Positions 1 to 64,000 of a stretch of DNA of 64,000 nt are shown one piece after another. A program made the position numbers and the translations under genes. Origin of the DNA: an uncultured Bacteroidales bacterium (GTDB lineage: Bacteria > Bacteroidota > Bacteroidia > Bacteroidales > Muribaculaceae); contig CACZNH010000015.1 of assembly GCA_902782465.1 (NCBI GenBank), forward strand, positions 41,720-105,719, read 5' to 3'. Positions within the stretch are counted from its first letter, which is position 1, and the number at the start of each line of letters is the position of its first letter. The notes beneath the pieces were generated by a model that was given only the letters and a program-made list of their open reading frames with translations, ran no database searches and had not been told where the DNA came from.

Positions 1-1238
1 AGGAGAACCTGGACCTGTTCCAGAGGATGAATGCGGGCGAGTTTGAGGAGGGCAGCCACGTGCTGCGTGCCAAAATCGACATGGCATCGAGCAATATGCA
101 CTTCCGCGACCCGATTATGTACCGCATCATCAAGACGCCGCACTGGCGCACGGGCAACAAGTGGAATGTATATCCCATGTATGACTTCGCCCACGGCCAG
201 AGCGACTATTTCGAGGGCGTGACCCACTCCATCTGCACGCTGGAGTTTGTGCCTCACCGCGACCTGTACGACTACTTCGTGCACGAGCTGGCCGGTGAGA
301 GCGCTGCCGAGTACTGCCCCCGTCAGATTGAGTTCAACCGTCTGAACCTCACCTACACCGTGATGAGCAAGCGCAAACTGCTGCAGCTCGTCAAGGAAGG
401 CCTCGTGGCAGGCTGGGACGACCCCCGCATGCCGACACTCTGCGGCCTGCGCCGCCGCGGCTACACGCCCCAGAGCATCAAGAACTTCATCGAAGACATC
501 GGCTACACCAAATATGAGGCCCTGAACGACATCGGCCTGCTGGAGCACAACATCCGCGAGGAGCTGAACCGCCACGCCAACCGCGTGAGCGCCGTGCTCA
601 ACCCTGTCAAGGTCGTCATCACCAACTATCCCGAGGACAAGGTGGAGATGATGGAGATGGACAACAACCCCGAGCAGGAGAACGCCGGCAAGCATCAGAT
701 GCCCTTCTCGCGCGAGATTTACATCGAGCGTGACGACTTCATGGAGGAACCGCCCAAGAAGTTCTTCCGCCTCACCCCGGGCAAGGAAGTACGCCTCAAG
801 GGAGCATACATCATCATGTGCACCGGCTGCACCAAGGACGCCGACGGCAACGTGACCGAAATCCAGTGCACCTATGACGCCGACACGCTGAGCGGCAGCG
901 CTGGCAGCCAGCGCAAGGTCAAGGGCACCCTGCACTGGGTGAGCGCACGCCACTGCGTGGATGCCGAGGTCAGGCTGTATGACCGCCTGTTTGCCGTGGA
1001 GAATCCCAGTGCCGACACCGAGCACGACTTCCGCGAGCTGCTCAACCCCGAGTCGCTGCGCGTGATTTCCGACGCCAAGATTGAGCCGTTCCTGGCCGAG
1101 ACCGCCAAGGTGGGCGACACCTACCAGTTCCAGCGCATCGGCTACTTCTGTGTTGACCAAGACTCTACCGAGGGCCACCTGGTATTCAACCGCACCATCG
1201 GCCTGAAAGACAGCTGGGCTAAACAGCAAGGGAAGTAA
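1..1238 (+). CDS. glnS: Glutaminyl-tRNA synthetase, 5' end outside the window
   Basis: Class I aminoacyl-tRNA synthetase that charges tRNA-Gln in the cytoplasm. The reading frame is open from base 3, so the N-terminal catalytic half with the HIGH motif lies before the window; 411 codons are visible. The KMSKS-equivalent appears as VMSKRKL, followed by the GlnRS-type stretch [20 protein letters not shown]. After it come the two C-terminal anticodon-binding beta-barrels, including a long segment on ascribed proline, glutamate and lysine-rich linkers ([20 protein letters not shown]). GlnRS rather than GluRS is indicated by the GLRRRGY signature and by the two-barrel C-terminus. The stop at 1238 is followed by a short spacer of repeated TTTTAG/CTAT words before the Sua5-type gene on the same strand. 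Confidence 0.95.
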
Positions 1239-1288
1239 GCTATTAGCTTTTAGCTATCAGCTTTTAGATTTATCGTCTTTAAACTATC

Positions 1289-1885
1289 ATGAAGAAGGAA
1301 CAGATAGAGCAGATCAAGGCGCAAATGGATGCCGAAATCACTCAGTGCCTGAAGGTGTTGAGCGATGGTGGACTTATCCTCTACCCTACCGACACGGTGT
1401 GGGGCATCGGCTGTGACGCCACCAATGCCGATGCCGTGAAGCGCGTCTATCAGCTCAAGCAGCGCGATGACAGCAAGGCGCTCATCGTGCTCATCGACAG
1501 TGCCGACCATCTGGACCACTATGTGGTGGATGTGCCCGTCATTGCCCGCGAACTGATTGACGTGGCCGTGAAGCCGCTGACCATCATCTACGAGGGAGCT
1601 TACAACCTGGCTCCCAACGTATTGGGCGACAAAGACAGCGTGGGCATCCGCATTCCCCATGACGAGTTCTGCCACCGCCTGTGTGAGCGTTTCGGCAAGC
1701 CCATCGTCTCCACCTCGGCCAACGTGAGCGGCCAGCCCACTGCCAAGACCTTCAAAGATATCGCACCTGATATCGTCAAGGGTGTGGACTATGCCGTGGA
1801 ATACCGTCGCGGCGACGCCACCGCGCACCAGCCGTCGAACATCATCCTGCTGGCTAGCGACGGCACATTCAAGATTATCCGCTAA
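1289..1885 (+). CDS. Sua5/YciO/YrdC-family L-threonylcarbamoyladenylate synthase
   Basis: Makes threonylcarbamoyl-AMP from threonine, bicarbonate and ATP for the t6A modification at position 37 of ANN-decoding tRNAs. The 198-residue protein covers the single catalytic domain. Around residues 25-40 it has the GGLILYPTDTVWGIGCDA motif, followed by the KQRDDSKAL nucleotide-binding lysine/arginine cluster and later the STSANVSGQPT motif typical of the family. There is no C-terminal Sua5 domain, so it is TsaC-length. The start at 1289 follows the preceding gene by about 50 bases, and the next gene begins 16 bases after its stop, so the two are probably co-transcribed. YciO-type paralogues of unproven function exist, so the exact role is inferred. 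Confidence 0.88.
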   Translation: MKKEQIEQIKAQMDAEITQCLKVLSDGGLILYPTDTVWGIGCDATNADAVKRVYQLKQRDDSKALIVLIDSADHLDHYVVDVPVIARELIDVAVKPLTIIYEGAYNLAPNVLGDKDSVGIRIPHDEFCHRLCERFGKPIVSTSANVSGQPTAKTFKDIAPDIVKGVDYAVEYRRGDATAHQPSNIILLASDGTFKIIR

Positions 1886-1901
1886 CCAATTGTAAACCAC
1901 T

Positions 1902-3338
1902 ATGAAAGTAAGGCTCGACATCAACAACAAAGCGCACCGCCAACGCATCAAGTATGTGGTGGGCGACTTCGTGATGTCGAATCTCGCCTGGTTCATCTAC
2001 AACATCATCCGTTACCAGACAGGCAACGTCGTGGGATGGCCCTACCTGGTGAGCTACCTCAAGAGCGATATGGTGCTGTTGGGGCAGCTGTTCTTCCCGT
2101 TGCTGATGATGGTCACCTACGCCTTCAGCGGCTATTACAACAACGTGTGCCGCAAGTCACGCATCCAGGAGCTGCTCACCACGCTGGCCAGTGCGGGCAT
2201 CAACACGCTGATGATTTTCTTCCTGGCGCTAATTAACGACGTCATCGGCGTCCGCAGTGCTGACTATGGGATGATTCTGATTCTGTGGGCATTGCTGTTC
2301 GGCTTGGTTTATCTCGTGAGAGCCATCATCACCAATAACGCCTCCAAGCAGATAAAAGCCCGCAAATGGACCTTCCCGACGCTCATCATCGGCAGCGGCC
2401 CGGCAGCGGTGGCTTTTGCCGACAAGTTGGAGGGCAAACGCAATTTCTCGGGCCACGACGTCAAGGGTTTCGTCAACATTCCCGGCGAGGACCCCGTCAA
2501 GGACAATCCCCTGCCCCAATACGAACTCAATGACATCCAGGACGTGTGCCAGCGGCTCGGCATCTGGGAACTCATCGTGGTACCCTCGCGCGACGACACC
2601 TTCAGCACCATGAATGCCATCAACAAGCTCTTCCCTGTGGGCTTGCCGATTATGATTTCGCCCGAGTACTTCAACAAGATGCAGACGCCGGTGACCATCT
2701 CTGACCTCTACGGCGAGCCGCTGGTGAATATCTCGCGCAGCAGCATGAGCGACAGCGGCAAGAATATCAAGCGTGCGTTGGACATCATCATCTCGCTAGT
2801 CGCTCTTGTCGTACTCCTGCCGTTTTTTGCGATAGTGGCGCTCATCATCAAGCTGACCAGCCCTGGCCCCATCTTCTATCTGCAGGAACGCATCGGTCTG
2901 CACAACAAGCCGTTCCAAATCATCAAGTTCCGCTCGATGGTGCAGAACGCCGAACAGGCGGGAAAACCCCAACTGTCATCGGACGACGACCCGCGCATCA
3001 CCTCCTTCGGCCGCTTTATGCGCAAGTACCGCATCGACGAGCTGCCGCAATTCTGGAACGTGCTCAAGGGCGAAATGTCGCTCGTGGGTCCCAGACCCGA
3101 ACGCAAGTTCTACATCGACCAGATCACTCCGATAGTCCCGGCCTACGCGCTGCTGCATCAGGTGCGACCCGGCATCACGTCGATGGGCATGGTCAAATTC
3201 GGTTACGCCAAGAATCTGGACGAGATGCTGGAACGTGTGAAATATGACTTGATGTATCTGAATAACGCGTCGTTGATTAATGACATCAAGATACTTATTT
3301 ACACCATCAAAATCGTGCTCACAGGACGCGGAATGTGA
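1902..3338 (+). CDS. Polyprenyl-phosphate hexose-1-phosphate transferase (WcaJ/WbaP-like)
   Basis: Predicted to start surface polysaccharide synthesis by moving a sugar-1-phosphate from a UDP-sugar to undecaprenyl phosphate at the inner membrane. The 478-residue protein has the long architecture: four or so N-terminal membrane segments (residues ~20-145), a Rossmann-like middle domain beginning LIIGSGPAAVAFADKL, another hydrophobic segment (~295-320), then the C-terminal bacterial sugar-transferase domain. The latter shows SPGPIFYLQERIG, FKIIKFRSM-like FQIIKFRSMVQNAE, the YRIDELPQFWNVLKGEMS block and LVGPRPE, which are the family signatures. The sugar specificity cannot be read from sequence. 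Its stop overlaps the start of the next gene. Confidence 0.93.
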   Translation: MKVRLDINNKAHRQRIKYVVGDFVMSNLAWFIYNIIRYQTGNVVGWPYLVSYLKSDMVLLGQLFFPLLMMVTYAFSGYYNNVCRKSRIQELLTTLASAGINTLMIFFLALINDVIGVRSADYGMILILWALLFGLVYLVRAIITNNASKQIKARKWTFPTLIIGSGPAAVAFADKLEGKRNFSGHDVKGFVNIPGEDPVKDNPLPQYELNDIQDVCQRLGIWELIVVPSRDDTFSTMNAINKLFPVGLPIMISPEYFNKMQTPVTISDLYGEPLVNISRSSMSDSGKNIKRALDIIISLVALVVLLPFFAIVALIIKLTSPGPIFYLQERIGLHNKPFQIIKFRSMVQNAEQAGKPQLSSDDDPRITSFGRFMRKYRIDELPQFWNVLKGEMSLVGPRPERKFYIDQITPIVPAYALLHQVRPGITSMGMVKFGYAKNLDEMLERVKYDLMYLNNASLINDIKILIYTIKIVLTGRGM

Positions 3339-5182
3339 TGAATCAGCCCATCTCCACACATCGTCCCGACAAAGCCGCCAGCGATACTGCCAACGACCGC
3401 AGCAACTGGTGGATAAGGCTGTTATTGTGGCGCGAGAAGCACCTGCCTGAGAAGACCTTTGTCGTGATTCTGGCACTCATCGTGGGCATCGCGTCGGGAC
3501 TTGCCGCTGTGCTGCTCAAGACGCTCATCGCACTCATCGCCGGCTTCCTCACCAGCCGATTCAGCATCGAGTCGGGCAACCTGCTATACCTCGTCTTCCC
3601 CGCCATCGGCATCCTGCTGGCAAGCATGTATGTCTATTACATCGCCCGTGAGCCCATCTCGCATGGTGTGACGCGCGTGCTCTATGCTCTGGCGCTGAAG
3701 CAGAGCCGCCTGAAATTCCACAACATGTACTCGTCGCTCATCGCCTCGTCGCTCACCATCGGCTTCGGTGGTTCAGTCGGTGCCGAGGGTCCCATCGTGT
3801 TCACAGGTGCCGCCATCGGCAGTAACCTGGGGCAGGCCTTCAGGCTATCGCCGCAAACGATGGCGATGCTGGTCGCCTGTGGTGCGGCAGCGGGTATTGC
3901 GGGCATCTTCAAGGCCCCCATCGCGGGTATGCTGTTCACCATCGAGGTGCTCATGCTCGACCTGACGGCGGGCGCCGCCATCCCGTTGATTGTGTCATCG
4001 GTGGCTGGCGCTACCGTGGCCTATGTTTTCACGGGTTACAACGTCGAGTTCTTCTTCTCGCAGAGTGAGCCGTTCTATGCCTCGCGCATCCCCTTCGTCA
4101 TCCTGCTGGGCGTGTTCTGCGGCTTCGTTTCGCTGTATTTCATCACGCTCATCGACCGCATCGAGGCACGTTTCAAGCGGTTGCGCAACCGCTGGGTGCG
4201 CTTTGCCGTGGGCGGCGTGACGCTGAGCATCCTCATCTTCCTGATGCCTCCGCTCTACGGTGAGGGTTTTCAAGGTGTGACACAGCTCATCAGCGGTGAT
4301 GTAGCGGGCATCTTCAACAACAGTATGTTCTACGGCCTGCGCGACAACGTCGTGGCTGTGCTGCTGTTCCTGTTTGCCCTGGGCGCCTTCAAGGTGTTTG
4401 CCACGGCAGCGACCAACGGCGGCGGTGGTGTGGGTGGAACCTTCGCCCCCTCGCTGTTCGTGGGCTGTATGGCAGGTGTCTTTTTCGCCTACCTGTTCAA
4501 CCATTTGGGTTTTATCGATCCCGAGACACCGCTGAGCATCAAGAACTTCGCCTTGATGGGCATGGCGGGTGTCATGGCGGGTGTGATGCACGCCCCGATG
4601 ATGGCCATCTTCCTTACCGCCGAGATGACCGGCGGCTACGAACTGTTCCTGCCGCTGCTCATCGTGTCGGCTAGCAGTTACGGCATCTGCCGTATCTTTA
4701 CCCCTTACGGCATCTATGCCCGCCGTCTTGCCAAGCGCGGCGAACTGCTCACGCACCAGAAGGACCGCTCGGTGCTCACGCTGTTGAAGATGGACAGCGT
4801 CATTGAAAAGGACTTTTCGATTGTACATCCCGACATGAGCCTTAAGGACATGGTGGATACCATCGCCCAGAGCCACCGTAACCTGTTCCCCGTCACCGAC
4901 GATGACGACAAACTGATTGGCGTGGTGCTGCTCGACGACATCCGCAACATCATGTTCCGCCCCGACCTGTACCGGCGCATGCACGTGAACCGCTTCATGT
5001 CGATTCCGCCCGCCAAGGTCGTTGTCGGCACGCCCATGGAACAGGTGATGAAGACCTTTGACGACACAGGGGCATGGAACCTCCCCGTCATCGACGAGGA
5101 TGGCCGCTACGTGGGCTTCGTCTCCAAGAGCAAAATCTTCAACAGCTACCGCCAGGTCCTCAAGCACTACACCTACGACTAA
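3338..5182 (+). CDS. ClC-family chloride channel/transporter with C-terminal CBS pair
   Basis: Inner-membrane anion channel or Cl-/H+ exchanger. The 614-residue protein has roughly ten to twelve membrane segments over residues 40-440 and the conserved ClC selectivity motifs: GGSVGAEGPIVFTGAAIG (~residue 145), GIFKAPIAGMLFTIEVL and GGGGVGGTFAPSLFVG (~365). Residues ~470-605 form two CBS domains (DMSLKDMVDTIAQSHRNLFPVTDD and the second near TPMEQVMKTFDDTGAWNLPVID), likely nucleotide sensors. The ATG at 3338 overlaps the upstream TGA by one base; an in-frame GTG at 3335 is the alternative. The tight junction implies translational coupling with the sugar transferase, although no functional link is known. 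Confidence 0.93.
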   Translation: MNQPISTHRPDKAASDTANDRSNWWIRLLLWREKHLPEKTFVVILALIVGIASGLAAVLLKTLIALIAGFLTSRFSIESGNLLYLVFPAIGILLASMYVYYIAREPISHGVTRVLYALALKQSRLKFHNMYSSLIASSLTIGFGGSVGAEGPIVFTGAAIGSNLGQAFRLSPQTMAMLVACGAAAGIAGIFKAPIAGMLFTIEVLMLDLTAGAAIPLIVSSVAGATVAYVFTGYNVEFFFSQSEPFYASRIPFVILLGVFCGFVSLYFITLIDRIEARFKRLRNRWVRFAVGGVTLSILIFLMPPLYGEGFQGVTQLISGDVAGIFNNSMFYGLRDNVVAVLLFLFALGAFKVFATAATNGGGGVGGTFAPSLFVGCMAGVFFAYLFNHLGFIDPETPLSIKNFALMGMAGVMAGVMHAPMMAIFLTAEMTGGYELFLPLLIVSASSYGICRIFTPYGIYARRLAKRGELLTHQKDRSVLTLLKMDSVIEKDFSIVHPDMSLKDMVDTIAQSHRNLFPVTDDDDKLIGVVLLDDIRNIMFRPDLYRRMHVNRFMSIPPAKVVVGTPMEQVMKTFDDTGAWNLPVIDEDGRYVGFVSKSKIFNSYRQVLKHYTYD

Positions 5183-5187
5183 CCCCC

Positions 5188-5343
5188 GTTTTTAACAACA
5201 AGAAATACAAGAATAACTAAGCCATCCGGCTTGGGTTTTAACGACAAGAAAGACAAGAAGAACAATTTTCTTGACATCCTGTTGACAAAATTGTCAATCG
5301 GGATTTCCTATTTGTATATCTTGTCTTTCTTGTCTTCCAAAAC
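5188..5343. repeat. Dispersed ACAAGAAAGACAAGAA repeat, three copies forming an inverted pair
   Basis: Two copies in one direction (about 5188-5217 and 5234-5264) and one in the opposite direction (about 5311-5343) share the core GACAAGAAAGACAAGAAG with flanking GTTTTAAC. The second and third copies can pair as a large hairpin. A further related copy, including the adjacent TCGGGATTT words, lies at 31611-31661, so this is a dispersed family and not local slippage only. It sits between the ClC gene and the next promoter. Confidence 0.7.
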
Positions 5344-5384
5344 CACTTTTTTGATAGTTATTGAGTTGTTTTGGTTGCTCAAAG

Positions 5385-5416
5385 TTGTTATGGTTGTTTG
5401 AAAAGTTATATCTTTG
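5385..5416 (+). promoter_or_regulatory. Bacteroidetes-type promoter for the Ntn-hydrolase gene
   Basis: TTG at 5385-5387, a 21-base spacer and TATCTTTG at 5409-5416 fit the -33/-7 pattern. The ATG at 5421 begins only four bases after the -7 element, so the transcript would have little or no leader if this start is right. Confidence 0.6.
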
Positions 5417-5420
5417 CGGT

Positions 5421-6560
5421 ATGATGAGAAAGAGAATTCTGATAGCCGTTTTGGCGGTGTTGGGCGTGGTGACGGCGATTGACGCCTGCACGTCGGCGAT
5501 TGTGAGTGGCAAACTGACGGCCAACGGAAGGCCGCTGATGTGGAAAAACCGTGACACCAACGACCTGAACAACCGGGTGGAGCGCATCGAGCGCCACGAC
5601 GGGCTGATGGAGTTCGTCGCCCTGTTCGATGCCCGTGACCTGCAGGACACGGCAGCGTGGATGGGATTTAACGAGGCGGGCTTTGCCATCATGAACACGG
5701 CTTCCTATAACCTGAACGGCAATGACGGTGTGAAGAACATGGACCGCGAGGGCGAACTCATGCGCTATGCGCTGGAACGCTGTAAGACCGTTGACGACTT
5801 CGAGGGCTTGCTCAAGACGCTGCCCAAACCGCTGGGCGTGGAAGCCAACTTCGGCGTCATCGATGCACAAGGCAACGGCGCCTACTTCGAGACGGGCAAC
5901 TACAAATATGTGAAATTTGACCTCGCCGAAGCCCCCGATGGCATCCTCATGCGCACCAACTACAGCTACAGCGGCGTTAAGGACAAGGGCATGGGCTATG
6001 TGCGCGAGAAGAACGAAAAAACGCTGCTTGCGCCTCATATCGCCGCCCAGGACATCACTCCGGCGGTGTTTACCGAGGAGCTGTCGCGCACCTTCTATAA
6101 CGCGCAGCTAGGCAAGGACTTCACCCGCAGCGGCGACACGTGGATTGTGGACCAGGACTTCATCCCGCGCCGCATCTCCAGTGCCAGCGTTGTCATCGAG
6201 GGCATCGTGCCAGGCGAGAACCCGCTGCTAACCACGATGTGGATTGCCCTGGGCTATCCCCCCTGTGCAGAGGTCTATGCCGTGTGGGTGGGCGAAGATG
6301 GCGTGGCTCCCGAGCTGACGGGCACCACGGCCGAAAACCACTCGGTGCAGTGCGACAAGGTGAACAAGCGCAAGGAGGAAGTCTTCCCCGTCACCCGTGG
6401 CAACGGCAAGCAGTACCTGAACCTGTCGAAACTCTATAACAACGAGGGCACGGGCTACTGCCAGACGCTGATACTGAAAAACAAGCAGGCCTATAAACGC
6501 GGCTATGAGGAAATCTCCCGCCGCCGCGCCCTGTACAACAAGGGCAAGAAACGTCGTTAG
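5421..6560 (+). CDS. Exported Ntn-fold hydrolase of the C45/choloylglycine-hydrolase type
   Basis: A 379-residue protein with a signal peptide (MRKRILIAVLAVLGVVTAIDA) directly followed by Cys. In the linear-amide C-N hydrolase and C45 acyltransferase families an N-terminal Cys is freed by processing and serves as nucleophile; here the context CTSAIVSGKLTANGRPLMWKNRD matches that pattern, including the Arg-Asp after the first strand. Later blocks (GFNEAGFAIMNTASYN, NFGVIDAQGNGAYFETGN) fit the same fold. The protein would act in the periplasm on an amide substrate that cannot be named. I chose the ATG at 5421 because the signal peptide starts there and a promoter lies just upstream; an upstream in-frame ATG at 5361 lies before that promoter. 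A second ATG at 5424 is equally possible. Confidence 0.8.
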   Translation: MMRKRILIAVLAVLGVVTAIDACTSAIVSGKLTANGRPLMWKNRDTNDLNNRVERIERHDGLMEFVALFDARDLQDTAAWMGFNEAGFAIMNTASYNLNGNDGVKNMDREGELMRYALERCKTVDDFEGLLKTLPKPLGVEANFGVIDAQGNGAYFETGNYKYVKFDLAEAPDGILMRTNYSYSGVKDKGMGYVREKNEKTLLAPHIAAQDITPAVFTEELSRTFYNAQLGKDFTRSGDTWIVDQDFIPRRISSASVVIEGIVPGENPLLTTMWIALGYPPCAEVYAVWVGEDGVAPELTGTTAENHSVQCDKVNKRKEEVFPVTRGNGKQYLNLSKLYNNEGTGYCQTLILKNKQAYKRGYEEISRRRALYNKGKKRR

Positions 6561-6569
6561 TTTATTCCC

Positions 6570-6659
6570 CACGCTAAGGCGCTAAGACGCTAAGATATAT
6601 TATATTTGCTCGCAGAAGTCTAACAATATAAAAACTTAGCGCCTTTGCGGCTTAGCGTG
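6570..6659. repeat. Imperfect inverted repeat of CGCTAAG words
   Basis: Left arm 6570-6594 (CACGCTAAGGCGCTAAGACG then CTAAG) and right arm 6635-6659 (its near reverse complement, CTTAGCGCCTTTGCGGCTTA then GCGTG) enclose 40 bases. The arms also contain direct CGCTAAG units. It lies between two same-strand genes and may act as a terminator or be a small dispersed palindromic element. Confidence 0.65.
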
Positions 6660-6677
6660 AGGATTTCAGGCAATAAC

Positions 6678-7148
6678 ATGAGGATTGAGAACTGCAGTGT
6701 CACGGCGGGTGCTTACATGAGGCACCTGTGTTACACCTTTCTGGCCGACAACTGGCTGTGGATGGTGCTGCCAGTGGCGGTGTGCGGTGTGCTCGCCTAC
6801 TGGATTGACGTGCGCTTCGTCATCGTGGCGTTGATGGTGCTTTTTGTCGTGATGCCCATGATACTGAGCCTGCTCTACTTCTACTACGGCCTGTCGCCCG
6901 AGGCTCGCTGGTCCATCATGGAAAAGACGGCGACGCTCGGCAACGAGGACCTCACGCTGCAGTTTACCGATGAGCGCATGAAAACGCACGCCATCCGTTG
7001 GGATGACGTGCGCTATATCATTGAGAAAAAAGATGTGGTGATGCTAATGCTCAAGGGCAGCCGTTACCGCTGCTTCATGTTTCCCGCATCAGTTGTAAAT
7101 CCAGACGTCGCGCAAGCGCTCAGGCAATTCGTCGCGCAGGCTCATTAA
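6678..7148 (+). CDS. Small two-helix membrane protein, YcxB-like in layout
   Basis: 156 residues. Two hydrophobic helices (about residues 27-45 and 50-68) are followed by a soluble domain with a short beta-rich pattern (LGNEDLTLQFTDERMKTHAIRWDDVRYIIEKKDVVMLML). That layout, two helices followed by a PH-like domain ending in a helix, resembles YcxB-type proteins, but I do not recognise the family with certainty and assign no function. The ATG at 6678 is preferred because earlier in-frame codons run into the inverted repeat. The last 60 bases overlap the 3' end of the gene on the opposite strand. Confidence 0.72.
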   Translation: MRIENCSVTAGAYMRHLCYTFLADNWLWMVLPVAVCGVLAYWIDVRFVIVALMVLFVVMPMILSLLYFYYGLSPEARWSIMEKTATLGNEDLTLQFTDERMKTHAIRWDDVRYIIEKKDVVMLMLKGSRYRCFMFPASVVNPDVAQALRQFVAQAH

Positions 7149-8012
7149 CTGGCTGTAGTCGTCGCTGCTGGCGACATACACACACATCATTCCCTTATAA
7201 TCCAACATCTTCATGTGGGGCACCAGGTCGGCGTACTTTGTCCTGAAGGCGTCCAGTTCCTGCTGGTTGCGCAGGGTGGCCACTACCATGCGGTACTTGC
7301 CGGCGGTGTTACCCACCTGGGCGATGCCCGGATAAGCCTCGACACGGGTGATGCCCGTGTTCACCACGCCCTGCTCGACGGTCGGTGCCAACTGCTGGTG
7401 CTGCGGAGCCGTCACCGTGGGAGCCATGCTGGCCGTGTCGTGGTTGCGGTCAACAATGATGGGCGTAGAGAGCACGATGCCCAAACCTATCAGTACGGCA
7501 ACCGACGCGGCGACGCGCGTTGCCTTGCGCACAAACTCGTTGCGGCGTGTCGGCACTGCAGGCAGTTCGTTGACGTTCTCCTCCTGCTCCAACATGGTCA
7601 CCGATTGGATGTTCAAGTCGGTGAGACCATAATAGCAGTCACGGGACTGAGGCAGCGGCACAAACTCATTGTAGCGGCCATCGACGCGGCGGAAGTAGCC
7701 CACACTGCCCATCGACACCTCGCCACCCTTTTCCAACTGGCGGCGGAAGGATGCCACGCTGTCGGTGATGTGACGCATCGCGTTGTCATAGGTAATGCCC
7801 TCGCGACGCACCAGCGATTGAGCCAGCAGGCCGTCGTTATGGTTAACGCTGGAATTGAAGCCGATGCTGCGGCACGGACGCGCAAACACATCCGAGCCAT
7901 CTTCGCAATAAGCCGCAGGGGTATAATTGGCGATGAAAGCGCCCCAACCGGGAACAACCACGCAGTCGTGGCGCATCATCAGGTATTCTATATGTTCAAC
8001 AATTGAAATCAT
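7089..8012 (-). CDS. HU-CCDC81-type and SPOR domain membrane protein
   Basis: 307 residues. The N-terminal part has the two HU-like halves described for prokaryotic CCDC81 homologues: HDCVVVPGWGAFIANY near residue 15 and VSMGSVGYFRRVDGRYNEF near residue 95. One membrane helix follows (about residues 163-185, AASVAVLIGLGIVL), and the C-terminal ~75 residues (KYRMVVATLRNQQELDAF to the end) fit a SPOR peptidoglycan-binding domain. This architecture is typical of Bacteroidetes and suggests a link between an internal partner and septal cell wall; the role itself is inferred. ATG at 8012 lies four bases after a good -7 element. The gene overlaps the opposite-strand gene by 60 bases at its 3' end. 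Confidence 0.85.
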   Translation of the reverse strand: MISIVEHIEYLMMRHDCVVVPGWGAFIANYTPAAYCEDGSDVFARPCRSIGFNSSVNHNDGLLAQSLVRREGITYDNAMRHITDSVASFRRQLEKGGEVSMGSVGYFRRVDGRYNEFVPLPQSRDCYYGLTDLNIQSVTMLEQEENVNELPAVPTRRNEFVRKATRVAASVAVLIGLGIVLSTPIIVDRNHDTASMAPTVTAPQHQQLAPTVEQGVVNTGITRVEAYPGIAQVGNTAGKYRMVVATLRNQQELDAFRTKYADLVPHMKMLDYKGMMCVYVASSDDYSQLMSLRDELPERLRDVWIYN

Positions 8013-8016
8013 CAAG

Positions 8017-8046
8017 CAAAATTACTGCTAATGGCCGCAACCACAA
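8017..8046 (-). promoter_or_regulatory. Promoter of the HU/SPOR gene
   Basis: Reading the minus strand, TTG (8046-8044), 19 bases, then TAATTTTG (8024-8017). The ATG at 8012 follows after four bases, suggesting a leaderless or nearly leaderless message. Confidence 0.6.
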
Positions 8047-8139
8047 AATTTTATTCCCAAAAAATCAAAAAAGTTATCAACAAACCCACGACAAATCAAA
8101 AAATGTGTTGAAAAAGGGCATCATTAACAAGAAATTATC

Positions 8140-8147
8140 TACCTTTG
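8140..8147 (+). promoter_or_regulatory. -7 element TACCTTTG upstream of the PCMD lipoprotein
   Basis: TACCTTTGCGG is a strong -7 match 45 bases before the chosen start at 8192. No well-spaced TTG was found, so only the -7 part is supported. Confidence 0.5.
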
Positions 8148-8191
8148 CGGGTTTGAAAATGGTTTGTTTTGAAATGACCCAGATAATTAAG

Positions 8192-9352
8192 ATGTTACGA
8201 CATACATTTGTCATGGCGGCATGCGTCGCGATGATGCTGTTGAACACATCCTGCTTTGGCGATGAGCCCAAGGGATGCGAGGCTGACATTGAGACCGCAA
8301 CGCTGCATGTGGCATATCCCGAGCAGTTCTTTTTCCAGGCTACTGACTCCATGAAGGTGGTGTTCTCGACCGACAGCGTCATCTCGTTCACTGTGCGCAG
8401 TGATGCCGATGTTAGCGCTCTGGCTCCGGTTTTCACTCTCTCGCAGGGTGCGACCGTTGAGCCCGCCAGCGGCAGCATGCATGACTTCAGCAAGGGTCCT
8501 GTCCTGTACACGGTGACTTCCCAGGACGGCAAGTGGCAACGCCGTTACAGCGTTAGTGTCGTGCCCACCTCATTTACCGTTGCCGACACGTTGCGCTTCA
8601 ACTTTGAGCACTACGAGTTGGAGACGGGCACGGGTCGCCAGTGTTTCTATGTGTGGCACAATACGCTGGCCGATGGCACACTGGGCAATGACTGGTCCAC
8701 TGCCAACGACGGCTTCCGTATCTCGATGAGCACAGCCAAGCCCATGGAATACCCCTCCACCCCGCTGCTGGAAGGCTATGACGGAGCTGCCGTGTGCCTG
8801 ATGACCAAGGACACGGGACCGTTCGGCAAGATGGCGAACAAGCGCTTGGCAGCCGGCAATATGTTCCTGGGCACCTTCGACATCCGCATTGCGATGAGTG
8901 ACCACCTGCATGCCACACGCTTCGGCATCCCCTTCACGGCACGTCCCGAGCGCTTCACGGGCTATTATACCTACGAGCCCGGGCCTACGGTGCAGGATTT
9001 CTACGGCAATCCCATCGCAGGGCGCACCGATTCAGCTTCGGTCTATGCCGTGTTCTACCGCAACCACGATGCTGCGGGCAACGAGACGGTACTCTACGGC
9101 GACAACATCCTGTCGAGTGAACTGATTGTAGCAATTGCCAACATGGGCTACGTCACCCCGACGACACAGTGGATGCCGTGGGACGTGAAGTTTGAGTACC
9201 GCGAGGAGGTGGACGAAAAGTTGCTTGAGGCCCGCGGCTACAGCCTTGCCATCGTCTTCTCGTCGAGTGCCAGCGGCGGTGACTTCATCGGTGCCATCGG
9301 CAGCAGGCTGTGCATCGACAAGGTTAGGCTCATTACCACTCATGAGGAATAA
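8192..9352 (+). CDS. PCMD-domain lipoprotein
   Basis: 386 residues with a lipoprotein signal ending in LLNTSC, so Cys would be lipidated and the protein held at the outer membrane or surface. Residues ~30-130 form an Ig-like segment of the kind that precedes PCMD (VRSDADVSALAPVFTLSQGA..., ending in a KWQRRYSVSV strand). The remainder fits the 'putative carbohydrate metabolism domain' (PCMD): it starts LRFNFEHYE and ends SGGDFIGAIGSRLCIDKVRLI. The family has no proven reaction. Earlier in-frame starts at 8159 and 8174 exist; 8192 gives a clean lipoprotein signal. It heads a run of four secreted proteins ending at 12271, which probably work together at the surface. Confidence 0.82.
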   Translation: MLRHTFVMAACVAMMLLNTSCFGDEPKGCEADIETATLHVAYPEQFFFQATDSMKVVFSTDSVISFTVRSDADVSALAPVFTLSQGATVEPASGSMHDFSKGPVLYTVTSQDGKWQRRYSVSVVPTSFTVADTLRFNFEHYELETGTGRQCFYVWHNTLADGTLGNDWSTANDGFRISMSTAKPMEYPSTPLLEGYDGAAVCLMTKDTGPFGKMANKRLAAGNMFLGTFDIRIAMSDHLHATRFGIPFTARPERFTGYYTYEPGPTVQDFYGNPIAGRTDSASVYAVFYRNHDAAGNETVLYGDNILSSELIVAIANMGYVTPTTQWMPWDVKFEYREEVDEKLLEARGYSLAIVFSSSASGGDFIGAIGSRLCIDKVRLITTHEE

Positions 9353-9423
9353 ATGCCTGCGGCATGTGTATAGTGTATTTGCGGGCTAACACCCGTGTAT
9401 ATGGTGTATAAGACTTAGCAAGA

Positions 9424-10179
9424 ATGAACGGAAAAAAATATATCATCATATTTGCCTTGATGGCCGTCATGACGGCATTGGCTGGCCAGGCATCGGTGCT
9501 CGACAGCCTGCGCGTTGACGCGCGGTTGGGATATACCGTGGGTGGTACCCTGCCCACCAAGCTGGACAACAAGATTCGCCACGTCAACAACTACGACCTG
9601 GGACTGAATTTTGCCGTCTCGATTGAGGCCGACCTGCCCCTCAACAAACATTGGGGACTGCACTCGGGTCTGCGCTACGAGATAGCCGGTATGGATGTGG
9701 ACAGCCGCGTCAAGAACTATGACATCGAGGTCGTCAGGGGCGACGAGTCGCTGGACGGCATCTTCAATGGCAACGTACGCATCAAGAGCGCCCAGCGCCG
9801 CATCACCCTGCCCATCCAAGCCAGCTACTATTGCAGCCCGCAGCTGCAGCTGCGCGGAGGCGTGTTCATGGGGTGGCTCACCAACAGGCGCTTTTGGGGA
9901 TGGGCCTATGACGGCTACCTGCGCGAGGGTTCGCCCGTTGGTCCCAAGATTGAGATGGGGCGTGAACCGGGCGAACGCGGCGACTTTGACTTTGACAAGG
10001 ACATGCGCCACATGCAGTGGGGTGTAGACGTCGCGCTGGACTGGCATTTCCACACCCGCTGGGGCCTGTTTGCTGAACTGACCTACGGTCTGAACGGCCT
10101 GTTCAAGAGCGGCTTCACGTCGGTTCAGACACTCCATCCCATGTACGGTACATTGGGTATTTCTTATCGCATCAAATAA
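9424..10179 (+). CDS. Small outer-membrane beta-barrel protein
   Basis: 251 residues with a signal peptide (MNGKKYIIIFALMAVMTALAGQA). The mature part alternates hydrophobic and polar residues in strands with Gly/aromatic turns (VDARLGYTVGG, WGLHSGLRYEIAG, LQLRGGVFMGWLT, WGLFAELTYGLNG) and ends in a typical strand GTLGISYRIK. This is the PorT/outer-membrane-beta-barrel pattern of Bacteroidetes, probably 8-10 strands. Ligand and role are unknown. It lies 71 bases after the PCMD lipoprotein and 31 bases before a calycin-like dockerin protein, so the three are likely one transcription unit. Confidence 0.8.
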   Translation: MNGKKYIIIFALMAVMTALAGQASVLDSLRVDARLGYTVGGTLPTKLDNKIRHVNNYDLGLNFAVSIEADLPLNKHWGLHSGLRYEIAGMDVDSRVKNYDIEVVRGDESLDGIFNGNVRIKSAQRRITLPIQASYYCSPQLQLRGGVFMGWLTNRRFWGWAYDGYLREGSPVGPKIEMGREPGERGDFDFDKDMRHMQWGVDVALDWHFHTRWGLFAELTYGLNGLFKSGFTSVQTLHPMYGTLGISYRIK

Positions 10180-10210
10180 CAATTATCCATAACCAACTTA
10201 TTTAAAAGAA

Positions 10211-11704
10211 ATGAAGAAGACAATTTTGACTATTTGTTTGGCAGTGATGGCCGTTCTGGCTATTCATGCCGAGACCTACACTGGCACCATCGTTGTAACC
10301 GGTATGGGACAGACCAACACCGAAACCGTCACGGTTACTGTTACCGAGCAGAGTAACGGACTCAGTACCTTGGTATTAAATGTAACATTCATGGGAAGCC
10401 CCATGACCTTAAACATGACCGACGTGCCTGCAGCAACAGTCAATGACATCACCACCTACAGTGCAGTACGCGATGTTCCAACCGCCTACGGCACGATGAA
10501 AACGACCGTGTTTGCCCGCGTCACCGACGGCATGATGGCAGCCAACGTATCCATTCCTGCATACGGCGTCACCATGTGGTTCAACACCGTTGGCGACCAC
10601 TTCCAGTTACCCAACAGCGACATGGAGTCCTGGACCAACGAATTTGGTGAGCCCGACCGCTGGCACGGCTTCAAGACCGCTGGCGGCACCTATGCCGGCA
10701 TGTCATCAGGCCTTGTCAAGCTGGAGCAGAGCAATGATGTGCGCAGCGGTGCAACAGGCCACAGCGCCGTGATGACCGCTGGCTCCATCTTTGGCATCGT
10801 TGCTAACGGCACCATGACCAACGGTATGCTGATGGCAGGATCCATGAGCGCTACCAGCACCTTAAACCACGCCGAGATGGACAAAGCCAATGGCACTGAG
10901 GACTTCTACATGCCCCTGTATGCCAAGCCCGACAAGTTCAACGTGTGGATGAAATACACCCAGGGCACTACCAATGCCAACTACAAGGCTGGCGTGAGCG
11001 TGAAGACCTTTGACGGCACCTATTATCAGGAGCCCGTGGACAAGGAATACACCAACCTGTCGGGCAGCATCGTCGGTGGCGAAATTCCCGCTGGTGACTG
11101 GACGCAGTACTCGTTCCCGTTTGACTACGACAGCTATGCAGCCAATGGTGCTGCCAGCGAGGCCATCTTCGTGACCTTCTCGACCAATGGCACTCCCGGC
11201 CAGGGTAACGGTGGCGACGCCCTGTATGTTGACGACATGGAACTGGTTTACCTTGCCGACATGACCGACCTGCGCTACCAGGGCGAGACCATCAACGGCT
11301 GGGACCCCGCTGTGACCGCCTATAACATGGAGTTCACCGCCGTTCCCGACCTTGATGACTTCACCGCCGACATCACCGGCGCCAGCGCTGTGTTGACCAA
11401 GACGATGGAACAGAATGCCGACGGTACCTACCGCATCGCCATCAGCGCTGTGGCCGGCGACCTGCAGGCCGCTACCTGCTACCTCATCACTGCCACCGTT
11501 GTTGAGCCTCAGGGAATGCGCGGTGACGTTGACGGCGACGGCGTTATCGGCATCGGTGACATCACGACACTCATCGACTACGTCCTCAATGGATACGCAA
11601 TCAATATTGTCCTTGAGAACTCTGATGTGGATCAAGACGGTATCATCAGCATCGGCGACATTACCGGACTTATCGACTACATCCTCAATGGATTTTTTAG
11701 TTAA
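10211..11704 (+). CDS. Secreted calycin-like, PCMD and dockerin protein
   Basis: 497 residues. After the signal peptide (MKKTILTICLAVMAVLAIHA) comes a calycin-like barrel domain (residues ~22-130, starting YTGTIVVTGMGQT), then a PCMD-like domain (~135-350; LPNSDMESWTNE..., ending DALYVDDMELVYL), a short beta domain (~350-435) and two dockerin calcium loops at the C-terminus: DVDGDGVIGIGDITTLIDYV and DVDQDGIISIGDITGLIDYI. Both loops keep the Asp/Asn/Gly pattern of an F-hand. The protein would be exported and held or assembled through its dockerin. The PCMD domain is shared with the lipoprotein at 8192, which suggests that the two act on related ligands. No enzymatic motif was seen. Confidence 0.8.
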   Translation: MKKTILTICLAVMAVLAIHAETYTGTIVVTGMGQTNTETVTVTVTEQSNGLSTLVLNVTFMGSPMTLNMTDVPAATVNDITTYSAVRDVPTAYGTMKTTVFARVTDGMMAANVSIPAYGVTMWFNTVGDHFQLPNSDMESWTNEFGEPDRWHGFKTAGGTYAGMSSGLVKLEQSNDVRSGATGHSAVMTAGSIFGIVANGTMTNGMLMAGSMSATSTLNHAEMDKANGTEDFYMPLYAKPDKFNVWMKYTQGTTNANYKAGVSVKTFDGTYYQEPVDKEYTNLSGSIVGGEIPAGDWTQYSFPFDYDSYAANGAASEAIFVTFSTNGTPGQGNGGDALYVDDMELVYLADMTDLRYQGETINGWDPAVTAYNMEFTAVPDLDDFTADITGASAVLTKTMEQNADGTYRIAISAVAGDLQAATCYLITATVVEPQGMRGDVDGDGVIGIGDITTLIDYVLNGYAINIVLENSDVDQDGIISIGDITGLIDYILNGFFS

Positions 11705-11731
11705 CTAAATGAATACTAGGTAATTAACTAT

Positions 11732-12271
11732 ATGAAAAGGATTTTTGTTTTTCTGGCAGCAGTGTGCTGTGTGATGGCCATGAGTGCCACCAACTATATG
11801 TGCCACCTCAAGGTTTCCGTTAACGGCAGCGTATCGGAGCAGGACCAGGTTCTGGTCGAGGTCAACCAGAACAATGGCGCTTATGACCTGAATCTGAAGA
11901 ATTTCTGCCTCGTGGCCGAAGGTATGGCTTTGCCCGTGGGCAATATCGCCGTGAGCGGTGTAGAAGGTGTTGACGAGTACGGTTTCACCACCATCACCAT
12001 CAAGCAGCCCATCAACATCACCGCTGGTGATGACCCCGCCTACAGCGAGGGTGAATGGCTCGGCCCCATGCTGGGTGAAGTGCCCATCGACCTGACTGCA
12101 CGCTTTACCAGCACCGCCATGGACGCCAATATCGACATCGAAATGCCTGGCATGATCATCGGCGTTTCCATTTTCGGTATCGCTCCCATGCTCAAGGGCG
12201 ATGTCAACAATGACAACGTAGTCAACATCGGTGACATCAACGCCGTTATCGGCATCATCCTGGGCAACTGA
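11732..12271 (+). CDS. Secreted calycin-like protein with a single dockerin loop
   Basis: 179 residues: signal peptide (MKRIFVFLAAVCCVMAMSA), a calycin-like domain (residues ~20-150) and one dockerin-type repeat at the very C-terminus, DVNNDNVVNIGDINAVIGII. A normal dockerin carries two such loops; the single loop here has Asn in place of the usual Gly. It is a shorter paralogue of the first domain of the protein encoded 27 bases upstream. A strong terminator follows its stop, so it closes the unit of secreted proteins beginning at 8192. Confidence 0.78.
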   Translation: MKRIFVFLAAVCCVMAMSATNYMCHLKVSVNGSVSEQDQVLVEVNQNNGAYDLNLKNFCLVAEGMALPVGNIAVSGVEGVDEYGFTTITIKQPINITAGDDPAYSEGEWLGPMLGEVPIDLTARFTSTAMDANIDIEMPGMIIGVSIFGIAPMLKGDVNNDNVVNIGDINAVIGIILGN

Positions 12272-12302
12272 TTTCAATAGCAGAAACTAACTTATCTATG
12301 CT

Positions 12303-12340
12303 GGCGGTGGTTGATTGCATCAATCACCGCCGGTTTTTTT
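12303..12340 (+). terminator. Rho-independent terminator after the calycin/dockerin unit
   Basis: GGCGGTGGTTGATT pairs imperfectly with ATCAATCACCGCC around a short loop and is followed by seven T residues (12334-12340). Confidence 0.85.
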
Positions 12341-12341
12341 A

Positions 12342-12371
12342 TTGGGATTTGAGAAATAATCCCTATATTTG
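12342..12371 (+). promoter_or_regulatory. Promoter of the PIG-L deacetylase gene
   Basis: TTG at 12342-12344, 19-base spacer, TATATTTG at 12364-12371. The start codon lies 31 bases further at 12403. The TTG directly follows the preceding terminator's T-run. Confidence 0.7.
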
Positions 12372-12402
12372 TGGTCTGAAGAAACCAATAATTCCAACGA
12401 CA

Positions 12403-13164
12403 ATGAACCGACGAGAAATGATTAAGATGACAGGGACGGCAGCCGTGGGAGCCACGGTGCTGGGCATTCCTGTAGGAGCTAATGCTCAAGATAAAGGTAC
12501 CGGTAGTGCAAAACCCAAACGCAAACTCAAAGTGCTCGCCATCGGGGCTCATCCCGATGATCCCGAGACATGCTGTGGCGGCACGATGTGCCTGTTCACC
12601 GAGGCAGGCCACGAGGTGGTGTGCGTCTATCTCACACGCGGCGAGGCAGGTATTGCAGGCATGAGCCACAGCGAGGCTGCCGCGGTGCGTGTGGTCGAGA
12701 GCGAGAACGCCTGCAAGGTGACCGGGGCACGCCACATCTTCATGAACCAAGTCGACGGCAATACCGAGGTGAACCTGGAGCGTTACAAGGAGATGCGCGA
12801 ACTCATCGACCGCGAGAATCCCGACATCGTCATGACCCACTGGCCACTGGACGGCCACCGCGACCACGCCGTCTGCGGCATCCTGGTGATGGATGCCTGG
12901 CGACGTCTCGACCGTCGTTTCAAGCTCTATTATTTCGAGGCCATGTCAGGCACTCAAAGCCAGATGTTCCATCCCACGCACTGGGTCAACATCGAGAGCG
13001 TGCTGGAACGCAAACACGAGGCCTGCAACTGCCATGTGAGCCAGCACATGGACGAGGTCTATCACTGGCACAAAACAATGGAGCACTTCCGCGGCCTCGA
13101 GTGCCGTTGTGAAGCCGCCGAGGCTTTCGCCCAGCACAGCGATGCCCTCCCCACCCTGCTATGA
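12403..13164 (+). CDS. Tat-exported PIG-L family N-deacetylase
   Basis: 253 residues. The N-terminus MNRREMIKMTGTAAVGATV resembles a Tat signal but has RREM rather than a perfect SRRxFLK motif. The catalytic domain begins LKVLAIGAHPDDPETCCGG with the zinc-binding HPDD motif; the second metal-site element is HWPLDGHRDH. LmbE/PIG-L enzymes remove N-acetyl groups from GlcNAc-type sugars or related metabolites. Export would place the reaction in the periplasm; the substrate is unknown. The gene has its own promoter and is followed by a large inverted repeat rather than a partner gene. Confidence 0.87.
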   Translation: MNRREMIKMTGTAAVGATVLGIPVGANAQDKGTGSAKPKRKLKVLAIGAHPDDPETCCGGTMCLFTEAGHEVVCVYLTRGEAGIAGMSHSEAAAVRVVESENACKVTGARHIFMNQVDGNTEVNLERYKEMRELIDRENPDIVMTHWPLDGHRDHAVCGILVMDAWRRLDRRFKLYYFEAMSGTQSQMFHPTHWVNIESVLERKHEACNCHVSQHMDEVYHWHKTMEHFRGLECRCEAAEAFAQHSDALPTLL

Positions 13165-13174
13165 CCATTGAACG

Positions 13175-13331
13175 ATCAAAACGAAGGCGCTGTGTCATAA
13201 TTGCTACATGGTAATATAACCGTGCTTTCGCACGGGAAAGCTTGTGCAAACTGAAGGCAAACGAGTTTGCTCGATTTGCTGAAGTGTATAATCCTTGCAA
13301 TTGAATTATGACACGGCCGCTTCGTTTTGAT
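13175..13331. repeat. 157-bp element with 28-base inverted ends
   Basis: The left arm (13175-13202) begins ATCAAAACGAAG and the right arm (13304-13331) ends CTTCGTTTTGAT. The arms agree except for a central five-base block, so the tips and the ATAATT-side segments pair. The ~100 bases between contain a small hairpin CGTGCTTTCGCACG but no reading frame. CATTGA occurs just outside each end (13166-13171 and 13335-13340), possibly a target duplication or chance. It may be a MITE-like element or a bidirectional terminator between convergent genes. Confidence 0.6.
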
Positions 13332-13368
13332 GGGACATTGATACCGCAATGCCCTTGCAATTCTTTAC

Positions 13369-15210
13369 TTAGAAGGTGAGGCTCAGGCCTGCCATGATGC
13401 CGATGCGCTGTGCTCCCATGCCGTAGAGGATGTCGTAGCGACGGTTCAGCAGGTTGTGGGCCTCGGTCCAGACGGTGAAACGGTTGGTGATGCGGTAGCT
13501 GGCACCGGCGTGCAGCTCGATAGCGTCATCCATATTCACGAACGTGTAATTTTCGGCAACGTCGGCGCTTGCCGTCATATCCATCTGGTGGAACAGTGCC
13601 ATGCGGCCACCACGGTAGTCGAGACCGACGTTAACCGACAGAGGCTTCCACGGGGTGACCTTCAGGTCGATATTGGCGACCGTCGATGCGCGGTCCACAC
13701 CCAGTTTGTAGCCGTTATAATGCTTGTCGGTGGGGAACAGTTCGTTATCGTGGGGGGCATACTTGACGCCAGCCTTAGCCTCAATCAATGAGCGGTACTT
13801 GTAGGCAACCTCGGCATTGATATAGTAGCCACGACCGTCCAGCACATGATAGGTGCTCATCATGCCAGCATATAACGCATGAGTCGGGTAGTCGGTGCGA
13901 TAGCAGATGCCCGGCTGGTCCTTCACGATGGCATAACCCAGCGAGACCTTGGCACTCAAGCCCTCGAACGGGCCGATTTTGATACCCGCCTCGGCATCCA
14001 ACGGCATATAAATGCTGCCGTACATCAGCAGCGGGCTGTCATAGCGATGATTGGCGAAGTGGGTAGGCAATCTATAACCCAGATACTTGCCGCCCAAGGC
14101 ATTGGCAAACACGGTGAAACCGTTGACGAGAGCCAGATTGAAACGCACATTGGGGGAGATGCGGAAGACGGGGCCATCGCTGATGCTGAAGTAGCCGTTC
14201 AGTCCCAGCTGCAACTTGTACATGTCGCCCTTGACGGTAAACGTCGGCGAGAGGGTTATCAGTCCCGCGTCATCCTTGAGGTCATCGACATCAAAGGTTT
14301 TGGCCTTGGTGCCGCGGCTGAGGTATTCACCCTTAATCGCCAATCCGGCCGACAGCAAGTCATTGATGCCATACTCCCCTGCCAGCGTGAGGATTCCCCA
14401 GTTGTCATGAACACCTTTCTTATATAGCTGGTTGAAGGACTTGTCATAACCTGCGTGCCCATACAAGGCGCTGACATTGTAGTTCAATGGGTTGTCACGG
14501 AACTTGACCATGCTTTTCCAGCCGGCTTTCACCGTAAAGTCGTAGAAGGTCTGCTTCTCCTTCTCCCAGTCATAGGGAGCATTAATCGTCATCCCCGGCT
14601 GATTGTCATACAACGTGTAAACGGGGTCTAGAGTATTCCAGCCGCCATAGTAGTTGTAGTTGTCCATGTGGCCTTTCAGCCCCAACGACAGTGTACCGTT
14701 ACCAAGGGCCCTGCTGTAGTCCACACCGAGGGTATTGTCGTTGTATTTCTGTTTCAGGCGGTTCTTGCCATCGGTAATCATCTTGCTGCTGTTCTTACCG
14801 TTCCAAGTGCTATTGTGATTGATCCACACGCCCAGTTTCTCGCGTTCCGTTTCGAGGATGCGGTAACCGAAGTCGAGCCTGAAATTGGCCTGCGTGCCGC
14901 CACCCACATCCAGATAGCCGCGCCTGTCATTGAAGTTGTGCGCTGTGCGGTAGCCGTAGGGCAAAAGCGTGGGGATGTCGGTAGGCACCTCGATGGGCGC
15001 CATCAGATCGCTGTAACCCAGGTTGGTCTTGGGCTGGTTATTGTCCAACGTCTTCACCTTGGGGAGCTGGTTTTTCTTCACCGCCTTCTTCTGCAACGGT
15101 TCGATGTCCTTCTCCAGGGTAATTTCCTTGTTCAGGTTCTTGTTATCCTGGGCGTAAACGGTAGTGAGCGTAAACGCCGCCAGTAATATGCTGAAATAAA
15201 ACTTTTTCAT
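13369..15210 (-). CDS. Plug-less TonB-receptor-like outer-membrane barrel
   Basis: 613 residues: signal peptide (MKKFYFSILLAAFTLTTVYA), an N-terminal linker rich in Lys and Pro (NKNLNKEITLEKDIEPLQKK), then a long series of amphipathic strands to the end. The last strands (YRITNRFTVWTEAHNLLNRRYD and RIGIMAGLSLTF, with C-terminal Phe) are typical of TonB-dependent receptors. No plug domain or TonB box is visible, and the length is short for that family. The gene follows the large TPR gene by 13 bases on the same strand. This TPR/barrel pair recurs in Bacteroidetes as far as I recall; a structural or assembly role is more likely than substrate import, but that is inference. Confidence 0.78.
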   Translation of the reverse strand: MKKFYFSILLAAFTLTTVYAQDNKNLNKEITLEKDIEPLQKKAVKKNQLPKVKTLDNNQPKTNLGYSDLMAPIEVPTDIPTLLPYGYRTAHNFNDRRGYLDVGGGTQANFRLDFGYRILETEREKLGVWINHNSTWNGKNSSKMITDGKNRLKQKYNDNTLGVDYSRALGNGTLSLGLKGHMDNYNYYGGWNTLDPVYTLYDNQPGMTINAPYDWEKEKQTFYDFTVKAGWKSMVKFRDNPLNYNVSALYGHAGYDKSFNQLYKKGVHDNWGILTLAGEYGINDLLSAGLAIKGEYLSRGTKAKTFDVDDLKDDAGLITLSPTFTVKGDMYKLQLGLNGYFSISDGPVFRISPNVRFNLALVNGFTVFANALGGKYLGYRLPTHFANHRYDSPLLMYGSIYMPLDAEAGIKIGPFEGLSAKVSLGYAIVKDQPGICYRTDYPTHALYAGMMSTYHVLDGRGYYINAEVAYKYRSLIEAKAGVKYAPHDNELFPTDKHYNGYKLGVDRASTVANIDLKVTPWKPLSVNVGLDYRGGRMALFHQMDMTASADVAENYTFVNMDDAIELHAGASYRITNRFTVWTEAHNLLNRRYDILYGMGAQRIGIMAGLSLTF

Positions 15211-15223
15211 ATTCTTTCAGTTA

Positions 15224-18200
15224 TCAATTGCCTTTCTTGTTGCTCTTCTTTTTCCCGTTGTCGGTGCTGGCGTTGGAGGTACTCGACGACTTGCCACCGC
15301 TCCACTTCTTCAAGCGTGCGTCAATCTCGTTGAAAATCTCCTTTTCCTTGCCCGGATAGTTGCTCTTGAGGCTCTGGAGGTACTCTTTGGCTTGAGAAAC
15401 GTTTCCCTGCTTGTAGTAAATGTCGGCAAGGGTGAGGAAACTCTTACCCAGCCAGTAGTTGTGCGGAGTGCCTTTGTCAACCAGTGCGTTGATGGTCTGC
15501 TCGGCGCCCTTGTAGTTGCCCAGCTCATACTGCATGCGCGAGAGCTCATAGGAAGCCTGTGCGCCATACTCGTTGCTCGGGTCACGGGCGAGTTCCCTGA
15601 AGGCCGTCTCGGCATCCTTGGTATTGCCCACCTGGGCATAGGCGAGAGCTCGGTCAAGGGTAATTTCCTTTTCCTCGCTAGAGGTGAGGCCGCCCCGCTT
15701 CAACAATGTGCTGGCCAGCGTCTGCACCTCGTTCCACTTGCCCATCTTCTTGGCGATACGCATGGCACCGATTTGTGCCAGTGTGCGGTTGTCGTCACTG
15801 GATGCACGCTCAGCGAGGTCTTTATAGCCCTGGAGGGCCTCATCGAGCTTACCCTGACGTGCGAGGATGTCGCTGCGCATGGCGATAGCATCCTGGGCAT
15901 AGGAGGCGTCACCGCCACCCTTGAGTGCCTCGTCGAGTGCAGCCATCGCCTCGTTGTAGTTGCCCTTGCCGTAGTGATAACGGGCGATATAATACTTTGC
16001 CTTGGCGGCATAGGCACCGTCGGGATTGTCTTTCAGGTACTGCTCCAGCCTGTCGATACTGGGCTTGTCGCTGATGGCGGCTTTCTCGGCAGCCTCAAAG
16101 GTAAGACGCTCTGCCTCGTTAACATCCATCTGGGGAGCGTTGGGCACACTGCTCAGGAACTTGCTGAACTCGGTCAGCTGACCCTTGTCGGCATAGATGA
16201 GCTTCATGTCCTCGGCAGCGGCCTGAGCCTCGTCGCTGGTGGGATACTGACGGATAATGGTCTTGTAGGCCTCGATGGCGGCATCTTCTTTGCCAACGCT
16301 CTTGTTGACCAGCGCGGTCTGCAAGAGTCCCTTACGGGCCTCGACGCTCTTGGGATAGTTCTTGAGCAGGGTGGCATAGGTGTTGAGGGCGTCTGCGTTC
16401 TTGCCCATCAATGCCTGGGCATTGCCCTTCTCGAGCAGCGCCTGCGGGGCAAAACTGCTCTTGGGATAAGCCTTGACAAGGGCGTCCATCTGTGCAATTT
16501 CATCGGCATACTGGTGACTCATGCCCATCATGATACCCTTGTGATACATGGCGTAGTCACCGCTGGCATTCTTGTCGGCTTGCATAGCCTGGTCGTAGGA
16601 TGACTGCGCCCCAGCAAAATCACGGGCATAATATTGCGTGTCACCGATTCGGTTGTAGGCGTCGGCCATCAGCTCAGAGCTCAGCATCTTGCTGTCGATG
16701 GCGTTGCGGAAGGCCGTACGCGCCTCGGCATACTGTTTCTGGCCGAACAGGCTGTAGCCCAAGTTATACTGTGCGATGCCGTAATTGTCATCGCCTTTTT
16801 TAATCTGCTTGACATACTCCTGCTGGTTGCGTGCTGCCTCCTTGTAGTTGCCGGCGCGGTATTGTGCCTCGGCGAGCCACAGGCGGCTCTCGTTAAGGGC
16901 GGTCTTGTCATAGCTGCCCACGGCAATGGCCTGCTTGAAGTAGTCGGCAGCTTCATCGTTGTTGTTATTGGCAAGCGACTGCACACCCAGGTTATAGAGC
17001 ACCTTCTGCTTGGCGGTAAGCACCTTGGTGCCGGGGCTCTTGATGCGGTTGATGCTCGTGAGGGCACGCTTGTAGTCGGTGGTGCCGGTATAGGCATCCA
17101 CCAGATAGCCCTCCACATTATCTTTATATCTGGAATTGGGATACTCGTTGAGGAAGTCCTCAAACAGGTCCACACTGCGGTCAAAGGGCGTGCGGGCGCC
17201 CTTGCTCAAGCCGACGGCGTAGTTGTAATAGGCCGTCTCCTTGACACTGCGGTCACAGTCCATCGTCGCCGCCTGCTGGAAAGCCATATTGGCACCGTTG
17301 ATGTCGCCCAGCTGACGCTTGGCCTGACCCATGTACAGGTAGGCGCTCTGCGTCAATGCGTCCTTGCCGTCGGTGACGTGGAGCATATCATCGACCACAG
17401 CCTTGTAATTGCCGTCGCGGTAATCCAGCACGCCCATGGTGTAGGCAGCGGTGCGGTATGGTTCACCCTCGGGGTTCTCGAAATAGCGCTTCAGATAGAT
17501 GCAGGCCTGGGCGTCATTGCCCTGGTGGTAATAGCTCTCGCCGACCAGTCGGTTCAGCTCAGCGTCAAAGTAGTCGTTCTGCCCCATTTCAAGCAGTGAT
17601 TTGCCCTGCTCAATCACCTCCCAGTAGTGCTTGTCGTTATAAGCCATCTGGGTGAGGTAGTATTGGGACTGGAAACCCAACTCACTGGACTGGGGGATGG
17701 CACTGAAACGGGTGCGGGCAGCGGCATAGTCGCCACGGGCATAGTCCAAATAGGCCTTATAGAAGTCGGTGGCACCGCTATAGCGCGGGCTCTGCTCGAG
17801 TTCATAATAGAGACGCTCGGCCTCGCGGTAATCCTCCATGCGCAGGTAGCAATAAGCCCTCCTGTACATCAGGTCCTCGTCGGCATCCTTGTCCAGGGCA
17901 CGGTTGCGGACCATCGAATAGCTGAGCAGCGCGCTCTCCCACTGTCCACGGTAGAAGTAGTAGTTACCCACTTTCATCTGTGCCTCCATCGCCAACGGTG
18001 AGGCAGGATAGTTCTCGATGAAACGCTGCAATGCCATGAGACTGGCCTCCTCGCCACGCTCAAAACGGCTCAAAGCTATGTAATACTCGGCCTGTTCACG
18101 CATCGAACTGGTACTGGGAAGGTGACCGACGTGTTCCAACTGGTCAATGGCTCCCACATAGTTGTGGGACTCATACATCGACAAGCCACGCTCCAGGTAG

Positions 18201-18295
18201 CCGGTAGCCTCGCTGCTCATCACGCCAGGCTGGGCTGCCGCCACCATCGGAGCCGCCGCAATCACTGACACAAAAACTTTTTTGATTCTCTTCAT
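15224..18295 (-). CDS. Large periplasmic tetratricopeptide-repeat protein
   Basis: 1023 residues with a signal peptide (MKRIKKVFVSVIAAAPMVAAA) followed by TPR and Sel1-like helical pairs over nearly the whole length. Repeated signatures such as AYYNYAVGLSKG, AQYNLGYSLFGQKQYAEA, AKYYIARYHYGKGNYNEA and AQASYELSRMQYELGNYKGA are the Ala/Gly/Tyr pattern of TPR helices. The last ~30 residues are Lys/Ser-rich and low in complexity. It is a protein-protein interaction scaffold, most likely working with the barrel encoded immediately downstream. The start at 18295 gives a clean signal peptide; an upstream in-frame ATG at 18331 would bury it. A promoter lies about 80 bases upstream on the minus strand. 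Confidence 0.88.
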   Translation of the reverse strand: MKRIKKVFVSVIAAAPMVAAAQPGVMSSEATGYLERGLSMYESHNYVGAIDQLEHVGHLPSTSSMREQAEYYIALSRFERGEEASLMALQRFIENYPASPLAMEAQMKVGNYYFYRGQWESALLSYSMVRNRALDKDADEDLMYRRAYCYLRMEDYREAERLYYELEQSPRYSGATDFYKAYLDYARGDYAAARTRFSAIPQSSELGFQSQYYLTQMAYNDKHYWEVIEQGKSLLEMGQNDYFDAELNRLVGESYYHQGNDAQACIYLKRYFENPEGEPYRTAAYTMGVLDYRDGNYKAVVDDMLHVTDGKDALTQSAYLYMGQAKRQLGDINGANMAFQQAATMDCDRSVKETAYYNYAVGLSKGARTPFDRSVDLFEDFLNEYPNSRYKDNVEGYLVDAYTGTTDYKRALTSINRIKSPGTKVLTAKQKVLYNLGVQSLANNNNDEAADYFKQAIAVGSYDKTALNESRLWLAEAQYRAGNYKEAARNQQEYVKQIKKGDDNYGIAQYNLGYSLFGQKQYAEARTAFRNAIDSKMLSSELMADAYNRIGDTQYYARDFAGAQSSYDQAMQADKNASGDYAMYHKGIMMGMSHQYADEIAQMDALVKAYPKSSFAPQALLEKGNAQALMGKNADALNTYATLLKNYPKSVEARKGLLQTALVNKSVGKEDAAIEAYKTIIRQYPTSDEAQAAAEDMKLIYADKGQLTEFSKFLSSVPNAPQMDVNEAERLTFEAAEKAAISDKPSIDRLEQYLKDNPDGAYAAKAKYYIARYHYGKGNYNEAMAALDEALKGGGDASYAQDAIAMRSDILARQGKLDEALQGYKDLAERASSDDNRTLAQIGAMRIAKKMGKWNEVQTLASTLLKRGGLTSSEEKEITLDRALAYAQVGNTKDAETAFRELARDPSNEYGAQASYELSRMQYELGNYKGAEQTINALVDKGTPHNYWLGKSFLTLADIYYKQGNVSQAKEYLQSLKSNYPGKEKEIFNEIDARLKKWSGGKSSSTSNASTDNGKKKSNKKGN

Positions 18296-18378
18296 ATATC
18301 TATCGTTGTTTTCATTTTCCACACAGGTCACGTCCTATCCCACGGGGACAGGAGGAGCCGTCACATTAATATTAACTG

Positions 18379-18408
18379 CAAATTTAGCGATAAATTGCCA
18401 AACAGCAA
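18379..18408 (-). promoter_or_regulatory. Promoter of the TPR/barrel operon
   Basis: On the minus strand TTG (18408-18406), 19 bases, TAAATTTG (18386-18379). It is divergent from the promoter at 18479-18508. Confidence 0.55.
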
Positions 18409-18478
18409 CAACCCTGCATCTAAAATAATCCTAAAAAAGAGCCGATTCAAGAAAAATAAAGAAAAAACTGCAACTTTT

Positions 18479-18508
18479 TTGGTATAATGCAAAAAATAAC
18501 TACCTTTG
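18479..18508 (+). promoter_or_regulatory. Promoter of the PpiD-like gene
   Basis: TTG at 18479-18481, 19-base spacer, TACCTTTG at 18501-18508, about 60 bases before the start codon. Confidence 0.7.
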
Positions 18509-18569
18509 CGTGTTTATTTGGCGAAAAGCCCTGAAAACGAAAGAAAAAACATCATAAAAATATTTGTAA

Positions 18570-20648
18570 ATGGCTACATTAGAGAAGATTAGACAACAGA
18601 AGTTTTGGCTCGCCGTCTTGATTGGCGGTGCATTGCTCGCATTCATTATTGAGGTAGGTGTGGAGGCCATCGGCCGCTCCGCTGGTAAAAGTGTTGCCGC
18701 CAAGGTCGGCAATGAGAAGATCGACATCATGGAGTTCTCGAAGCGCGTAGAACAGGATGCTGCCAACGACAAGAACCAGCAGCAATATGATGCTGCCCAG
18801 CGCAACCAGAAGGTACTGGATGAGATGATTAACGAGAAGCTGCTCAACAAAGAGTATGAGAAGCTGGGTATCTATGTTACCGACACTGAGCTCAGTGAGC
18901 TGACTATCGGCAAGAATCCCGCTCCCGCAATCGTTCAGTTCGCACAACAGCTGAATGCCAAGTCACCGGCTGAGCTTTATGACTTCATCACCAACCCCGG
19001 CAAGCACGGCATTCCCGACGGAAGCGTTGCCGAGTTGCGCAATGAGTGGAACAAGATGACCAACGAGGTAGTAAAGGGCTACAAGCAGTTGAAGCTCCAG
19101 AACCTGATTGCCGGCTGTATGCAGGCTAACGATCTGGATCGCGCACAGATGGCCGAGGACGAGGCTATGACCAACGTCGTGCTGTTTGCCAAGCAGGCCT
19201 ACTCAACGCTGCCCGACGACCAGTTCCCTGTTACCGACGAGGAGCTGAAGGCCGAATGGATGAAGCACCAGTCCCTGTTCAAGCTTGATGAGGAGACCAG
19301 GGCTATCCACTATATCGCTGTAAACATCGAGCCCAGCGCTGCCGACATCGCTGCAGCCCAGAAGATTGCCGACGCTGCCTATATCGCATTGCAGAAGGGC
19401 CGCGGCATCGACTCGGTACGCGTTCTTGGCACTGTACGTATCGACACCGCCAAGATGCTCCAGAAGGACATGCCCGCATCGGTACGCGACCTGTTTGCCG
19501 GCGCACAGATTGGTACGACTCGCCGCGACAGCGTCATGAACAACCACCACGTGATGTATAAGCTCATCAATAAAGAGGTGAGCCTCGACTCAGTAGAGCT
19601 CGTATCGGCTGCGGTACAGGGCGACGCCAAGACTCAGAAGTCTGTCCTCGACCAGCTCAATGCAGGCAAGAGCCTCGATGAGATGAGGAAAGCTTTCCCG
19701 CAGAAGTTTGATGCCAACGAGAAGGCCTGGCAGCGTATTTATAACCTGCCCGACAGCCTGAAGGCTAAGATTGCCAACGCAGCTCCTGGTGTATTTGTTA
19801 CCTTCGCCAGTGGCGACCAGGGTGCCCAGTATATCAAGGTTACCGACAAGAAGGCTCCCAAGACCTTCTACACCGTCGCAACCGTTTCCTATGATGCTTA
19901 TGCCAGCACCAAGACCAGCGAGGACCTGCGCGACAAGCTGCAGAACTTCCTGAACAAGAACAAGACCGTGAAGGAGTTCACCGAGAACGCTGCTAAGGAA
20001 GGCTTCAACGCCGTTGAGACCATGATTTCCCCGAGCACTCCTCAGCTTGGCATGGGCCAGTTCGGCTACGGAGGCATCAAGGACACCCGCAAGGCCATCA
20101 AGTGGGCGTTTGACAACAATAAGGGCGACGTTTCCCCCATCTTCAGTGACAACAACACCATGCTGGTTGCCGTTGCCATCGACGACATCTACAAAGAGGG
20201 CGTCATGGACTACAACGTCAAGGAGGTTAAGGAACTGCTCACCACGCTCGTTCGCAACAGCAAGAAGGGCGATGCTCTTGTACAGAAACTCCAGGGCAAG
20301 GCCAACAGCCTTGACGCCTATGCAGGCCTGATGAACACCCAGGTTGACACCGTGGATGTTTCCTTTGGCATGCAGAACGCTCCCAAGTTGGCTGACGACT
20401 ACGGCGTAATCGGCCGCATGGCTACCGCCAAGGTGGGTGAGCTGAAGGGTCCGTGGAAGGGTCAGAACTCGGTTTATGTTTACCAGGTTATCAAGCAGGA
20501 GAAGGCCGAGCGTCAGCCCACCAAGGAAGAGCTCGACCAGCGCTACGCACAGACTCGTGGTGCACAAATCTTCGCTAACCCGCGCACCATCAACGGCATT
20601 CTGAGCAAGGCCACCAAGGTGAAGAAGCAGCTCATTGATTTCTATTGA
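18570..20648 (+). CDS. PpiD-like SurA_N/parvulin-type periplasmic foldase
   Basis: 692 residues. One membrane helix near the N-terminus (about residues 12-32, FWLAVLIGGALLAFIIEVGV) anchors a large periplasmic part. Residues ~40-260 fit the SurA/PpiD chaperone domain (VAAKVGNEKIDIMEFSKRVEQ, VLDEMINEKLLNKEYEKLGI). The central region (~340-460) fits a degenerate parvulin domain, and a second repeat-like segment ends the protein. MATLEKIR is the typical Bacteroidetes PpiD N-terminus. The family assists folding of outer-membrane and secreted proteins, in keeping with the many such genes nearby. Whether isomerase activity is kept cannot be judged. The gene has its own promoter and a terminator after its stop. 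Confidence 0.88.
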   Translation: MATLEKIRQQKFWLAVLIGGALLAFIIEVGVEAIGRSAGKSVAAKVGNEKIDIMEFSKRVEQDAANDKNQQQYDAAQRNQKVLDEMINEKLLNKEYEKLGIYVTDTELSELTIGKNPAPAIVQFAQQLNAKSPAELYDFITNPGKHGIPDGSVAELRNEWNKMTNEVVKGYKQLKLQNLIAGCMQANDLDRAQMAEDEAMTNVVLFAKQAYSTLPDDQFPVTDEELKAEWMKHQSLFKLDEETRAIHYIAVNIEPSAADIAAAQKIADAAYIALQKGRGIDSVRVLGTVRIDTAKMLQKDMPASVRDLFAGAQIGTTRRDSVMNNHHVMYKLINKEVSLDSVELVSAAVQGDAKTQKSVLDQLNAGKSLDEMRKAFPQKFDANEKAWQRIYNLPDSLKAKIANAAPGVFVTFASGDQGAQYIKVTDKKAPKTFYTVATVSYDAYASTKTSEDLRDKLQNFLNKNKTVKEFTENAAKEGFNAVETMISPSTPQLGMGQFGYGGIKDTRKAIKWAFDNNKGDVSPIFSDNNTMLVAVAIDDIYKEGVMDYNVKEVKELLTTLVRNSKKGDALVQKLQGKANSLDAYAGLMNTQVDTVDVSFGMQNAPKLADDYGVIGRMATAKVGELKGPWKGQNSVYVYQVIKQEKAERQPTKEELDQRYAQTRGAQIFANPRTINGILSKATKVKKQLIDFY

Positions 20649-20680
20649 TTCTAGCGCGATAACGCGACCAGATAATATCC

Positions 20681-20717
20681 AAGTCCCGATGGCACCAGTG
20701 CCACCGGGACTTGTTTT
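20681..20717 (+). terminator. Terminator after the PpiD-like gene
   Basis: AAGTCCCGATGGCA pairs with TGCCACCGGGACTT (one mismatch) around a four-base loop, followed by TTGTTTT. Confidence 0.8.
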
Positions 20718-20786
20718 ATCAGCGACGAAAAACGGTAAAAAGCATTTTTATCACCTCAAAAGGGGCGTTATCTCAAAAAAAAAGCC

Positions 20787-20794
20787 TAATTTTG
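20787..20794 (+). promoter_or_regulatory. -7 element TAATTTTG before sufE-like gene
   Basis: TAATTTTGGAGG lies 29 bases before the start at 20824. No suitable TTG was found upstream. Confidence 0.4.
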
Positions 20795-20823
20795 GAGGTT
20801 AAACTAAAAACAACCTTTTTTTC

Positions 20824-21258
20824 ATGTCAACCATCAACGAACGACAAGACGAAATCATTGAGGAATTTGAGGGTCTGGACGACTGGATGGACCGCTATAG
20901 CGTCATCATCGACATGGGCAATGCCATGCCCGCGCTCGACGAGCAATACAAGACGGCCGACAACCTGATTGACGGTTGCCAGAGCCGTGTGTGGCTGCAG
21001 GCCGACTGCATCGACGGCCGCATGCGCCTGCAGGCCGACAGCGACGCCATCATCGTCAAGGGCATCATCTCGATGCTCGTGCGCGTGCTCGACGGGGCAA
21101 CGCCCCAAGAGGTGCTCGATGCCGACCTCTACTTCATCGAGCGCATCGGGCTGCGCGAGCACCTCTCCCCCACCCGCAGCAACGGTCTGCTGGCGATGGT
21201 GAAGCAGATTCGCGCCTATGCCATCGCGTTCCAGTCGCGCGAGCATTGCGGTTGTTGA
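20824..21258 (+). CDS. SufE-family cysteine desulfurase partner
   Basis: 144 residues, the usual SufE length. The sulfur-acceptor cysteine is Cys52 in LIDGCQSRVWLQADCIDGRM, the family signature. The C-terminal helix region FIERIGLREHLSPTRSNGLLAMVKQIRAYA is also characteristic. SufE accepts persulfide sulfur from SufS and passes it on for Fe-S cluster assembly in the cytoplasm. No suf operon genes are adjacent here, as the next gene is a peptide transporter 57 bases downstream. The protein ends HCGC, adding two further cysteines whose role is unknown. Confidence 0.92.
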   Translation: MSTINERQDEIIEEFEGLDDWMDRYSVIIDMGNAMPALDEQYKTADNLIDGCQSRVWLQADCIDGRMRLQADSDAIIVKGIISMLVRVLDGATPQEVLDADLYFIERIGLREHLSPTRSNGLLAMVKQIRAYAIAFQSREHCGC

Positions 21259-21315
21259 AACAAGACGACAATAACACATTATTAATAATATTAACCTATC
21301 AACCAAAACAGAATT

Positions 21316-22902
21316 ATGTTTAAAAACCATCCCAAGGGTCTAATCCCTGCCGCGTTGAGCAACATGGGCGAGCGCTTCGGCTACTACATCATGAACGCCG
21401 TGCTGCTGCTGTTCCTGTGCTCCAAATTCGGCCTTGACGAGGGCACATCGGGTGCCATCTACAGCGTCTTCTATGCCGGTATCTATGTGTTAAGCCTCGT
21501 TGGCGGTTTCATTGCCGACCGCACCCAGAACTACAAGAGCACCATCCAGTGGGGTCTTGTCATCATGGCCGTTGGCTACGTGCTGCTCTCAATTCCCGTT
21601 CTCCACACTGCAGGCAACCACATGTGGCTGCTCGTGTTCACCTGCGTGGCCCTATTCCTGATTGCCTTCGGTAACGGTCTGTTCAAGGGCAACCTGCAGG
21701 CTATCGTGGGTCAGATGTATGATAACATGGAGGCCGATGCCATTGCCACCGGCAAGAGCGAGGAGGAAATCAAGTCCATCAAGGATCGCCGCGACTCGGG
21801 TTTCCAGATTTTCTACGTGTTCATCAACATCGGTGGTCTGATTGCCCCGTTCGTTGCTCCGCTGCTGCGCCAGTGGTGGCTGGGTGTCAAGGGCATGGTC
21901 TATGATGCTGGTCTTCCCGCCTTGTGCCACCAGTACCTGAAAGAAGGTGCCAATATGGCCGGTGAGCAGATGACCAACCTCACCACGCTGATGGAGAAGG
22001 TGAACCAGGGTGGTCTGGACCTCAGCGACATGGGTGCTGCATGCAACAGCTACCTTGAGGTCTTCAACACCGGTGTTCACTACAGCTTCATCGCTTCGGT
22101 GGTTGCCATGTTCATCTCGCTGTTCATCTTCATGGCATTTAAGAAAATCTTCCCCACTCCCGCCAAGAAAGAGGCTGCTGCAGTCGAAGAATACACTGCC
22201 GAGGAGAAGAGGGCTATGGCCAAGGAAATCAAGCAGCGCATGGCAGCGTTGTTCGCTGTGCTGGGCGTTTGCGTCTTCTTCTGGCTGTCGTTCCACCAGA
22301 ATGGCCAGTCGCTGTCGGTATTCGCACGCGACTATGTCATCACCGACAAGATTGCTCCCGAGATTTGGCAGGCCGTGAACCCGTTCTTCGTGATCGTGCT
22401 CACCCCCATCATCATGGCTATCTTTGCCTCATTGGCAAGAAAAGGTCACGCCATTTCCACACCTCGCAAGATTGTCATCGGTATGGCTATCACGGCATTG
22501 GCCTACCTGTTCCTGGTAGTGCTGAGCATGGGTTATGATTATCCCAATGGTGAAACCTTCCGTGCATTGGGTATCGACCAGCAGGCTGCCATGAAGTCAC
22601 AGTGGTGGGTACTGATTGCCACCTACTTCTTCCTGACCGTTGCCGAGCTGTTTATCTCGCCGCTGGGCCTGTCGTTTGTTTCCAAGATTGCTCCCAAGCA
22701 CCTGCAAGGTATCTGCCAGGGCTTGTGGCTGGGTGCCACCGCACTGGGCAACCTGTTTATCTGGATTGGTCCGGTTATGCTCAACAAGATGCCCAAGCTG
22801 TGGATGTGCTGGGCCGTCTTCCTGGTTATCTGCCTCGTCGCCATGGGCGTGATGTGGGGCATGGTCAGCTGGCTGGAGCGCGTCACTGGCGAGAAGGAGT
22901 AA
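21316..22902 (+). CDS. POT-family proton-coupled peptide transporter
   Basis: 528 residues, about 14 membrane segments. The POT signature ERFGYYIMNAVLLLFL lies at residues 16-31 (ExxERFxYY type), and the second motif GNGLFKGNLQAIVGQMY follows around residue 120, with DSGFQIFYVFINIGGLIAP nearby. An unusually long soluble or partly helical stretch (residues ~195-255) separates two membrane segments. Such transporters import di- and tripeptides with protons across the inner membrane. It is the first of two POT paralogues in tandem and lies upstream of peptidase T, so uptake and breakdown of small peptides are probably linked. Confidence 0.93.
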   Translation: MFKNHPKGLIPAALSNMGERFGYYIMNAVLLLFLCSKFGLDEGTSGAIYSVFYAGIYVLSLVGGFIADRTQNYKSTIQWGLVIMAVGYVLLSIPVLHTAGNHMWLLVFTCVALFLIAFGNGLFKGNLQAIVGQMYDNMEADAIATGKSEEEIKSIKDRRDSGFQIFYVFINIGGLIAPFVAPLLRQWWLGVKGMVYDAGLPALCHQYLKEGANMAGEQMTNLTTLMEKVNQGGLDLSDMGAACNSYLEVFNTGVHYSFIASVVAMFISLFIFMAFKKIFPTPAKKEAAAVEEYTAEEKRAMAKEIKQRMAALFAVLGVCVFFWLSFHQNGQSLSVFARDYVITDKIAPEIWQAVNPFFVIVLTPIIMAIFASLARKGHAISTPRKIVIGMAITALAYLFLVVLSMGYDYPNGETFRALGIDQQAAMKSQWWVLIATYFFLTVAELFISPLGLSFVSKIAPKHLQGICQGLWLGATALGNLFIWIGPVMLNKMPKLWMCWAVFLVICLVAMGVMWGMVSWLERVTGEKE

Positions 22903-22935
22903 TCCTCACACGCAATACACATTATTAATTATAAA

Positions 22936-22976
22936 AGAATCTAGGGAGTCTAGAATAACTGGATTTCCTAGATTCT
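22936..22976. terminator. Hairpin between the two POT genes
   Basis: AGAATCTAGG (22936-22945) pairs exactly with CCTAGATTCT (22967-22976). No long T-run follows, so it may attenuate or stabilise mRNA rather than fully terminate. Confidence 0.5.
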
Positions 22977-22997
22977 CTAGTAAAAATCGAAATAATT

Positions 22998-24536
22998 ATG
23001 TTTGAAGGACAACCTAAAGGACTATTCGCGTTGGCACTGGCCAATACGGGCGAACGCTTCGGCTACTACACGATGATTGCCGTGTTCGCTCTCTTCCTCA
23101 GGGCCAACTATGGCTTGTCACCCGCAGTTGCCGGCACCATCTACAGTTCATTCCTGATGGTGGTGTATTTCCTCCCGCTCATCGGCGGCTGGATGGCCGA
23201 CAAGTTCGGCTTCGGCAAGATGGTGACCATCGGTATCATCATCATGTTCCTGGGATACCTGCTGCTGTCGGTGCCCCTGGGCGGCAACATGTTTGCACTC
23301 ATCGTGATGATTGGCGCATTGTTGCTCATTGGACTAGGCACGGGTCTGTTCAAGGGCAACCTGCAGGTGATGGTGGGCAACTTGTATGACGACCCGCAGT
23401 ACGCTGCAAAGCGTGACTCCGGCTTCTCGATTTTCTACATGGCCATCAACATCGGCGCCCTGTTCGCTCCGACGGCCGCCGTTAAAATCAAGGAGTATGC
23501 CGAGACCGCACTGGGCTTCTCGTCCAATGATGCCTACCACTTCTCGTTTGCCGTGGCTTGTGCCTCGCTGATTCTGTCGATTGCCATCTATTATGCCTTC
23601 CGCAGCACCTTCCGTCACTGCGAGGGTGGCAAGAAGGCCGCCGTCAAGGACGACAACACCGTGAAGGAGCCTGAGCTGAGCAAGGATGAGACCAAACAGC
23701 GCATCATCGCCCTGTGCCTCGTGTTTGCCGTCGTGGTATTCTTCTGGATGGCATTCCACCAGAACGGACTGTCGCTTACCTTCTTTGCCGACGAATTCAC
23801 CGCCAACACGTCTAGCGGCCTGCAGAGCATGGCCTTTGACGTGTGGAACCTGGTACTGGTCATCTTCATCGTCTATGCCGGCTTCTCACTGTTCCAGAGC
23901 AAGACGGCCAAGGCCAAGGGCATCTCGGGAGCCATCATCCTGGCGGCGCTGGGTATCCTGTACTACAAGTACGCCCGCACCACCGGCAGCATCGACATCG
24001 CAGCCCCGATTTTCCAGCAGTTCAACCCGTTCTACGTCGTAGCGTTGACGCCCGTTTCGATGGCCATCTTCGGCTGGCTGGCCGAGAAAGGCAAGGAGCC
24101 GTCGGCTCCGCGCAAGATTGCCTACGGTATGGTAGTCGCCGCCATCGCCTATGCCCTGATGGCATTTGCCTCGACAGGTCTGCCCATGCCGCAGCAGGCG
24201 CCCGACGCCAGCGGCAACCTCGTGGGCCAGCATGTTGCCGACGTGACGCCCAACCTGCTCATCAGCGTCTATCTGATTCTCACCTTCGGCGAGCTGCTGC
24301 TCTCCCCGATGGGCATCTCGTTCGTCAGCAAGGTGGCGCCTCCCAAGTACAAGGGTGCGATGATGGGTGGCTGGTTCGTTTCCACCGCGCTGGGTAACCA
24401 GCTCGTCCTCGTGGGCGGTGCCCTGTGGGGCAAGGTGCCCTTGTGGGTATGCTGGAGCGTCTTCATGGGTGTCTGCCTCGTCGCAGCCATCTTCATGTTC
24501 GCCATGATGAAGCGCCTCGAGAAAGTCGCGAAGTAA
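22998..24536 (+). CDS. Second POT-family peptide transporter
   Basis: 512 residues, about 14 membrane segments. It carries the same motifs as its neighbour: ERFGYYTMIAVFALFLRANY near residue 18, GTGLFKGNLQVMVGNLYDD around residue 115 and DSGFSIFYMAINIGALFAP. It lacks the long insert seen in the upstream paralogue. The final membrane segments contain GISFVSKVAPPKYKGAMMGG, also conserved in the first copy, so the pair arose by duplication. The products may differ in peptide preference. The gene starts 95 bases after its paralogue, with a hairpin between them. Confidence 0.93.
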   Translation: MFEGQPKGLFALALANTGERFGYYTMIAVFALFLRANYGLSPAVAGTIYSSFLMVVYFLPLIGGWMADKFGFGKMVTIGIIIMFLGYLLLSVPLGGNMFALIVMIGALLLIGLGTGLFKGNLQVMVGNLYDDPQYAAKRDSGFSIFYMAINIGALFAPTAAVKIKEYAETALGFSSNDAYHFSFAVACASLILSIAIYYAFRSTFRHCEGGKKAAVKDDNTVKEPELSKDETKQRIIALCLVFAVVVFFWMAFHQNGLSLTFFADEFTANTSSGLQSMAFDVWNLVLVIFIVYAGFSLFQSKTAKAKGISGAIILAALGILYYKYARTTGSIDIAAPIFQQFNPFYVVALTPVSMAIFGWLAEKGKEPSAPRKIAYGMVVAAIAYALMAFASTGLPMPQQAPDASGNLVGQHVADVTPNLLISVYLILTFGELLLSPMGISFVSKVAPPKYKGAMMGGWFVSTALGNQLVLVGGALWGKVPLWVCWSVFMGVCLVAAIFMFAMMKRLEKVAK

Positions 24537-24547
24537 ACATCCACTAC

Positions 24548-24620
24548 AGCGAGCCGGAGGCTCGCAATACCTCGACAACCACGGCTGGCCCGTCGGAGTA
24601 TTGCGAGCCTCCGGCTTGCT
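24548..24620. repeat. REP/BIME-like palindromic element, left copy
   Basis: 73 bp with outer arms that are inverted repeats of each other. Each arm holds the small palindrome GCGAGCC-GGA-GGCTCGC or a close variant, the shape of a REP unit. The whole element is nearly the reverse complement of the one at 25608-25680. Confidence 0.85.
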
Positions 24621-24636
24621 TTAAAAACAACAAGAC

Positions 24637-25599
24637 ATGGACGATAAGCGCAACGAGGGCCGCAAGCTGTGGTCACAAAATCATTCCGACGTGCCCGCCA
24701 CGCCCTCAATGAAGCGCCGGATGGTAAGCCACGACTACCAGGGCAAAGCCATCTACCTGATTACCCTGTGCGTGGAGGGGCGTGTCCCATGCCTCGGCAC
24801 CCTGTGCAGTCCTGACGAGGACCATACTCAGCCGTGGGTCGCCCCCACCCCATTGGGAACAAAGGTCAAAGCCGAATGGGAGGGCATCCCGCGATACTAC
24901 CCTCAAATCAGGATACTGGCATTGACCCTCATGCCTGACCACATACATGGTATCCTGTTCGTCACCGATGTGCTCCCCGTGCATTTGGGTAAAGTCATCA
25001 ACGGCTTCAAGGCTGGCTGCAACAGGGCAGCACAGGAGTTGGGACAAGCTGTTCCGCTATGGGAGAAAGGGTATACCGACGGTGTGCTCCGCGGTAAAGG
25101 GCAACTCAACCGTTGGATGGCTTACCTAGCTGACAACCCTCGACGGTTATGGATAAAGCGGAACCAGCACGACTATTTCAAGGTTTCCCATCTTCTCACC
25201 GTTGGCGGTGCTACAGTCAGCGCAGTGGGCAACCATCAGCTCCTGCATCACCCGTCAATCATGCAGGTCTATTGCTCGCGACGCATGAGCCAGGAGGAGA
25301 TTGCCCGTGAGGGAGACCGCCTACTCGCACAAGGAGCCGTGCTTGTGTCCCCCGCCATCAGTCTGGGAGAGAAAACCATCATCAACAGAGCACTCGAGGC
25401 TGGAGTCCCCGTCATCCTCATCACCAACAATGGCCTCGGCGAAATGGCAAAGCCTGGCGGCAAGCTGTTCGACGCCTGCGCAGCAGGCAAGTTGCTTTTC
25501 GTCTCTCCATTCGAGCACCGCAACGACTACCAGCCATTGACGGCCGAATGCTGCCGCGAGATGAATGCCCTGGCCAGGTCCATCGCCAACAGGCAGTGA
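24637..25599 (+). CDS. REP-associated tyrosine transposase fused to a DprA/SLOG-like domain
   Basis: 320 residues. Residues ~25-175 are a Y1 (IS200-like/RAYT) HUH nuclease domain: IYLITLCVEGR as first strand, the metal-binding LMPDHIHGI with His102 and His104, GYTDGVLRGKG, and the candidate catalytic Tyr163 in MAYLADNPRRL, the Y-x-x-x-NP context of RAYTs. Residues ~195-320 form a second domain starting GNHQLLHHPSIMQV, with AQGAVLVSPAISLGEK, AGVPVILITNNG and KPGGKLFDACAAG, resembling the Rossmann-like SLOG fold of DprA. Y1 enzymes nick single-stranded hairpin DNA, and DprA binds single-stranded DNA, so the fusion is plausible for ssDNA handling; that role is inference. It starts 16 bases after the left REP element, and its stop lies eight bases before the right one. 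Confidence 0.85.
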   Translation: MDDKRNEGRKLWSQNHSDVPATPSMKRRMVSHDYQGKAIYLITLCVEGRVPCLGTLCSPDEDHTQPWVAPTPLGTKVKAEWEGIPRYYPQIRILALTLMPDHIHGILFVTDVLPVHLGKVINGFKAGCNRAAQELGQAVPLWEKGYTDGVLRGKGQLNRWMAYLADNPRRLWIKRNQHDYFKVSHLLTVGGATVSAVGNHQLLHHPSIMQVYCSRRMSQEEIAREGDRLLAQGAVLVSPAISLGEKTIINRALEAGVPVILITNNGLGEMAKPGGKLFDACAAGKLLFVSPFEHRNDYQPLTAECCREMNALARSIANRQ

Positions 25600-25607
25600 C
25601 ACCACAC

Positions 25608-25680
25608 AGCGAGCCGGAGGCTCCTAATACTCCGACGGGCCAGTCGTGCTTGTCGAGGTATTGCGAGCCTCCGGCTCGCT
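25608..25680. repeat. REP/BIME-like palindromic element, right copy
   Basis: Near reverse complement of 24548-24620, with an imperfect inner REP hairpin on its left side (GGCTCCT instead of GGCTCGC). The right arm is intact. Confidence 0.85.
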
Positions 25681-25727
25681 TTATAATAAAAAACACGCGT
25701 GGCGTGATATAACTGACAAATTTTCAC

Positions 25728-25735
25728 TATATTTG
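25728..25735 (+). promoter_or_regulatory. -7 element TATATTTG before pepT
   Basis: TATATTTGC lies about 48 bases before the pepT start. No clear TTG at the right distance. Confidence 0.5.
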
Positions 25736-25783
25736 CAAGTTGAAAACGATAATAACCATTAACAACTAGAACATATCAACGCT

Positions 25784-27001
25784 ATGACAAAATTAGTTGA
25801 CAGATTTTTGAAGTATGTGAAGTTCGACACCCAGAGTGACGAACTCACCAACTTGACGCCCTCGACACCGGGCCAGATGGTGTTTGCCAAGGAGCTGGAA
25901 AAGGAATTGCACGCCATGGGCCTGAGCGACATCTCACTCGATGACAACGGCTACCTGTTTGCCACGCTGCCCGCCAACACCGACAAGCCCGTGCCCACCG
26001 TGGGCTTCATCGCCCACATGGACACCGCCCCCGACATGAGCGGCCATGACGTGAAACCCCGCATCGTGAAGTATGAGGGCGAGCCTATCGTGCTCAGCGA
26101 GGAGCCCCGCATTGTCCTCGACCCTGTGCAGTTCCCCGAGATGAACGACTACAAGGGCCAGGACTTCATCGTCACCAGCGGTGACACGCTGCTCGGTGCC
26201 GACGATAAGGCAGGTATTGCCGAGATTCTGTCTGCCATCGAATGGCTGCAGGAGCACCCCGAGGTGAAACACGGCAACATCCGCGTGGGCTTCAACCCCG
26301 ACGAGGAAATCGGCTTGGGTGCCCACCACTTTGACGTGGAGAAGTTTGGCTGTGACTGGGCCTATACCATGGACGGTGGCGCCGTGGGCGAGCTGGAGTA
26401 TGAAAACTTCAATGCCGCCAGCGCCAAGATTACCTTCAAGGGCCTGAACGTCCATCCCGGTGCCGCCAAGCACAAGATGCTCAACTCGATGCGCGTTGCC
26501 CTGCAGTTCGCTGCCATGCTGCCGCGCTGGGAGACGCCCGAGCACACCGAGGGCTACGAGGGTTTCTACCACCTCATCCACATGGAAGGTGGCGTTGAGC
26601 AGACCACGCTGAACTACATCATCCGCGACCACGACCGCGCCCGCTTTGAGAGCCGCAAGCGCGAAATCGAGCACCTGTGCCGCAAAATCAACTCCGAGTT
26701 CCCCGATTGCGCTTCGTGCGAAATCAAGGACCAGTACTACAACATGCGCGAGAAGATTGAGCCGGTGATGAACATCATCGACATCGCCAAGCAGGCTATG
26801 GAGAATGCCGGCGTCACCCCCAAGGTGCAGCCCATCCGTGGCGGTACCGACGGTGCCCAGCTGTCGTTCAAGAACCTGCCCTGCCCCAACATCTTTGCCG
26901 GCGGCATGAACATGCACGGTCGCTTTGAGTATGTGCCCATCCCCTCGATGGAGAAGGCGATGATGACCATCATCGAGATTTGCAAGCTGGTGGCCGAATG
27001 A
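25784..27001 (+). CDS. pepT: Peptidase T (tripeptide aminopeptidase)
   Basis: 405 residues, the usual length for this M20B zinc peptidase, which removes the N-terminal residue from tripeptides in the cytoplasm. Metal-site and catalytic motifs are visible: [13 protein letters not shown] (His and Asp), [25 protein letters not shown] (Glu pair) and [17 protein letters not shown]. The dimerisation-domain block [17 protein letters not shown] and the C-terminal [18 protein letters not shown] with final His in [11 protein letters not shown] complete the set. Two POT peptide transporters lie upstream, so this gene probably completes a peptide-use pathway, although a RAYT unit separates them and pepT has its own -7 element. 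Confidence 0.96.
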
Positions 27002-27020
27002 CAAAAAACAGTTAAATAAT

Positions 27021-27051
27021 TTGGCAGGTATAGAAAAAAGCTATACCTTTG
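27021..27051 (+). promoter_or_regulatory. Promoter of tRNA-Lys
   Basis: TTG at 27021-27023, 20-base spacer, TACCTTTG at 27044-27051. The mature tRNA begins 18 bases further on. Confidence 0.75.
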
Positions 27052-27068
27052 CACCGCTTTTTTACGGA

Positions 27069-27141
27069 GATTCGCTAGCTCAGCAGGTAGAGCACATCCC
27101 TTTTAAGGATGGGGTCGTGGGTTCGAGCCCCACGCGAATCA
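27069..27141 (+). tRNA. tRNA-Lys (UUU)
   Basis: Acceptor stem GATTCGC pairs with GCGAATC. The D arm TAGCTCAGCAGGTAGAGCA, the anticodon arm CATCC-CTTTTAA-GGATG with anticodon TTT, and the T arm GTGGG-TTCGAGC-CCCAC are all canonical. No CCA is encoded. Confidence 0.96.
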
Positions 27142-27183
27142 CAAGAGAACGGGCCTGAAGAAATCTTCAGGCCCGTTCTCTTG
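27142..27183. terminator. 20-bp perfect hairpin terminator
   Basis: A 20-base arm (27142-27161) and its exact reverse complement (27164-27183) enclose two bases directly after the tRNA. There is only a short T-run (TTGTT). It can also end the convergent CotH gene, whose stop is at 27205. Confidence 0.88.
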
Positions 27184-27204
27184 TTCAGTTCAAAAACCCT
27201 TGTA

Positions 27205-28932
27205 TTACAGGATGATACTGATAATTGCGTTGATGTCACTGATGTTGACTACGCCATCTTTATTGACGTCGGCATTCTTGTCAAAGCCACCCGCCAGGAT
27301 GATGTTGATGACAGCATTAATGTCGCTGATGTTGACCACGCCATCCAGATTCACGTCACCAGGCAGTACAGGTTCCGGTCCGGGATCCCTGGGAATAAAG
27401 ACGTTCTCATCAAGATACACCATGCGGCGGCGAATCCAATCCTCGACATACTGCATCTCATTGATGAGATTGAGTTCTTTCCTATTGAGGTCAGTGTCCC
27501 TGCTCCATCGAGCCTCCTCGCGTTCAGCAGCGCCACAATCCACCAGGTTGTCAATAGCAGCCCAATAGCGGTTCACGAGGCTGTCGGTGTGGAGTTTGGT
27601 CTTCCTCAGTTCAGCATAGCGCTCGTTGAGCTGGTCAACCCACTCATCGACTTCCATCATGTCGGCCATGGGAATGTGCATCATCCACTCGGTCACGGGA
27701 CGCTCAGGCTTCACCATCTCAGGATGACTGGCATTGGGGGCATAGTTGGCACCCAAGCAGATGTCAAGGTCCCAGGGAACCATGGTCAGCAGAAGGCTGT
27801 CTTGCGTGTCATAGCATGCATAGTAGATGTTCTTGCATGAATTGTCCAATGCCTGCAACGCAGCGACAAAGATGTAATAGTCCTGCATAACGGGCATGTC
27901 GAAGTAATATTTCATGCTATCGATGCGCAATTGGATATCGCTGTTGTCGGCCCGATAGGCAAACTTGACAGCCTTGTCAAGAGCGGTCCAGTTGGAACGG
28001 CCAATCTCGTCGTAGTCGGGATACTTGTACTCAAAACCGTCCCAATAGGTGGGAAGACTGGTGTACCTCCTTTGCGGATCACTCATTGCAGTGGTGGTGG
28101 TCATCTTGTAAGCGGTCCAGAGCACACCGTGGAACATCCTGTTCTCCTCATCGTAACGTTTGATTTTGAGCTGCTTGCGGTCAATGGGCTCACACATGTT
28201 GTAGATACCCATATAGGCACCGTTCAAGAGCACCTCAACCATTTGGCCACGTGAACCGTTGTTCACCTTTCCTACCGAGTCGGCATACCAGGGCTGGCGG
28301 GCAAAGTCCAGCCACAGGTCGGTGCTCACGCGGTTGCGCACACGCAGGAAGTCCATCTGTCCAGCATCCAGAATCCAGTTGTTGTCATTGCGCAGGCCGA
28401 AGAAGCGGTGGTTGGCCTTTGTCGAGTCCTCGTTGACAAATTTGACACGGTAGTTGCGTTTGTGCTTTCCGGAGACATTGGTTGCGCCGCCGCGCCACTT
28501 CACCTTTGCCTTCAAGGGTTCAGCGTATGCCGAGTCTGGCTCGCTCACCCTCACGGTGCCATAGGTGTATTCGGTGTTGAACACGCCCTCCAGTTCCACT
28601 ATCGGGAGCCAGGTGAAGGTGATGTGTCCCGTAACGAGTTCACTTCCCTTATACACGGTGACGGTGTAGTTCTTGCCTCCGGCAACACGCGCGAAGGTAT
28701 AGGTCTCGCCGTTGTCTACGGCAGTGCCATCGATAACGAGAGTCCTCACATCGGCGTCAAAGTTTACCGTCGCAGTGAAGTTCTGGCCGAAGTAGTCCTG
28801 CGGAATACTGCACAACCAGATGTTATTGAGGGTGTCGAGCACCGCGCGGTGGCCACCAATGTTAAACGCCTGTGCCCAGCATCCGATGCCGGCCATGAGG
28901 CACAATGTCAATAAAAGTAACTTCTTTCTCAT
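27205..28932 (-). CDS. Secreted CotH-kinase family protein with C-terminal dockerin
   Basis: 575 residues. Signal peptide MRKKLLLLTLCLMAGIGCWA, a short beta domain (~25-115), then a CotH-type atypical kinase domain (~130-480): KVKWRGGATNVSGKHKRNY, WILDAGQMDFLRVRNRVSTD, LLNGAYMGIYNMCEPIDRKQ and the metal-binding VPWDLDICLGANYAP. CotH proteins in spore formers phosphorylate a coat protein; targets in Bacteroidetes are unknown. The C-terminus has two dockerin loops, DVNLDGVVNISDINAVINII and DVNKDGVVNISDINAIISII. The first ATG (28959) would precede the signal peptide, so 28932 is chosen. A related protein is encoded at 54987-56576. Confidence 0.85.
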   Translation of the reverse strand: MRKKLLLLTLCLMAGIGCWAQAFNIGGHRAVLDTLNNIWLCSIPQDYFGQNFTATVNFDADVRTLVIDGTAVDNGETYTFARVAGGKNYTVTVYKGSELVTGHITFTWLPIVELEGVFNTEYTYGTVRVSEPDSAYAEPLKAKVKWRGGATNVSGKHKRNYRVKFVNEDSTKANHRFFGLRNDNNWILDAGQMDFLRVRNRVSTDLWLDFARQPWYADSVGKVNNGSRGQMVEVLLNGAYMGIYNMCEPIDRKQLKIKRYDEENRMFHGVLWTAYKMTTTTAMSDPQRRYTSLPTYWDGFEYKYPDYDEIGRSNWTALDKAVKFAYRADNSDIQLRIDSMKYYFDMPVMQDYYIFVAALQALDNSCKNIYYACYDTQDSLLLTMVPWDLDICLGANYAPNASHPEMVKPERPVTEWMMHIPMADMMEVDEWVDQLNERYAELRKTKLHTDSLVNRYWAAIDNLVDCGAAEREEARWSRDTDLNRKELNLINEMQYVEDWIRRRMVYLDENVFIPRDPGPEPVLPGDVNLDGVVNISDINAVINIILAGGFDKNADVNKDGVVNISDINAIISIIL

Positions 28933-28976
28933 GTTGTAATTACCTGATATGTATTGCAATGCATTAATTTAGAGCG

Positions 28977-28984
28977 CAAAGATA
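28977..28984 (-). promoter_or_regulatory. -7 element TATCTTTG before the CotH gene
   Basis: Minus-strand TATCTTTG lies 44 bases upstream of the start. A TTG exists at a spacing of only 16 bases, so the upstream half is doubtful. Confidence 0.45.
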
Positions 28985-29121
28985 ATAAAAAAGTCATTAT
29001 CAAGCCGCCTCACACTTGTTATTTTCAATAATATTTACAGCAGAATCGGCGGACAAGCATTTTTTTTGAAATAAAACTCCAGTTTTTTTGTTTTTTTTCA
29101 TTCTATCAACTAAAAAAGAAG

Positions 29122-29129
29122 TAACTTTG
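29122..29129 (+). promoter_or_regulatory. -7 element TAACTTTG before the Nnr gene
   Basis: TAACTTTGC lies 39 bases before the start at 29169. No TTG at the usual distance was found in the T-rich region upstream. Confidence 0.45.
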
Positions 29130-29168
29130 CATCTCTTACAAATTAACAATGAAAATCACCCGATAGCA

Positions 29169-30692
29169 ATGAAAATATTTACCAATGACGGCATGCGGCG
29201 CATTGGCGACCGTACTATAGAAAAAGAAGATATAACGATGCTTGACCTGATTGAAAGGGCCGCATCGGCTGTGTCCTACGAACTCATTTCGCGCTGGAGG
29301 ACCTCCAAGCGCTTCGTGATATTTGCCGGCCCCGGTGACAATGGTGCCGACGCACTGGCTGTGGCCCGCATGATGTATGAACAGGGCTACCGTCCTGAGG
29401 TGTACCTGTTCAATATCAAGTCGGCACAGCTCTCACCCTGCTGCCTTGCCAACCGCGACCGTTTTTTGGAAACCATCGGTGACGACGATGTGGACTTCAT
29501 CGAGGTGATTCAGAACTTCACGCCTCCCGAACTTGACGAGAACGATGTGGTGGTGGACGGACTGTTCGGCAACGGCCTGCGCACCCCGCTCAAGGGCGGC
29601 TACACCGCCCTGGTGCAGTACATCAACTCCAGCGGTGCCTATGTCGTGTCGATTGACATCCCCTCGGGCATGTTCGGCGAGTGGAACATGGGCAACGACC
29701 GCCGCAACATCATCCGCGCCAACCTGACGCTTACCTACAACAGCAAGCGTCTAGCCTTCTACTTCTCGGAGAATGCCGAGTTTGTCGGCGAGTGCAAGGT
29801 GCTGGACATTGAGCTGGACCCCGAGAGCATTGCTATCACGCCCACCGACTACTACCTCATCGAGCGTGACGACGTGCACGACCTGATGCACCCGCGCAAT
29901 CCCTTCAGCAACAAATATGACCACGGCACGCTGCTGCTCATTGCCGGCAGCTATGGCATGATGGGTGCCGCCGTGCTGGCAGCCCGCGGTGCCTTGCGCA
30001 CCGGCGCCGGCCTGGTGACCGTGCATGCTCCCCGTTGCGGCTATCAGGTGCTGCAGACCGCCGTTCCCGAGGCCCTCTTCGAGCCTGACCGCAACGAGAT
30101 TATGACCTCGTCTATCGACCTGCGCCACACCTATAGCGTGGTGGCGCTGGGTCCCGGCATCGGCTACAACGATGAGACGCTCGAGGCAGTCCACCAGTTC
30201 ATCATGAACTTCAAGCGTCCGTGCCTGCTCGATGCCGACGCGCTGAACTGCATCTCACGCCGTCCCATGCTGCTCAGGAGCATTCCTTCACGCTCCATCA
30301 TCACGCCTCACGCCATCGAGTTTGACCGCCTCTTCGGCGAGCACAACACCGACGAGGAGCGCCTCAAGAAGGCCATCGATGTGTCCAAGCTCTACCAGAT
30401 TACCATCGTGCTCAAGGGTCACTACACGATGACCGTGCGCCCCGACAGCAAGATTTACGTCAACAGCAGCGGCAACGCCGGTATGGCAACCCCTGGCAGC
30501 GGCGACGTGCTCACGGGTGTCATCTCGGCCCTCATTGCACAGAACTATCCCGCCGACTGGTCGGTCGTCCTCGGCGTCTATCTCCACGGCCTGGCAGGCG
30601 ACCTGGCAGCACAGGCCCACGGCACCTACGGCATGATAGCCTCGGACATCGTCGACAACCTGGGCAAAGCCATCATGGAAGTGATGAAATAG
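29169..30692 (+). CDS. nnr: Bifunctional NAD(P)HX epimerase/dehydratase
   Basis: 507 residues. The N-terminal YjeF domain (epimerase, ~1-215) shows the GPGDNGADALAVARMM motif and VVDGLFGNGLRTPL. The C-terminal ribokinase-like domain (~235-505) is the ADP/ATP-dependent dehydratase: FSNKYDHGTLLLIAGSYGMM, GALRTGAGLVTVHAP, LGPGIGY, LLDADALN and GNAGMATPGSGDVLTGVI with the GSGD nucleotide site. The enzyme repairs hydrated NADH and NADPH in the cytoplasm. The start at 29169 matches the usual N-terminus (MKIFTNDGMRRID-like); an earlier in-frame ATG at 29088 precedes the -7 element. A hairpin terminator follows the stop. Confidence 0.94.
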   Translation: MKIFTNDGMRRIGDRTIEKEDITMLDLIERAASAVSYELISRWRTSKRFVIFAGPGDNGADALAVARMMYEQGYRPEVYLFNIKSAQLSPCCLANRDRFLETIGDDDVDFIEVIQNFTPPELDENDVVVDGLFGNGLRTPLKGGYTALVQYINSSGAYVVSIDIPSGMFGEWNMGNDRRNIIRANLTLTYNSKRLAFYFSENAEFVGECKVLDIELDPESIAITPTDYYLIERDDVHDLMHPRNPFSNKYDHGTLLLIAGSYGMMGAAVLAARGALRTGAGLVTVHAPRCGYQVLQTAVPEALFEPDRNEIMTSSIDLRHTYSVVALGPGIGYNDETLEAVHQFIMNFKRPCLLDADALNCISRRPMLLRSIPSRSIITPHAIEFDRLFGEHNTDEERLKKAIDVSKLYQITIVLKGHYTMTVRPDSKIYVNSSGNAGMATPGSGDVLTGVISALIAQNYPADWSVVLGVYLHGLAGDLAAQAHGTYGMIASDIVDNLGKAIMEVMK

Positions 30693-30718
30693 CCCCATAC
30701 AAGGTATCAAATACAACA

Positions 30719-30747
30719 ACCGCACCCCTCATGAGGTGCGGTTTGTT
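30719..30747 (+). terminator. Terminator after nnr
   Basis: ACCGCACC pairs with GGTGCGGT around a short palindromic CCTCATGA-type loop, followed by TTGTTT. Confidence 0.78.
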
Positions 30748-31186
30748 TATGTGTGCCCATATTTTGAGATACTGTCGCCTGAAACAAGGATCGTGCTAAC
30801 GCACGAAAAATCTAAACAAATCATTAACAAATTGAAACTAATATATGATTGATTCTGTCAGGATTTGTTTTCTAATTTGTTTTGATTTTTGCCCGTTTGC
30901 GGGCACTCGTGTTGCTCAATCATTGACTCTTTGGCGACATGACGAAAGGTTCGGAACAAACTCACTGTGTCGTTGGCCCATTGAGGAGACTGCGCGACAG
31001 CGATGCCCACGAAGAAACGCATTTAATTAGCCCTCGCTACGCTCGGGCGAAGATAAACTTATTCTAAATGTTTTGAACTGCATGGTAATAAATCCAAAGC
31101 AAGAAGCTCATTGTTGAAATGCGCTTCTTACGCGCTATCGCGCTGTTTTAGCGCATTTCAACAATTCACTAGTTATTTAAGTGTAT
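30748..31186. other. Noncoding stretch with hairpins, no supported gene
   Basis: No convincing reading frame is present. A 61-codon frame at 30845-31030 lacks recognisable features and is rejected. The stretch holds a small hairpin near 30792-30805 (CGTGCTAACGCACG, similar to the one inside 13175-13331), a GCTACGCTCGGGC-like palindrome near 31033 and the inverted repeat at 31110-31165. Confidence 0.6.
31110..31165. repeat. Perfect 15-base inverted repeat
   Basis: ATTGTTGAAATGCGC (31110-31124) and its exact reverse complement (31151-31165) enclose 26 bases which themselves contain CGCGCTATCGCGC-like words. It could be a strong hairpin or the remnant ends of a small element. Confidence 0.7.
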
Positions 31187-31340
31187 AGGTCATTTTGCAG
31201 GATGAAAATTCAAGAGGATTATTGCATATCAGAAAAGAGTGATTATCTTTGCCGATACACAATACTCGGCTTGAAAATTCATCCTGCAAAATGAACCTTA
31301 GAACCACTATATGTGATTTTCATCCTGCAAAATGGACCTT
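31187..31340. repeat. Three copies of a CATTTTGCAGGATGAAAAT motif, two orientations
   Basis: Copy A (31187-31214) reads plus; copies B (31270-31299) and C (31315-31340) are reverse complements. Each has an AGGT-type edge next to CATTTTGCAGGATGA. A and B form an inverted pair around a canonical promoter; C is a direct repeat of B. No reading frame is enclosed. Confidence 0.75.
31222..31251 (+). promoter_or_regulatory. Orphan promoter inside the repeat unit
   Basis: TTG at 31222-31224, 19-base spacer, TATCTTTG at 31244-31251. A transcript would start near 31257 and run through repeat copies B and C towards the minus-strand tRNA-Leu. No gene follows on this strand. Confidence 0.6.
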
Positions 31341-31397
31341 ACGCCTAAAATTCAGATATCGCAAAGGTGCAAATAAAATGTGAAACCACAAAAAAAT

Positions 31398-31427
31398 ATT
31401 GCCGATAATCAAATGATTATCAGCAAT
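31398..31427 (-). terminator. Terminator of tRNA-Leu
   Basis: On the minus strand ATTGCTGATAATC pairs with GATTATCGGCAAT (one mismatch) around ATTT, followed by ATTTTTTT. Confidence 0.85.
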
Positions 31428-31432
31428 ATTTG

Positions 31433-31517
31433 TACCTGAAGTGGGACTTGAACCCACACGGCCGCAATGGCCAAGGGATTTTAAGTCCCTCGTGTCTACC
31501 GATTCCACCATTCAGGC
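31433..31517 (-). tRNA. tRNA-Leu (UAA)
   Basis: 85 nt with a class II long variable arm. Acceptor GCCTGAA pairs with TTCAGGT (one G-U). The anticodon arm is AGGGA-CTTAAAA-TCCCT with anticodon TAA. The variable arm TTGGCCATTGCGGCCG and T arm GTGGG-TTCAAGT-CCCAC are visible. Confidence 0.96.
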
Positions 31518-31538
31518 TTGCGGTTGCAAATTCGGGTG

Positions 31539-31569
31539 CAAAGATAGTGCAAGACGAGCGAAATGCCAA
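31539..31569 (-). promoter_or_regulatory. Promoter of tRNA-Leu
   Basis: Minus-strand TTG (31569-31567), 20-base spacer, TATCTTTG (31546-31539), 22 bases before the tRNA. Confidence 0.75.
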
Positions 31570-31610
31570 ATTTATTTGAGCATTTCTGAAGCTCAGTCAA
31601 GATTATCCAC

Positions 31611-31661
31611 TTGTCCATCGGGATTTATCGATTGTACTTCTTGTCTTTCTTGTCGTTAAAA
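31611..31661. repeat. Dispersed CTTGTCTTTCTTGTCGTTAA element, single copy
   Basis: Matches the repeat family at 5188-5343 in both the TCGGGATTT word and the CTTGTCTTTCTTGTC core with TTAAAA end. Lies between tRNA-Leu and the 3' end of the YihY gene. Confidence 0.6.
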
Positions 31662-31710
31662 TTAATACAACGGCAGCAGGTACTACAACATGCTTATAAA
31701 CCTTTGTCGT

Positions 31711-33027
31711 TTACACGAGGTCTAGCAGGGGGATGTCGTCAACGGCCTGCTGGCGCTGGCGCAACTTGGAGAGGCCCTCGACTACCGGGGCAAAGCAGGT
31801 GTCGGCCTTGACGATGAAATTGGACGAGCCGACGGCAGTAAGGGCATTGAGGGCGGTGTTGACGGTCAGGTCATCAGGGTCATAGGCAGGTTGATAGCGC
31901 TCCACACCCTCGGCATCACCCGTATTGATGGCCGTGAGCAGTCCTGCACGCTGCAATCGCTCAATGACGTCCTTGACCAGCGGCCCCGGAATGCTATAAT
32001 CATTAATGAGTATGCCGGCAGTGAGTGGCGCTTCACGTTGTTTGAAACGCTTGGCGGCAAAGGCGAGAACGGCAATCGCCATGTCGTTGGCGTAGGCCTG
32101 CGAGATGTCTTTTACCTTATCATTATATGAGAAGCGGTCGAAGTTCTGCCAAGCATAGGTCAGCACCACACCCGACAGGGCGATGAGCCACGACAGTTGG
32201 AGCCACACCAACAACAAGGGCAGGAAGGCGAAACTGCCGTAGATGGCGTTGTACTTGGAGACATAGACCTGCCCCGTGAGGAAGAGCCACTGCACAATCT
32301 GGAACATAGTGCCGCACAGCACGCCCGCGAACAGGGCGCCCTTGAAGCTCACCTTGGTGTTAGGCACCAGATAATAGGCTGAAGTGAAGATTATCCAGGC
32401 GATGACAGTGGGGGTAAATGCCAGCAGACGATGGGCCACCGGCGAGAGCGCATGGCCTGCAAACACATGCTGCACCGCGTCGCTCATGAAGATGGAGATG
32501 CCCGCAGAACACAGCATGAGCATGGGCAACAACAGGAACAGGGCGGTATAGTCGGTGAATTTGCGCTTGATAGACCGCTTGACGGTGATGCCCCAGATAT
32601 GGTTGAAGGTATCCTCGACATTGCTCATCAGCGAGACCAGCGTCCAAAGCAATAAAATGAGGCCGATGCCAATGAAAATGCCCTGCGAGGCGTGAGCGAG
32701 GTAATTGTCCACATCGGTCAACGCCGTTTCCAGGGCCTGACGCTGGGACGGGAAATAGCGGAACAGCTCGTTCTGCATCAGGTTCTGAAAGCCGAAGCCT
32801 CGCGCGATGGCAAAAATCATTGCCAGAGCAGGGACGACGGCCAGCACAGTATTATAGGTGAGTGAACCAGCGCGAATCTGCAAGTCGCGGTCCAAGTATG
32901 AGCGGATACTCAAGTTGATTACTTTCACGACCCTGACATGCAACAACGTGCGGGTATCGTCCCACACATCACTGACGCAATAGCGGACATTGCGCATCAT
33001 GCGCTGCCAAATGCTCTCACTTGCCAC
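31711..33027 (-). CDS. YihY/BrkB-family inner-membrane protein
   Basis: 438 residues. Residues ~35-300 contain six to seven hydrophobic helices with the family pattern: RAGSLTYNTVLAVVPALAMIFA near residue 50, LWTLVSLMSNVEDTFNHIWG around 130, and YGSFAFLPLLLVWLQLSWLIALSG. The C-terminal ~125 residues form a soluble domain with a winged-helix appearance (ISQAYANDMAIAVLAFAAKRF, IPGPLVKDVIERLQRAGLL). Once called ribonuclease BN, the family is not a nuclease and its function is uncertain. It follows hpt and adk on the minus strand, separated by a dispersed palindrome. Confidence 0.88.
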   Translation of the reverse strand: MASESIWQRMMRNVRYCVSDVWDDTRTLLHVRVVKVINLSIRSYLDRDLQIRAGSLTYNTVLAVVPALAMIFAIARGFGFQNLMQNELFRYFPSQRQALETALTDVDNYLAHASQGIFIGIGLILLLWTLVSLMSNVEDTFNHIWGITVKRSIKRKFTDYTALFLLLPMLMLCSAGISIFMSDAVQHVFAGHALSPVAHRLLAFTPTVIAWIIFTSAYYLVPNTKVSFKGALFAGVLCGTMFQIVQWLFLTGQVYVSKYNAIYGSFAFLPLLLVWLQLSWLIALSGVVLTYAWQNFDRFSYNDKVKDISQAYANDMAIAVLAFAAKRFKQREAPLTAGILINDYSIPGPLVKDVIERLQRAGLLTAINTGDAEGVERYQPAYDPDDLTVNTALNALTAVGSSNFIVKADTCFAPVVEGLSKLRQRQQAVDDIPLLDLV

Positions 33028-33044
33028 TTTCCTTGCTCATTTTT

Positions 33045-33112
33045 AAACTACGAATTACGCGAATTACACTAAAAGGCAGAATAATTCGCTTAATTCGTGT
33101 AATTCGTAGTTT
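33045..33112. repeat. Dispersed palindrome AAACTACGAATTAC, copy 1
   Basis: AAACTACGAATTAC on the left and its exact reverse complement GTAATTCGTAGTTT on the right enclose about 40 bases made of further GAATTA/TAATTC words. A second copy is at 39205-39272. Confidence 0.75.
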
Positions 33113-33116
33113 TTAT

Positions 33117-33692
33117 TTACAGACTGTCGAGAGTGTCGCTAATCGACTCAAAGATGTCGTCGATGCTTCCCAAGCCGTTGATGGCGCGGTACTTGCCCTG
33201 CTCCTCATAATAGGCCTTGAGGGGCGACGTCTGCTTGTGGTAAGTCTCCAGACGCTTACGTGCGGTGTCCTCGTTGTCGTCTGAACGGCCGCTCATCTGT
33301 CCACGCAGCAGGATGCGCTTGATGAGTTCCTCCTCGGGAACCTCGAGGCCCACAACGGCGTCAATCTTTGTGTCACGGTCAGCGAGCAGCTGCTCCAGCG
33401 CCTCGGCCTGCGGGATGGTGCGGGGAAAACCGTCAAAGATGACGCCCTCGCTGGCGTTTTCCTTATTCTCGTCAAGCACCTGAGCCAGGATGTCGATGAT
33501 GAGCTCGTCGGGGACGAGCTGACCCTGGTCGATGTAGCCCTTGGCAACCTTGCCTAGTTCGGTACCTCGGCGGATATTGTCGCGCAGCACGTCGCCCGTC
33601 GAGATGTGGAACAGCTTGTACTTTTCAATAATCTTATCGCTCTGGGTGCCCTTACCTGAGCCGGGAGCACCAAAAATAACAATGTTCAGCAT
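33117..33692 (-). CDS. adk: Adenylate kinase
   Basis: 191 residues, the short type without a zinc-binding lid. The P-loop GAPGSGKGT starts at residue 8. AMP-site residues are in HISTGDVLRDNIRRGTELG, followed by VIFDGFPRTIPQAEAL and the lid arginines in LRGQMSGRSDDNEDTARKRL. The enzyme interconverts AMP, ADP and ATP in the cytoplasm. It lies 31 bases downstream of hpt on the same strand, a neighbour pair common in Bacteroidetes, and both are probably read from the promoter upstream of hpt. Confidence 0.97.
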   Translation of the reverse strand: MLNIVIFGAPGSGKGTQSDKIIEKYKLFHISTGDVLRDNIRRGTELGKVAKGYIDQGQLVPDELIIDILAQVLDENKENASEGVIFDGFPRTIPQAEALEQLLADRDTKIDAVVGLEVPEEELIKRILLRGQMSGRSDDNEDTARKRLETYHKQTSPLKAYYEEQGKYRAINGLGSIDDIFESISDTLDSL

Positions 33693-33723
33693 AATGTTAT
33701 CTCGTTAAAAAATATACTTGTGG

Positions 33724-34266
33724 TTATTCTTCTTTCAACACATAGATGTCGGACAGATTGCGTGCCAGACCGTCGATGTCGAGTCCGTAGCCCAAAATGA
33801 ACTTGCGGGGGATTTCAAAGCCCACATATTCGGGAGGATTTCCCACCTCAAGAGCCTCGGGCTTGAAAAGCAGTGACACCATCTTGACCGACTTGGGATT
33901 ATACTTATCCAATTCTTGACGCAGCTTGACAGCAGTGAGACCGCTGTCGATGATGTCCTCAACAATCAGCACGTTGCGGCCAGTGATGTCCTCGCTGAAC
34001 CCCATCACCTGTTGCACCTCGCCCGTCGATTCCATACCTTCATAGGACTTCAATCGGACAAAGGTTATCTCAGCGTCTTGCAGATCGCAGGCACGGAACA
34101 GGTCGGCGGCAAAAACGAACGAGCCGGTGAGCACACACAGAAACAGTGCATTCTTGCCCTCGTAGTCACGGCTGATTTCAGCACCCAGGCGCTGCACTTG
34201 TTCTGCTATCGCATCACGTTTGATATAAGGCACAAACGTCAAGCCTTGATAAGTTACTTCTTCCAT
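33724..34266 (-). CDS. hpt: Hypoxanthine phosphoribosyltransferase
   Basis: 180 residues. The PRPP-binding loop VLIVEDIIDSGLTAVKL lies near residue 100, preceded by FLCVLTGSFVFAADLFR with the loop-I residues and FVRLKSYEGMESTGEVQ, the flexible loop. The C-terminal VGFEIPRKFILGYGLDIDGLARNLSDIYVL is the purine-binding hood. It salvages hypoxanthine and guanine with PRPP. The start at 34266 is chosen because it fits the family N-terminus and lies 24 bases after a -7 element; a longer frame upstream is AT-rich noncoding sequence. Confidence 0.95.
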   Translation of the reverse strand: MEEVTYQGLTFVPYIKRDAIAEQVQRLGAEISRDYEGKNALFLCVLTGSFVFAADLFRACDLQDAEITFVRLKSYEGMESTGEVQQVMGFSEDITGRNVLIVEDIIDSGLTAVKLRQELDKYNPKSVKMVSLLFKPEALEVGNPPEYVGFEIPRKFILGYGLDIDGLARNLSDIYVLKEE

Positions 34267-34290
34267 CGTTCTGTTTTGAATAATAAAATG

Positions 34291-34298
34291 CAAAGGTA
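34291..34298 (-). promoter_or_regulatory. -7 element TACCTTTG of hpt-adk
   Basis: Minus-strand TACCTTTGC, 24 bases before the hpt start. No TTG at the expected spacing. Confidence 0.55.
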
Positions 34299-34402
34299 GT
34301 GCAATAATCTTAATCTTGGCGATTTCATACCATTTTTTCCTTCGCCAATCGTCAGAATTCGTACAGCAATCGTATTGAAAAGCAAAAAAATCGTTAAATC
34401 CA

Positions 34403-34432
34403 TTGATTGACATGAAATAATGTGTACATTTG
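34403..34432 (+). promoter_or_regulatory. Promoter of the BspA-type LRR protein
   Basis: TTG at 34403-34405, 19-base spacer, TACATTTG at 34425-34432, 45 bases before the start. Divergent from the hpt promoter. Confidence 0.7.
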
Positions 34433-34477
34433 CGGGTTAAAACAGACAAAATATCAACATCAATACAGAAATACGAA

Positions 34478-36619
34478 ATGCGCAAATTGTTTTCACTCCT
34501 GCTGTTGACCGTTGCCAGCACACTGGCTTGTCAGGCCATTACAGCCGATGTAACACCAGGTGAACTTGCCCAAATTATTGGCGATGACACCAGCATCACA
34601 GAACTGGTGCTGACTGGCACGATGGACGCCCGTGATTTCCAATTTATCTCGGAGAACCTCAACAATCTAGCCACGCTGGACATGAGCCAGGTGACGATTG
34701 TGCCTTACAACAACAGCACTCCTGTCTATAGCACTTATGTCAATTATTACGCCAACGAGATTCCCCGCACGGCATTCTTCGGCAAGCCTCTGACATCTGT
34801 CGTCTTGCCCGCAGGCATCGAGGGTATCGGCTATGCAGCCTTTGCCGGCTGCGACCAGCTCCAGAGCGTTGTCCTGCCCGCCTCGGTGACATACATCGAG
34901 GACTATGCTTTTGCCGGTTCCGGCTTAACGAGCATTGATTTGCCTTCTGCCATTGTTTTTATGGGTGATGGCGTTTTCTCGCGTTGCACAGCTTTGACCT
35001 CTGCAACAATCAATTCCTCGGAAATCGGGGCATTTGCATTCCTGGGTGACATCGCACTTACCGAAGTGAACATCGGTACCAAGGTGGGTTATATCAACGA
35101 GGGCGCCTTTAACGGCTGTACAGCATTGACTACGGTCAATTTCGACCCCAAGTGCTCGATAGCCCGCATTGGCGACGAGGCCTTCATCAACTCGGGTCTT
35201 GAGACGCTGGACATCAAGTCTATCAAATTGTCAACCATCGGTGACTGGGCGTTGGCCCAGACACATCTGTCGAGCATCGAACTGACCGATGGCATGACGC
35301 ATCTGGGTGTTGGTGCTCTGGCTCACAACCCCTACCTGACCAGCGTGAAGCTGCCCAGCATCCGCTCTAGAGGTAACGGCACTGGTGGCAAAAAGGACAC
35401 TGAGAAACCTGAGTTAACTCCAAGTCTTTTCGGTGCCAAGGGTTCTATCCGCATTAATCCCACGCTGGAACGCATCAGCGCTTATACTTTTGCCGACGAC
35501 AGTCTGCTCAACGACAGCCAGCTGCTCAAGCGTGGCGTAAAGGTGATTGAGCCTTATGCTTTCTATAACAACAGTCTGGAGATGGATACCATGTACCTGC
35601 CTTCAACACTCGTATTCCTGGGTGACTCGGCCATGGCCGGTATGACTGGCATGCAGGTGCTCAAGACCGATGCCGAGAGCGTTCCCGAGGTGGGAATCGA
35701 TGTATGGGCAGGCGTGGACCAGCCTTCGATACCGCTCATCACCCCCAGTAAAGAAGCCACAGCCCTTTATCAGGAAGCCGACCAGTGGATGTACTTCTTC
35801 TTTGCTCCCAGCTACCTGCGTGGTGATGTGAACATGGATGGCGATGTCAACATTGCCGATATCACATCGCTCATCGACTATATCTTGAATGGTGAGGAAA
35901 CTGCAGAGCCGATTAATCTCCTGGCAGCAGATATGGACGAGGATGGCGTCATCGGCATCACGGATGTCACTGACTTGATTGACTATGTTGTCAACATGGT
36001 TTCCCTCATGACTCCAAACCAACGGAAAGATGAGTTGGAGCGCCGATTTGCCACGACAAGCGATGCGCTGATGATGGAACCGATTTCATTGAGGGCTGGC
36101 GAGACCCGCACCATTGACGTCATGCTGAACAATGACGAGCACGACTATACCGCACTGCAGTGCGATATCGTACTGCCTCACGGTGTGCAGCTGGTAGCCG
36201 CCAACGCCATTGAACGTGGACGCGACCACAACTGCTATAGCGTCAAGAATGTCAATGACGATAACGTTTACACCTTGATGGGTATATCTGACGCCAACAG
36301 CTTGTTTGCTGGTGACGAAGGCAAGATTCTGCGTCTCACGGTCACTGCCGGTGACGAGTTTGATGCCACTGCAGCCCAAGTTGAACTCAACAACATCATG
36401 CTCGTTACCGAAAAGAACTCGATTGTCCTTGCCGGCAGCACGATGACAAAACTCAACGAGAACACTGCTGTTGAGCAGTTGAACAACGACAGGCAGATTG
36501 CCAAGGTGACCTATGTCAACGTTTCGGGCCAGCAGAGCGAGAATCCCTTCGATGGCATGAACATCGTGGTGACCACCTACACCGACGGCACGACCTCGAC
36601 GGTTAAGGTCATCAAGTAA
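34478..36619 (+). CDS. Secreted BspA-type LRR protein with internal dockerin and cohesin-like domain
   Basis: 713 residues. Signal peptide MRKLFSLLLLTVASTLACQA; then BspA-type LRR_5 repeats (~90-410) such as GIEGIGYAAFAGCDQLQSVV and VGYINEGAFNGCTALTTVNF. Two dockerin loops sit unusually in the middle (~450-510): DVNMDGDVNIADITSLIDYI and DMDEDGVIGITDVTDLIDYV. After them comes a beta-rich segment (~530-665; EPISLRAGETRTIDVMLNN, YTALQCDIVLPHGVQLV, KILRLTVTAGDEF) that looks cohesin-like. The last ~40 residues (VTYVNVSGQQSENPFDGMNI then VVTTYTDG) match the tail of the 1413-residue protein at 56695-60936, suggesting a shared export or anchoring tail. BspA-type LRRs often bind host or matrix proteins; the ligand here is unknown. 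Confidence 0.82.
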   Translation: MRKLFSLLLLTVASTLACQAITADVTPGELAQIIGDDTSITELVLTGTMDARDFQFISENLNNLATLDMSQVTIVPYNNSTPVYSTYVNYYANEIPRTAFFGKPLTSVVLPAGIEGIGYAAFAGCDQLQSVVLPASVTYIEDYAFAGSGLTSIDLPSAIVFMGDGVFSRCTALTSATINSSEIGAFAFLGDIALTEVNIGTKVGYINEGAFNGCTALTTVNFDPKCSIARIGDEAFINSGLETLDIKSIKLSTIGDWALAQTHLSSIELTDGMTHLGVGALAHNPYLTSVKLPSIRSRGNGTGGKKDTEKPELTPSLFGAKGSIRINPTLERISAYTFADDSLLNDSQLLKRGVKVIEPYAFYNNSLEMDTMYLPSTLVFLGDSAMAGMTGMQVLKTDAESVPEVGIDVWAGVDQPSIPLITPSKEATALYQEADQWMYFFFAPSYLRGDVNMDGDVNIADITSLIDYILNGEETAEPINLLAADMDEDGVIGITDVTDLIDYVVNMVSLMTPNQRKDELERRFATTSDALMMEPISLRAGETRTIDVMLNNDEHDYTALQCDIVLPHGVQLVAANAIERGRDHNCYSVKNVNDDNVYTLMGISDANSLFAGDEGKILRLTVTAGDEFDATAAQVELNNIMLVTEKNSIVLAGSTMTKLNENTAVEQLNNDRQIAKVTYVNVSGQQSENPFDGMNIVVTTYTDGTTSTVKVIK

Positions 36620-36647
36620 GACATCGGTTTATCATTCTGATATCAAG

Positions 36648-36686
36648 AGCAGGGGCGCTTCACGAAGAGGCACCCCTGCTACTTTT
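36648..36686. terminator. Terminator between convergent genes
   Basis: AGCAGGGG pairs exactly with CCCCTGCT around a 17-base loop, followed by ACTTTT. It can serve both the LRR gene and the minus-strand SGNH gene. Confidence 0.72.
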
Positions 36687-36707
36687 ATCTTGTGACCTTG
36701 ATGACGG

Positions 36708-37730
36708 TCAGTCCTTCAGACTCTGCAAGCGCTCATAAACCTCGTCGGCAACCACCTGGGCGGCCTTGTAGGACCAGTGGGTATCGTTGTAGAGGTACAC
36801 GTCCTGTTCCCCTCGGTCAACCATGGGCTGGAGCACATCCTTGGCAATGACGATGTGGGGATCATTGTTGAAAATTGACTTGATTTTCTCGTTGGTCGCT
36901 TTCTCGGGATAAGGGTTGTCGACGATATACTGCTGGTAGAGGTCATACTTGTCGACAGGAACAAGCAGGACGAGGGTGAGATGCTTTTCCCGTGCCTTGT
37001 CGAGCAAGGCCTGATAGGTGGAGCGGATTGTGGGGATGTGGCTCTCGCTCATGTTGATGGTCTTGATGTCATCGACATAGAAGTAGAGTGTGCTGGGATG
37101 GTCGCTGGTGAAAAAGTCACGGTTGAGCTGTTTCTTGATGATGGGCGGCGTCATCAGTCCTGAGTTATAGACGATGAAGTCCCGCACACGCAACAGCGAC
37201 CACTCGTTAGGAGAACCCACAAGCTTTTCTTTCCCCTTGGAAGCCGCCACCAGTTCCTTCTTGGGGTTGAACCCCGTGAAGAATTCGTCAAACGCTCTCT
37301 CGACACACTCGACGATAAGCACCGACGCGTTAGTAGAATCTATCACGCCCAGGTCCATCATCTCGTAGGCAAAGGTCACGGGGCTGTAATACAGGTAACG
37401 GCCTGCATTGACAACCTTGAGACCTTTCAAAGCCAGGTAGTTCTGATAACCATCCCTGCCACGCTCCGAGAACGAGTCTCCGATGGTAATCACATCACAT
37501 TGAGCGTTACGCAGTTCATCAATATCAAAGACTGTCGTGAAAACCTGCTCTTCGGGAAAGTTCTTCTCAAGATTATCGTCATACTCGTGGCCAAAGGGAA
37601 TGAACGCCAGACGTCCGATATCGCCCGTCACATTGGGGCAGATAATTAAGGTGAAATAGCACACGCCTGCCACAGCAAGCAGCCAGACAGGCAAGAGCGT
37701 ATAAGTTATTTTTTTCAGGAACTTTTTCAT
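36708..37730 (-). CDS. SGNH-fold AlgJ/AlgX-like acetylation partner
   Basis: 340 residues. One N-terminal membrane anchor (residues ~8-30) and an extracytoplasmic SGNH-like domain. The GDS block is DVITIGDSFSERG near residue 80; the Asp/His pair appears near the C-terminus as YLYNDTHWSYKAAQVVADEV, the D-x-H-W form seen in AlgJ/AlgX/DltD-type proteins. Such proteins take acyl groups delivered by an MBOAT channel and attach them to a surface glycan. The partner MBOAT gene lies six bases upstream in the same operon, which strongly supports this role. The glycan is not identified. Confidence 0.85.
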   Translation of the reverse strand: MKKFLKKITYTLLPVWLLAVAGVCYFTLIICPNVTGDIGRLAFIPFGHEYDDNLEKNFPEEQVFTTVFDIDELRNAQCDVITIGDSFSERGRDGYQNYLALKGLKVVNAGRYLYYSPVTFAYEMMDLGVIDSTNASVLIVECVERAFDEFFTGFNPKKELVAASKGKEKLVGSPNEWSLLRVRDFIVYNSGLMTPPIIKKQLNRDFFTSDHPSTLYFYVDDIKTINMSESHIPTIRSTYQALLDKAREKHLTLVLLVPVDKYDLYQQYIVDNPYPEKATNEKIKSIFNNDPHIVIAKDVLQPMVDRGEQDVYLYNDTHWSYKAAQVVADEVYERLQSLKD

Positions 37731-37736
37731 CGTCTT

Positions 37737-39185
37737 CTAGAATTGGAAATAGATGAATGTTTGAACCTGTCCCGCCATGAAAAACATCGCCAACAGGATG
37801 CACACATACAGCAGATAGCGGACAGCAGTAAACTTGAGCACACCCCGTGCCGGGTCGAGTTGCAGGGCGTGCTGCTTGTCGCGCTGCAACCACTCCACCA
37901 GCAGCACGATGAGACCCATGTACAGTCCCTTCCTGCCATAGATGACAAACGGGCCGTCGAACAAAGTCGCAAACATGTGCCCAATGAAATGCACCGCCTG
38001 ATTCATGTCCTCGCAGCGGAAGATAATCCATCCGATGACCGCCAAGACAAAGGTTATCACCATTTGCAGCAGTTCTTTCAGGCTTGGCAGCCAACGGCCT
38101 GCAGCTACTGCCGGTTTCTTCTTGGAGCTGATACCTAACACATTGTATATAATCAGTAAGACGGCATGATAGAGTCCCCAACAGATGAATGTCCAGTTGG
38201 CACCGTGCCACAGGCCACTGACGGCCCAAACAATCAGCACGTTGGCCATCATGCGTCCACGTCCGCAGCGGTTACCGCCCAAGGGGATGTAGATGTAGTC
38301 GCGGAACCAGGACGTCAGCGAGATGTGCCAGCGCCGCCAAAACTCGGGAATGTCACGTGAGAAATACGGGAAATTGAAATTGCGCATCAGGTTGAACCCG
38401 AAGAGCCGGGCACACCCGATAGCGATGTCACTGTAGCCCGAAAAGTCGCAGTAGATTTGCAGGGTGAACATGACGCCGAGCAGGAACACGCTCATGCCAG
38501 ACAAGGAGTCATAGGCATTCCACATGTTGTTGACCACCGTGGCGCAGTTATCGGCAACAACGAGTTTCTTGAGAAAGCCCCACAGCATCTGACGCAGGCC
38601 GTCAACGGCACGGGCATAATCAAAGTACCGCTCGCGCTGGAACTGCGGCAGCAGGTTGGTGGCACGCTCGATGGGGCCAGCCACCAATTGCGGGAAGAAA
38701 CTGATGTAGGCACAGAACTCTATGATGTCATGTGTGGCACGAATCTGGCGACGGTAAACGTCGATGGTGTAGCTCAGCGCCTGGAAGGTATAGAAACTGA
38801 TACCCACGGGCAGGATGATGTCGGTCGTCACCCAGTCGAGATGATAGCCCGTCATCGAGTGCACCAGCAGGTCCAGATTCTCGACAAAGAAGTTGAAATA
38901 CTTAAAGTAACCCAATATCAACAGGTTGACCACGATATTGGCGGCACTGACAAGGCGCTGGCGCACCCTGTTGCCCTCATTGCGCTCGATGAGCAGTCCA
39001 CTGGCATAGCTGCACACCGACGTCAACACTATCAATCCGAGGAAGCGCCAATCCCACCAGCCGTAGAAGACGTAGCTGGCCGCGATGACCAGCAGATTCT
39101 GCCAACGTCGCTCACGAAAGACGAACCAATAGAGCAGGAACACTATCGGCAGGAATATCAGGAATTGGAATGAGTTAAACAGCAT
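37737..39185 (-). CDS. AlgI-type MBOAT O-acyltransferase
   Basis: 482 residues, about ten to twelve membrane segments. The N-terminus MLFNSFQFLIFLPIVFLLYW is the AlgI/DltB hallmark, which is why 39185 is preferred over the ATG four codons earlier. Other family blocks are PVGISFYTFQALSYTIDVYR, FSGYSDIAIGCARLFGFNLM, NFNFPYFSRDIPEFWRRWHI and the catalytic-His region VSGLWHGANWTFICWG. The protein moves acyl groups, usually acetyl, across the membrane for transfer to a polysaccharide by the SGNH protein encoded next. Genes for a GT2 enzyme and a polytopic protein lie upstream, so the set probably decorates a surface glycan. Confidence 0.93.
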   Translation of the reverse strand: MLFNSFQFLIFLPIVFLLYWFVFRERRWQNLLVIAASYVFYGWWDWRFLGLIVLTSVCSYASGLLIERNEGNRVRQRLVSAANIVVNLLILGYFKYFNFFVENLDLLVHSMTGYHLDWVTTDIILPVGISFYTFQALSYTIDVYRRQIRATHDIIEFCAYISFFPQLVAGPIERATNLLPQFQRERYFDYARAVDGLRQMLWGFLKKLVVADNCATVVNNMWNAYDSLSGMSVFLLGVMFTLQIYCDFSGYSDIAIGCARLFGFNLMRNFNFPYFSRDIPEFWRRWHISLTSWFRDYIYIPLGGNRCGRGRMMANVLIVWAVSGLWHGANWTFICWGLYHAVLLIIYNVLGISSKKKPAVAAGRWLPSLKELLQMVITFVLAVIGWIIFRCEDMNQAVHFIGHMFATLFDGPFVIYGRKGLYMGLIVLLVEWLQRDKQHALQLDPARGVLKFTAVRYLLYVCILLAMFFMAGQVQTFIYFQF

Positions 39186-39204
39186 AATCAGTTTCAATTA
39201 TTTA

Positions 39205-39272
39205 AAACTACGAATTGCGTTAATTATACCAATCAGTTTGCTAATTCGCTAAATTCGTGTAATTCGTAGTTT
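39205..39272. repeat. Dispersed palindrome AAACTACGAATT, copy 2
   Basis: AAACTACGAATT at the left pairs with AATTCGTAGTTT at the right, as in 33045-33112. Its right part overlaps the last codons and stop of the GT2 gene, which ends at 39249, so the repeat supplies the C-terminal residues. Confidence 0.72.
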
Positions 39273-40199
39273 GTTTTCTGATGCCATGTCATAGTGCATC
39301 AGCATGAGTTCATATTGTTTCCAATGGTTACGGGTGATGACCTCCAGAATAACGCCTGCAACCCACAGCAGCATGGCGAGCAAGGCGATGAATCCGCTGA
39401 CAATCAGTGTCGGGAAACGCGGCACCAGACCCGTCTGGAAATATTCGATAAACACAGGCGTCACCATGACCACAGCTATGACCATCAGCACTGCGGCGAT
39501 GATGGTGAACAGGCGCAGAGGGCGGTGTTGCCCGAACAGCGCCAATGCCATCTTCAAGGCACGGTATCCGTCGCCGAAGGTGTTCAGCTTGGAGTGGCTG
39601 CCGTCGGGACGTTCACAGTAATCCACGGGCATTGAATCCACCTTAAAACTGTGTTCCAATGCATGCACAGTCATCTCGGTCTCCACCTCAAAGCCCTGTG
39701 AGCGCAAGGGGAAATTCTTGACAAAGCGGCGGCTCAACGCCCTGTAACCCGTGAGGATGTCCTGCACGTCGCTGCGGCACATCCAGTTCACCAGCCGTCT
39801 CATCAGCCTGTTTCCCGAATTATGAAAAGGTCGCTGGTTCACAGCAAAATAAGTGGACGATAAGCGGTCTCCGATGACCATATCACAGCCGTCGTTCAGC
39901 ACCTTGTCACACAGGGAGGCAGCCTGAGCGGCAGGATAGGTCGCATCACCGTCAACCATCAGGTAACAGTCGGCATCGACAGTATTGAACAGCGTGCGCA
40001 GCATGTTGCCCTTGCCCTGGCGATGCTCAGCAATGACGGTAGCTCCAGCAGCACGGGCAACATCGGCAGTGCCGTCATGCGAATTATTGTCGCCGACCAC
40101 AATCTGTGCATCGGGCAAGGCCTTCTGGAAATCTTTCACCACCTGTCCGATGGTGCCGGCCTCGTTATAGCAAGGTATGATTACTGCAATGCGATTCAT
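39249..40199 (-). CDS. GT2 glycosyltransferase with two C-terminal membrane helices
   Basis: 316 residues. The GT-A domain starts IAVIIPCYNEAGTIGQVV and has DNNSHDGTADVARAAG and the DxD-type VDGDATYPA. It also shows ILTGYRALSRRFVKNFP and FEVETEMTVHALEHSF, which are typical of dolichyl/polyprenyl-phosphate sugar synthases. Two membrane helices follow (about residues 232-258 and 268-292). The enzyme would load a sugar onto a polyprenyl phosphate at the inner membrane for use outside. A polytopic protein of unknown family is encoded 18 bases upstream. The C-terminal residues ENKLRITRI come partly from the dispersed palindrome at 39205-39272, so the original end may have been altered. Confidence 0.9.
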   Translation of the reverse strand: MNRIAVIIPCYNEAGTIGQVVKDFQKALPDAQIVVGDNNSHDGTADVARAAGATVIAEHRQGKGNMLRTLFNTVDADCYLMVDGDATYPAAQAASLCDKVLNDGCDMVIGDRLSSTYFAVNQRPFHNSGNRLMRRLVNWMCRSDVQDILTGYRALSRRFVKNFPLRSQGFEVETEMTVHALEHSFKVDSMPVDYCERPDGSHSKLNTFGDGYRALKMALALFGQHRPLRLFTIIAAVLMVIAVVMVTPVFIEYFQTGLVPRFPTLIVSGFIALLAMLLWVAGVILEVITRNHWKQYELMLMHYDMASENKLRITRI

Positions 40200-40217
40200 T
40201 TCTTTAGTTTTTAGACT

Positions 40218-41432
40218 TTAGGGGGTTGAATTAACTTCGGACTCCCGTTGATGGAAAAGGTAGAGCAGCACGCCAATGAACAGCACGACGAATGTGCGCC
40301 AGGTGAAATGCAGATGATGCCAAGTGTGCTCCAGCAGCACCAGCACCCACACGAAGCTGGAGGCCGCCAACAGCAGCATCCAGCCGTTGCTCTTCAGCGC
40401 CTGCAGGGCATTACCCAACAACCATGATATCACTGCCGTGAGCAGCGATACAAGCGCCAGAAGCGATAACGTCCTCGTCAGGCTCCATCTCATGAAGTCT
40501 TGCTCTCCGTGTCCAACCGTGCGCTGTGTGACGGCGCCCATGGCATCTCCAAAGACGTCAAAGTCCGTCACCAGCCATGCCAGCAGCCATTTCGTGCCCC
40601 ACAATAAGGCATAGCCAGCCAACCAGGCCAACGCCATCACAATCATCGTGCGGCAGGCATCATCAGGACGGCGAAAGAGCATATATACCATCAGGGGCAC
40701 CGCCATCGCCACCATGGGCGTGGTCAGCAGGTCCATAAATGCCGTCACGCCGCCAATGATGAAAAACAGCACCATAGCATTACCTCGACAACCCGTCGGC
40801 TTGTCCCATAGCAGGATAAGCAACGAGGCGGCAAGCGCGATGACAAACGTGGGCATATAGTTCAGGCACAACGGCACAGTGGGCACCATCACTGCCGCCA
40901 GGGGCAGTGTGATGATGAGCGCATCGCCGATACCTAGCCGCTTGATCACAACGACCATCGTCACAATCAGCAACAACGTGATTAGCAACACGTTAAATAT
41001 CCTGATACCACGCATTGTGGTGACACACAACAGGGGACGCAACAAGCACTGGCTGCCGTGCCAATAGCGGCTGTAAACGACCGGTTGAAGCCGGGGATTG
41101 TCGGGGTCGCTCAGGAGTGTCTTCATGCCCGCTACAGGCGACGCATCGGCCATGAAAAACCTGTTTTCCATCGCTGACTGCAGCGGACGGTTCTCGTCAG
41201 AGCAATAGGCGATGTCCAGCATCAGGCACTCGGTGAACACCCCGATGATGTAAGGCTTGAAAAAGCCTACCTGCCAAGTAAACTTCTGGCCGTCCTCCAC
41301 CACCTCGGCTACCGACTGACGCACATTACCCTCAATCGCATCGCGAGGGATGAGCGATGTCGCCACTACCGCCCCCGTGAACAGGAGCAACAGTACCAAA
41401 TAGCTCAACAATATGCGCCCAGCCAATCTCAT
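40218..41432 (-). CDS. Polytopic membrane protein of unknown family
   Basis: 404 residues, about ten hydrophobic helices. The first helix (residues ~6-26) is followed by an extracytoplasmic loop of roughly 110 residues containing ENRFFMADASPVAGMKTL and PDNPRLQPVVYSRYWHGSQC, then closely packed helices to the C-terminus. The layout, a long first loop and many helices, recalls GT-C glycosyltransferases or DUF6056-type proteins, but no firm family motif is seen. Its place directly before a GT2 polyprenyl-phosphate sugar synthase suggests that it could use the lipid-linked sugar; this is inference. The start overlaps the stop of a 34-residue protein by four bases. Confidence 0.75.
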   Translation of the reverse strand: MRLAGRILLSYLVLLLLFTGAVVATSLIPRDAIEGNVRQSVAEVVEDGQKFTWQVGFFKPYIIGVFTECLMLDIAYCSDENRPLQSAMENRFFMADASPVAGMKTLLSDPDNPRLQPVVYSRYWHGSQCLLRPLLCVTTMRGIRIFNVLLITLLLIVTMVVVIKRLGIGDALIITLPLAAVMVPTVPLCLNYMPTFVIALAASLLILLWDKPTGCRGNAMVLFFIIGGVTAFMDLLTTPMVAMAVPLMVYMLFRRPDDACRTMIVMALAWLAGYALLWGTKWLLAWLVTDFDVFGDAMGAVTQRTVGHGEQDFMRWSLTRTLSLLALVSLLTAVISWLLGNALQALKSNGWMLLLAASSFVWVLVLLEHTWHHLHFTWRTFVVLFIGVLLYLFHQRESEVNSTP

Positions 41433-41533
41433 CTTTTCTTAGCTTCTTTCTTTGCTTTCTTATGGGCCTTCTTTTTTTCTTTCATCGATTTACTGACTGA
41501 ATCATCTAAACGAAATGACTTGTATCGGTCCAT
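41429..41533 (-). CDS. 34-residue lysine-rich small protein
   Basis: The protein starts MDRYKSFRLDDSVSKSM and ends in a run of Lys/Ala/Glu (KAHKKAKKEAKKR), with about 14 lysines. ATG at 41533; its TGA overlaps the ATG of the polytopic membrane protein (ATGA, 41432-41429), so the two are translationally coupled. A promoter-like sequence lies about 40 bases upstream. No known family is recognised. A basic peptide of this kind could bind the membrane surface or nucleic acid, or it could be a leader that controls the downstream gene. Confidence 0.6.
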   Translation of the reverse strand: MDRYKSFRLDDSVSKSMKEKKKAHKKAKKEAKKR

Positions 41534-41572
41534 AATACAACTTTTTCATACCGAGATGATTATGTTTTGTCA

Positions 41573-41605
41573 CAAAAATAGTGCATTTGTCACATATCCA
41601 CTCAA
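41573..41605 (-). promoter_or_regulatory. Possible promoter of the surface-glycan cluster
   Basis: Minus-strand TTG (41605-41603), 22-base spacer, TATTTTTG (41580-41573), 39 bases before the small-protein start. Confidence 0.45.
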
Positions 41606-41610
41606 GGCAA

Positions 41611-41955
41611 TTAAAGCACTGCTGCCACGCGTCTGATACGTTTGAGTTTTTCCATAAAGGACTCATCACGCTCAGCCATCATCATATCATATTCGTTTTG
41701 CATGGCCAGCAGGGGGGCTGCATCAATGCCTAATGCTGCCTCCATCATCATAGCCATCTCTAAATTAAGGGCTCGTTTACCATTAAGCACTTCGTTTAAA
41801 GACGAATAGGATATGTCAATCTTTTTTGCCAGTCCACGCTGTGAAATTCCTCTAAACGCCAACTCATCTTTCAAGACTTCGCCTGGATGAGTAGGCTGAG
41901 AGGGTTTCAGGTTATTGGCTATCATCTGTGGATTCACGCCTTCAATTGTAATCAT
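41611..41955 (-). CDS. higA: HigA-type antitoxin
   Basis: 114 residues. The N-terminal PTHPGEVLKDELAFRGISQR is the HigA signature. The helix-turn-helix follows with LAKKIDISYSSLNEVLNGKR and LNLEMAMMMEAALGIDA. The C-terminus is a basic helix (FMEKLKRIRRVAAVL). HigA neutralises the HigB mRNase and represses its own operon. The gene lies 16 bases after higB on the same strand, the usual higBA order (toxin first). An internal ATG at 41925 is an alternative start. Confidence 0.92.
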   Translation of the reverse strand: MITIEGVNPQMIANNLKPSQPTHPGEVLKDELAFRGISQRGLAKKIDISYSSLNEVLNGKRALNLEMAMMMEAALGIDAAPLLAMQNEYDMMMAERDESFMEKLKRIRRVAAVL

Positions 41956-41971
41956 AACGATGTACCTCCTT

Positions 41972-42277
41972 TTATTTCAATTCTATGATGTTACAGATGG
42001 TTGCAATATGCTTTCCGTTCTCCATCCCTTCGGTAAACTCGATACGGCATTGGTCATTTACTCTAACTGATGAGATACCTTCTTTATCGCCATGCAGTTT
42101 CTCGTAATGCAAAGAGCCATACTTGACAAGGCCAAGAACATTTTCAACCTGTTTCATGATGTTAACCACTTTAACATATTTAGTGACAATCTGAGGCTGA
42201 ATACGATGCTTCTTGTCGCTAGTCTTGCCCGTGACATAAAGCTCTTGAAGGTATGGATGAACAAAAGTAACTATCAT
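41972..42277 (-). CDS. higB: HigB-type RelE-family toxin
   Basis: 101 residues, the normal length for a HigB/RelE toxin, a ribosome-dependent mRNase. The fold shows an N-terminal strand (MIVTFVHPYLQELY), a helical pair with LGLVKYGSLHYEKL, then SSVRVNDQCRIEFTEGMENG with the Arg residues expected at the active site and a final strand HIATICNIIELK. The start at 42277 lies only seven bases after a canonical -7 element, so the message would be almost leaderless. The pair sits between the surface-glycan operon and namZ, with no nearby plasmid or phage genes. Confidence 0.87.
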   Translation of the reverse strand: MIVTFVHPYLQELYVTGKTSDKKHRIQPQIVTKYVKVVNIMKQVENVLGLVKYGSLHYEKLHGDKEGISSVRVNDQCRIEFTEGMENGKHIATICNIIELK

Positions 42278-42284
42278 TTCGCTG

Positions 42285-42315
42285 CAAAGATAAGACAAAA
42301 ATCCAATGTTCGCAA
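42285..42315 (-). promoter_or_regulatory. Promoter of higBA
   Basis: Minus-strand TTG (42315-42313), 20-base spacer, TATCTTTG (42292-42285), seven bases before the higB ATG. HigA probably binds here, although no clear palindrome was defined. Confidence 0.68.
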
Positions 42316-42485
42316 TTTTGGGAACACTATTTTTATAAAAACAGCATGATGAGATGCCGTGGGGGTTGATGAAATGGTGTGGGGGTGTGCCAGTTTTTGG
42401 ATAAGTTTGGCGGCGCCTCAGCCATTGAAGCAAGTTTCATCGCCTTCGGCTTGCTCAAACTTTGGCAAAATTGTGGGCGCAAGTG

Positions 42486-42516
42486 TTGAATAATTGATTC
42501 AAATGCCCTAATTTTG
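42486..42516 (+). promoter_or_regulatory. Promoter of the NamZ-like gene
   Basis: TTG at 42486-42488, 20-base spacer, TAATTTTG at 42509-42516, 27 bases before the start at 42544. Confidence 0.68.
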
Positions 42517-42543
42517 CGGTATCCAACCATTAATTATCGACTT

Positions 42544-43812
42544 ATGAGAAAAATGACAAAGATTTATCTGCTCGTGTTTGCGGCCTGGCTGTCGTTGACA
42601 TCGATGACTGCCCTGAAGACGTGTGACGGCAATACCGGCAAGACGTTACCCCAGGCCAAGGAGGCCGGCCAGCAAGCCAAGGGCGACGACGCCACTGGAG
42701 GCGAGCTGGTGCTGGGTGCAGCCCGCACTGATGCGTATGTGCCCCAGCTGGAGGGCAAACGTGTGGCGCTGCTGAGCAACCAGACGGGTATGGTGGGCGA
42801 CAAGCACACCCTGGACCTGATGCTGGAGAACGGCGTTAATGTGGTGACGATTTTCTCGCCCGAGCACGGATTCCGTGGCAATGCCGACGCTGGCGAACAC
42901 GTGTCGAGCAGTGTTGACGAGAAAACGGGCATCCCCATCGCTTCGCTCTATGACGGCAAGTCGCCGATGCCCAGCAAGCAGGTAATGGACGGCATCGACG
43001 TCATCGTTACCGATATCCAGGACGTGGGACTGAGGTTCTACACCTATTATGTGACGATGATTAACCTGATGGATGCTGCTGTGACCTACAACAAGCAGTT
43101 TATGGTACTCGACCGTCCCAACCCCAACGGCATGTATGTCGATGGCCCTATCCTGGACATGTCGCTCAAGTCGGGCGTAGGGCGCCTGCCCATTCCCACC
43201 GTTCACGGTATGACGCTGGGCGAGCTGGCGCAGATGGCCAACGGCGAAGGTTGGCTCAAGGATGGCAAGAAATGTGACCTCACAGTCATCCCCTGCCAGA
43301 ACTACACCCACCAGACGCGCTACGTGCTGCCCATTGCCCCGAGTCCCAACCTGCCCAATATGCTCAGCATCTATCTCTACCCCTCGATGTGCTACTTCGA
43401 GGGCACAACGGTGAGCCTGGGTCGCGGCACCGACTGGCCCTTCCAGGTCTATGGTCATCCCGACATGACGGGCTACGACTTTGAGTTCACCCCCAAAAGC
43501 CGACCCGGTGCCAAGACGCCGACGCAGATGGATATGCTGTGCCACGGCGTGGACCTGCACAACCTGGACGCTGAGGCTGTCATCGCCAAGGGCATCAACC
43601 TGGAATACGTCATCGACGCCTACCGTAACCTCACAAAGAACGGCAAGCAGTTCTACCTGAAGAGCAACTTCTTTGATCTGCTGATGGGTACCACCCGCGT
43701 GCGCCAGATGATTGCCGACGGCAAGAGCGCCGCCGAAATCAAGGCCACCTGGCAAGCCGACGTGGAACTCTTCAAAGTCCAGCGCCAACCTTATCTCCTC
43801 TATCCCGAATAA
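42544..43812 (+). CDS. namZ: DUF1343/NamZ-type exo-beta-N-acetylmuramidase
   Basis: 422 residues with a signal peptide (MRKMTKIYLLVFAAWLSLTSMTA). The DUF1343 (GH171) domain shows KRVALLSNQTGMVGDKHTLD, VVTIFSPEHGFRGNADAGE, DVIVTDIQDVGLRFYTYYVT, FMVLDRPNPNG, YFEGTTVSLGRGTDWPFQVY and GHPDMTGYDFEF, the conserved family blocks. NamZ enzymes release MurNAc from the non-reducing end of peptidoglycan fragments in the periplasm. A sodium:solute symporter gene follows 99 bases later and could import the sugar. The start at 42544 gives the signal peptide and follows a good promoter; an earlier ATG at 42514 lies within the -7 element. Confidence 0.9.
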   Translation: MRKMTKIYLLVFAAWLSLTSMTALKTCDGNTGKTLPQAKEAGQQAKGDDATGGELVLGAARTDAYVPQLEGKRVALLSNQTGMVGDKHTLDLMLENGVNVVTIFSPEHGFRGNADAGEHVSSSVDEKTGIPIASLYDGKSPMPSKQVMDGIDVIVTDIQDVGLRFYTYYVTMINLMDAAVTYNKQFMVLDRPNPNGMYVDGPILDMSLKSGVGRLPIPTVHGMTLGELAQMANGEGWLKDGKKCDLTVIPCQNYTHQTRYVLPIAPSPNLPNMLSIYLYPSMCYFEGTTVSLGRGTDWPFQVYGHPDMTGYDFEFTPKSRPGAKTPTQMDMLCHGVDLHNLDAEAVIAKGINLEYVIDAYRNLTKNGKQFYLKSNFFDLLMGTTRVRQMIADGKSAAEIKATWQADVELFKVQRQPYLLYPE

Positions 43813-43816
43813 TGTC

Positions 43817-43853
43817 CCCGTGGGCCGTGGCTCTGTCCCGTGGGCCGTGGCTC
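43817..43853. repeat. Tandem pair CCCGTGGGCCGTGGCTC
   Basis: Two identical 17-base copies (43817-43833 and 43837-43853) are followed by CGCCACGG, which can pair with CCGTGG of the second copy. It lies between namZ and the symporter gene. Confidence 0.7.
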
Positions 43854-43911
43854 CGCCACGGTAAACCGAATCAACTCCTAACTTCTAACTAAAAAACTCA
43901 TAACTAATATA

Positions 43912-45363
43912 ATGACTCCCTGGATTGTACTTGCCACGATTGTTGGCTACTTCATTCTGCTGTTTATCATCTCGTGGGCCGCTTCGCGCAAGAGCGACAC
44001 CGCCACCGCCCTGAGCGGCGGCCGTCAGGCCCCATGGTTCATTGTCGCCATCGCCATGCTGGGTGCGCCCATCTCGGGCGTGACCTTTATCTCGGTGCCC
44101 GGCTATGTGGTCGGGTCGAGCTACAGCTACATGCAGATGGTGCTAGGCTTTGCCGTGGGCTACTTCGTCATCGCCTACGTGTTGCTGCCATTGTTCTATA
44201 AGCGCAATCTGGTATCCATCTACGGCTACCTGGAGCAGCGCTTCGGCGCCAGCACCCACAAGAGCGGTGCATGGTTTTTCTTCATCAGTAAGATGCTGGG
44301 AGCCGCCGTGCGCTTCCTGGTGGTCTGCGTCACCTTGCAGATGCTGGTGTTCGAGCCCTTGCACATCCCGTTTGTCTTCAACGTCATCGTCACCATCGCC
44401 CTCATCTTCCTCTACACCCTGCAGGGTGGTGTAAAGACCGTGATTTGGACCGACACGTTGAAGAGCTTCTGCCTCATCCTGTCGGTGGTATTGTGCATCG
44501 TGTTCATCGCCCGTGCGCTGGGATATGGCGCCGGCGACATGGTCAAGGCCATCGTTGCCGACGACACGTCGCGCATATTCTTCTTTGACAATCCCAAGGA
44601 GGGCACCTATTTCTGGAAACAGTTCATTGCAGGTATCTTTATGGTCATCGCCACGACAGGCCTTGACCAGGACCTGATGCAGCGCACCCTTGCCAGCAAG
44701 AACGTCGCCGAGTCCAAGAAGGGCCTTATCGTGAGCGGTATCACCCAAATCTTTGTTGTGGGCCTGTTCCTCGTGTTGGGTACCCTGCTGGTGATGTACA
44801 CACGCCATGCTGGAATCGAGATGCCCGAGAAGAACGACGCCCTCTTCGGCATGGTGGCGCAGGACAGCTCTATGCCCGTCATCATGCTCATCCTCTTTGT
44901 ACTGGGTCTGATTGCTGCAGGTTATTCTGCTGCAGGCTCGGCATTGACGGCGCTGACGACCTCGTTCACCGTGGACATCCTGGAGAGCGACAAGAAGCAG
45001 GAGGAGCCCAAACTGGCACACACGCGCCGCATGGTTCACATCGGCATGGCAGTGGTCATGGGACTGATTATCCTCGTGTTCTACGCCCTCAACAACGACA
45101 GCGCCATCAAGATGGTCTATACCCTTGCCAGCTACACCTACGGTCCCATTCTGGGCCTGTTTGCCTTCGGCATGATGTGCAAGCGTCCCGTGCGCGACCG
45201 CTTGGTGCCCATCGTCTGCATCGCGGCGCCCATCCTCAGCTGGGTCATCCAGTGGTGGCTGGACAAGCAGTATCAGTACACCCTGGGCTTTGAGTTGCTG
45301 CTGCTGAATGCCGCCCTGACGATGATAGGCCTCGCCCTGCTCATCAAGCGAAGCAACTCCTAA
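43912..45363 (+). CDS. Sodium:solute symporter (SSS family)
   Basis: 483 residues, about 13 membrane segments. The start MTPWIVLATIVGYFILLFII and ALSGGRQAPWFIVAIAMLGA fit the SSS N-terminus. ISGVTFISVPGYVVGSSYSY, FYKRNLVSIYGYLEQRFGAS and VFTVDILESDKKQ-like TTSFTVDILESDKKQEEPKL are conserved SSS blocks, including the Ser/Thr positions of a sodium site. Substrates of this family include sugars, amino acids and sialic acid. The place next to namZ makes MurNAc or a peptidoglycan-derived sugar the best guess; this is inference. Confidence 0.9.
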   Translation: MTPWIVLATIVGYFILLFIISWAASRKSDTATALSGGRQAPWFIVAIAMLGAPISGVTFISVPGYVVGSSYSYMQMVLGFAVGYFVIAYVLLPLFYKRNLVSIYGYLEQRFGASTHKSGAWFFFISKMLGAAVRFLVVCVTLQMLVFEPLHIPFVFNVIVTIALIFLYTLQGGVKTVIWTDTLKSFCLILSVVLCIVFIARALGYGAGDMVKAIVADDTSRIFFFDNPKEGTYFWKQFIAGIFMVIATTGLDQDLMQRTLASKNVAESKKGLIVSGITQIFVVGLFLVLGTLLVMYTRHAGIEMPEKNDALFGMVAQDSSMPVIMLILFVLGLIAAGYSAAGSALTALTTSFTVDILESDKKQEEPKLAHTRRMVHIGMAVVMGLIILVFYALNNDSAIKMVYTLASYTYGPILGLFAFGMMCKRPVRDRLVPIVCIAAPILSWVIQWWLDKQYQYTLGFELLLLNAALTMIGLALLIKRSNS

Positions 45364-45371
45364 CTTATAAC

Positions 45372-45395
45372 GGCCACGCCAAGGCGAGGCCCTAC
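45372..45395. repeat. 24-base dispersed repeat, intergenic copy
   Basis: The segment starts GGCCACGCCAAGG and ends GAGGCCCTAC. It is the exact reverse complement of 63500-63523 inside mnmE. It lies between the symporter and WYL genes. Confidence 0.85.
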
Positions 45396-45418
45396 ACTTT
45401 TAACTCCTAACTAGTTCA

Positions 45419-46315
45419 ATGGCGCGCTATCTGATTAACCGGTACGTCTGGCTGGTGGACACCATCAGCCGCTATGGTCGCATCACGCTCAAGGACTTGA
45501 ACGAGGCTTGGTTGCGCAGCGACATCAGCGAGGGGAAGCCGCTGGCACGCCGCACCTTCTTCCATTACCGCGACGGGGTGGAGGAAATGTTCGACATCAA
45601 CATCCAGTGCGACAAGTCCACCTTTGAGTACTATATCGACGACACGGGCGAGGAGAACAATGCCCGCCTGCGGTCATGGGTGGTGGACTCGGTATCGATG
45701 AGCGGCACCCTGAGCAATGCCCACGACGTGAGCGGGCGCATCATGCTCGAGAATGTGCCATCGGCACGTGAGCACTTGCCTGTGATTATCGAAGCGCTGA
45801 AGCAGAACCGCCGCATCCGTTTCTCGTACAAGAGCTACACCCGTTCCAAGCCCACCGACGGCATTGTGCTGGAGCCGTATTTCGTCAAGATTTTCAAGCA
45901 GTTGTGGTATGTCATCGGCCTGAATGTCAAGGACAAGCAAATCAAGACCTACTCGCTTGACCGCATCAGCAACCTGAACCTCCTTCAGGAGACCTTCAAT
46001 ATGCCCGAGGAGATCAACCCGTCGGAATTCTTCAAGGATTGTTTCGGCATCATCACCAACCGCAACAGTGCCAAGCGCATCGTCCTGCGCGTGGAGCCTA
46101 CTCAAGCGAAATACTTCCGCGCCTTGCCCCTGCACAGTTCGCAACAGGAGGAAATCCACGACAACTACTCGATTTTCACCTACAGGATGCGCATCACCTA
46201 CGACCTGAAGGAGGAAATCATGTCCCACGGTGCCAGCATCGAGGTGCTGGCCCCCCAGGAACTGAAAACCCTCATCCGCACCGAACTTGAAGAAGCCCTC
46301 AAAAACTATCAATAA
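45419..46315 (+). CDS. WYL-domain transcription regulator
   Basis: 298 residues. The N-terminal ~90 residues form a winged-helix domain (RYVWLVDTISRYGRITLKDL, RRTFFHYRDGVEEMFD). The WYL domain (~120-205) has IIEALKQNRRIRFSYKSYTR and the WYVIGL block, followed by the C-terminal WCX part ending LRTELEEALK-like LIRTELEEALKNYQ. WYL regulators sense ligands, often nucleic acid or small molecules, and act as activators or repressors. It is 56 bases after the symporter gene and upstream of the serine-hydrolase run, so it may control that set. No operator was defined. Confidence 0.9.
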   Translation: MARYLINRYVWLVDTISRYGRITLKDLNEAWLRSDISEGKPLARRTFFHYRDGVEEMFDINIQCDKSTFEYYIDDTGEENNARLRSWVVDSVSMSGTLSNAHDVSGRIMLENVPSAREHLPVIIEALKQNRRIRFSYKSYTRSKPTDGIVLEPYFVKIFKQLWYVIGLNVKDKQIKTYSLDRISNLNLLQETFNMPEEINPSEFFKDCFGIITNRNSAKRIVLRVEPTQAKYFRALPLHSSQQEEIHDNYSIFTYRMRITYDLKEEIMSHGASIEVLAPQELKTLIRTELEEALKNYQ

Positions 46316-46348
46316 ACCAAGATGTTGCTCCACCTGAATCATATGGCT

Positions 46349-47860
46349 ATGAAAGTTCGATATCTTCTTTTATTGATACCGATTGCTTTAGCTATACTGT
46401 TGCCGATGTTGCTGTCGGCACATCCTGACGATTTGCCCCACAGCACTCCAGCGGCCGAGGGTGTTCAGCAACAAGCCGTCATCAACTTGGTGGATTCGTT
46501 GTTGAATATTCCGGGATGTGACATCCACCATCTGATGGTGGTCAGGCACGGCAAGGTGATTGCTGAAATGCATCCCGCCCCCTTCCGTGCCGAAGACAGC
46601 CACACAGTTTACTCGGTGAGCAAGACGTTGACCGCGTTGGCTGTGGGTATTGCCATTGATGAGAACCGTCTGCGGCTCGATGACCGTGTCATGACGTTCT
46701 TCTACGATAAAATGCCCGATATCATCAGTGACGACATGGCCGCAATGACTGTTCGTGATTTGTTGATGATGACTTCGGGAGTAGAGTCTGATGGCTCTTT
46801 GTGTGCCCAAAGCACCGACTGGACACGTGACTGGCTCGCCAAATCATGTGTTGACAAGCCTGGCACACGGTTCCGTTATGACTCCATGTGCACATTTATG
46901 TTATCTGCCATCCTGCAACGTGTCACGGGACATACTCTGCTTGAATACCTGCAAGAAAAACTCTTCACTCCCATGAACATCACCCAAGCTGAATGGGAAA
47001 AGAGTCCGGATGGCATTTGCACAGGCGGCTGGGGACTGCGCACCCAGACCGAAGCGTTGGCCAAAATCGGTGTCCTGATACTCAACAACGGGAATTGGAA
47101 TGGCCAGCAACTCGTCAGTGCAGATTATGTGAAACAAGCCTGTGCGCCACTGATCAATACCGAGAGTGATACGGAAAGCGGCATGGCCTATGGTTACTGC
47201 ATGTGGAATACATCGTGGCAAGGCGTCGGCAATGTGTCGATGGCAAGGGGACAATATGGCCAGTCGGTGATGATTTTCCCTGAACAGGACTTGGTTGTGG
47301 TTGTTCTGGGGGTCATTGTCGATAACAATTATGTTACATCTCGCCTCAAAAACCTCTTGTTGCCAGGCATTACTGCCGGAAAATTGGAAACCGACAAACA
47401 ACTGCAGCAAAAGTTGGACTCCCTGTGTGCACATGCGATGATTGAGTTCCCCACTGGCAAGCCTACAGGGAAACCTGTCAATGGCAAGCGCCTGGAGATG
47501 CATCCTAACGACATGGGACTGACATGGATGATGATTGATGGTGACACCTTGCGACTTGCACGTGAGAATAAGCCTACCGAGGCATTCCCGATGGGTTATC
47601 ATGAATGGCGCTATGGAAACCTGAAAGGTTTTCCGCCCTATTCTTTCAGCGCTCTTAACCGCATGAAGGACCTCAATCATGATTTTGTCGCTGCAACGGC
47701 TTATGCATGGAAGTCACCTTCAGTCCTTGAAGTGCGCATTCATTATGTCAACTGGGTATCTGCCAGCACCTATATTTTTGATTTTGATAAACAAGAACTG
47801 TTATTCAGGAATGATTATCCTGGATATCAGCCTAACAGAATTGATTTCGATATAAAATAA
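46349..47860 (+). CDS. Exported beta-lactamase-fold serine hydrolase, paralogue 1
   Basis: 503 residues from the chosen ATG at 46349 (MKVRYLLLLIPIALAILL as signal peptide; ATGs at 46343 and 46322 are alternatives). The mature protein starts PDDLPHSTPAAEGVQQQ. The SxxK nucleophile is SVSK in HTVYSVSKTLTALAVG and the second motif is YDS in FRYDSMCTFMLSAI. A third block GQYGQSVMIFPEQDLVVVVL fits the class C/esterase fold. A C-terminal beta domain of about 130 residues follows. The family includes penicillin-binding DD-peptidases, esterases and beta-lactamases; the substrate here is unknown. It belongs to a set of three paralogues (with 48958-50466 and 50463-52043). Confidence 0.87.
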   Translation: MKVRYLLLLIPIALAILLPMLLSAHPDDLPHSTPAAEGVQQQAVINLVDSLLNIPGCDIHHLMVVRHGKVIAEMHPAPFRAEDSHTVYSVSKTLTALAVGIAIDENRLRLDDRVMTFFYDKMPDIISDDMAAMTVRDLLMMTSGVESDGSLCAQSTDWTRDWLAKSCVDKPGTRFRYDSMCTFMLSAILQRVTGHTLLEYLQEKLFTPMNITQAEWEKSPDGICTGGWGLRTQTEALAKIGVLILNNGNWNGQQLVSADYVKQACAPLINTESDTESGMAYGYCMWNTSWQGVGNVSMARGQYGQSVMIFPEQDLVVVVLGVIVDNNYVTSRLKNLLLPGITAGKLETDKQLQQKLDSLCAHAMIEFPTGKPTGKPVNGKRLEMHPNDMGLTWMMIDGDTLRLARENKPTEAFPMGYHEWRYGNLKGFPPYSFSALNRMKDLNHDFVAATAYAWKSPSVLEVRIHYVNWVSASTYIFDFDKQELLFRNDYPGYQPNRIDFDIK

Positions 47861-47870
47861 TTTTGATACT

Positions 47871-48941
47871 ATGGTAGTAACAAAACAAAGAGACTCTAAT
47901 CTTGAATTATATAGAATCATTATTATGATTCTTATTGTTGCTCATCATTATGTTGTAAACTCTGGTCTGATTGAGGTCATGAGACAAAATCCAACATCCA
48001 TAAAGTCTCTTTATCTCTACGTTTTTGGCATGTGGGGTAAGACTGGCATTAATTGCTTCATTCTTATCACGGGGTATTTTATGTGCAAGTCAAGTATTAC
48101 CCTTCGGAAGTTCACAAAATTGTTATTGTGGATGTATTTCTATCGTATTGTAATATATTTTATATTTTGTTCAACCGGGTATAATAATTTCAATATTATA
48201 GAATTCCTGAATAAGCTCATACCATTTCATGACATAACAGATGGTTTCACAAGTTGCTTTCTTGTATTCTTCTTGACGATTCCTTTTCTCAATATTTTGA
48301 TAAAAAACATGAATAAGAGCCAACACATATTGTTATTGGTTCTTATGCTGTTTATTTATTCGATATGGGCTAAAGTGCCATTTATCAAAGTCAGTATGAA
48401 TTATGTAATATGGTTTGATATACTATATTTAATTTCTTCATACATAAGACTCTACGGTTTATTTGAGCACTTTGGACATAAAGAATGGGGATGGATAACA
48501 CTACTATCTATTCTTGTGTCCATAACCAGCGTCTTAATAATTGTTATATGGGACTTGTCTGCTCCTGCATATTATTTTGTGTCTGATTCAAATGCTATTC
48601 TAGCAGTTATTGTCAGTGTTTGCTCCTTCATGTTTTTTAAAACATGTCCTATTCATTACAATAAATGGATAAATGCCATTGGTGCTTCTACATTTGGAGT
48701 TCTTCTAATTCATGCAAATAGTAATACAATGCGACAGTGGCTATGGAAAGATACACTTAACAATGTTGGGTATTTTGCAGATAATATATATATTCACTCA
48801 GTTATTAGTGTTTTATGTATCTTTATCATTTGTTCAATCATTGATCAATTAAGATTAAAGTATATCGAAAAACCTCTTTTTAAACAACTCGACAATTATA
48901 TGGCAAAAAGAGGAAATAAATTTATATTTCAATGGACTTAA
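47871..48941 (+). CDS. Acyltransferase-3 (OafA/WecH-like) membrane protein, AT-rich
   Basis: 356 residues, about ten membrane segments. The N-terminus RDSNLELYRIIIMILIVAHH holds the family Arg and His (YRIIIMILIVAHHY), and later GKTGINCFILITGYFMCKSS and FGVLLIHANSNTMRQWLW are typical of acyltransferase-3 proteins, which acetylate surface sugars or lipids. Codon use is strongly AT-rich (many TTA, ATA, AAT) and unlike the neighbours, which points to recent import. It lies 10 bases after serine hydrolase 1 and 16 bases before serine hydrolase 2, splitting the paralogue run. Co-transcription with them is likely. Confidence 0.9.
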   Translation: MVVTKQRDSNLELYRIIIMILIVAHHYVVNSGLIEVMRQNPTSIKSLYLYVFGMWGKTGINCFILITGYFMCKSSITLRKFTKLLLWMYFYRIVIYFIFCSTGYNNFNIIEFLNKLIPFHDITDGFTSCFLVFFLTIPFLNILIKNMNKSQHILLLVLMLFIYSIWAKVPFIKVSMNYVIWFDILYLISSYIRLYGLFEHFGHKEWGWITLLSILVSITSVLIIVIWDLSAPAYYFVSDSNAILAVIVSVCSFMFFKTCPIHYNKWINAIGASTFGVLLIHANSNTMRQWLWKDTLNNVGYFADNIYIHSVISVLCIFIICSIIDQLRLKYIEKPLFKQLDNYMAKRGNKFIFQWT

Positions 48942-48957
48942 TTATTTGAAATGAATT

Positions 48958-50466
48958 ATGATGAAACGGCTATTAATTATATTACTGGCATCGGTGCCCC
49001 TTTTGGTGGCGGCACAAGTGGGGGACCTGCCCCGTAGCACGCCTGCGGCCGAGGGTATCAGCACCCAGGCGGTCATCAATATGATGGACTCGCTGATGGC
49101 GCTGCCTGAGTGCGACATCCACCATGTGATGGTCGTTCGCCACGGCAAGGTAGTCGCTGAACTGCATCCGACACCCTTTCGCGCTGAGGATAGCCACACA
49201 CTCTACTCGGCCAGCAAGACTTTCACATCGCTGGCTGTGGGCATCGCCATCGATGAGAACCTGTTGAGGCTTGACGACCGGGTGATGACCTTCTTCCCCG
49301 AGAAACGGACTATACCCGTCAGCGACAACATGGCTGCCATGACCGTGCGCGACCTGCTGATGATGGCGTCAGGCGTGAAGCCCGACTGGACGATGCGCAA
49401 CAACAGCATGGACTGGGTCAAGGACTGGCTCGCCAAACCCGTTGAAGACAAGCCCGGCAGCCTGTTCCAGTATGACTCGATGTGCACTTTTATGCTCAGC
49501 GCCATCGTGCAGCGCGTGACAGGCTACACGATGCTGGAATACCTGCAGAAAAAACTCTTTGCCCCCATGCATATCACCGTTGCCGACTGGGAAACCAGCC
49601 CTGACGGCATCAACACGGGGGGCTGGGGACTGCGCGTGCAGGCCGAAACGATGGCCAAACTGGGTCTGCTGCTGCTCAACAAGGGCAACTGGAACGGTGA
49701 GCAGCTGGTCAATGCCGATTATGTGACACAGGCCTGTTCACGCCTCATCGACGGTGGCGCCAAAACGACCGTGCCGCCCACCGACGGCAATCAGGGCTAC
49801 GGCTATCAGGTTTGGCAGAGCAAATGGCCCGGCTCCTACCGTGCCGACGGTGCCATGGGACAATATACCGTCGTGGTGCCTCAGGAAGACCTCGTCGTGG
49901 TCATTCTGGGCATGAAACTCTATGGCCACGAGGAGCTGGCATGCATCTGGAACCAATTGATGCCGGGCATGAAGGCCGCACCGCTCCAACCCGAGAAGAA
50001 ATTGCAGAAAAAACTCGAAAAACTCTGCGCCAAGGCTGAATTGCAGTTGCCGAAAGGCAAAAAGGGCAAAGGACTAGGCAAAATGCTCCATCTGGCATCC
50101 AACAAGTTCGGCATTAGACAGATAGGCCTGTTTGAAAATGGTCCTGTAAGCACGATGGAAGTGGAATATGAAGTCCAGGACAGTGAGGCGTTTACCATGG
50201 GCTATAACGCATGGTGCTACACCCCGATGTCCGGCCTGCCCTATTATTCCATCAACGCCATCAACCGCATGAAGGGCTTCAATCACGGTTTTACCGCTGC
50301 GGCTGCCTATGCCTGGACGTCGCCCACCAAGCTTGAAGTGCGTGTCCATTTTGTGGACTGGATTAGCGGCCTGCTTTTCAGTTTTGACTTTGACAGGAAC
50401 GAGGTGACCATCTGTGACACCTATCCCAATTCAACACCTGCAACAATTCCCTTCACTATCCAATGA
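48958..50466 (+). CDS. Exported beta-lactamase-fold serine hydrolase, paralogue 2
   Basis: 502 residues. Signal peptide MKRLLIILLASVPLLVAA, mature start QVGDLPRSTPAAEGIST. The SxxK motif is SASK in HTLYSASKTFTSLAVG; the Tyr motif is YDS in FQYDSMCTFMLSAIV; the third block is GAMGQYTVVVPQEDLVVVIL. It is close to paralogue 1 along its length, including the C-terminal beta domain (GFTAAAAYAWTSPTKLEVRVH), but is more GC-rich. Its stop overlaps the start of paralogue 3 by four bases, so these two are translationally coupled. ATGs at 48958 and 48961 are both possible. Confidence 0.88.
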   Translation: MMKRLLIILLASVPLLVAAQVGDLPRSTPAAEGISTQAVINMMDSLMALPECDIHHVMVVRHGKVVAELHPTPFRAEDSHTLYSASKTFTSLAVGIAIDENLLRLDDRVMTFFPEKRTIPVSDNMAAMTVRDLLMMASGVKPDWTMRNNSMDWVKDWLAKPVEDKPGSLFQYDSMCTFMLSAIVQRVTGYTMLEYLQKKLFAPMHITVADWETSPDGINTGGWGLRVQAETMAKLGLLLLNKGNWNGEQLVNADYVTQACSRLIDGGAKTTVPPTDGNQGYGYQVWQSKWPGSYRADGAMGQYTVVVPQEDLVVVILGMKLYGHEELACIWNQLMPGMKAAPLQPEKKLQKKLEKLCAKAELQLPKGKKGKGLGKMLHLASNKFGIRQIGLFENGPVSTMEVEYEVQDSEAFTMGYNAWCYTPMSGLPYYSINAINRMKGFNHGFTAAAAYAWTSPTKLEVRVHFVDWISGLLFSFDFDRNEVTICDTYPNSTPATIPFTIQ

Positions 50467-52043
50467 CCCGATTCTGTATTGCTGTCATATCATTTTTGGC
50501 TATCGCCCTGACATCGGTTGCCCAAGTTGGCGACCTGCCGCGTTCCACCCCTGAGGAGCAGGGCGTGGACTCCAGGATGCTCAGCGTTCTGTATCATCGG
50601 TTAAGCAAGTTGCATGAGGTGGATATTCATCACATGATGGTGCTGCGCCACGGCAAAGTCATCAGTGAATTGCATGCCACGCCCTACCGCGCCACCGACC
50701 TGCACACCATGTACAGCGCCAGCAAGACGGTGACAGCGCTGGCTGTGGGGCTCGCCATCGATGACGGGCTGTTGACGGTCAAGGACAAGGTATCCAAGCA
50801 CCTGCACGACAAGATGCCGTCCACGCTCTCCCCTGCCCTGGATAGCCTGACCGTACGCGACATGCTGATGATGGCAGCCGGCCGCCAGCCCGATCTGAGC
50901 ATTCCCGAGGGCGACGCCGACTGGCTCACGGCGTGGTTTGCTGGCGAATTCTCCATCGTGGGGCAACGGTTCATCTATGACTCGATGTGCACCCATGCCC
51001 TGGCGATGATTGTCTCGCGTCTCACGGGAAAACGCGTGCTGGATTATGTGCGGGAACGCATTTTCACACCGCTCCACATCACCGAGGCCGACTGGGAACT
51101 CGCACCCGACAGCGTTGAAACTGCGGGATGGGGCTTGCGCCTTCATGCCGAGAGTGAGGCAAAGTTGGGCCTGCTCATGCTCCATGGCGGCAAGTGGGAT
51201 GACAAGCAACTTGTAAGCCAGCAATGGATTAAGGAAATGACGCGGATGCACATTTCGACCAAAGAGCCCGCTCCCAAACTCCCGCTCAAACAGCGCATTC
51301 TGAATTTCCTTCGCAGCATCTGGCACACCATACGCTCATGGTTCACGGGCTACAATATCGACCACTACTATTTGGGCTACGGCTACCAAACCAAGGCCAT
51401 CCAGCATCCCCGTGCCGAATCCTTCTTTGCGGCGGGTTATGGCGGGCAACTCATCTATGTGGTGCCCAAACTGGACATGGTTTTCGTCATCAACGGCAGG
51501 GCTGCCAACTATGGCGACGAACTCAATACCATCTATTACAGCTTTGTAGACCCCTTGATTGGAAACCAGCAGCCCCCTGACAAGGTTCCAACCTTCCAGC
51601 TTGCCATTGATATGCCACAGGGCGATGGCACTCACCCGCTGGAATCACAATTGCTGGGCAATACCATCATCCTTGAGGACAACCTGCTGGGACTGAAGAC
51701 CATCGAGGTGAACCGCCAGGGCGAAGACCTGCAATTCATCATGACCGACCATCGCGGACCCTTGCATGCCATCGCAGGGTGGAGCGAGTGGCGCTTTACC
51801 GTCAGCGACGAGCGGCCCATCTACATCATGGAATGCCGCAACCAGCTGGATGGCACCCGACGGCCCTTTACCAGCATAGCAGCATACGCCTGGCAAGGCG
51901 ACACGCTCGCCCTGCGCCTTGACTGGCTCGACGGCGGAGATAACCGACGCCTGAAGATGACATTCAATGGCAATGATGTCACCGTCGTTGCCAACGACAA
52001 CTTCGACCCGTTATTGACCGACACCATCCGCGGGAAATTTTAA
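50463..52043 (+). CDS. Exported beta-lactamase-fold serine hydrolase, paralogue 3
   Basis: 526 residues, the most divergent of the three. Signal peptide MTRFCIAVISFLAIALTSVA, then QVGDLPRSTPEEQGV. SxxK is SASK in MYSASKTVTALAVG; Tyr motif YDS in FIYDSMCTHALAMIV; third block GYGGQLIYVVPKLDMVFVI. An insert of about 30 residues (around KEPAPKLPLKQRILNFLRSI and IRSWFTGYNID) is absent from the other two. The C-terminal domain with RRPFTSIAAYAWQGDTLALR is conserved. The ATG overlaps the upstream TGA (ATGA). Conserved triad motifs in all three suggest that each is active, perhaps on different acylated or peptide substrates. Confidence 0.87.
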   Translation: MTRFCIAVISFLAIALTSVAQVGDLPRSTPEEQGVDSRMLSVLYHRLSKLHEVDIHHMMVLRHGKVISELHATPYRATDLHTMYSASKTVTALAVGLAIDDGLLTVKDKVSKHLHDKMPSTLSPALDSLTVRDMLMMAAGRQPDLSIPEGDADWLTAWFAGEFSIVGQRFIYDSMCTHALAMIVSRLTGKRVLDYVRERIFTPLHITEADWELAPDSVETAGWGLRLHAESEAKLGLLMLHGGKWDDKQLVSQQWIKEMTRMHISTKEPAPKLPLKQRILNFLRSIWHTIRSWFTGYNIDHYYLGYGYQTKAIQHPRAESFFAAGYGGQLIYVVPKLDMVFVINGRAANYGDELNTIYYSFVDPLIGNQQPPDKVPTFQLAIDMPQGDGTHPLESQLLGNTIILEDNLLGLKTIEVNRQGEDLQFIMTDHRGPLHAIAGWSEWRFTVSDERPIYIMECRNQLDGTRRPFTSIAAYAWQGDTLALRLDWLDGGDNRRLKMTFNGNDVTVVANDNFDPLLTDTIRGKF

Positions 52044-52131
52044 ACACCCGTTGCCTTGTACATCTGTTAACCATAAGATGAGAAATATAATTGAGAAGAT
52101 GTGAGTCACATACAATTATTTTTGGAAATGT

Positions 52132-52162
52132 TTGTATACTTCAACATATATGGCGATATTTG
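52132..52162 (+). promoter_or_regulatory. Possible promoter of the EptA-like gene
   Basis: TTG at 52132-52134, 20-base spacer and GATATTTG at 52155-52162, a one-base departure from TAnnTTTG. The gene starts 140 bases later, so a long AT-rich leader would result. Confidence 0.35.
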
Positions 52163-52302
52163 CAAATAAGTTGTAAAACGGTGATTTGACATTAATGATT
52201 GATTCACCTGTAAGTTTTATTAATCATTGAGACGTATCTTAATTACATAGTTCATATTAACTTAGCACCCGTTATGACAATGGGAAATTAAATCCATATT
52301 CC

Positions 52303-53916
52303 ATGTTTAAAAGATTCTTTCATAAATTGGGTATTTTTTTACTGATGCCCTTTAGAGAACATTTCCTTTTCTTTATAGCTTTCTTTTTTTTGGCAACGAG
52401 TCCATATTTTTTATGGTTTCGAATTTCCATGCAAATGATAGATAAGTATATCATCTTCTTGATAGCTCATAGCCTTGTTTTTTCCTATTTAGTTACATTA
52501 TTTGTATGCCTTGTTAAACCCATTGTTCTGCAAAAGACGACTCAAGGAATCCTGCTGACTCTTGCTGCTATATGTTTTGCCATTAATTTTTATTGCAACT
52601 TTGCCCTCCACTCACGGTTTGATGCAGATATTATCATGCTTATTATGGGCACAGACATCAAAGAGTCTAAAGAATTTGCATCTACTCTTCTACCCAAATG
52701 GATTGTCCTGTCTGTGCTCGGAGTCTTCATGGTTTTCATCGCTTTATGGAAGATATCAAAACGGTATCCACTCAACTTAGGAAAGAAAGCCTCATATTTA
52801 GCATTGGGAGGATTGTGTATCTTCGTCCTGCTTGCAGCTCGCAATTGGAAGGCGTGGGAAGATGGGCCCCTCAAACTTATTGCAGATATAACTTCAATGG
52901 AAAGCATCGATAACTTAAAATCTCACTACACACATCCAATTATAACTTTTATAGGCGAAAATCCTATCCCCTCCAACGTTGTCCTCATCATTGGCGAGTC
53001 CTTCACCAGGAGTCATAGTTCTCTCTACAACTATGACAAACCGACAAATCCTGAATTGAGCGCCTATAGAGATAGCTCACTTCTATTCACATTTGACAAC
53101 GTTGACGCACCTGCTTCAAAAACATCCAATTCTATCTTATTCATGCTGAGCACATATGATAAGGCAGATAAATCTTCGCATGACCCCAAAAAATGGTATG
53201 ATTACACTAGTATTATTGAGTTGATGCAAGAATGTGGCTATGTTTGTTATTGGTTTAGTAATCAAGAAAGAGTAAATAACAGCAACTGCATTGCTCGTAT
53301 TTTTGCTGATGCTTGCGATAAGGAGTGGTTTTTATCAAAATTAGGTAAGGATGACTATATTTTGGTAGACTCTTCCTATGAGTTGGCCAATAATCTAATA
53401 AATCGGCATAATAGTTTCATTATCTATCACTTAATGGGTTCACATTTTGATTATAGCCATCGCTATCCTAAGGAATTTGCTATATTTACCGAAAATGATT
53501 ATCTCAAGCAGCCTCAAGGCCACCGAGCAATTCTGGCATCCTATGACAACTCTATATTATATAATGACTACGTCGTGAGTCAGATTATTAATTTGTACAA
53601 GGATAAGGACGCTATTATTTTGTATGTACCTGACCATGGACAAGTTATGTACCGAGATCCGAAATCTCCTAACTACTATGCTCACGGGAATAAGGATGAC
53701 AAAGTTAGCTATGCACTAGGCGTTGAAATTCCTTTTATGATCATTGCCACTCGTCATTATCAGAAGAATCATCCCGAAACAATGCAGCGCATCAAAACAA
53801 GTTCAACGCAAGCCAAGTCCTGGAATAGCGATGATCTGCCCTATTTGATCATGGACTTGATTGGCGTAAAAGATGTCGATAGAGATAACGTCCGGAACAA
53901 ATCAATTCTCAACTAG
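52303..53916 (+). CDS. EptA-like phosphoethanolamine transferase, AT-rich
   Basis: 537 residues. Five or so membrane helices (~10-175) precede a periplasmic sulfatase-fold domain. The domain begins SNVVLIIGESFTRSHSSLYN with the metal-site Glu; the likely nucleophile lies in APASKTSNSILFMLS. HLMGSHFDYSHRYP and YVPDHGQVMYRD supply further metal-binding His and Asp residues. Such enzymes transfer phosphoethanolamine from lipids to lipid A or another surface glycan. Base composition is AT-rich, unlike flanking genes, as in the acyltransferase at 47871. XerD is encoded 15 bases downstream. Whether the acceptor is lipid A or another glycan cannot be told. Confidence 0.88.
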   Translation: MFKRFFHKLGIFLLMPFREHFLFFIAFFFLATSPYFLWFRISMQMIDKYIIFLIAHSLVFSYLVTLFVCLVKPIVLQKTTQGILLTLAAICFAINFYCNFALHSRFDADIIMLIMGTDIKESKEFASTLLPKWIVLSVLGVFMVFIALWKISKRYPLNLGKKASYLALGGLCIFVLLAARNWKAWEDGPLKLIADITSMESIDNLKSHYTHPIITFIGENPIPSNVVLIIGESFTRSHSSLYNYDKPTNPELSAYRDSSLLFTFDNVDAPASKTSNSILFMLSTYDKADKSSHDPKKWYDYTSIIELMQECGYVCYWFSNQERVNNSNCIARIFADACDKEWFLSKLGKDDYILVDSSYELANNLINRHNSFIIYHLMGSHFDYSHRYPKEFAIFTENDYLKQPQGHRAILASYDNSILYNDYVVSQIINLYKDKDAIILYVPDHGQVMYRDPKSPNYYAHGNKDDKVSYALGVEIPFMIIATRHYQKNHPETMQRIKTSSTQAKSWNSDDLPYLIMDLIGVKDVDRDNVRNKSILN

Positions 53917-53931
53917 ATATTAAGATAAGGA

Positions 53932-54855
53932 TTGCGTGAGATTACCGACATAGCCGACGTGAAAAGCAGGTTTCTTGCCTACTTGACACTGGAGAAGGGC
54001 ATGAGCGCCAACACCGCTCAGGCCTATGGCGACGACGTGGACAAACTCACGCGTTACCTTGCTGATGCAGGCACCGGTGTCGAACACGTCACGACCGATG
54101 ACCTGGAGCGGTTTGTCTGCACCTTACAGGATGTGGGTATCCAGCCTCGGTCCCAGGCTCGCATCATCAGCGGCGTGAAAGGGTTTTACCGCTATCTGCG
54201 GATGGAGGGTTTTATGGATACCGACCCCACCGAACTGTTGCCGACGCCCAAGATAGGGCGGCACCTGCCCGAGGTGCTCACCATCGCCGAAATTGATGCC
54301 ATGATAGCTGCCATCGATATGTCCAAGGCCGAGGGGCAGCGCAACCGCGCCATCATCGAGACCCTCTACGGCTGTGGCTTGCGCGTGAGCGAACTGGTCG
54401 GCCTCAAACTCTCGCAACTCTTTGTCGAGGAGCGCTATGTCATCATCCAGGGCAAGGGCAACAAGCAGCGCCTGGTGCCCATCTCGCCCGTTGCCATCGA
54501 GCAAATCGAGCTGTATTTGGAACAGACGCGTACCCATCAGGTTGCCCAGCGCGGCAACGAGGACATCCTGTTCCTGAACCGCCGTGGCGCCATGCTCACC
54601 CGCCAGATGATTTTCCACATCGTCAAGCAGCTGTGCGAACTGGCAGGCGTGCGCAAGGTCATCAGCCCTCACACCCTGCGCCACAGCTTCGCCACCCATC
54701 TGCTCGAGGGCGGTGCCAACCTGCGCGCCATCCAGCAGATGTTGGGCCACGAGAGCATCACCACCACCGAAATCTACGTCCACATCGACCGCAGCCGCCT
54801 GCGTGACGAAATCCTCACCCATCATCCCCGCAACAGTGTGCACTTTCAGCCCTAA
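53932..54855 (+). CDS. xerD: XerD-type tyrosine recombinase
   Basis: 307 residues. The N-terminal SAM-like core-binding domain (~1-100; LEKGMSANTAQAYGDDVDKL) precedes the catalytic domain with Arg in ETLYGCGLRVSELVGLKL, Lys in IIQGKGNKQRLVPI, HxxR in SPHTLRHSFATHLLEGGANL, His in QMLGHESITTTEIYVHID and the nucleophile Tyr in that last block. With XerC it resolves chromosome dimers at dif. No ATG gives a complete protein: the likely start is TTG at 53932, 15 bases after the EptA-like stop. The length and lack of nearby phage genes favour the housekeeping recombinase over a phage or transposon integrase. Confidence 0.85.
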   Translation: MREITDIADVKSRFLAYLTLEKGMSANTAQAYGDDVDKLTRYLADAGTGVEHVTTDDLERFVCTLQDVGIQPRSQARIISGVKGFYRYLRMEGFMDTDPTELLPTPKIGRHLPEVLTIAEIDAMIAAIDMSKAEGQRNRAIIETLYGCGLRVSELVGLKLSQLFVEERYVIIQGKGNKQRLVPISPVAIEQIELYLEQTRTHQVAQRGNEDILFLNRRGAMLTRQMIFHIVKQLCELAGVRKVISPHTLRHSFATHLLEGGANLRAIQQMLGHESITTTEIYVHIDRSRLRDEILTHHPRNSVHFQP

Positions 54856-54861
54856 GGACTA

Positions 54862-54980
54862 AAAACTAAGGACTAAGGCATTAGGCATTAGGGATGCGGA
54901 TGCCACCTAAAACCTAAAGCCTAAAACCTAAAAAAGGACTAAGGACTAAAAACTAAAAACTAAGGACTAAAAACTCAATG
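54862..54980. repeat. Low-complexity ACTAAAA/CCTAAA repeats before CotH gene
   Basis: Words such as GGACTAAAAACTAAGGACTA and CCTAAAACCTAAAGCCTAAA recur many times. A segment close to 54906-54932 appears again at 56657-56691 after the CotH gene, in the same orientation. Confidence 0.75.
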
Positions 54981-54986
54981 CATTAA

Positions 54987-56576
54987 ATGAAACGGCTCTT
55001 TTTGTTCATATTGACGGCATTGACACTGACGGGGACTGCCCGCGCCGCATCGTGGTGGAATTATCCTCCTGACAATCAAAACGTGCGCCTGACGTCGACC
55101 AACCTGCCCATCGTGTGGCTGAATGTGGACGGCAAGGCCATCGACCGCGATGAGCGCATCACCGCGCGCATGAAGGTTATCCATAACGGTGACGGCCAGC
55201 TCAACTATGCCGACACGGTGGCGCACCCGGGGCAGCACATCGACTATGAGGGCTATGTGGCACTGCGTTATCGCGGCAGTTCATCGTTCGGCATGAGTGA
55301 TAAGAAGCCTTATTCCTTCCGGCCGTTGACGGGGCCGCTGGAGAATGGCGGTGTCAAGCAGAAAGTGAATATTCTGGGGATGGGCAAGGACAACAACTGG
55401 GCCTTGCTGGCACCCTATGCCGACAAGAGCATGATGCGTGACCTGCTGGCCTTTGAGGTGTCGAGGCCGTGGATGGAATACACGCCCCAGGGCCGCTACT
55501 GCGAACTGTTTCTCGACGGCACCTACTATGGCGTGTACATCCTCACCGAGGTGGTATCCAACGGCAAACACCGCCTGAACCTGCCCGACCCGGGCGACAG
55601 CGGCGATGAGCTCACCGGCGGCTACATCATGGAGGTGGACCGTGCCGAGGGCATGACCTATACCTCGAAGCATCACCCCGTGGGCGACACGGGCTCGCCT
55701 TACACCAGCAAGTATATCCACATCCAGTACAAGTCGCCCGACTACGAGGACCTCACCCGCGACCAGGTGAAGTACATCACGGGGCGCATCCACCAGATGG
55801 AGACGGCCTTGTGGAACTACAGGCCTGGCGGCACAGCGACCTATCTGGAGTACCTGGACCGTGAGAACTTCATCGACTACCAGCTGGCCATGGAGCTGGG
55901 CCACAATGTGGACGCCTACCGACTGAGCGGCAAGTTCTTCAAGCGGCGCGACAGCGAGGACGCGCGTTTCAAGATGGTGGTCTGGGACATGAATCTGGCC
56001 TATGGCAACGCCGACTACTATCAGGCGTGGCGCACCGACACCTGGACATACCTCCAGAACAATACCCTCAATGCCGCGGGCGAGCAGTATATGATTCCCT
56101 TCTGGTGGTACAAGCTCAACACCGACCCGACCCACACCGCCGCCTTGAAGCGGCGATGGGCGCAGTACCGGCGCGCGGGCCTGCGCAGCGACCGCATCAT
56201 GGCGACGGTCGATTCGCTGGCGGCAGTGCTCACCGCGGGCGGCGCGGTGGACCGCAACAGCCGGGCATGGCCACGATGGGGACGCTATGTGTGGCCCAAT
56301 TACCATGTCGCCAGCAGCTTTGACGACGAGGTGGCATGGCTCAAGCAGTGGCTCAACGACCGCATCGCCTGGATGGACAGCCAGCTGGACTACGACCCCG
56401 ATGCCCTCAACCCGGCCGACGTCAACGGTGACGGCAACGTCAACATCAGCGACGTCAACGCCATCATCAACATGATACTGACCGGCAAGGCCGACCCGAC
56501 GGGCGACGTCAACGGCGACGGCACGGTCAACATCACCGACCTCAATGCCGTCACGGGCACCATCCTGGGCAACTAA
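54987..56576 (+). CDS. Second secreted CotH-kinase protein with dockerin
   Basis: 529 residues. Signal peptide MKRLFLFILTALTLTGTARA; a short N-terminal segment; CotH-type kinase domain (~75-430) with ALRYRGSSSFGMSDKKPYSF, LLAPYADKSMMRDLLAFEV, LFLDGTYYGVYILTEVVSNG, KHRLNLPDPGDSGDELTGGY, and the metal-binding MVVWDMNLAYGNADYYQAW. The C-terminus carries two dockerin loops: DVNGDGNVNISDVNAIINMI and DVNGDGTVNITDLNAVTGTI. The protein is related to that at 27205-28932 in layout, but the kinase domains differ. The GC content is higher than in the neighbours. Secretion makes extracellular ATP or another phosphate donor an open question. Confidence 0.85.
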   Translation: MKRLFLFILTALTLTGTARAASWWNYPPDNQNVRLTSTNLPIVWLNVDGKAIDRDERITARMKVIHNGDGQLNYADTVAHPGQHIDYEGYVALRYRGSSSFGMSDKKPYSFRPLTGPLENGGVKQKVNILGMGKDNNWALLAPYADKSMMRDLLAFEVSRPWMEYTPQGRYCELFLDGTYYGVYILTEVVSNGKHRLNLPDPGDSGDELTGGYIMEVDRAEGMTYTSKHHPVGDTGSPYTSKYIHIQYKSPDYEDLTRDQVKYITGRIHQMETALWNYRPGGTATYLEYLDRENFIDYQLAMELGHNVDAYRLSGKFFKRRDSEDARFKMVVWDMNLAYGNADYYQAWRTDTWTYLQNNTLNAAGEQYMIPFWWYKLNTDPTHTAALKRRWAQYRRAGLRSDRIMATVDSLAAVLTAGGAVDRNSRAWPRWGRYVWPNYHVASSFDDEVAWLKQWLNDRIAWMDSQLDYDPDALNPADVNGDGNVNISDVNAIINMILTGKADPTGDVNGDGTVNITDLNAVTGTILGN

Positions 56577-56656
56577 GCAGTTCACTAAAAGAACCCATAA
56601 AGAAGGAGGCATCCGCCTGTTCACAGACGAATGCCTCAAAAATCCTAATTGCTATA

Positions 56657-56691
56657 GCCTAAAACCTAAAGCCTAAAACCTAAAGCCTAAA
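56657..56691. repeat. CCTAAA repeats after CotH gene
   Basis: Tandem GCCTAAAACCTAAA units, similar to those at 54906-54932, directly before the stop-side end of the minus-strand gene (56695). Confidence 0.7.
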
Positions 56692-56694
56692 TGC

Positions 56695-59600
56695 TTACTT
56701 CAACACCTTGGCAGTAGAGAAGCTGCCGTCGCTGTAGCGGGTCACAACGATGTTGATGCCCTCAAACGGCTCACTGCTCTCCATACCCATGACGTTGTAG
56801 TAGCGAACGCTCTCAACAGTCTTTCCAGCCATGTCAAGGATTTCGCGCACCTCGGTGGGCGGTTCCTTAGCTTCGGCATCAGTCAGGTCAAGCGGGTAAA
56901 CCACGATGGAAGGACTCACGGCCTGCGAATCCAGAGCCTGTGCGTTGCGCTTACCCGAAGGCTGGTTGGCACTCTTGCGGTGGCCATAATCGTAGTTGGA
57001 CCTCATGATTACTACGTGGAATATGTAGTAAGCATCATCGATAAGACTCTCCTCAACCGAACCATAAGCCAAATCATCCGTCAAGCCGCTGGCAGTCTCT
57101 TTACGGTTATACTGCCACTGGTCTTCTGTCATAGTGAAAGCGCCGTCCAGGCCATAGCCATTGACCTTGAAGCCATCACGCTCATAGATAGTGAACTGAT
57201 GCTGGTCAGCATTCCACACTGCCCAAACCTGAGCAATCTCCTGAATCTTGGGATTCATGAAGAAGATGCACGTGTCAAGTTTCTGACCATTGTAGCTACC
57301 CTCAAACCAGAAGCCGTCATGACCGCCCCAGTTCAAGTTAGGCTCATAGAAATTGCTGGACACATAGTGGTTCAAGGAGTACTGTTCATCCAAATCTTCG
57401 GGGTCACCCGTGAATCCGGGATAACCCGAAATACTGCGCTCCTTTTTCGGCGGTTTGTTCTCCAACTGAATCTTATAGTTCATGTCATCGACATAGTAAC
57501 CTACAATCGAGTTGGTCTCAAACTCGAAGCCAACATATTCGCTAGCATCGGCATCCGTGTTGGTGAAGTCGAGAACTACCCAGTTGCTCTGATCCCATAT
57601 GTCGTTCTGGAAGGGGCGCTCGGTGGATTTGAGCTTGGCCATCCTCACATAATCCAGCTGTTCACCCTCACGGATGCTGGTAGCATCAATCGAGGCATTA
57701 TTCTGATCCTTGCACCAGAGCATGTTCTTCGCAGCCCAGACGCCAATCAGTCGGTCGGTCACAGCCACCCGGTCAGTGGTGCTGGGTTCAAAGTCACGCT
57801 CAATTTCATACAATGGAGCTGCATTAGGACATTCATACTCTAACGTGATAGAATGAACATATACACGCTTGCCAGTTGCCAGGTTGGCAATGGTGAGCGT
57901 GGTGATTTCACTGCCGTTGAAGTTGAAGACATAGTCAGCGAAGTCCGTTTGGTCAGCAGTGATGCTCAGCGTCTGGCCCGTCGTGTTGACATCGGTCGAA
58001 ACGTTCAGTTCACAGTCGGTATCGTTGCTGTAGCGGGCGGCATTGATGGTCACCTTTGTCAATTTGCAGGCGCCACCGTCAAAGTCTTTCAGGCTAAGTG
58101 TGAAGGTCATGTGACCGACATTTTTACCGCTACCAAATCTCATCGCATCATAATCATTACTTGTAAACACAGTCGCCATCGAGGCATCAGAGATGTAATC
58201 AACGCCGTCTGACATGTGTTCCTGGAGAGTTGACCACAGTTCCACTCCACCATCATTGGTGGTCGGGTCAAACACGATTTCGGCGGTACATTTCTTACTC
58301 TGAGCCACGCGGGTATAGGTGGCCTGAGCCGTTGCGGTGTCGCCGTTCTTGGTAGCGCGGGCATAGATGGTAACGGTGCCGCCGATGTTGCTCACCTCAG
58401 GGGTGGTGAAGCCTTCGTCAGCATCGTAGGTGTACCAGGTGCTGCCGTCAAAGCTGTACTCAATGAGTGCATCAGATGCGTTCGACTCGATAAGACCGGT
58501 CACCGTGCTGGTGCTGAAGGTGTGGCCGTCGCCAGGGGTGATGGTCACGGTCATCGGCACCTTGTAACCCGTCACATTGACGGTGGCGGTGGTGCCGTCG
58601 TTGTCCAGAGTAACAACAGCGACATCGGGGGCGCTAGCCGTGGCAGTGCCGCTATAGGTAACGGTCAGCGTACCATTATTAATATTAAGAGTGGCAGTGA
58701 AAAGGCTTGCATCCTCGCCGCTAACGCTCACGCTCGTCGTGCCCGTCGTGTTGTTCTCGGTAACCGTTGCAGTACCCTGCTCACTAGTTTCACCAGCGGG
58801 AATCACAATGTTAATTGTGTTGGGATCCACTTCGATGCTGGGCTCGGGTCCGCCAGCCGTGCGCTGATAGATATAGGGCAGACTACCGGTAGTTGAGTTT
58901 GAAGCATAGCACGAGAAGATGGGATTGCCATTATTTGGGTTATAACGCATGCGGTTGTGTGTATTCGAACCCAGGAAATCAATGGTAGCCATGCCATTAC
59001 TACCTATTGATATGGTAGCTTTTGCATTGTCACTGGCTGATGCCTGAGTCTTTAATTGGTTAGCGCTGCTACTTGCCGCGTAGATATAACCTTGGTTATC
59101 TCCATTGACAGTCTTGAAGTTCCAGCCATTGGCATCGCCCTCAAGAGTGAAGATCTGAGTAGCATCGGTAGCAGCCACCTTGGGACCAGCAACAACATTG
59201 ACAGTGGTACCAGGTCGGTTGTTAGTAGCCTGATTCGTACTCATTGCATCAGCAGAGCCTACCGAGCCACTGCTGACAAAGATCACCTCGTTGCCTGCAA
59301 CAAGGTCGCCGGCATCGGTCACCAGCACGAAATCGCCCGTATTGACGGTCTCCTTCTCGATGGTGAAGGTGCCATTGTTGGCATCAATGGTGATGTGGTA
59401 GGTGCCGGGATTGGTGAGCCTGATGGGGTCATCGTCATTGAGGTCGATGCTCCATGAGGTGTAGTCACCGTCCATGCCATAGTCACCGTTGCTATCGGGG
59501 CCAAAGACGTAACGCGTATTCCAAGTCACGCCATCGCCCAACTTACGGGCAAACAGGATGTATGTGTTCGTGCGTTCCGTTGTAAAGGTAGCTGTATAAA

Positions 59601-60936
59601 CACCGTTACTGTTAGTCATCGACGTGCCATTGTAGAAGTCCCATTGACCGGTGTAACCGTTGTCGGTAACGACATACAGGTCGGCGATGTAATTGACGGG
59701 AACCGAAACGCTTTGGGCACCATTGGCAGTCACGTTCACGGTGTTGGTGGCACTCAGGGCGCGGCCGTTATAGGTCACGGTGGCCGTACCGCCCGTGTTG
59801 GAGAACGTGTTGGGGTTCAGATACCAGTCGGTGTTGTTAGCCAGGGCAGCATTGATACTGCCGTTGATGTTCTCGCCGGTAATCGTCAGCGTGTTATTCG
59901 TGCCACTGTCGCTGATGGTCAACGCCTCGGGAGAAACCTCCAGTCGAGGATTGGATGTCTGAATCTCTGTCACCGAGGTCAGATAGACAACCGTGTTATT
60001 GCCCTCAATATAGACAATACCTTCGATATCATAGGTCTTAGTTGAGGTGACAGACAATCCGTTATTAAAGTAGTTGTTCCTGAAATAAACTCTATTATTG
60101 CCAAAGGTAGCATAGCAATAGCCTACACTGGAGTCCCAAGCGAGGGTTACATGGTTGAAAGAAACATATTCATTGACGTTGGCAGTTGTGACACCAGTTG
60201 AAGTCTTGTCAAATGGGGCAACAGTACCGCCATTGCTGCTCGAAGTCACGCCAGTGGGATTACTGAACTCTGGAATCACATCATTATAAACCGTGTTTGT
60301 AGCTGACCAACCTGCATCCAAAATGTCACCATTATCGAGGTTTCCTTGGTCAGTATAGGCGCGATAAATCAATCCGCTTCCACTATTGTCACGAATCCAT
60401 ACATTTCGTCCGTTCTGGTAGGTCACAACAGCATTGCCAGTGAACGTAAACTGTGTTCCTTGATTTGTAGCGTAAGCCTCTGCAATAGTGGCTACTGATG
60501 TGGAAGCGGCAGTTGTAACAACAATCTGAGTAATCCTAACTTGTGCTGTGGCACTAAGGTTTACGTAAGTTGCAGCTGTTCCTTGCCAAGTTCCAACATA
60601 TCCACTATAGGTATATCCTTGCGCACTCAATTTACTTGGACCATAATTATTCGTACCACTTGCAATAAATGTAACCTCAACTTTGGTAATCGTTCCTGAA
60701 GTAGTAGATATCCTTAACGTTCCATTTGAATAAACGCGATAGTTCTGACCATTACCCATTACGCCATTTGTTGACTTAACGGTAACGCCATTTTTGGTGA
60801 CCTGGTCACCATCTTGAGTAGTTCCATTTGCTGTCACACTGCCTTTATCGACAGTGGCATCAAACGTGATTGTCTCTGCCCAGCTGACGGTGGTGGTCAG
60901 CAAGGCAACCAAGAAAAAGGTAAGTAATTTTTTCAT
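56695..60936 (-). CDS. Large modular secreted protein with shared C-terminal tail
   Basis: 1413 residues. Signal peptide MKKLLTFFLVALLTTTVSWA. Visible modules: an N-terminal beta domain (~20-145), an OB-fold-like exported domain (~145-330; VATIAEAYATNQGTQFTFTG then NAVVTYQNGRNVWIRDN), Ig-like segments (~330-415, ~710-800), a starch-binding-like segment (~420-540), a segment around VLVTDAGDLVAGNEVIFVSS, and a chitobiase/hexosaminidase-C-like domain (~800-900; IEYSFDGSTWYTYDADEGFT, TIYARATKNGD). The C-terminal tail VRYYNVMGMESSEPFEGINI then VVTRYSDG matches the LRR protein at 34478-36619. No catalytic domain was identified, so it is probably a binding protein or adhesin. A promoter about 200 bases upstream gives a long leader. 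Confidence 0.8.
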   Translation of the reverse strand: MKKLLTFFLVALLTTTVSWAETITFDATVDKGSVTANGTTQDGDQVTKNGVTVKSTNGVMGNGQNYRVYSNGTLRISTTSGTITKVEVTFIASGTNNYGPSKLSAQGYTYSGYVGTWQGTAATYVNLSATAQVRITQIVVTTAASTSVATIAEAYATNQGTQFTFTGNAVVTYQNGRNVWIRDNSGSGLIYRAYTDQGNLDNGDILDAGWSATNTVYNDVIPEFSNPTGVTSSSNGGTVAPFDKTSTGVTTANVNEYVSFNHVTLAWDSSVGYCYATFGNNRVYFRNNYFNNGLSVTSTKTYDIEGIVYIEGNNTVVYLTSVTEIQTSNPRLEVSPEALTISDSGTNNTLTITGENINGSINAALANNTDWYLNPNTFSNTGGTATVTYNGRALSATNTVNVTANGAQSVSVPVNYIADLYVVTDNGYTGQWDFYNGTSMTNSNGVYTATFTTERTNTYILFARKLGDGVTWNTRYVFGPDSNGDYGMDGDYTSWSIDLNDDDPIRLTNPGTYHITIDANNGTFTIEKETVNTGDFVLVTDAGDLVAGNEVIFVSSGSVGSADAMSTNQATNNRPGTTVNVVAGPKVAATDATQIFTLEGDANGWNFKTVNGDNQGYIYAASSSANQLKTQASASDNAKATISIGSNGMATIDFLGSNTHNRMRYNPNNGNPIFSCYASNSTTGSLPYIYQRTAGGPEPSIEVDPNTINIVIPAGETSEQGTATVTENNTTGTTSVSVSGEDASLFTATLNINNGTLTVTYSGTATASAPDVAVVTLDNDGTTATVNVTGYKVPMTVTITPGDGHTFSTSTVTGLIESNASDALIEYSFDGSTWYTYDADEGFTTPEVSNIGGTVTIYARATKNGDTATAQATYTRVAQSKKCTAEIVFDPTTNDGGVELWSTLQEHMSDGVDYISDASMATVFTSNDYDAMRFGSGKNVGHMTFTLSLKDFDGGACKLTKVTINAARYSNDTDCELNVSTDVNTTGQTLSITADQTDFADYVFNFNGSEITTLTIANLATGKRVYVHSITLEYECPNAAPLYEIERDFEPSTTDRVAVTDRLIGVWAAKNMLWCKDQNNASIDATSIREGEQLDYVRMAKLKSTERPFQNDIWDQSNWVVLDFTNTDADASEYVGFEFETNSIVGYYVDDMNYKIQLENKPPKKERSISGYPGFTGDPEDLDEQYSLNHYVSSNFYEPNLNWGGHDGFWFEGSYNGQKLDTCIFFMNPKIQEIAQVWAVWNADQHQFTIYERDGFKVNGYGLDGAFTMTEDQWQYNRKETASGLTDDLAYGSVEESLIDDAYYIFHVVIMRSNYDYGHRKSANQPSGKRNAQALDSQAVSPSIVVYPLDLTDAEAKEPPTEVREILDMAGKTVESVRYYNVMGMESSEPFEGINIVVTRYSDGSFSTAKVLK

Positions 60937-61139
60937 AACAATTATGAAAACAATTATTGGTTATTAATTAAGTGAATTGCCGTTTTTGGTTTGTATATAA
61001 AAAATGGTGGCACATTCTCCTCTCGCCACGAGGAGCACGCCTCCAAGTGGTTGAGTGACAAATGTTTCACCACTATCTCTATTTTGGTCATACCTTTGCA
61101 TTTATTGCCCAAAATGAGGGCATTCAGCTAATTTGGCCG

Positions 61140-61170
61140 CAAAATTACTTATTATCCATTTACCCCACAA
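61140..61170 (-). promoter_or_regulatory. Promoter of the 1413-residue protein gene
   Basis: Minus-strand TTG (61170-61168), 20-base spacer, TAATTTTG (61147-61140). The start codon is at 60936, so the leader is about 200 bases. Confidence 0.6.
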
Positions 61171-61505
61171 CATTCCACCTAATATTTTAAAAAACTTTCA
61201 CCAAACCACTTCATTTATAAAATAGACACATTAGTGTCCACTAAAAATTCGCGATTCCTTTTATAAGTATCTGATATTCATTATTCTATAATTGATTTTG
61301 GGGTGCGACGATTTGAAATAGAGAAGTCATTAAGAATCAAATGATTAAGAAAAAACCATATTGATTTTTAGGCCTTTAATAAAAAATAGACATCTAAAAA
61401 ACAACGGTCAACAGTCTTTTGAGACCCATTCTATCCAGTGAAGTATCGGCGGCGCCTCGGGATAAAAAAAGAATGAATTCTTTTTCTTCTCCGCTCGGCT
61501 TGCAC

Positions 61506-61513
61506 TATCTTTG
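61506..61513 (+). promoter_or_regulatory. -7 element TATCTTTG of the endonuclease gene
   Basis: TATCTTTGC, 22 bases before ATG 61536. CGGCTTGCAC directly before it is a common extension in these genomes as I recall; no TTG at the expected distance. Confidence 0.55.
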
Positions 61514-61535
61514 CAGCTGAAAAAAGGAAACAGAG

Positions 61536-62426
61536 ATGAAAAAGAAACAAAAACGTAACCTATACTATGTGCTGCTGGCGATTGCGCTGGCAGTGGGCGG
61601 ATATCAAACCTACCAGAAGAACGGTTTCTATAAGAGCGCCTATAACGAGGAGCTGCCCACCGAACAGCGTGAGCAGGACAAGCAGGAGGGCAAGGAGTAC
61701 CAGTCCACAGGCGACCCGTCGTTGCTGGACGTGAAACTGCCCGAGAAACTCGATAACCAGACGGTGCACTACAAGTCGATTGTGGTCTATTTCAACAAGC
61801 ATTACCGTGTGCCCAACTGCGTCGCCTATGAACTGACCAACACCATGACGGCGATGGCCGACTCGCGTGACGCCGAAAACCGCGCCAACTACCAGTTTGA
61901 GCGCGACCACAACGTGAAGGGCTGCCCCGACTGGTGGGAGTATAAGGAGAGCGGCTACACGCGCGGCCACATGGCACCGGCGATGGATATGCGCTGGGAC
62001 AAGAAGGCGATGGAGCAGTGCTTCCTGATGACCAATATCTGCCCGCAGCTTGACGAGATGAATGATGGCGAGTGGCGCCACGTCGAGGAGGCCGTGCACA
62101 GGTGGTCGAAAAGCGCCAAGCGCCTCGTCGTGATTACGGGACCCATCTTCTCTGACGATATGGAGCGCATCGGCAAATATGGCGACATCGCGGTGCCCAA
62201 GAGTTTCTTCAAGGTCGTGTATGCGCCCGAGCCGAACCGCGCCATCGCCTTCGTGATGGAGAACAAGCGGATGCCCAACAGCTGGACCAACTATGCCACC
62301 ACCATCGACAAGGTAGAGGCGCTGACGGGCTATGACTTCCTCGCCCAGCTCGAAGACAAGGTGGAGGACGTCATCGAGAGCAAAGAGAACATCAAGGACT
62401 GGCCCGCATACTATCCCCGTCGATGA
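61536..62426 (+). CDS. NUC1-type DNA/RNA non-specific endonuclease, membrane-anchored
   Basis: 296 residues. One N-terminal helix (residues ~8-25, NLYYVLLAIALAVGGYQTY) looks like an uncleaved signal anchor. The betabetaalpha-metal nuclease domain spans ~80-285. Its active-site motif is SGYTRGHMAPAMDM, with Thr142 in place of the Asp of the usual DRGH; His145 (general base) and the metal-binding Asn167 in MTNICPQLDEMN are present. Substrates would be nucleic acids in the periplasm or outside. The start at 61536 follows a -7 element. Its stop overlaps the mnmE start (ATGA), so the two are translationally coupled. Confidence 0.88.
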   Translation: MKKKQKRNLYYVLLAIALAVGGYQTYQKNGFYKSAYNEELPTEQREQDKQEGKEYQSTGDPSLLDVKLPEKLDNQTVHYKSIVVYFNKHYRVPNCVAYELTNTMTAMADSRDAENRANYQFERDHNVKGCPDWWEYKESGYTRGHMAPAMDMRWDKKAMEQCFLMTNICPQLDEMNDGEWRHVEEAVHRWSKSAKRLVVITGPIFSDDMERIGKYGDIAVPKSFFKVVYAPEPNRAIAFVMENKRMPNSWTNYATTIDKVEALTGYDFLAQLEDKVEDVIESKENIKDWPAYYPRR

Positions 62427-63913
62427 ACATCACCGAATTGACAGGACTCACGGGTGACACCATCTGCGCCGTCTCTACCCCACCCGGCCGTGGAGGCATC
62501 GCCGTTGTACGCGTGAGCGGCCCACAGGCACTGGACATCGTGCAGCGTCGCTGGCAGGGCAAACCGCTTGCCGACATGGCGACACACACGGTCCATCTGG
62601 GCCACCTGACCGATGCCACAGGCGACGTGGTGGACCAGGCGGTACTCACCGTCTTCAAGGCACCCAACTCGTTCACGGGCGAGGACGTGGTGGAACTGGC
62701 TTGTCACGGCTCGACATGGATTCAGCAGCAGGTCATTCAGACGCTGATTGACGCAGGCTGCCGGCTTGCCACGGCAGGCGAATTCACGCGCCGCGCGTTT
62801 GTGGGCGGACGCATGGACCTGTCACAGGCCGAAGCGGTTGCCGACGTCATCGAGGCACAGTCTCGTGCCGCCCACCGTGTGGCGATGAGCCAGATGCGCG
62901 GACGCTACAGCGATGAGCTCAAGGGCCTGCGCGACAAGCTGTTGCATTTCGTGGCACTTATCGAGTTGGAACTGGATTTCAGCGAAGAAGACGTCACCTT
63001 TGCCGACCGCAGCGAGGTGACCGCCCTGGCTAATGACATCCACGCCCTCATCAGCCGCCTGGCGGACAGCTATAGTGACGGCAACGCCATCCGCAACGGT
63101 ATGCCCGTTGCCATCGTCGGCCAGACCAATGCCGGAAAATCGACTCTGCTCAATGCCCTGCTGCGCGACGACCGCGCCCTGGTGAGCGATATCCACGGCA
63201 CCACACGCGACACCATCGAGGACACTGTGGTCATGGGCGGTACACTGTTCCGCTTCATCGACACGGCAGGCATCCGCCAGTCGAGCGACACCGTCGAGCA
63301 GATGGGCATCGAGCGCTCCTGGCAAGCACTGGACAAGGCCACCATCGTCCTGTGGGTCATCGACAGCACTCGCCCCGACGATATCGCCACAATGGCACAT
63401 GACATCCTCGCCCGCTGTGAGGGCAAACGCCTCATCGCCGTCCTCAACAAGACCGACAAAGTCGATGACTACAGCGAGCTGGAAAACCAACTGCATAAAG
63501 TAGGGCCTCGCCTTGGCGTGGCCACCCAAACCGCCATCAGTAACAAGCAAGAGAGCGCCGCCCAAACCGCCATCAATACCAAACGCGAGAATACAGCCAT
63601 TCAGGTCACCGCCATCAGCGCCAAGCGCGAGAGCGACATCGAGGCGCTGCGCGACCTCATCGTCCAGACCGCCGCCCTACCCGACGTGGACAGCGACGCC
63701 GTCATTGTGACCAATGCCCGCCACTATCAGGCGTTGACACGCGCCCGCGATGCCATCGCCCGCGCCATCGACGGCCTCAACAGCGGCCTGAGCGGCGACC
63801 TCCTCGACCAGGACATCCGCGAATGCCTCCACTGGCTCGGCGAAATCACCGGCGAAATCACCACCGACAACATCCTCGGCGAAATCTTCGCCCACTTCTG
63901 CGTGGGCAAGTAG
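62423..63913 (+). CDS. mnmE: tRNA-modification GTPase MnmE with a repeat insert near G5
   Basis: 496 residues. The N-terminal formyl-THF-binding domain (~1-120; DTICAVSTPPGRGGIAVVRV), the helical domain and the inserted G domain are complete: G1 GQTNAGKST (~residue 233), G2/G3 DIHGTTRDTIED and DTAGIR, G4 NKTD (~342). Between G4 and the G5 SAK (~398) lies an expanded stretch: a segment encoded by a dispersed repeat (GPRLGVAT) and three in-frame copies of TAIxxKxEx, the last being the true G5. The C-terminal FCVGK keeps the catalytic Cys. With MnmG it makes the cmnm5 modification at wobble uridine. It starts in an ATGA overlap with the endonuclease gene. Confidence 0.94.
   Translation: MNITELTGLTGDTICAVSTPPGRGGIAVVRVSGPQALDIVQRRWQGKPLADMATHTVHLGHLTDATGDVVDQAVLTVFKAPNSFTGEDVVELACHGSTWIQQQVIQTLIDAGCRLATAGEFTRRAFVGGRMDLSQAEAVADVIEAQSRAAHRVAMSQMRGRYSDELKGLRDKLLHFVALIELELDFSEEDVTFADRSEVTALANDIHALISRLADSYSDGNAIRNGMPVAIVGQTNAGKSTLLNALLRDDRALVSDIHGTTRDTIEDTVVMGGTLFRFIDTAGIRQSSDTVEQMGIERSWQALDKATIVLWVIDSTRPDDIATMAHDILARCEGKRLIAVLNKTDKVDDYSELENQLHKVGPRLGVATQTAISNKQESAAQTAINTKRENTAIQVTAISAKRESDIEALRDLIVQTAALPDVDSDAVIVTNARHYQALTRARDAIARAIDGLNSGLSGDLLDQDIRECLHWLGEITGEITTDNILGEIFAHFCVGK
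63500..63523. repeat. 24-base dispersed repeat, copy inside mnmE
   Basis: Exact reverse complement of 45372-45395. It is read in frame within mnmE, giving residues such as GPRLGVA. Confidence 0.85.
63530..63634. repeat. Three 27-base tandem-like units inside mnmE
   Basis: Units at 63530-63556, 63566-63592 and 63608-63634 all begin ACCGCCATCA and encode TAISNKQES, TAINTKREN and TAISAKRES. Start-to-start distances of 36 and 42 bases keep the frame. Confidence 0.85.
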
Positions 63914-63953
63914 AGTCTTAGAAACAACTCTGAACAACTTTGAACGACTTGAA

Positions 63954-63988
63954 GTAAACCGCTATAAATTAGCGGTTTACTCGTTTTT
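63954..63988 (+). terminator. Terminator after mnmE
   Basis: GTAAACCGCTA pairs exactly with TAGCGGTTTAC around a short loop, then TCGTTTTT. Confidence 0.9.
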
Positions 63989-64000
63989 AACACTTTAGGT

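Follow-up and report, generated by a model that had tools for sequence, protein, structure and literature searches.

A stretch of 64,000 nt from the genome of an uncultured Bacteroidales bacterium (hereafter, the window) carries a gene that joins a predicted REPtron nuclease to a cut-down DprA domain, a fusion found often in the genus of the window and patchily through its order. The gene is bracketed by two REPIN-like palindromes and lies directly behind a gene for a transporter of the POT family. We think it probable that this is a REPtron-type element, the nuclease of which has its own grip on single-stranded DNA (ssDNA) and is gained and lost together with a REPIN at the POT-gene site.

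Organization of the element

The features of the locus are as follows (window coordinates).

22998–24536, + strand: POT-family transporter gene (Pfam PTR2, 8.1e-46), the 3' end of which is the conserved site
24545–24623, no strand: upstream REPIN-like palindrome with two inverted REP halves (repeat and folding analysis)
24549–24570, + strand: REP half 1, a GCGAGCC-GGA-GGCTCGC hairpin with AATAC foot (pattern match, G000:C15:66268-66289)
24598–24619, − strand: REP half 2, one mismatch to the pattern (G000:C15:66317-66338)
24637–25599, + strand: RAYT–DprA-like fusion gene, 320 aa, one open reading frame with two domains
24724–25176, + strand: HUH/Y1 nuclease domain, about residues 30–180, with H102, H104 and Y163 (NCBIfam NF047646; Foldseek)
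25186–25596, + strand: DprA-like Rossmann (SLOG) domain, about residues 184–320 (profile searches, Foldseek, hhalign)
25606–25683, no strand: downstream REPIN-like palindrome (repeat and folding analysis)
25609–25630, + strand: REP half 3, degenerate, with CTAATAC in place of GCAATAC and unmatched by the strict pattern
25658–25679, − strand: REP half 4, perfect (G000:C15:67377-67398)
25784–27001, + strand: M20-family peptidase gene downstream of the element (Pfam M20 domains), which we take to be peptidase T

A second POT-family transporter gene lies beside the first on its upstream side (21316–22902).

The nuclease domain

The catalytic motif H102-I-H104 and Y163 were found where the original prediction had placed them, and they are nearly invariant, H102 being kept in 86 of 87 aligned distinct homologues and H104 and Y163 in all 87. 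This alignment excludes identical proteins and L102, in which the gene is split over two frames; a smaller version, A3, consists of 73 of its 87 rows. Since the HUH residues vary so little, catalysis seems to be under selection. The HUH core also shows the family motifs DH[IL]H and YLxDNPRR. Assignment to the Y1 HUH nucleases of RAYT type, as first proposed, agrees with NCBIfam model NF047646 (REP_Tyr_transpos), which is matched at E ≤ 0.01 by 87 of 87 family members and by the window protein over residues 90–180 (E 9.3e-9), though the 35.3 bits of the latter are far under the curated cut-off of 80 bits. Pfam Y1_Tnp is matched by 63 of the 87 members at E ≤ 0.1, and Foldseek paired the HUH part with the IS200-type transposases 2xm3 and 2ec2 and the REP transposase 4er8. 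In pairs among 14 orthologues the HUH part has a median dN/dS of 0.12 and the C-terminal part one of 0.11, the median dS of these pairs (1.2–1.3) being near saturation.

Palindromes and REP halves

The two palindromes form an inverted pair with 76-nt arms that are 92% complementary and lie 987 nt apart. They had been described beforehand as mirror-image elements of 73 bp; that there are two palindromes, near reverse complements of each other, is correct, but the arms measure 76 nt and their relative orientation is not conserved in orthologues. Because each is self-palindromic, the two double as direct repeats (76%), and in the orthologues L015, L016 and L021 the direct match (92–98%) is the main one. 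Folded on the + strand with DNA parameters, the upstream palindrome reaches −33.1 kcal/mol (z −9.55) and the downstream one −29.0 kcal/mol (z −6.89), with 0 of 200 shuffles as good in either case, while the folding of a single small hairpin plus foot is unremarkable (z −1.57, 16 of 200 shuffles). Each palindrome is built of two inverted GCGAGCC-NNN-GGCTCGC hairpins with an AATAC/GTATT foot, which is the layout of a REPIN, so the smaller REP-type hairpins predicted inside the palindromes are indeed present. In REP half 3 the 13-nt hairpin core is exact despite the degenerate foot side. The foot in the window lineage is GTATT/AATAC, not GTAG. Over 97 REP copies, which are related and in many cases were gathered with a search pattern biased towards the stem, one stem pair occurs as C-G (73), G-C (15), A-T (1) or unpaired (8); at the neighbouring pair no compensated change was seen in the 97 copies (C-G 87, T-G 1, unpaired 9).

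The POT-gene site across the genus

The site behind the POT gene was classified in 63 genomes of the genus, the other 38 of 101 being unfetched, cut by a contig end or without a close POT gene. It holds the fusion gene in 17, a REPIN or REP only in 13, and neither in 33, where 'neither' follows a strict scan and includes G013 and G091 with degenerate REPs; just 257–993 nt were available for the scan in G066, G035 and G024, and the G057 stretch ends at a contig end, so that REP positions there are offset. A strict REP stands upstream of the gene at 16 of the 17 gene-bearing sites (not in G018) and downstream at 14. Two halves are present at eight of the 13 REP-only sites (four with one half degenerate) and a single REP at five. 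Altogether 17 of 18 genus orthologues occupy this one site, the eighteenth (G099) being at a contig end where it cannot be judged.

The right-hand neighbour may be the same whether or not the gene is present, in a comparison that covers a minority of the gene-bearing genomes. The M20 peptidase follows the gene in the window and in G065, and follows a gene-free site in G029, G054, G078 and G081 (REP only) and in G058 and G091 (neither). A phosphoribosyltransferase (identified by Pfam in L016, which is G082, and by eye in the remainder) takes this place in other species, both gene-bearing and gene-free. G065, with the gene, and G081, without it, have the right-hand REP foot and the sequence after it in common. 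Since they match from this foot onwards, the comparison suggests that the left REPIN and the gene form the unit that is present or absent.

The genome comparisons thus provide, at one site in many species, a natural series of gene with REPINs, solo REPIN, single REP and nothing. Such a series would allow gain and loss to be ordered, and bears on how REPs spread and why RAYTs are maintained.

Gain and loss of the gene

According to the reading we prefer, the HUH domain would recognise the small REP hairpin (GCGAGCC-NNN-GGCTCGC, GTATT foot), either when the palindrome is extruded or when it is single-stranded in replication, and Y163 would cleave or transfer that REP strand. Gain and loss would involve the gene together with one REPIN, as one unit, at a REP already resident behind the POT gene, and loss would leave behind a solo REPIN or REP. 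We infer that gain and loss may be driven by the enzyme or by plain recombination; the REP-only sites are explicable by recombination between the two repeats, with no enzyme required.

A different account holds that the protein is a domesticated host factor and the REPINs act chiefly as hairpins or terminators at the 3' end of the POT gene, with vertical inheritance, loss by recombination and no transposition. Several observations fit: the confinement of the judgeable genus orthologues to a single site; the ordinary hairpin that stands, by eye, in the REP's place behind the POT gene of at least two REP-free genomes, G084 (L231) and G075 (L240); and direct repeats that in some species reach 92–98%, which would be enough for deletion. 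A REPIN may have taken over the terminator role behind this gene. Repeated loss would also account for the scatter of site states over the transporter tree, where they need 10 changes for 12 gene-bearing rows (385 of 500 shuffles were as low), at least four of them forced by well-supported branches, and there is no clustering relative to shuffles. Against this account stand the near-invariance of the HUH residues, the REPs of the same type found elsewhere, single or in tandem, and the fact that the gene and transporter trees reject each other's clades. The gene data reject the transporter clade of G000, G068, G070, G055, G065, G015 and G047 (p-AU 7.6e-5); conversely, the pair G057 and G065 of the gene tree is rejected by the transporter data (1.5e-7). 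These conflicting clades were picked after the trees were seen. The gene data do not reject the clades G059+G093+G018 and G093+G018 (p 0.45 and 0.28), so that horizontal exchange hinges on one post hoc conflict. Pairwise identities of the transporter and of the fusion protein are weakly correlated over 12 species (Spearman 0.32, pairs not independent). On balance, domestication is possible, but we consider it rather unlikely.

The element could also be an autonomous ssDNA REP transposon, in which the HUH domain would cut, the DprA-derived domain would hold the strand, and gene plus REPIN would enter a resident REP, with the reverse reaction leaving the solo REPIN. We regard this as unlikely, though still worth entertaining; if true, it would make the element a mobile REPtron and not a domesticated one.

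REPs and hairpins away from the gene

REPtrons go with many cognate REPs dispersed in the genome; the window genome has few away from the gene, an observation that counts against the preferred reading. With the foot included, the REP pattern has four matches in it, three at the gene and one elsewhere (C34:11321), while the window-type hairpin core occurs four times at the gene and, with one mismatch, three times elsewhere, against four for a control. The original prediction had called for a genome-wide count of the element; REPs at the gene were recovered, but a single further pattern match is close to the absence of other copies that it had named as speaking against it. Counts of pattern, core and paralogue hairpins all failed to find abundant dispersed REPs in this genome.

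The anticipated co-occurrence of gene and REPs in relatives was observed: the pattern is found in 18 of 18 genus genomes with an orthologue against 30 of 83 without, a figure that holds partly by construction as copies at the gene are counted. Totals range from 3 to 11 in the 18 orthologue-bearing genomes, gene copies included. When four copies per carrier are subtracted, 13 of the 18 still have REPs and carriers are richer (p 0.0015, a value that ignores kinship among genomes). The reversed pattern, used as a control, gave no matches. Five REP stretches away from the gene are solitary or tandem runs of two to four. Those at L300:1017-1153 (four units) and L299:1070-1188 (three units) run head to tail, unlike the paired REPs of REPINs.

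Hairpins differ by lineage. L002 has CCGGGGCAGAGCCCCGG, L003 has CGAGGCAGAGCCTCG, and L094–L097 and L099–L101 have GTTGCGTTG-N-CAACGCAAC. In the window genome the exact L002 and L003 hairpins are found only beside their own genes; when one mismatch is allowed, there are three matches elsewhere, where the control has one. The hairpins of all three fusion genes of this genome are almost confined to the gene surroundings.

Over the whole family, 41 of 105 fusion genes (L037 was left out, its flank being too short) have a stretch of 14 nt or more in common between the 450 nt upstream and the 450 nt downstream, compared with 16 of 400 mismatched control pairs, a control figure inflated by orthologues. 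Of the usable POT-site orthologues, 16 of 17 are bracketed by this exact-match criterion. For the remaining fusions the figure is 25 of 88, a few of these by low-complexity sequence, so that by this test most fusion genes outside the window lineage are without bracketing repeats, which counts against the preferred reading. A hairpin with foot occurs near the gene in 18 of 18 orthologues and at 13 of 88 other loci, and farther off in 0 of 18 and 2 of 88. A second group of orthologous fusions (L094–L097, L099 and L101) sits at another shared site, with a different hairpin, adjoining what is presumably a sigma-factor-like gene; the hairpin of this group is upstream in these six and downstream in L100, which lies elsewhere.

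The DprA-like domain

The C-terminal domain carries the motifs GN..LL, SR, VSP.IS.GE, KP.G and N.LA, and its predicted resemblance to the Rossmann (SLOG) fold of DprA is confirmed by profile and structure-model comparisons. When the whole-family profile was compared with PDB sequences, ten matches were obtained up to E 10, and every one was an IS200-type transposase (best E 7.8e-4) or a DprA (best E 0.018). With the C-terminal profile alone, the top four were DprA entries (0.0036–0.009) and the next match stood at 0.98. Structure prediction, the check first suggested, was carried out with AlphaFold from 14 close sequences. The model has a mean pLDDT of 69.2 and a pTM of 0.50, with a pLDDT of about 90 at residues 200–260 and below 50 at residues 144–178, Y163 included. 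Foldseek ranks 1–32 for this model are all DprA/ShosA or HUH transposases; the best match, and the sole one under 0.001, is ShosA (8zva, 1.5e-4), and no TM-score is high (TMq at most 0.36). The middling quality of the model and these low scores count against the reading.

A family of small stand-alone DprA-like proteins provides a bridge. In hhalign comparisons of one profile with one profile, the fused domain matches this family at 2.8e-14 (probability 98), and the family matches DprA at 1.6e-5 (probability 79). The direct comparison of fused domain and DprA gave 9.9e-5 (probability 58), or 0.0017 with fewer (73) sequences, and control comparisons of one reversed and five column-permuted profiles with DprA gave 0.057–0.66. 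Four stand-alone proteins that were scanned match PF02481 at 1.8e-6 to 2.2e-5, slightly under its cut-off; a direct Pfam search of the window's C-terminal domain gave no identification. In the alignments, GN..LL and R215 of the fusion fall on GN..LL and the GSR arginine of DprA. The bridged alignment pairs N310 with the asparagine of RNR in DprA, a motif that only this alignment reaches, the direct one ending before N310.

In pneumococcal DprA the GSR arginine, R115, contributes to ssDNA binding along with a lysine patch (PMC4066776). Its equivalent R215 is kept in 83 of 87 proteins, and a grip on ssDNA by the fused domain is therefore plausible. The preferred reading takes the domain to be a cut-down DprA Rossmann fold, nearest to the small stand-alone proteins, which would most likely give the enzyme its own hold on the ssDNA next to the hairpin and might steady or protect the cut strand or help in finding target ssDNA. 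The fusion would then point to a specific task for a partner that binds ssDNA when REPs are processed, and DprA-like folds would gain a place outside competence and toxin–antitoxin systems.

It could be speculated instead that the SLOG domain acts as a sensor, like the DprA-like proteins of the PsyrTA/ShosTA defence systems, and gates the nuclease in a defence or stress response. ShosA is the top structural match, and the PADLOC PsyrA model matches the stand-alone protein L144 (2.5e-12) and one of three fusions scanned, L107 (0.0027). The other two fusions, the window protein and L002, have no PADLOC match, however, and the ssDNA arginine is kept. PsyrA and ShosA are antitoxins with an adjacent toxin gene, whereas the immediate neighbours of the fusion are the POT transporter and the M20 peptidase. 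A sensor role thus appears doubtful to us.

The original prediction had also linked the fusion to RecA loading, with the hairpin as the place where RecA would be put on ssDNA. That the domain is homologous to the Rossmann domain of DprA speaks for this, but the protein stops short of the part concerned. In pneumococcal DprA, E235, M238, D243 and E265 and the dimer zone G249–D275 are linked to RecA binding and dimerisation (PMC4066776), and these lie, counted on the alignment, 26–66 residues past the RNR asparagine N209. Past the N310 equivalent there are 10 residues in the window protein and 8–30 across the 87 proteins, so that by alignment the dimer and RecA surface region is absent. Because the protein ends before this region, RecA loading is unlikely, and the window genome already encodes an ordinary DprA of its own; as an account of the fusion we give it very little credence. 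That the resemblance is one of generic Rossmann folds, as the modest direct E-values and the lack of any Pfam DprA match (0 of 87 fused proteins at E ≤ 0.1) might suggest, is highly improbable, given that the GN..LL lead-in, SR, VS and terminal N of DprA align colinearly, that no other Rossmann family matches below 0.5 in the PDB or appears in Foldseek ranks 1–32, and that, in the chain via the stand-alone family, each of the two links reaches significance.

Relation to known systems

Among the closest known systems are the RAYT/TnpAREP REPtrons (class 2; Quentin et al. 2018, PMC6006769), which share the core of HUH and single Tyr. Further likenesses are the low-copy, diverged paralogues, a gene bracketed by REPs or REPINs, and hairpins particular to each lineage; RAYT genes are described as flanked by GTAG repeats or long inverted repeats (PMC3733652). 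TnpAREP is treated as domesticated in PMC8266576. The fusion differs in its DprA-like C-terminal domain, its few dispersed REPs and its foot, which is GTATT where that of REPtrons is GT[AG]G, although the GT[AG]G foot is also missing in subclass 2.6 and class 3 (PMC6006769). Its motifs DH[IL]H and YLxDNPRR have no exact counterpart in the table of that paper, and the main text there makes no mention of DprA. The expectation that classical RAYTs lack a C-terminal domain such as this one needs correcting: large C-terminal domains are described in other subclasses, which have no REPs (PMC6006769). TnpAY1 subclasses 2.1 and 2.3 resemble the fusion in having a RAYT-type core with a long C-terminal extension; they are described as REP-free, and the extensions as DnaA_C/HTH-like or subclass-specific (PMC6006769). 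Titles and abstract openings in the open-licence PMC literature yielded no description of a RAYT–DprA fusion; four papers that name both DprA and RAYT do so once or twice and have unrelated titles.

IS200/IS605 insertion sequences occur as several near-identical copies in a genome and often, though not always, have a tnpB partner. The window genome differs in that its two further copies of the fusion are only 52% and 47% identical to the window protein. The fused domain shares with DprA (DNA_processg_A, PF02481) the Rossmann fold, the GN..LL lead-in, the GSR-type arginine and an RNR-equivalent helix, but it is shorter, with no SAM or winged-helix part and no dimer/RecA region, has 'GE' where DprA has 'GID', and is fused to a nuclease. 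Its closest relatives, the stand-alone DprA-like proteins and PsyrA/ShosA, are unfused.

Distribution of the family

In all, 106 fusion genes were collected, and seven families of the order are represented among them. (L192 and L179 are one gene, and L180 is a remnant.) Matches to the full protein occur in 80 of 101 genomes of the genus, up to 12 in one genome, and at the family level in 141 of 297 genomes when weak and partial matches are counted. In the order, the C-terminal profile matched 19 of 295 genomes, a count that includes the window genome, stand-alone proteins and remnants, and this search added 19 fusion genes from six further families. In the phylum 17 of 395 genomes match, and inspection of these sequences by eye showed no fusion besides that of the window genome; some of the weakest matches presumably resemble unrelated MreB-type proteins. 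A formal HUH scan covered 12 loci from the phylum and order searches. A viral origin was considered and set aside, as scans of IMG/VR viral contigs with narrow peptide patterns, which find close relatives only, gave no relative.

The stand-alone DprA-like proteins (L144–L147, L150, L181, L183 and L184) are encoded by open frames of 154–196 aa. At L147 the stand-alone gene (1462–1944) is followed about 0.6 kb downstream by a separate RAYT of 164 aa (2510–3001); this arrangement was not adopted as a two-gene precursor of the fusion, being seen at one of the 12 loci scanned. L148, L149 and L151 are larger open reading frames of 661–676 aa with, by eye, two DprA-like stretches, and L149 matches PF02481 at 2.1e-46 in two stretches.
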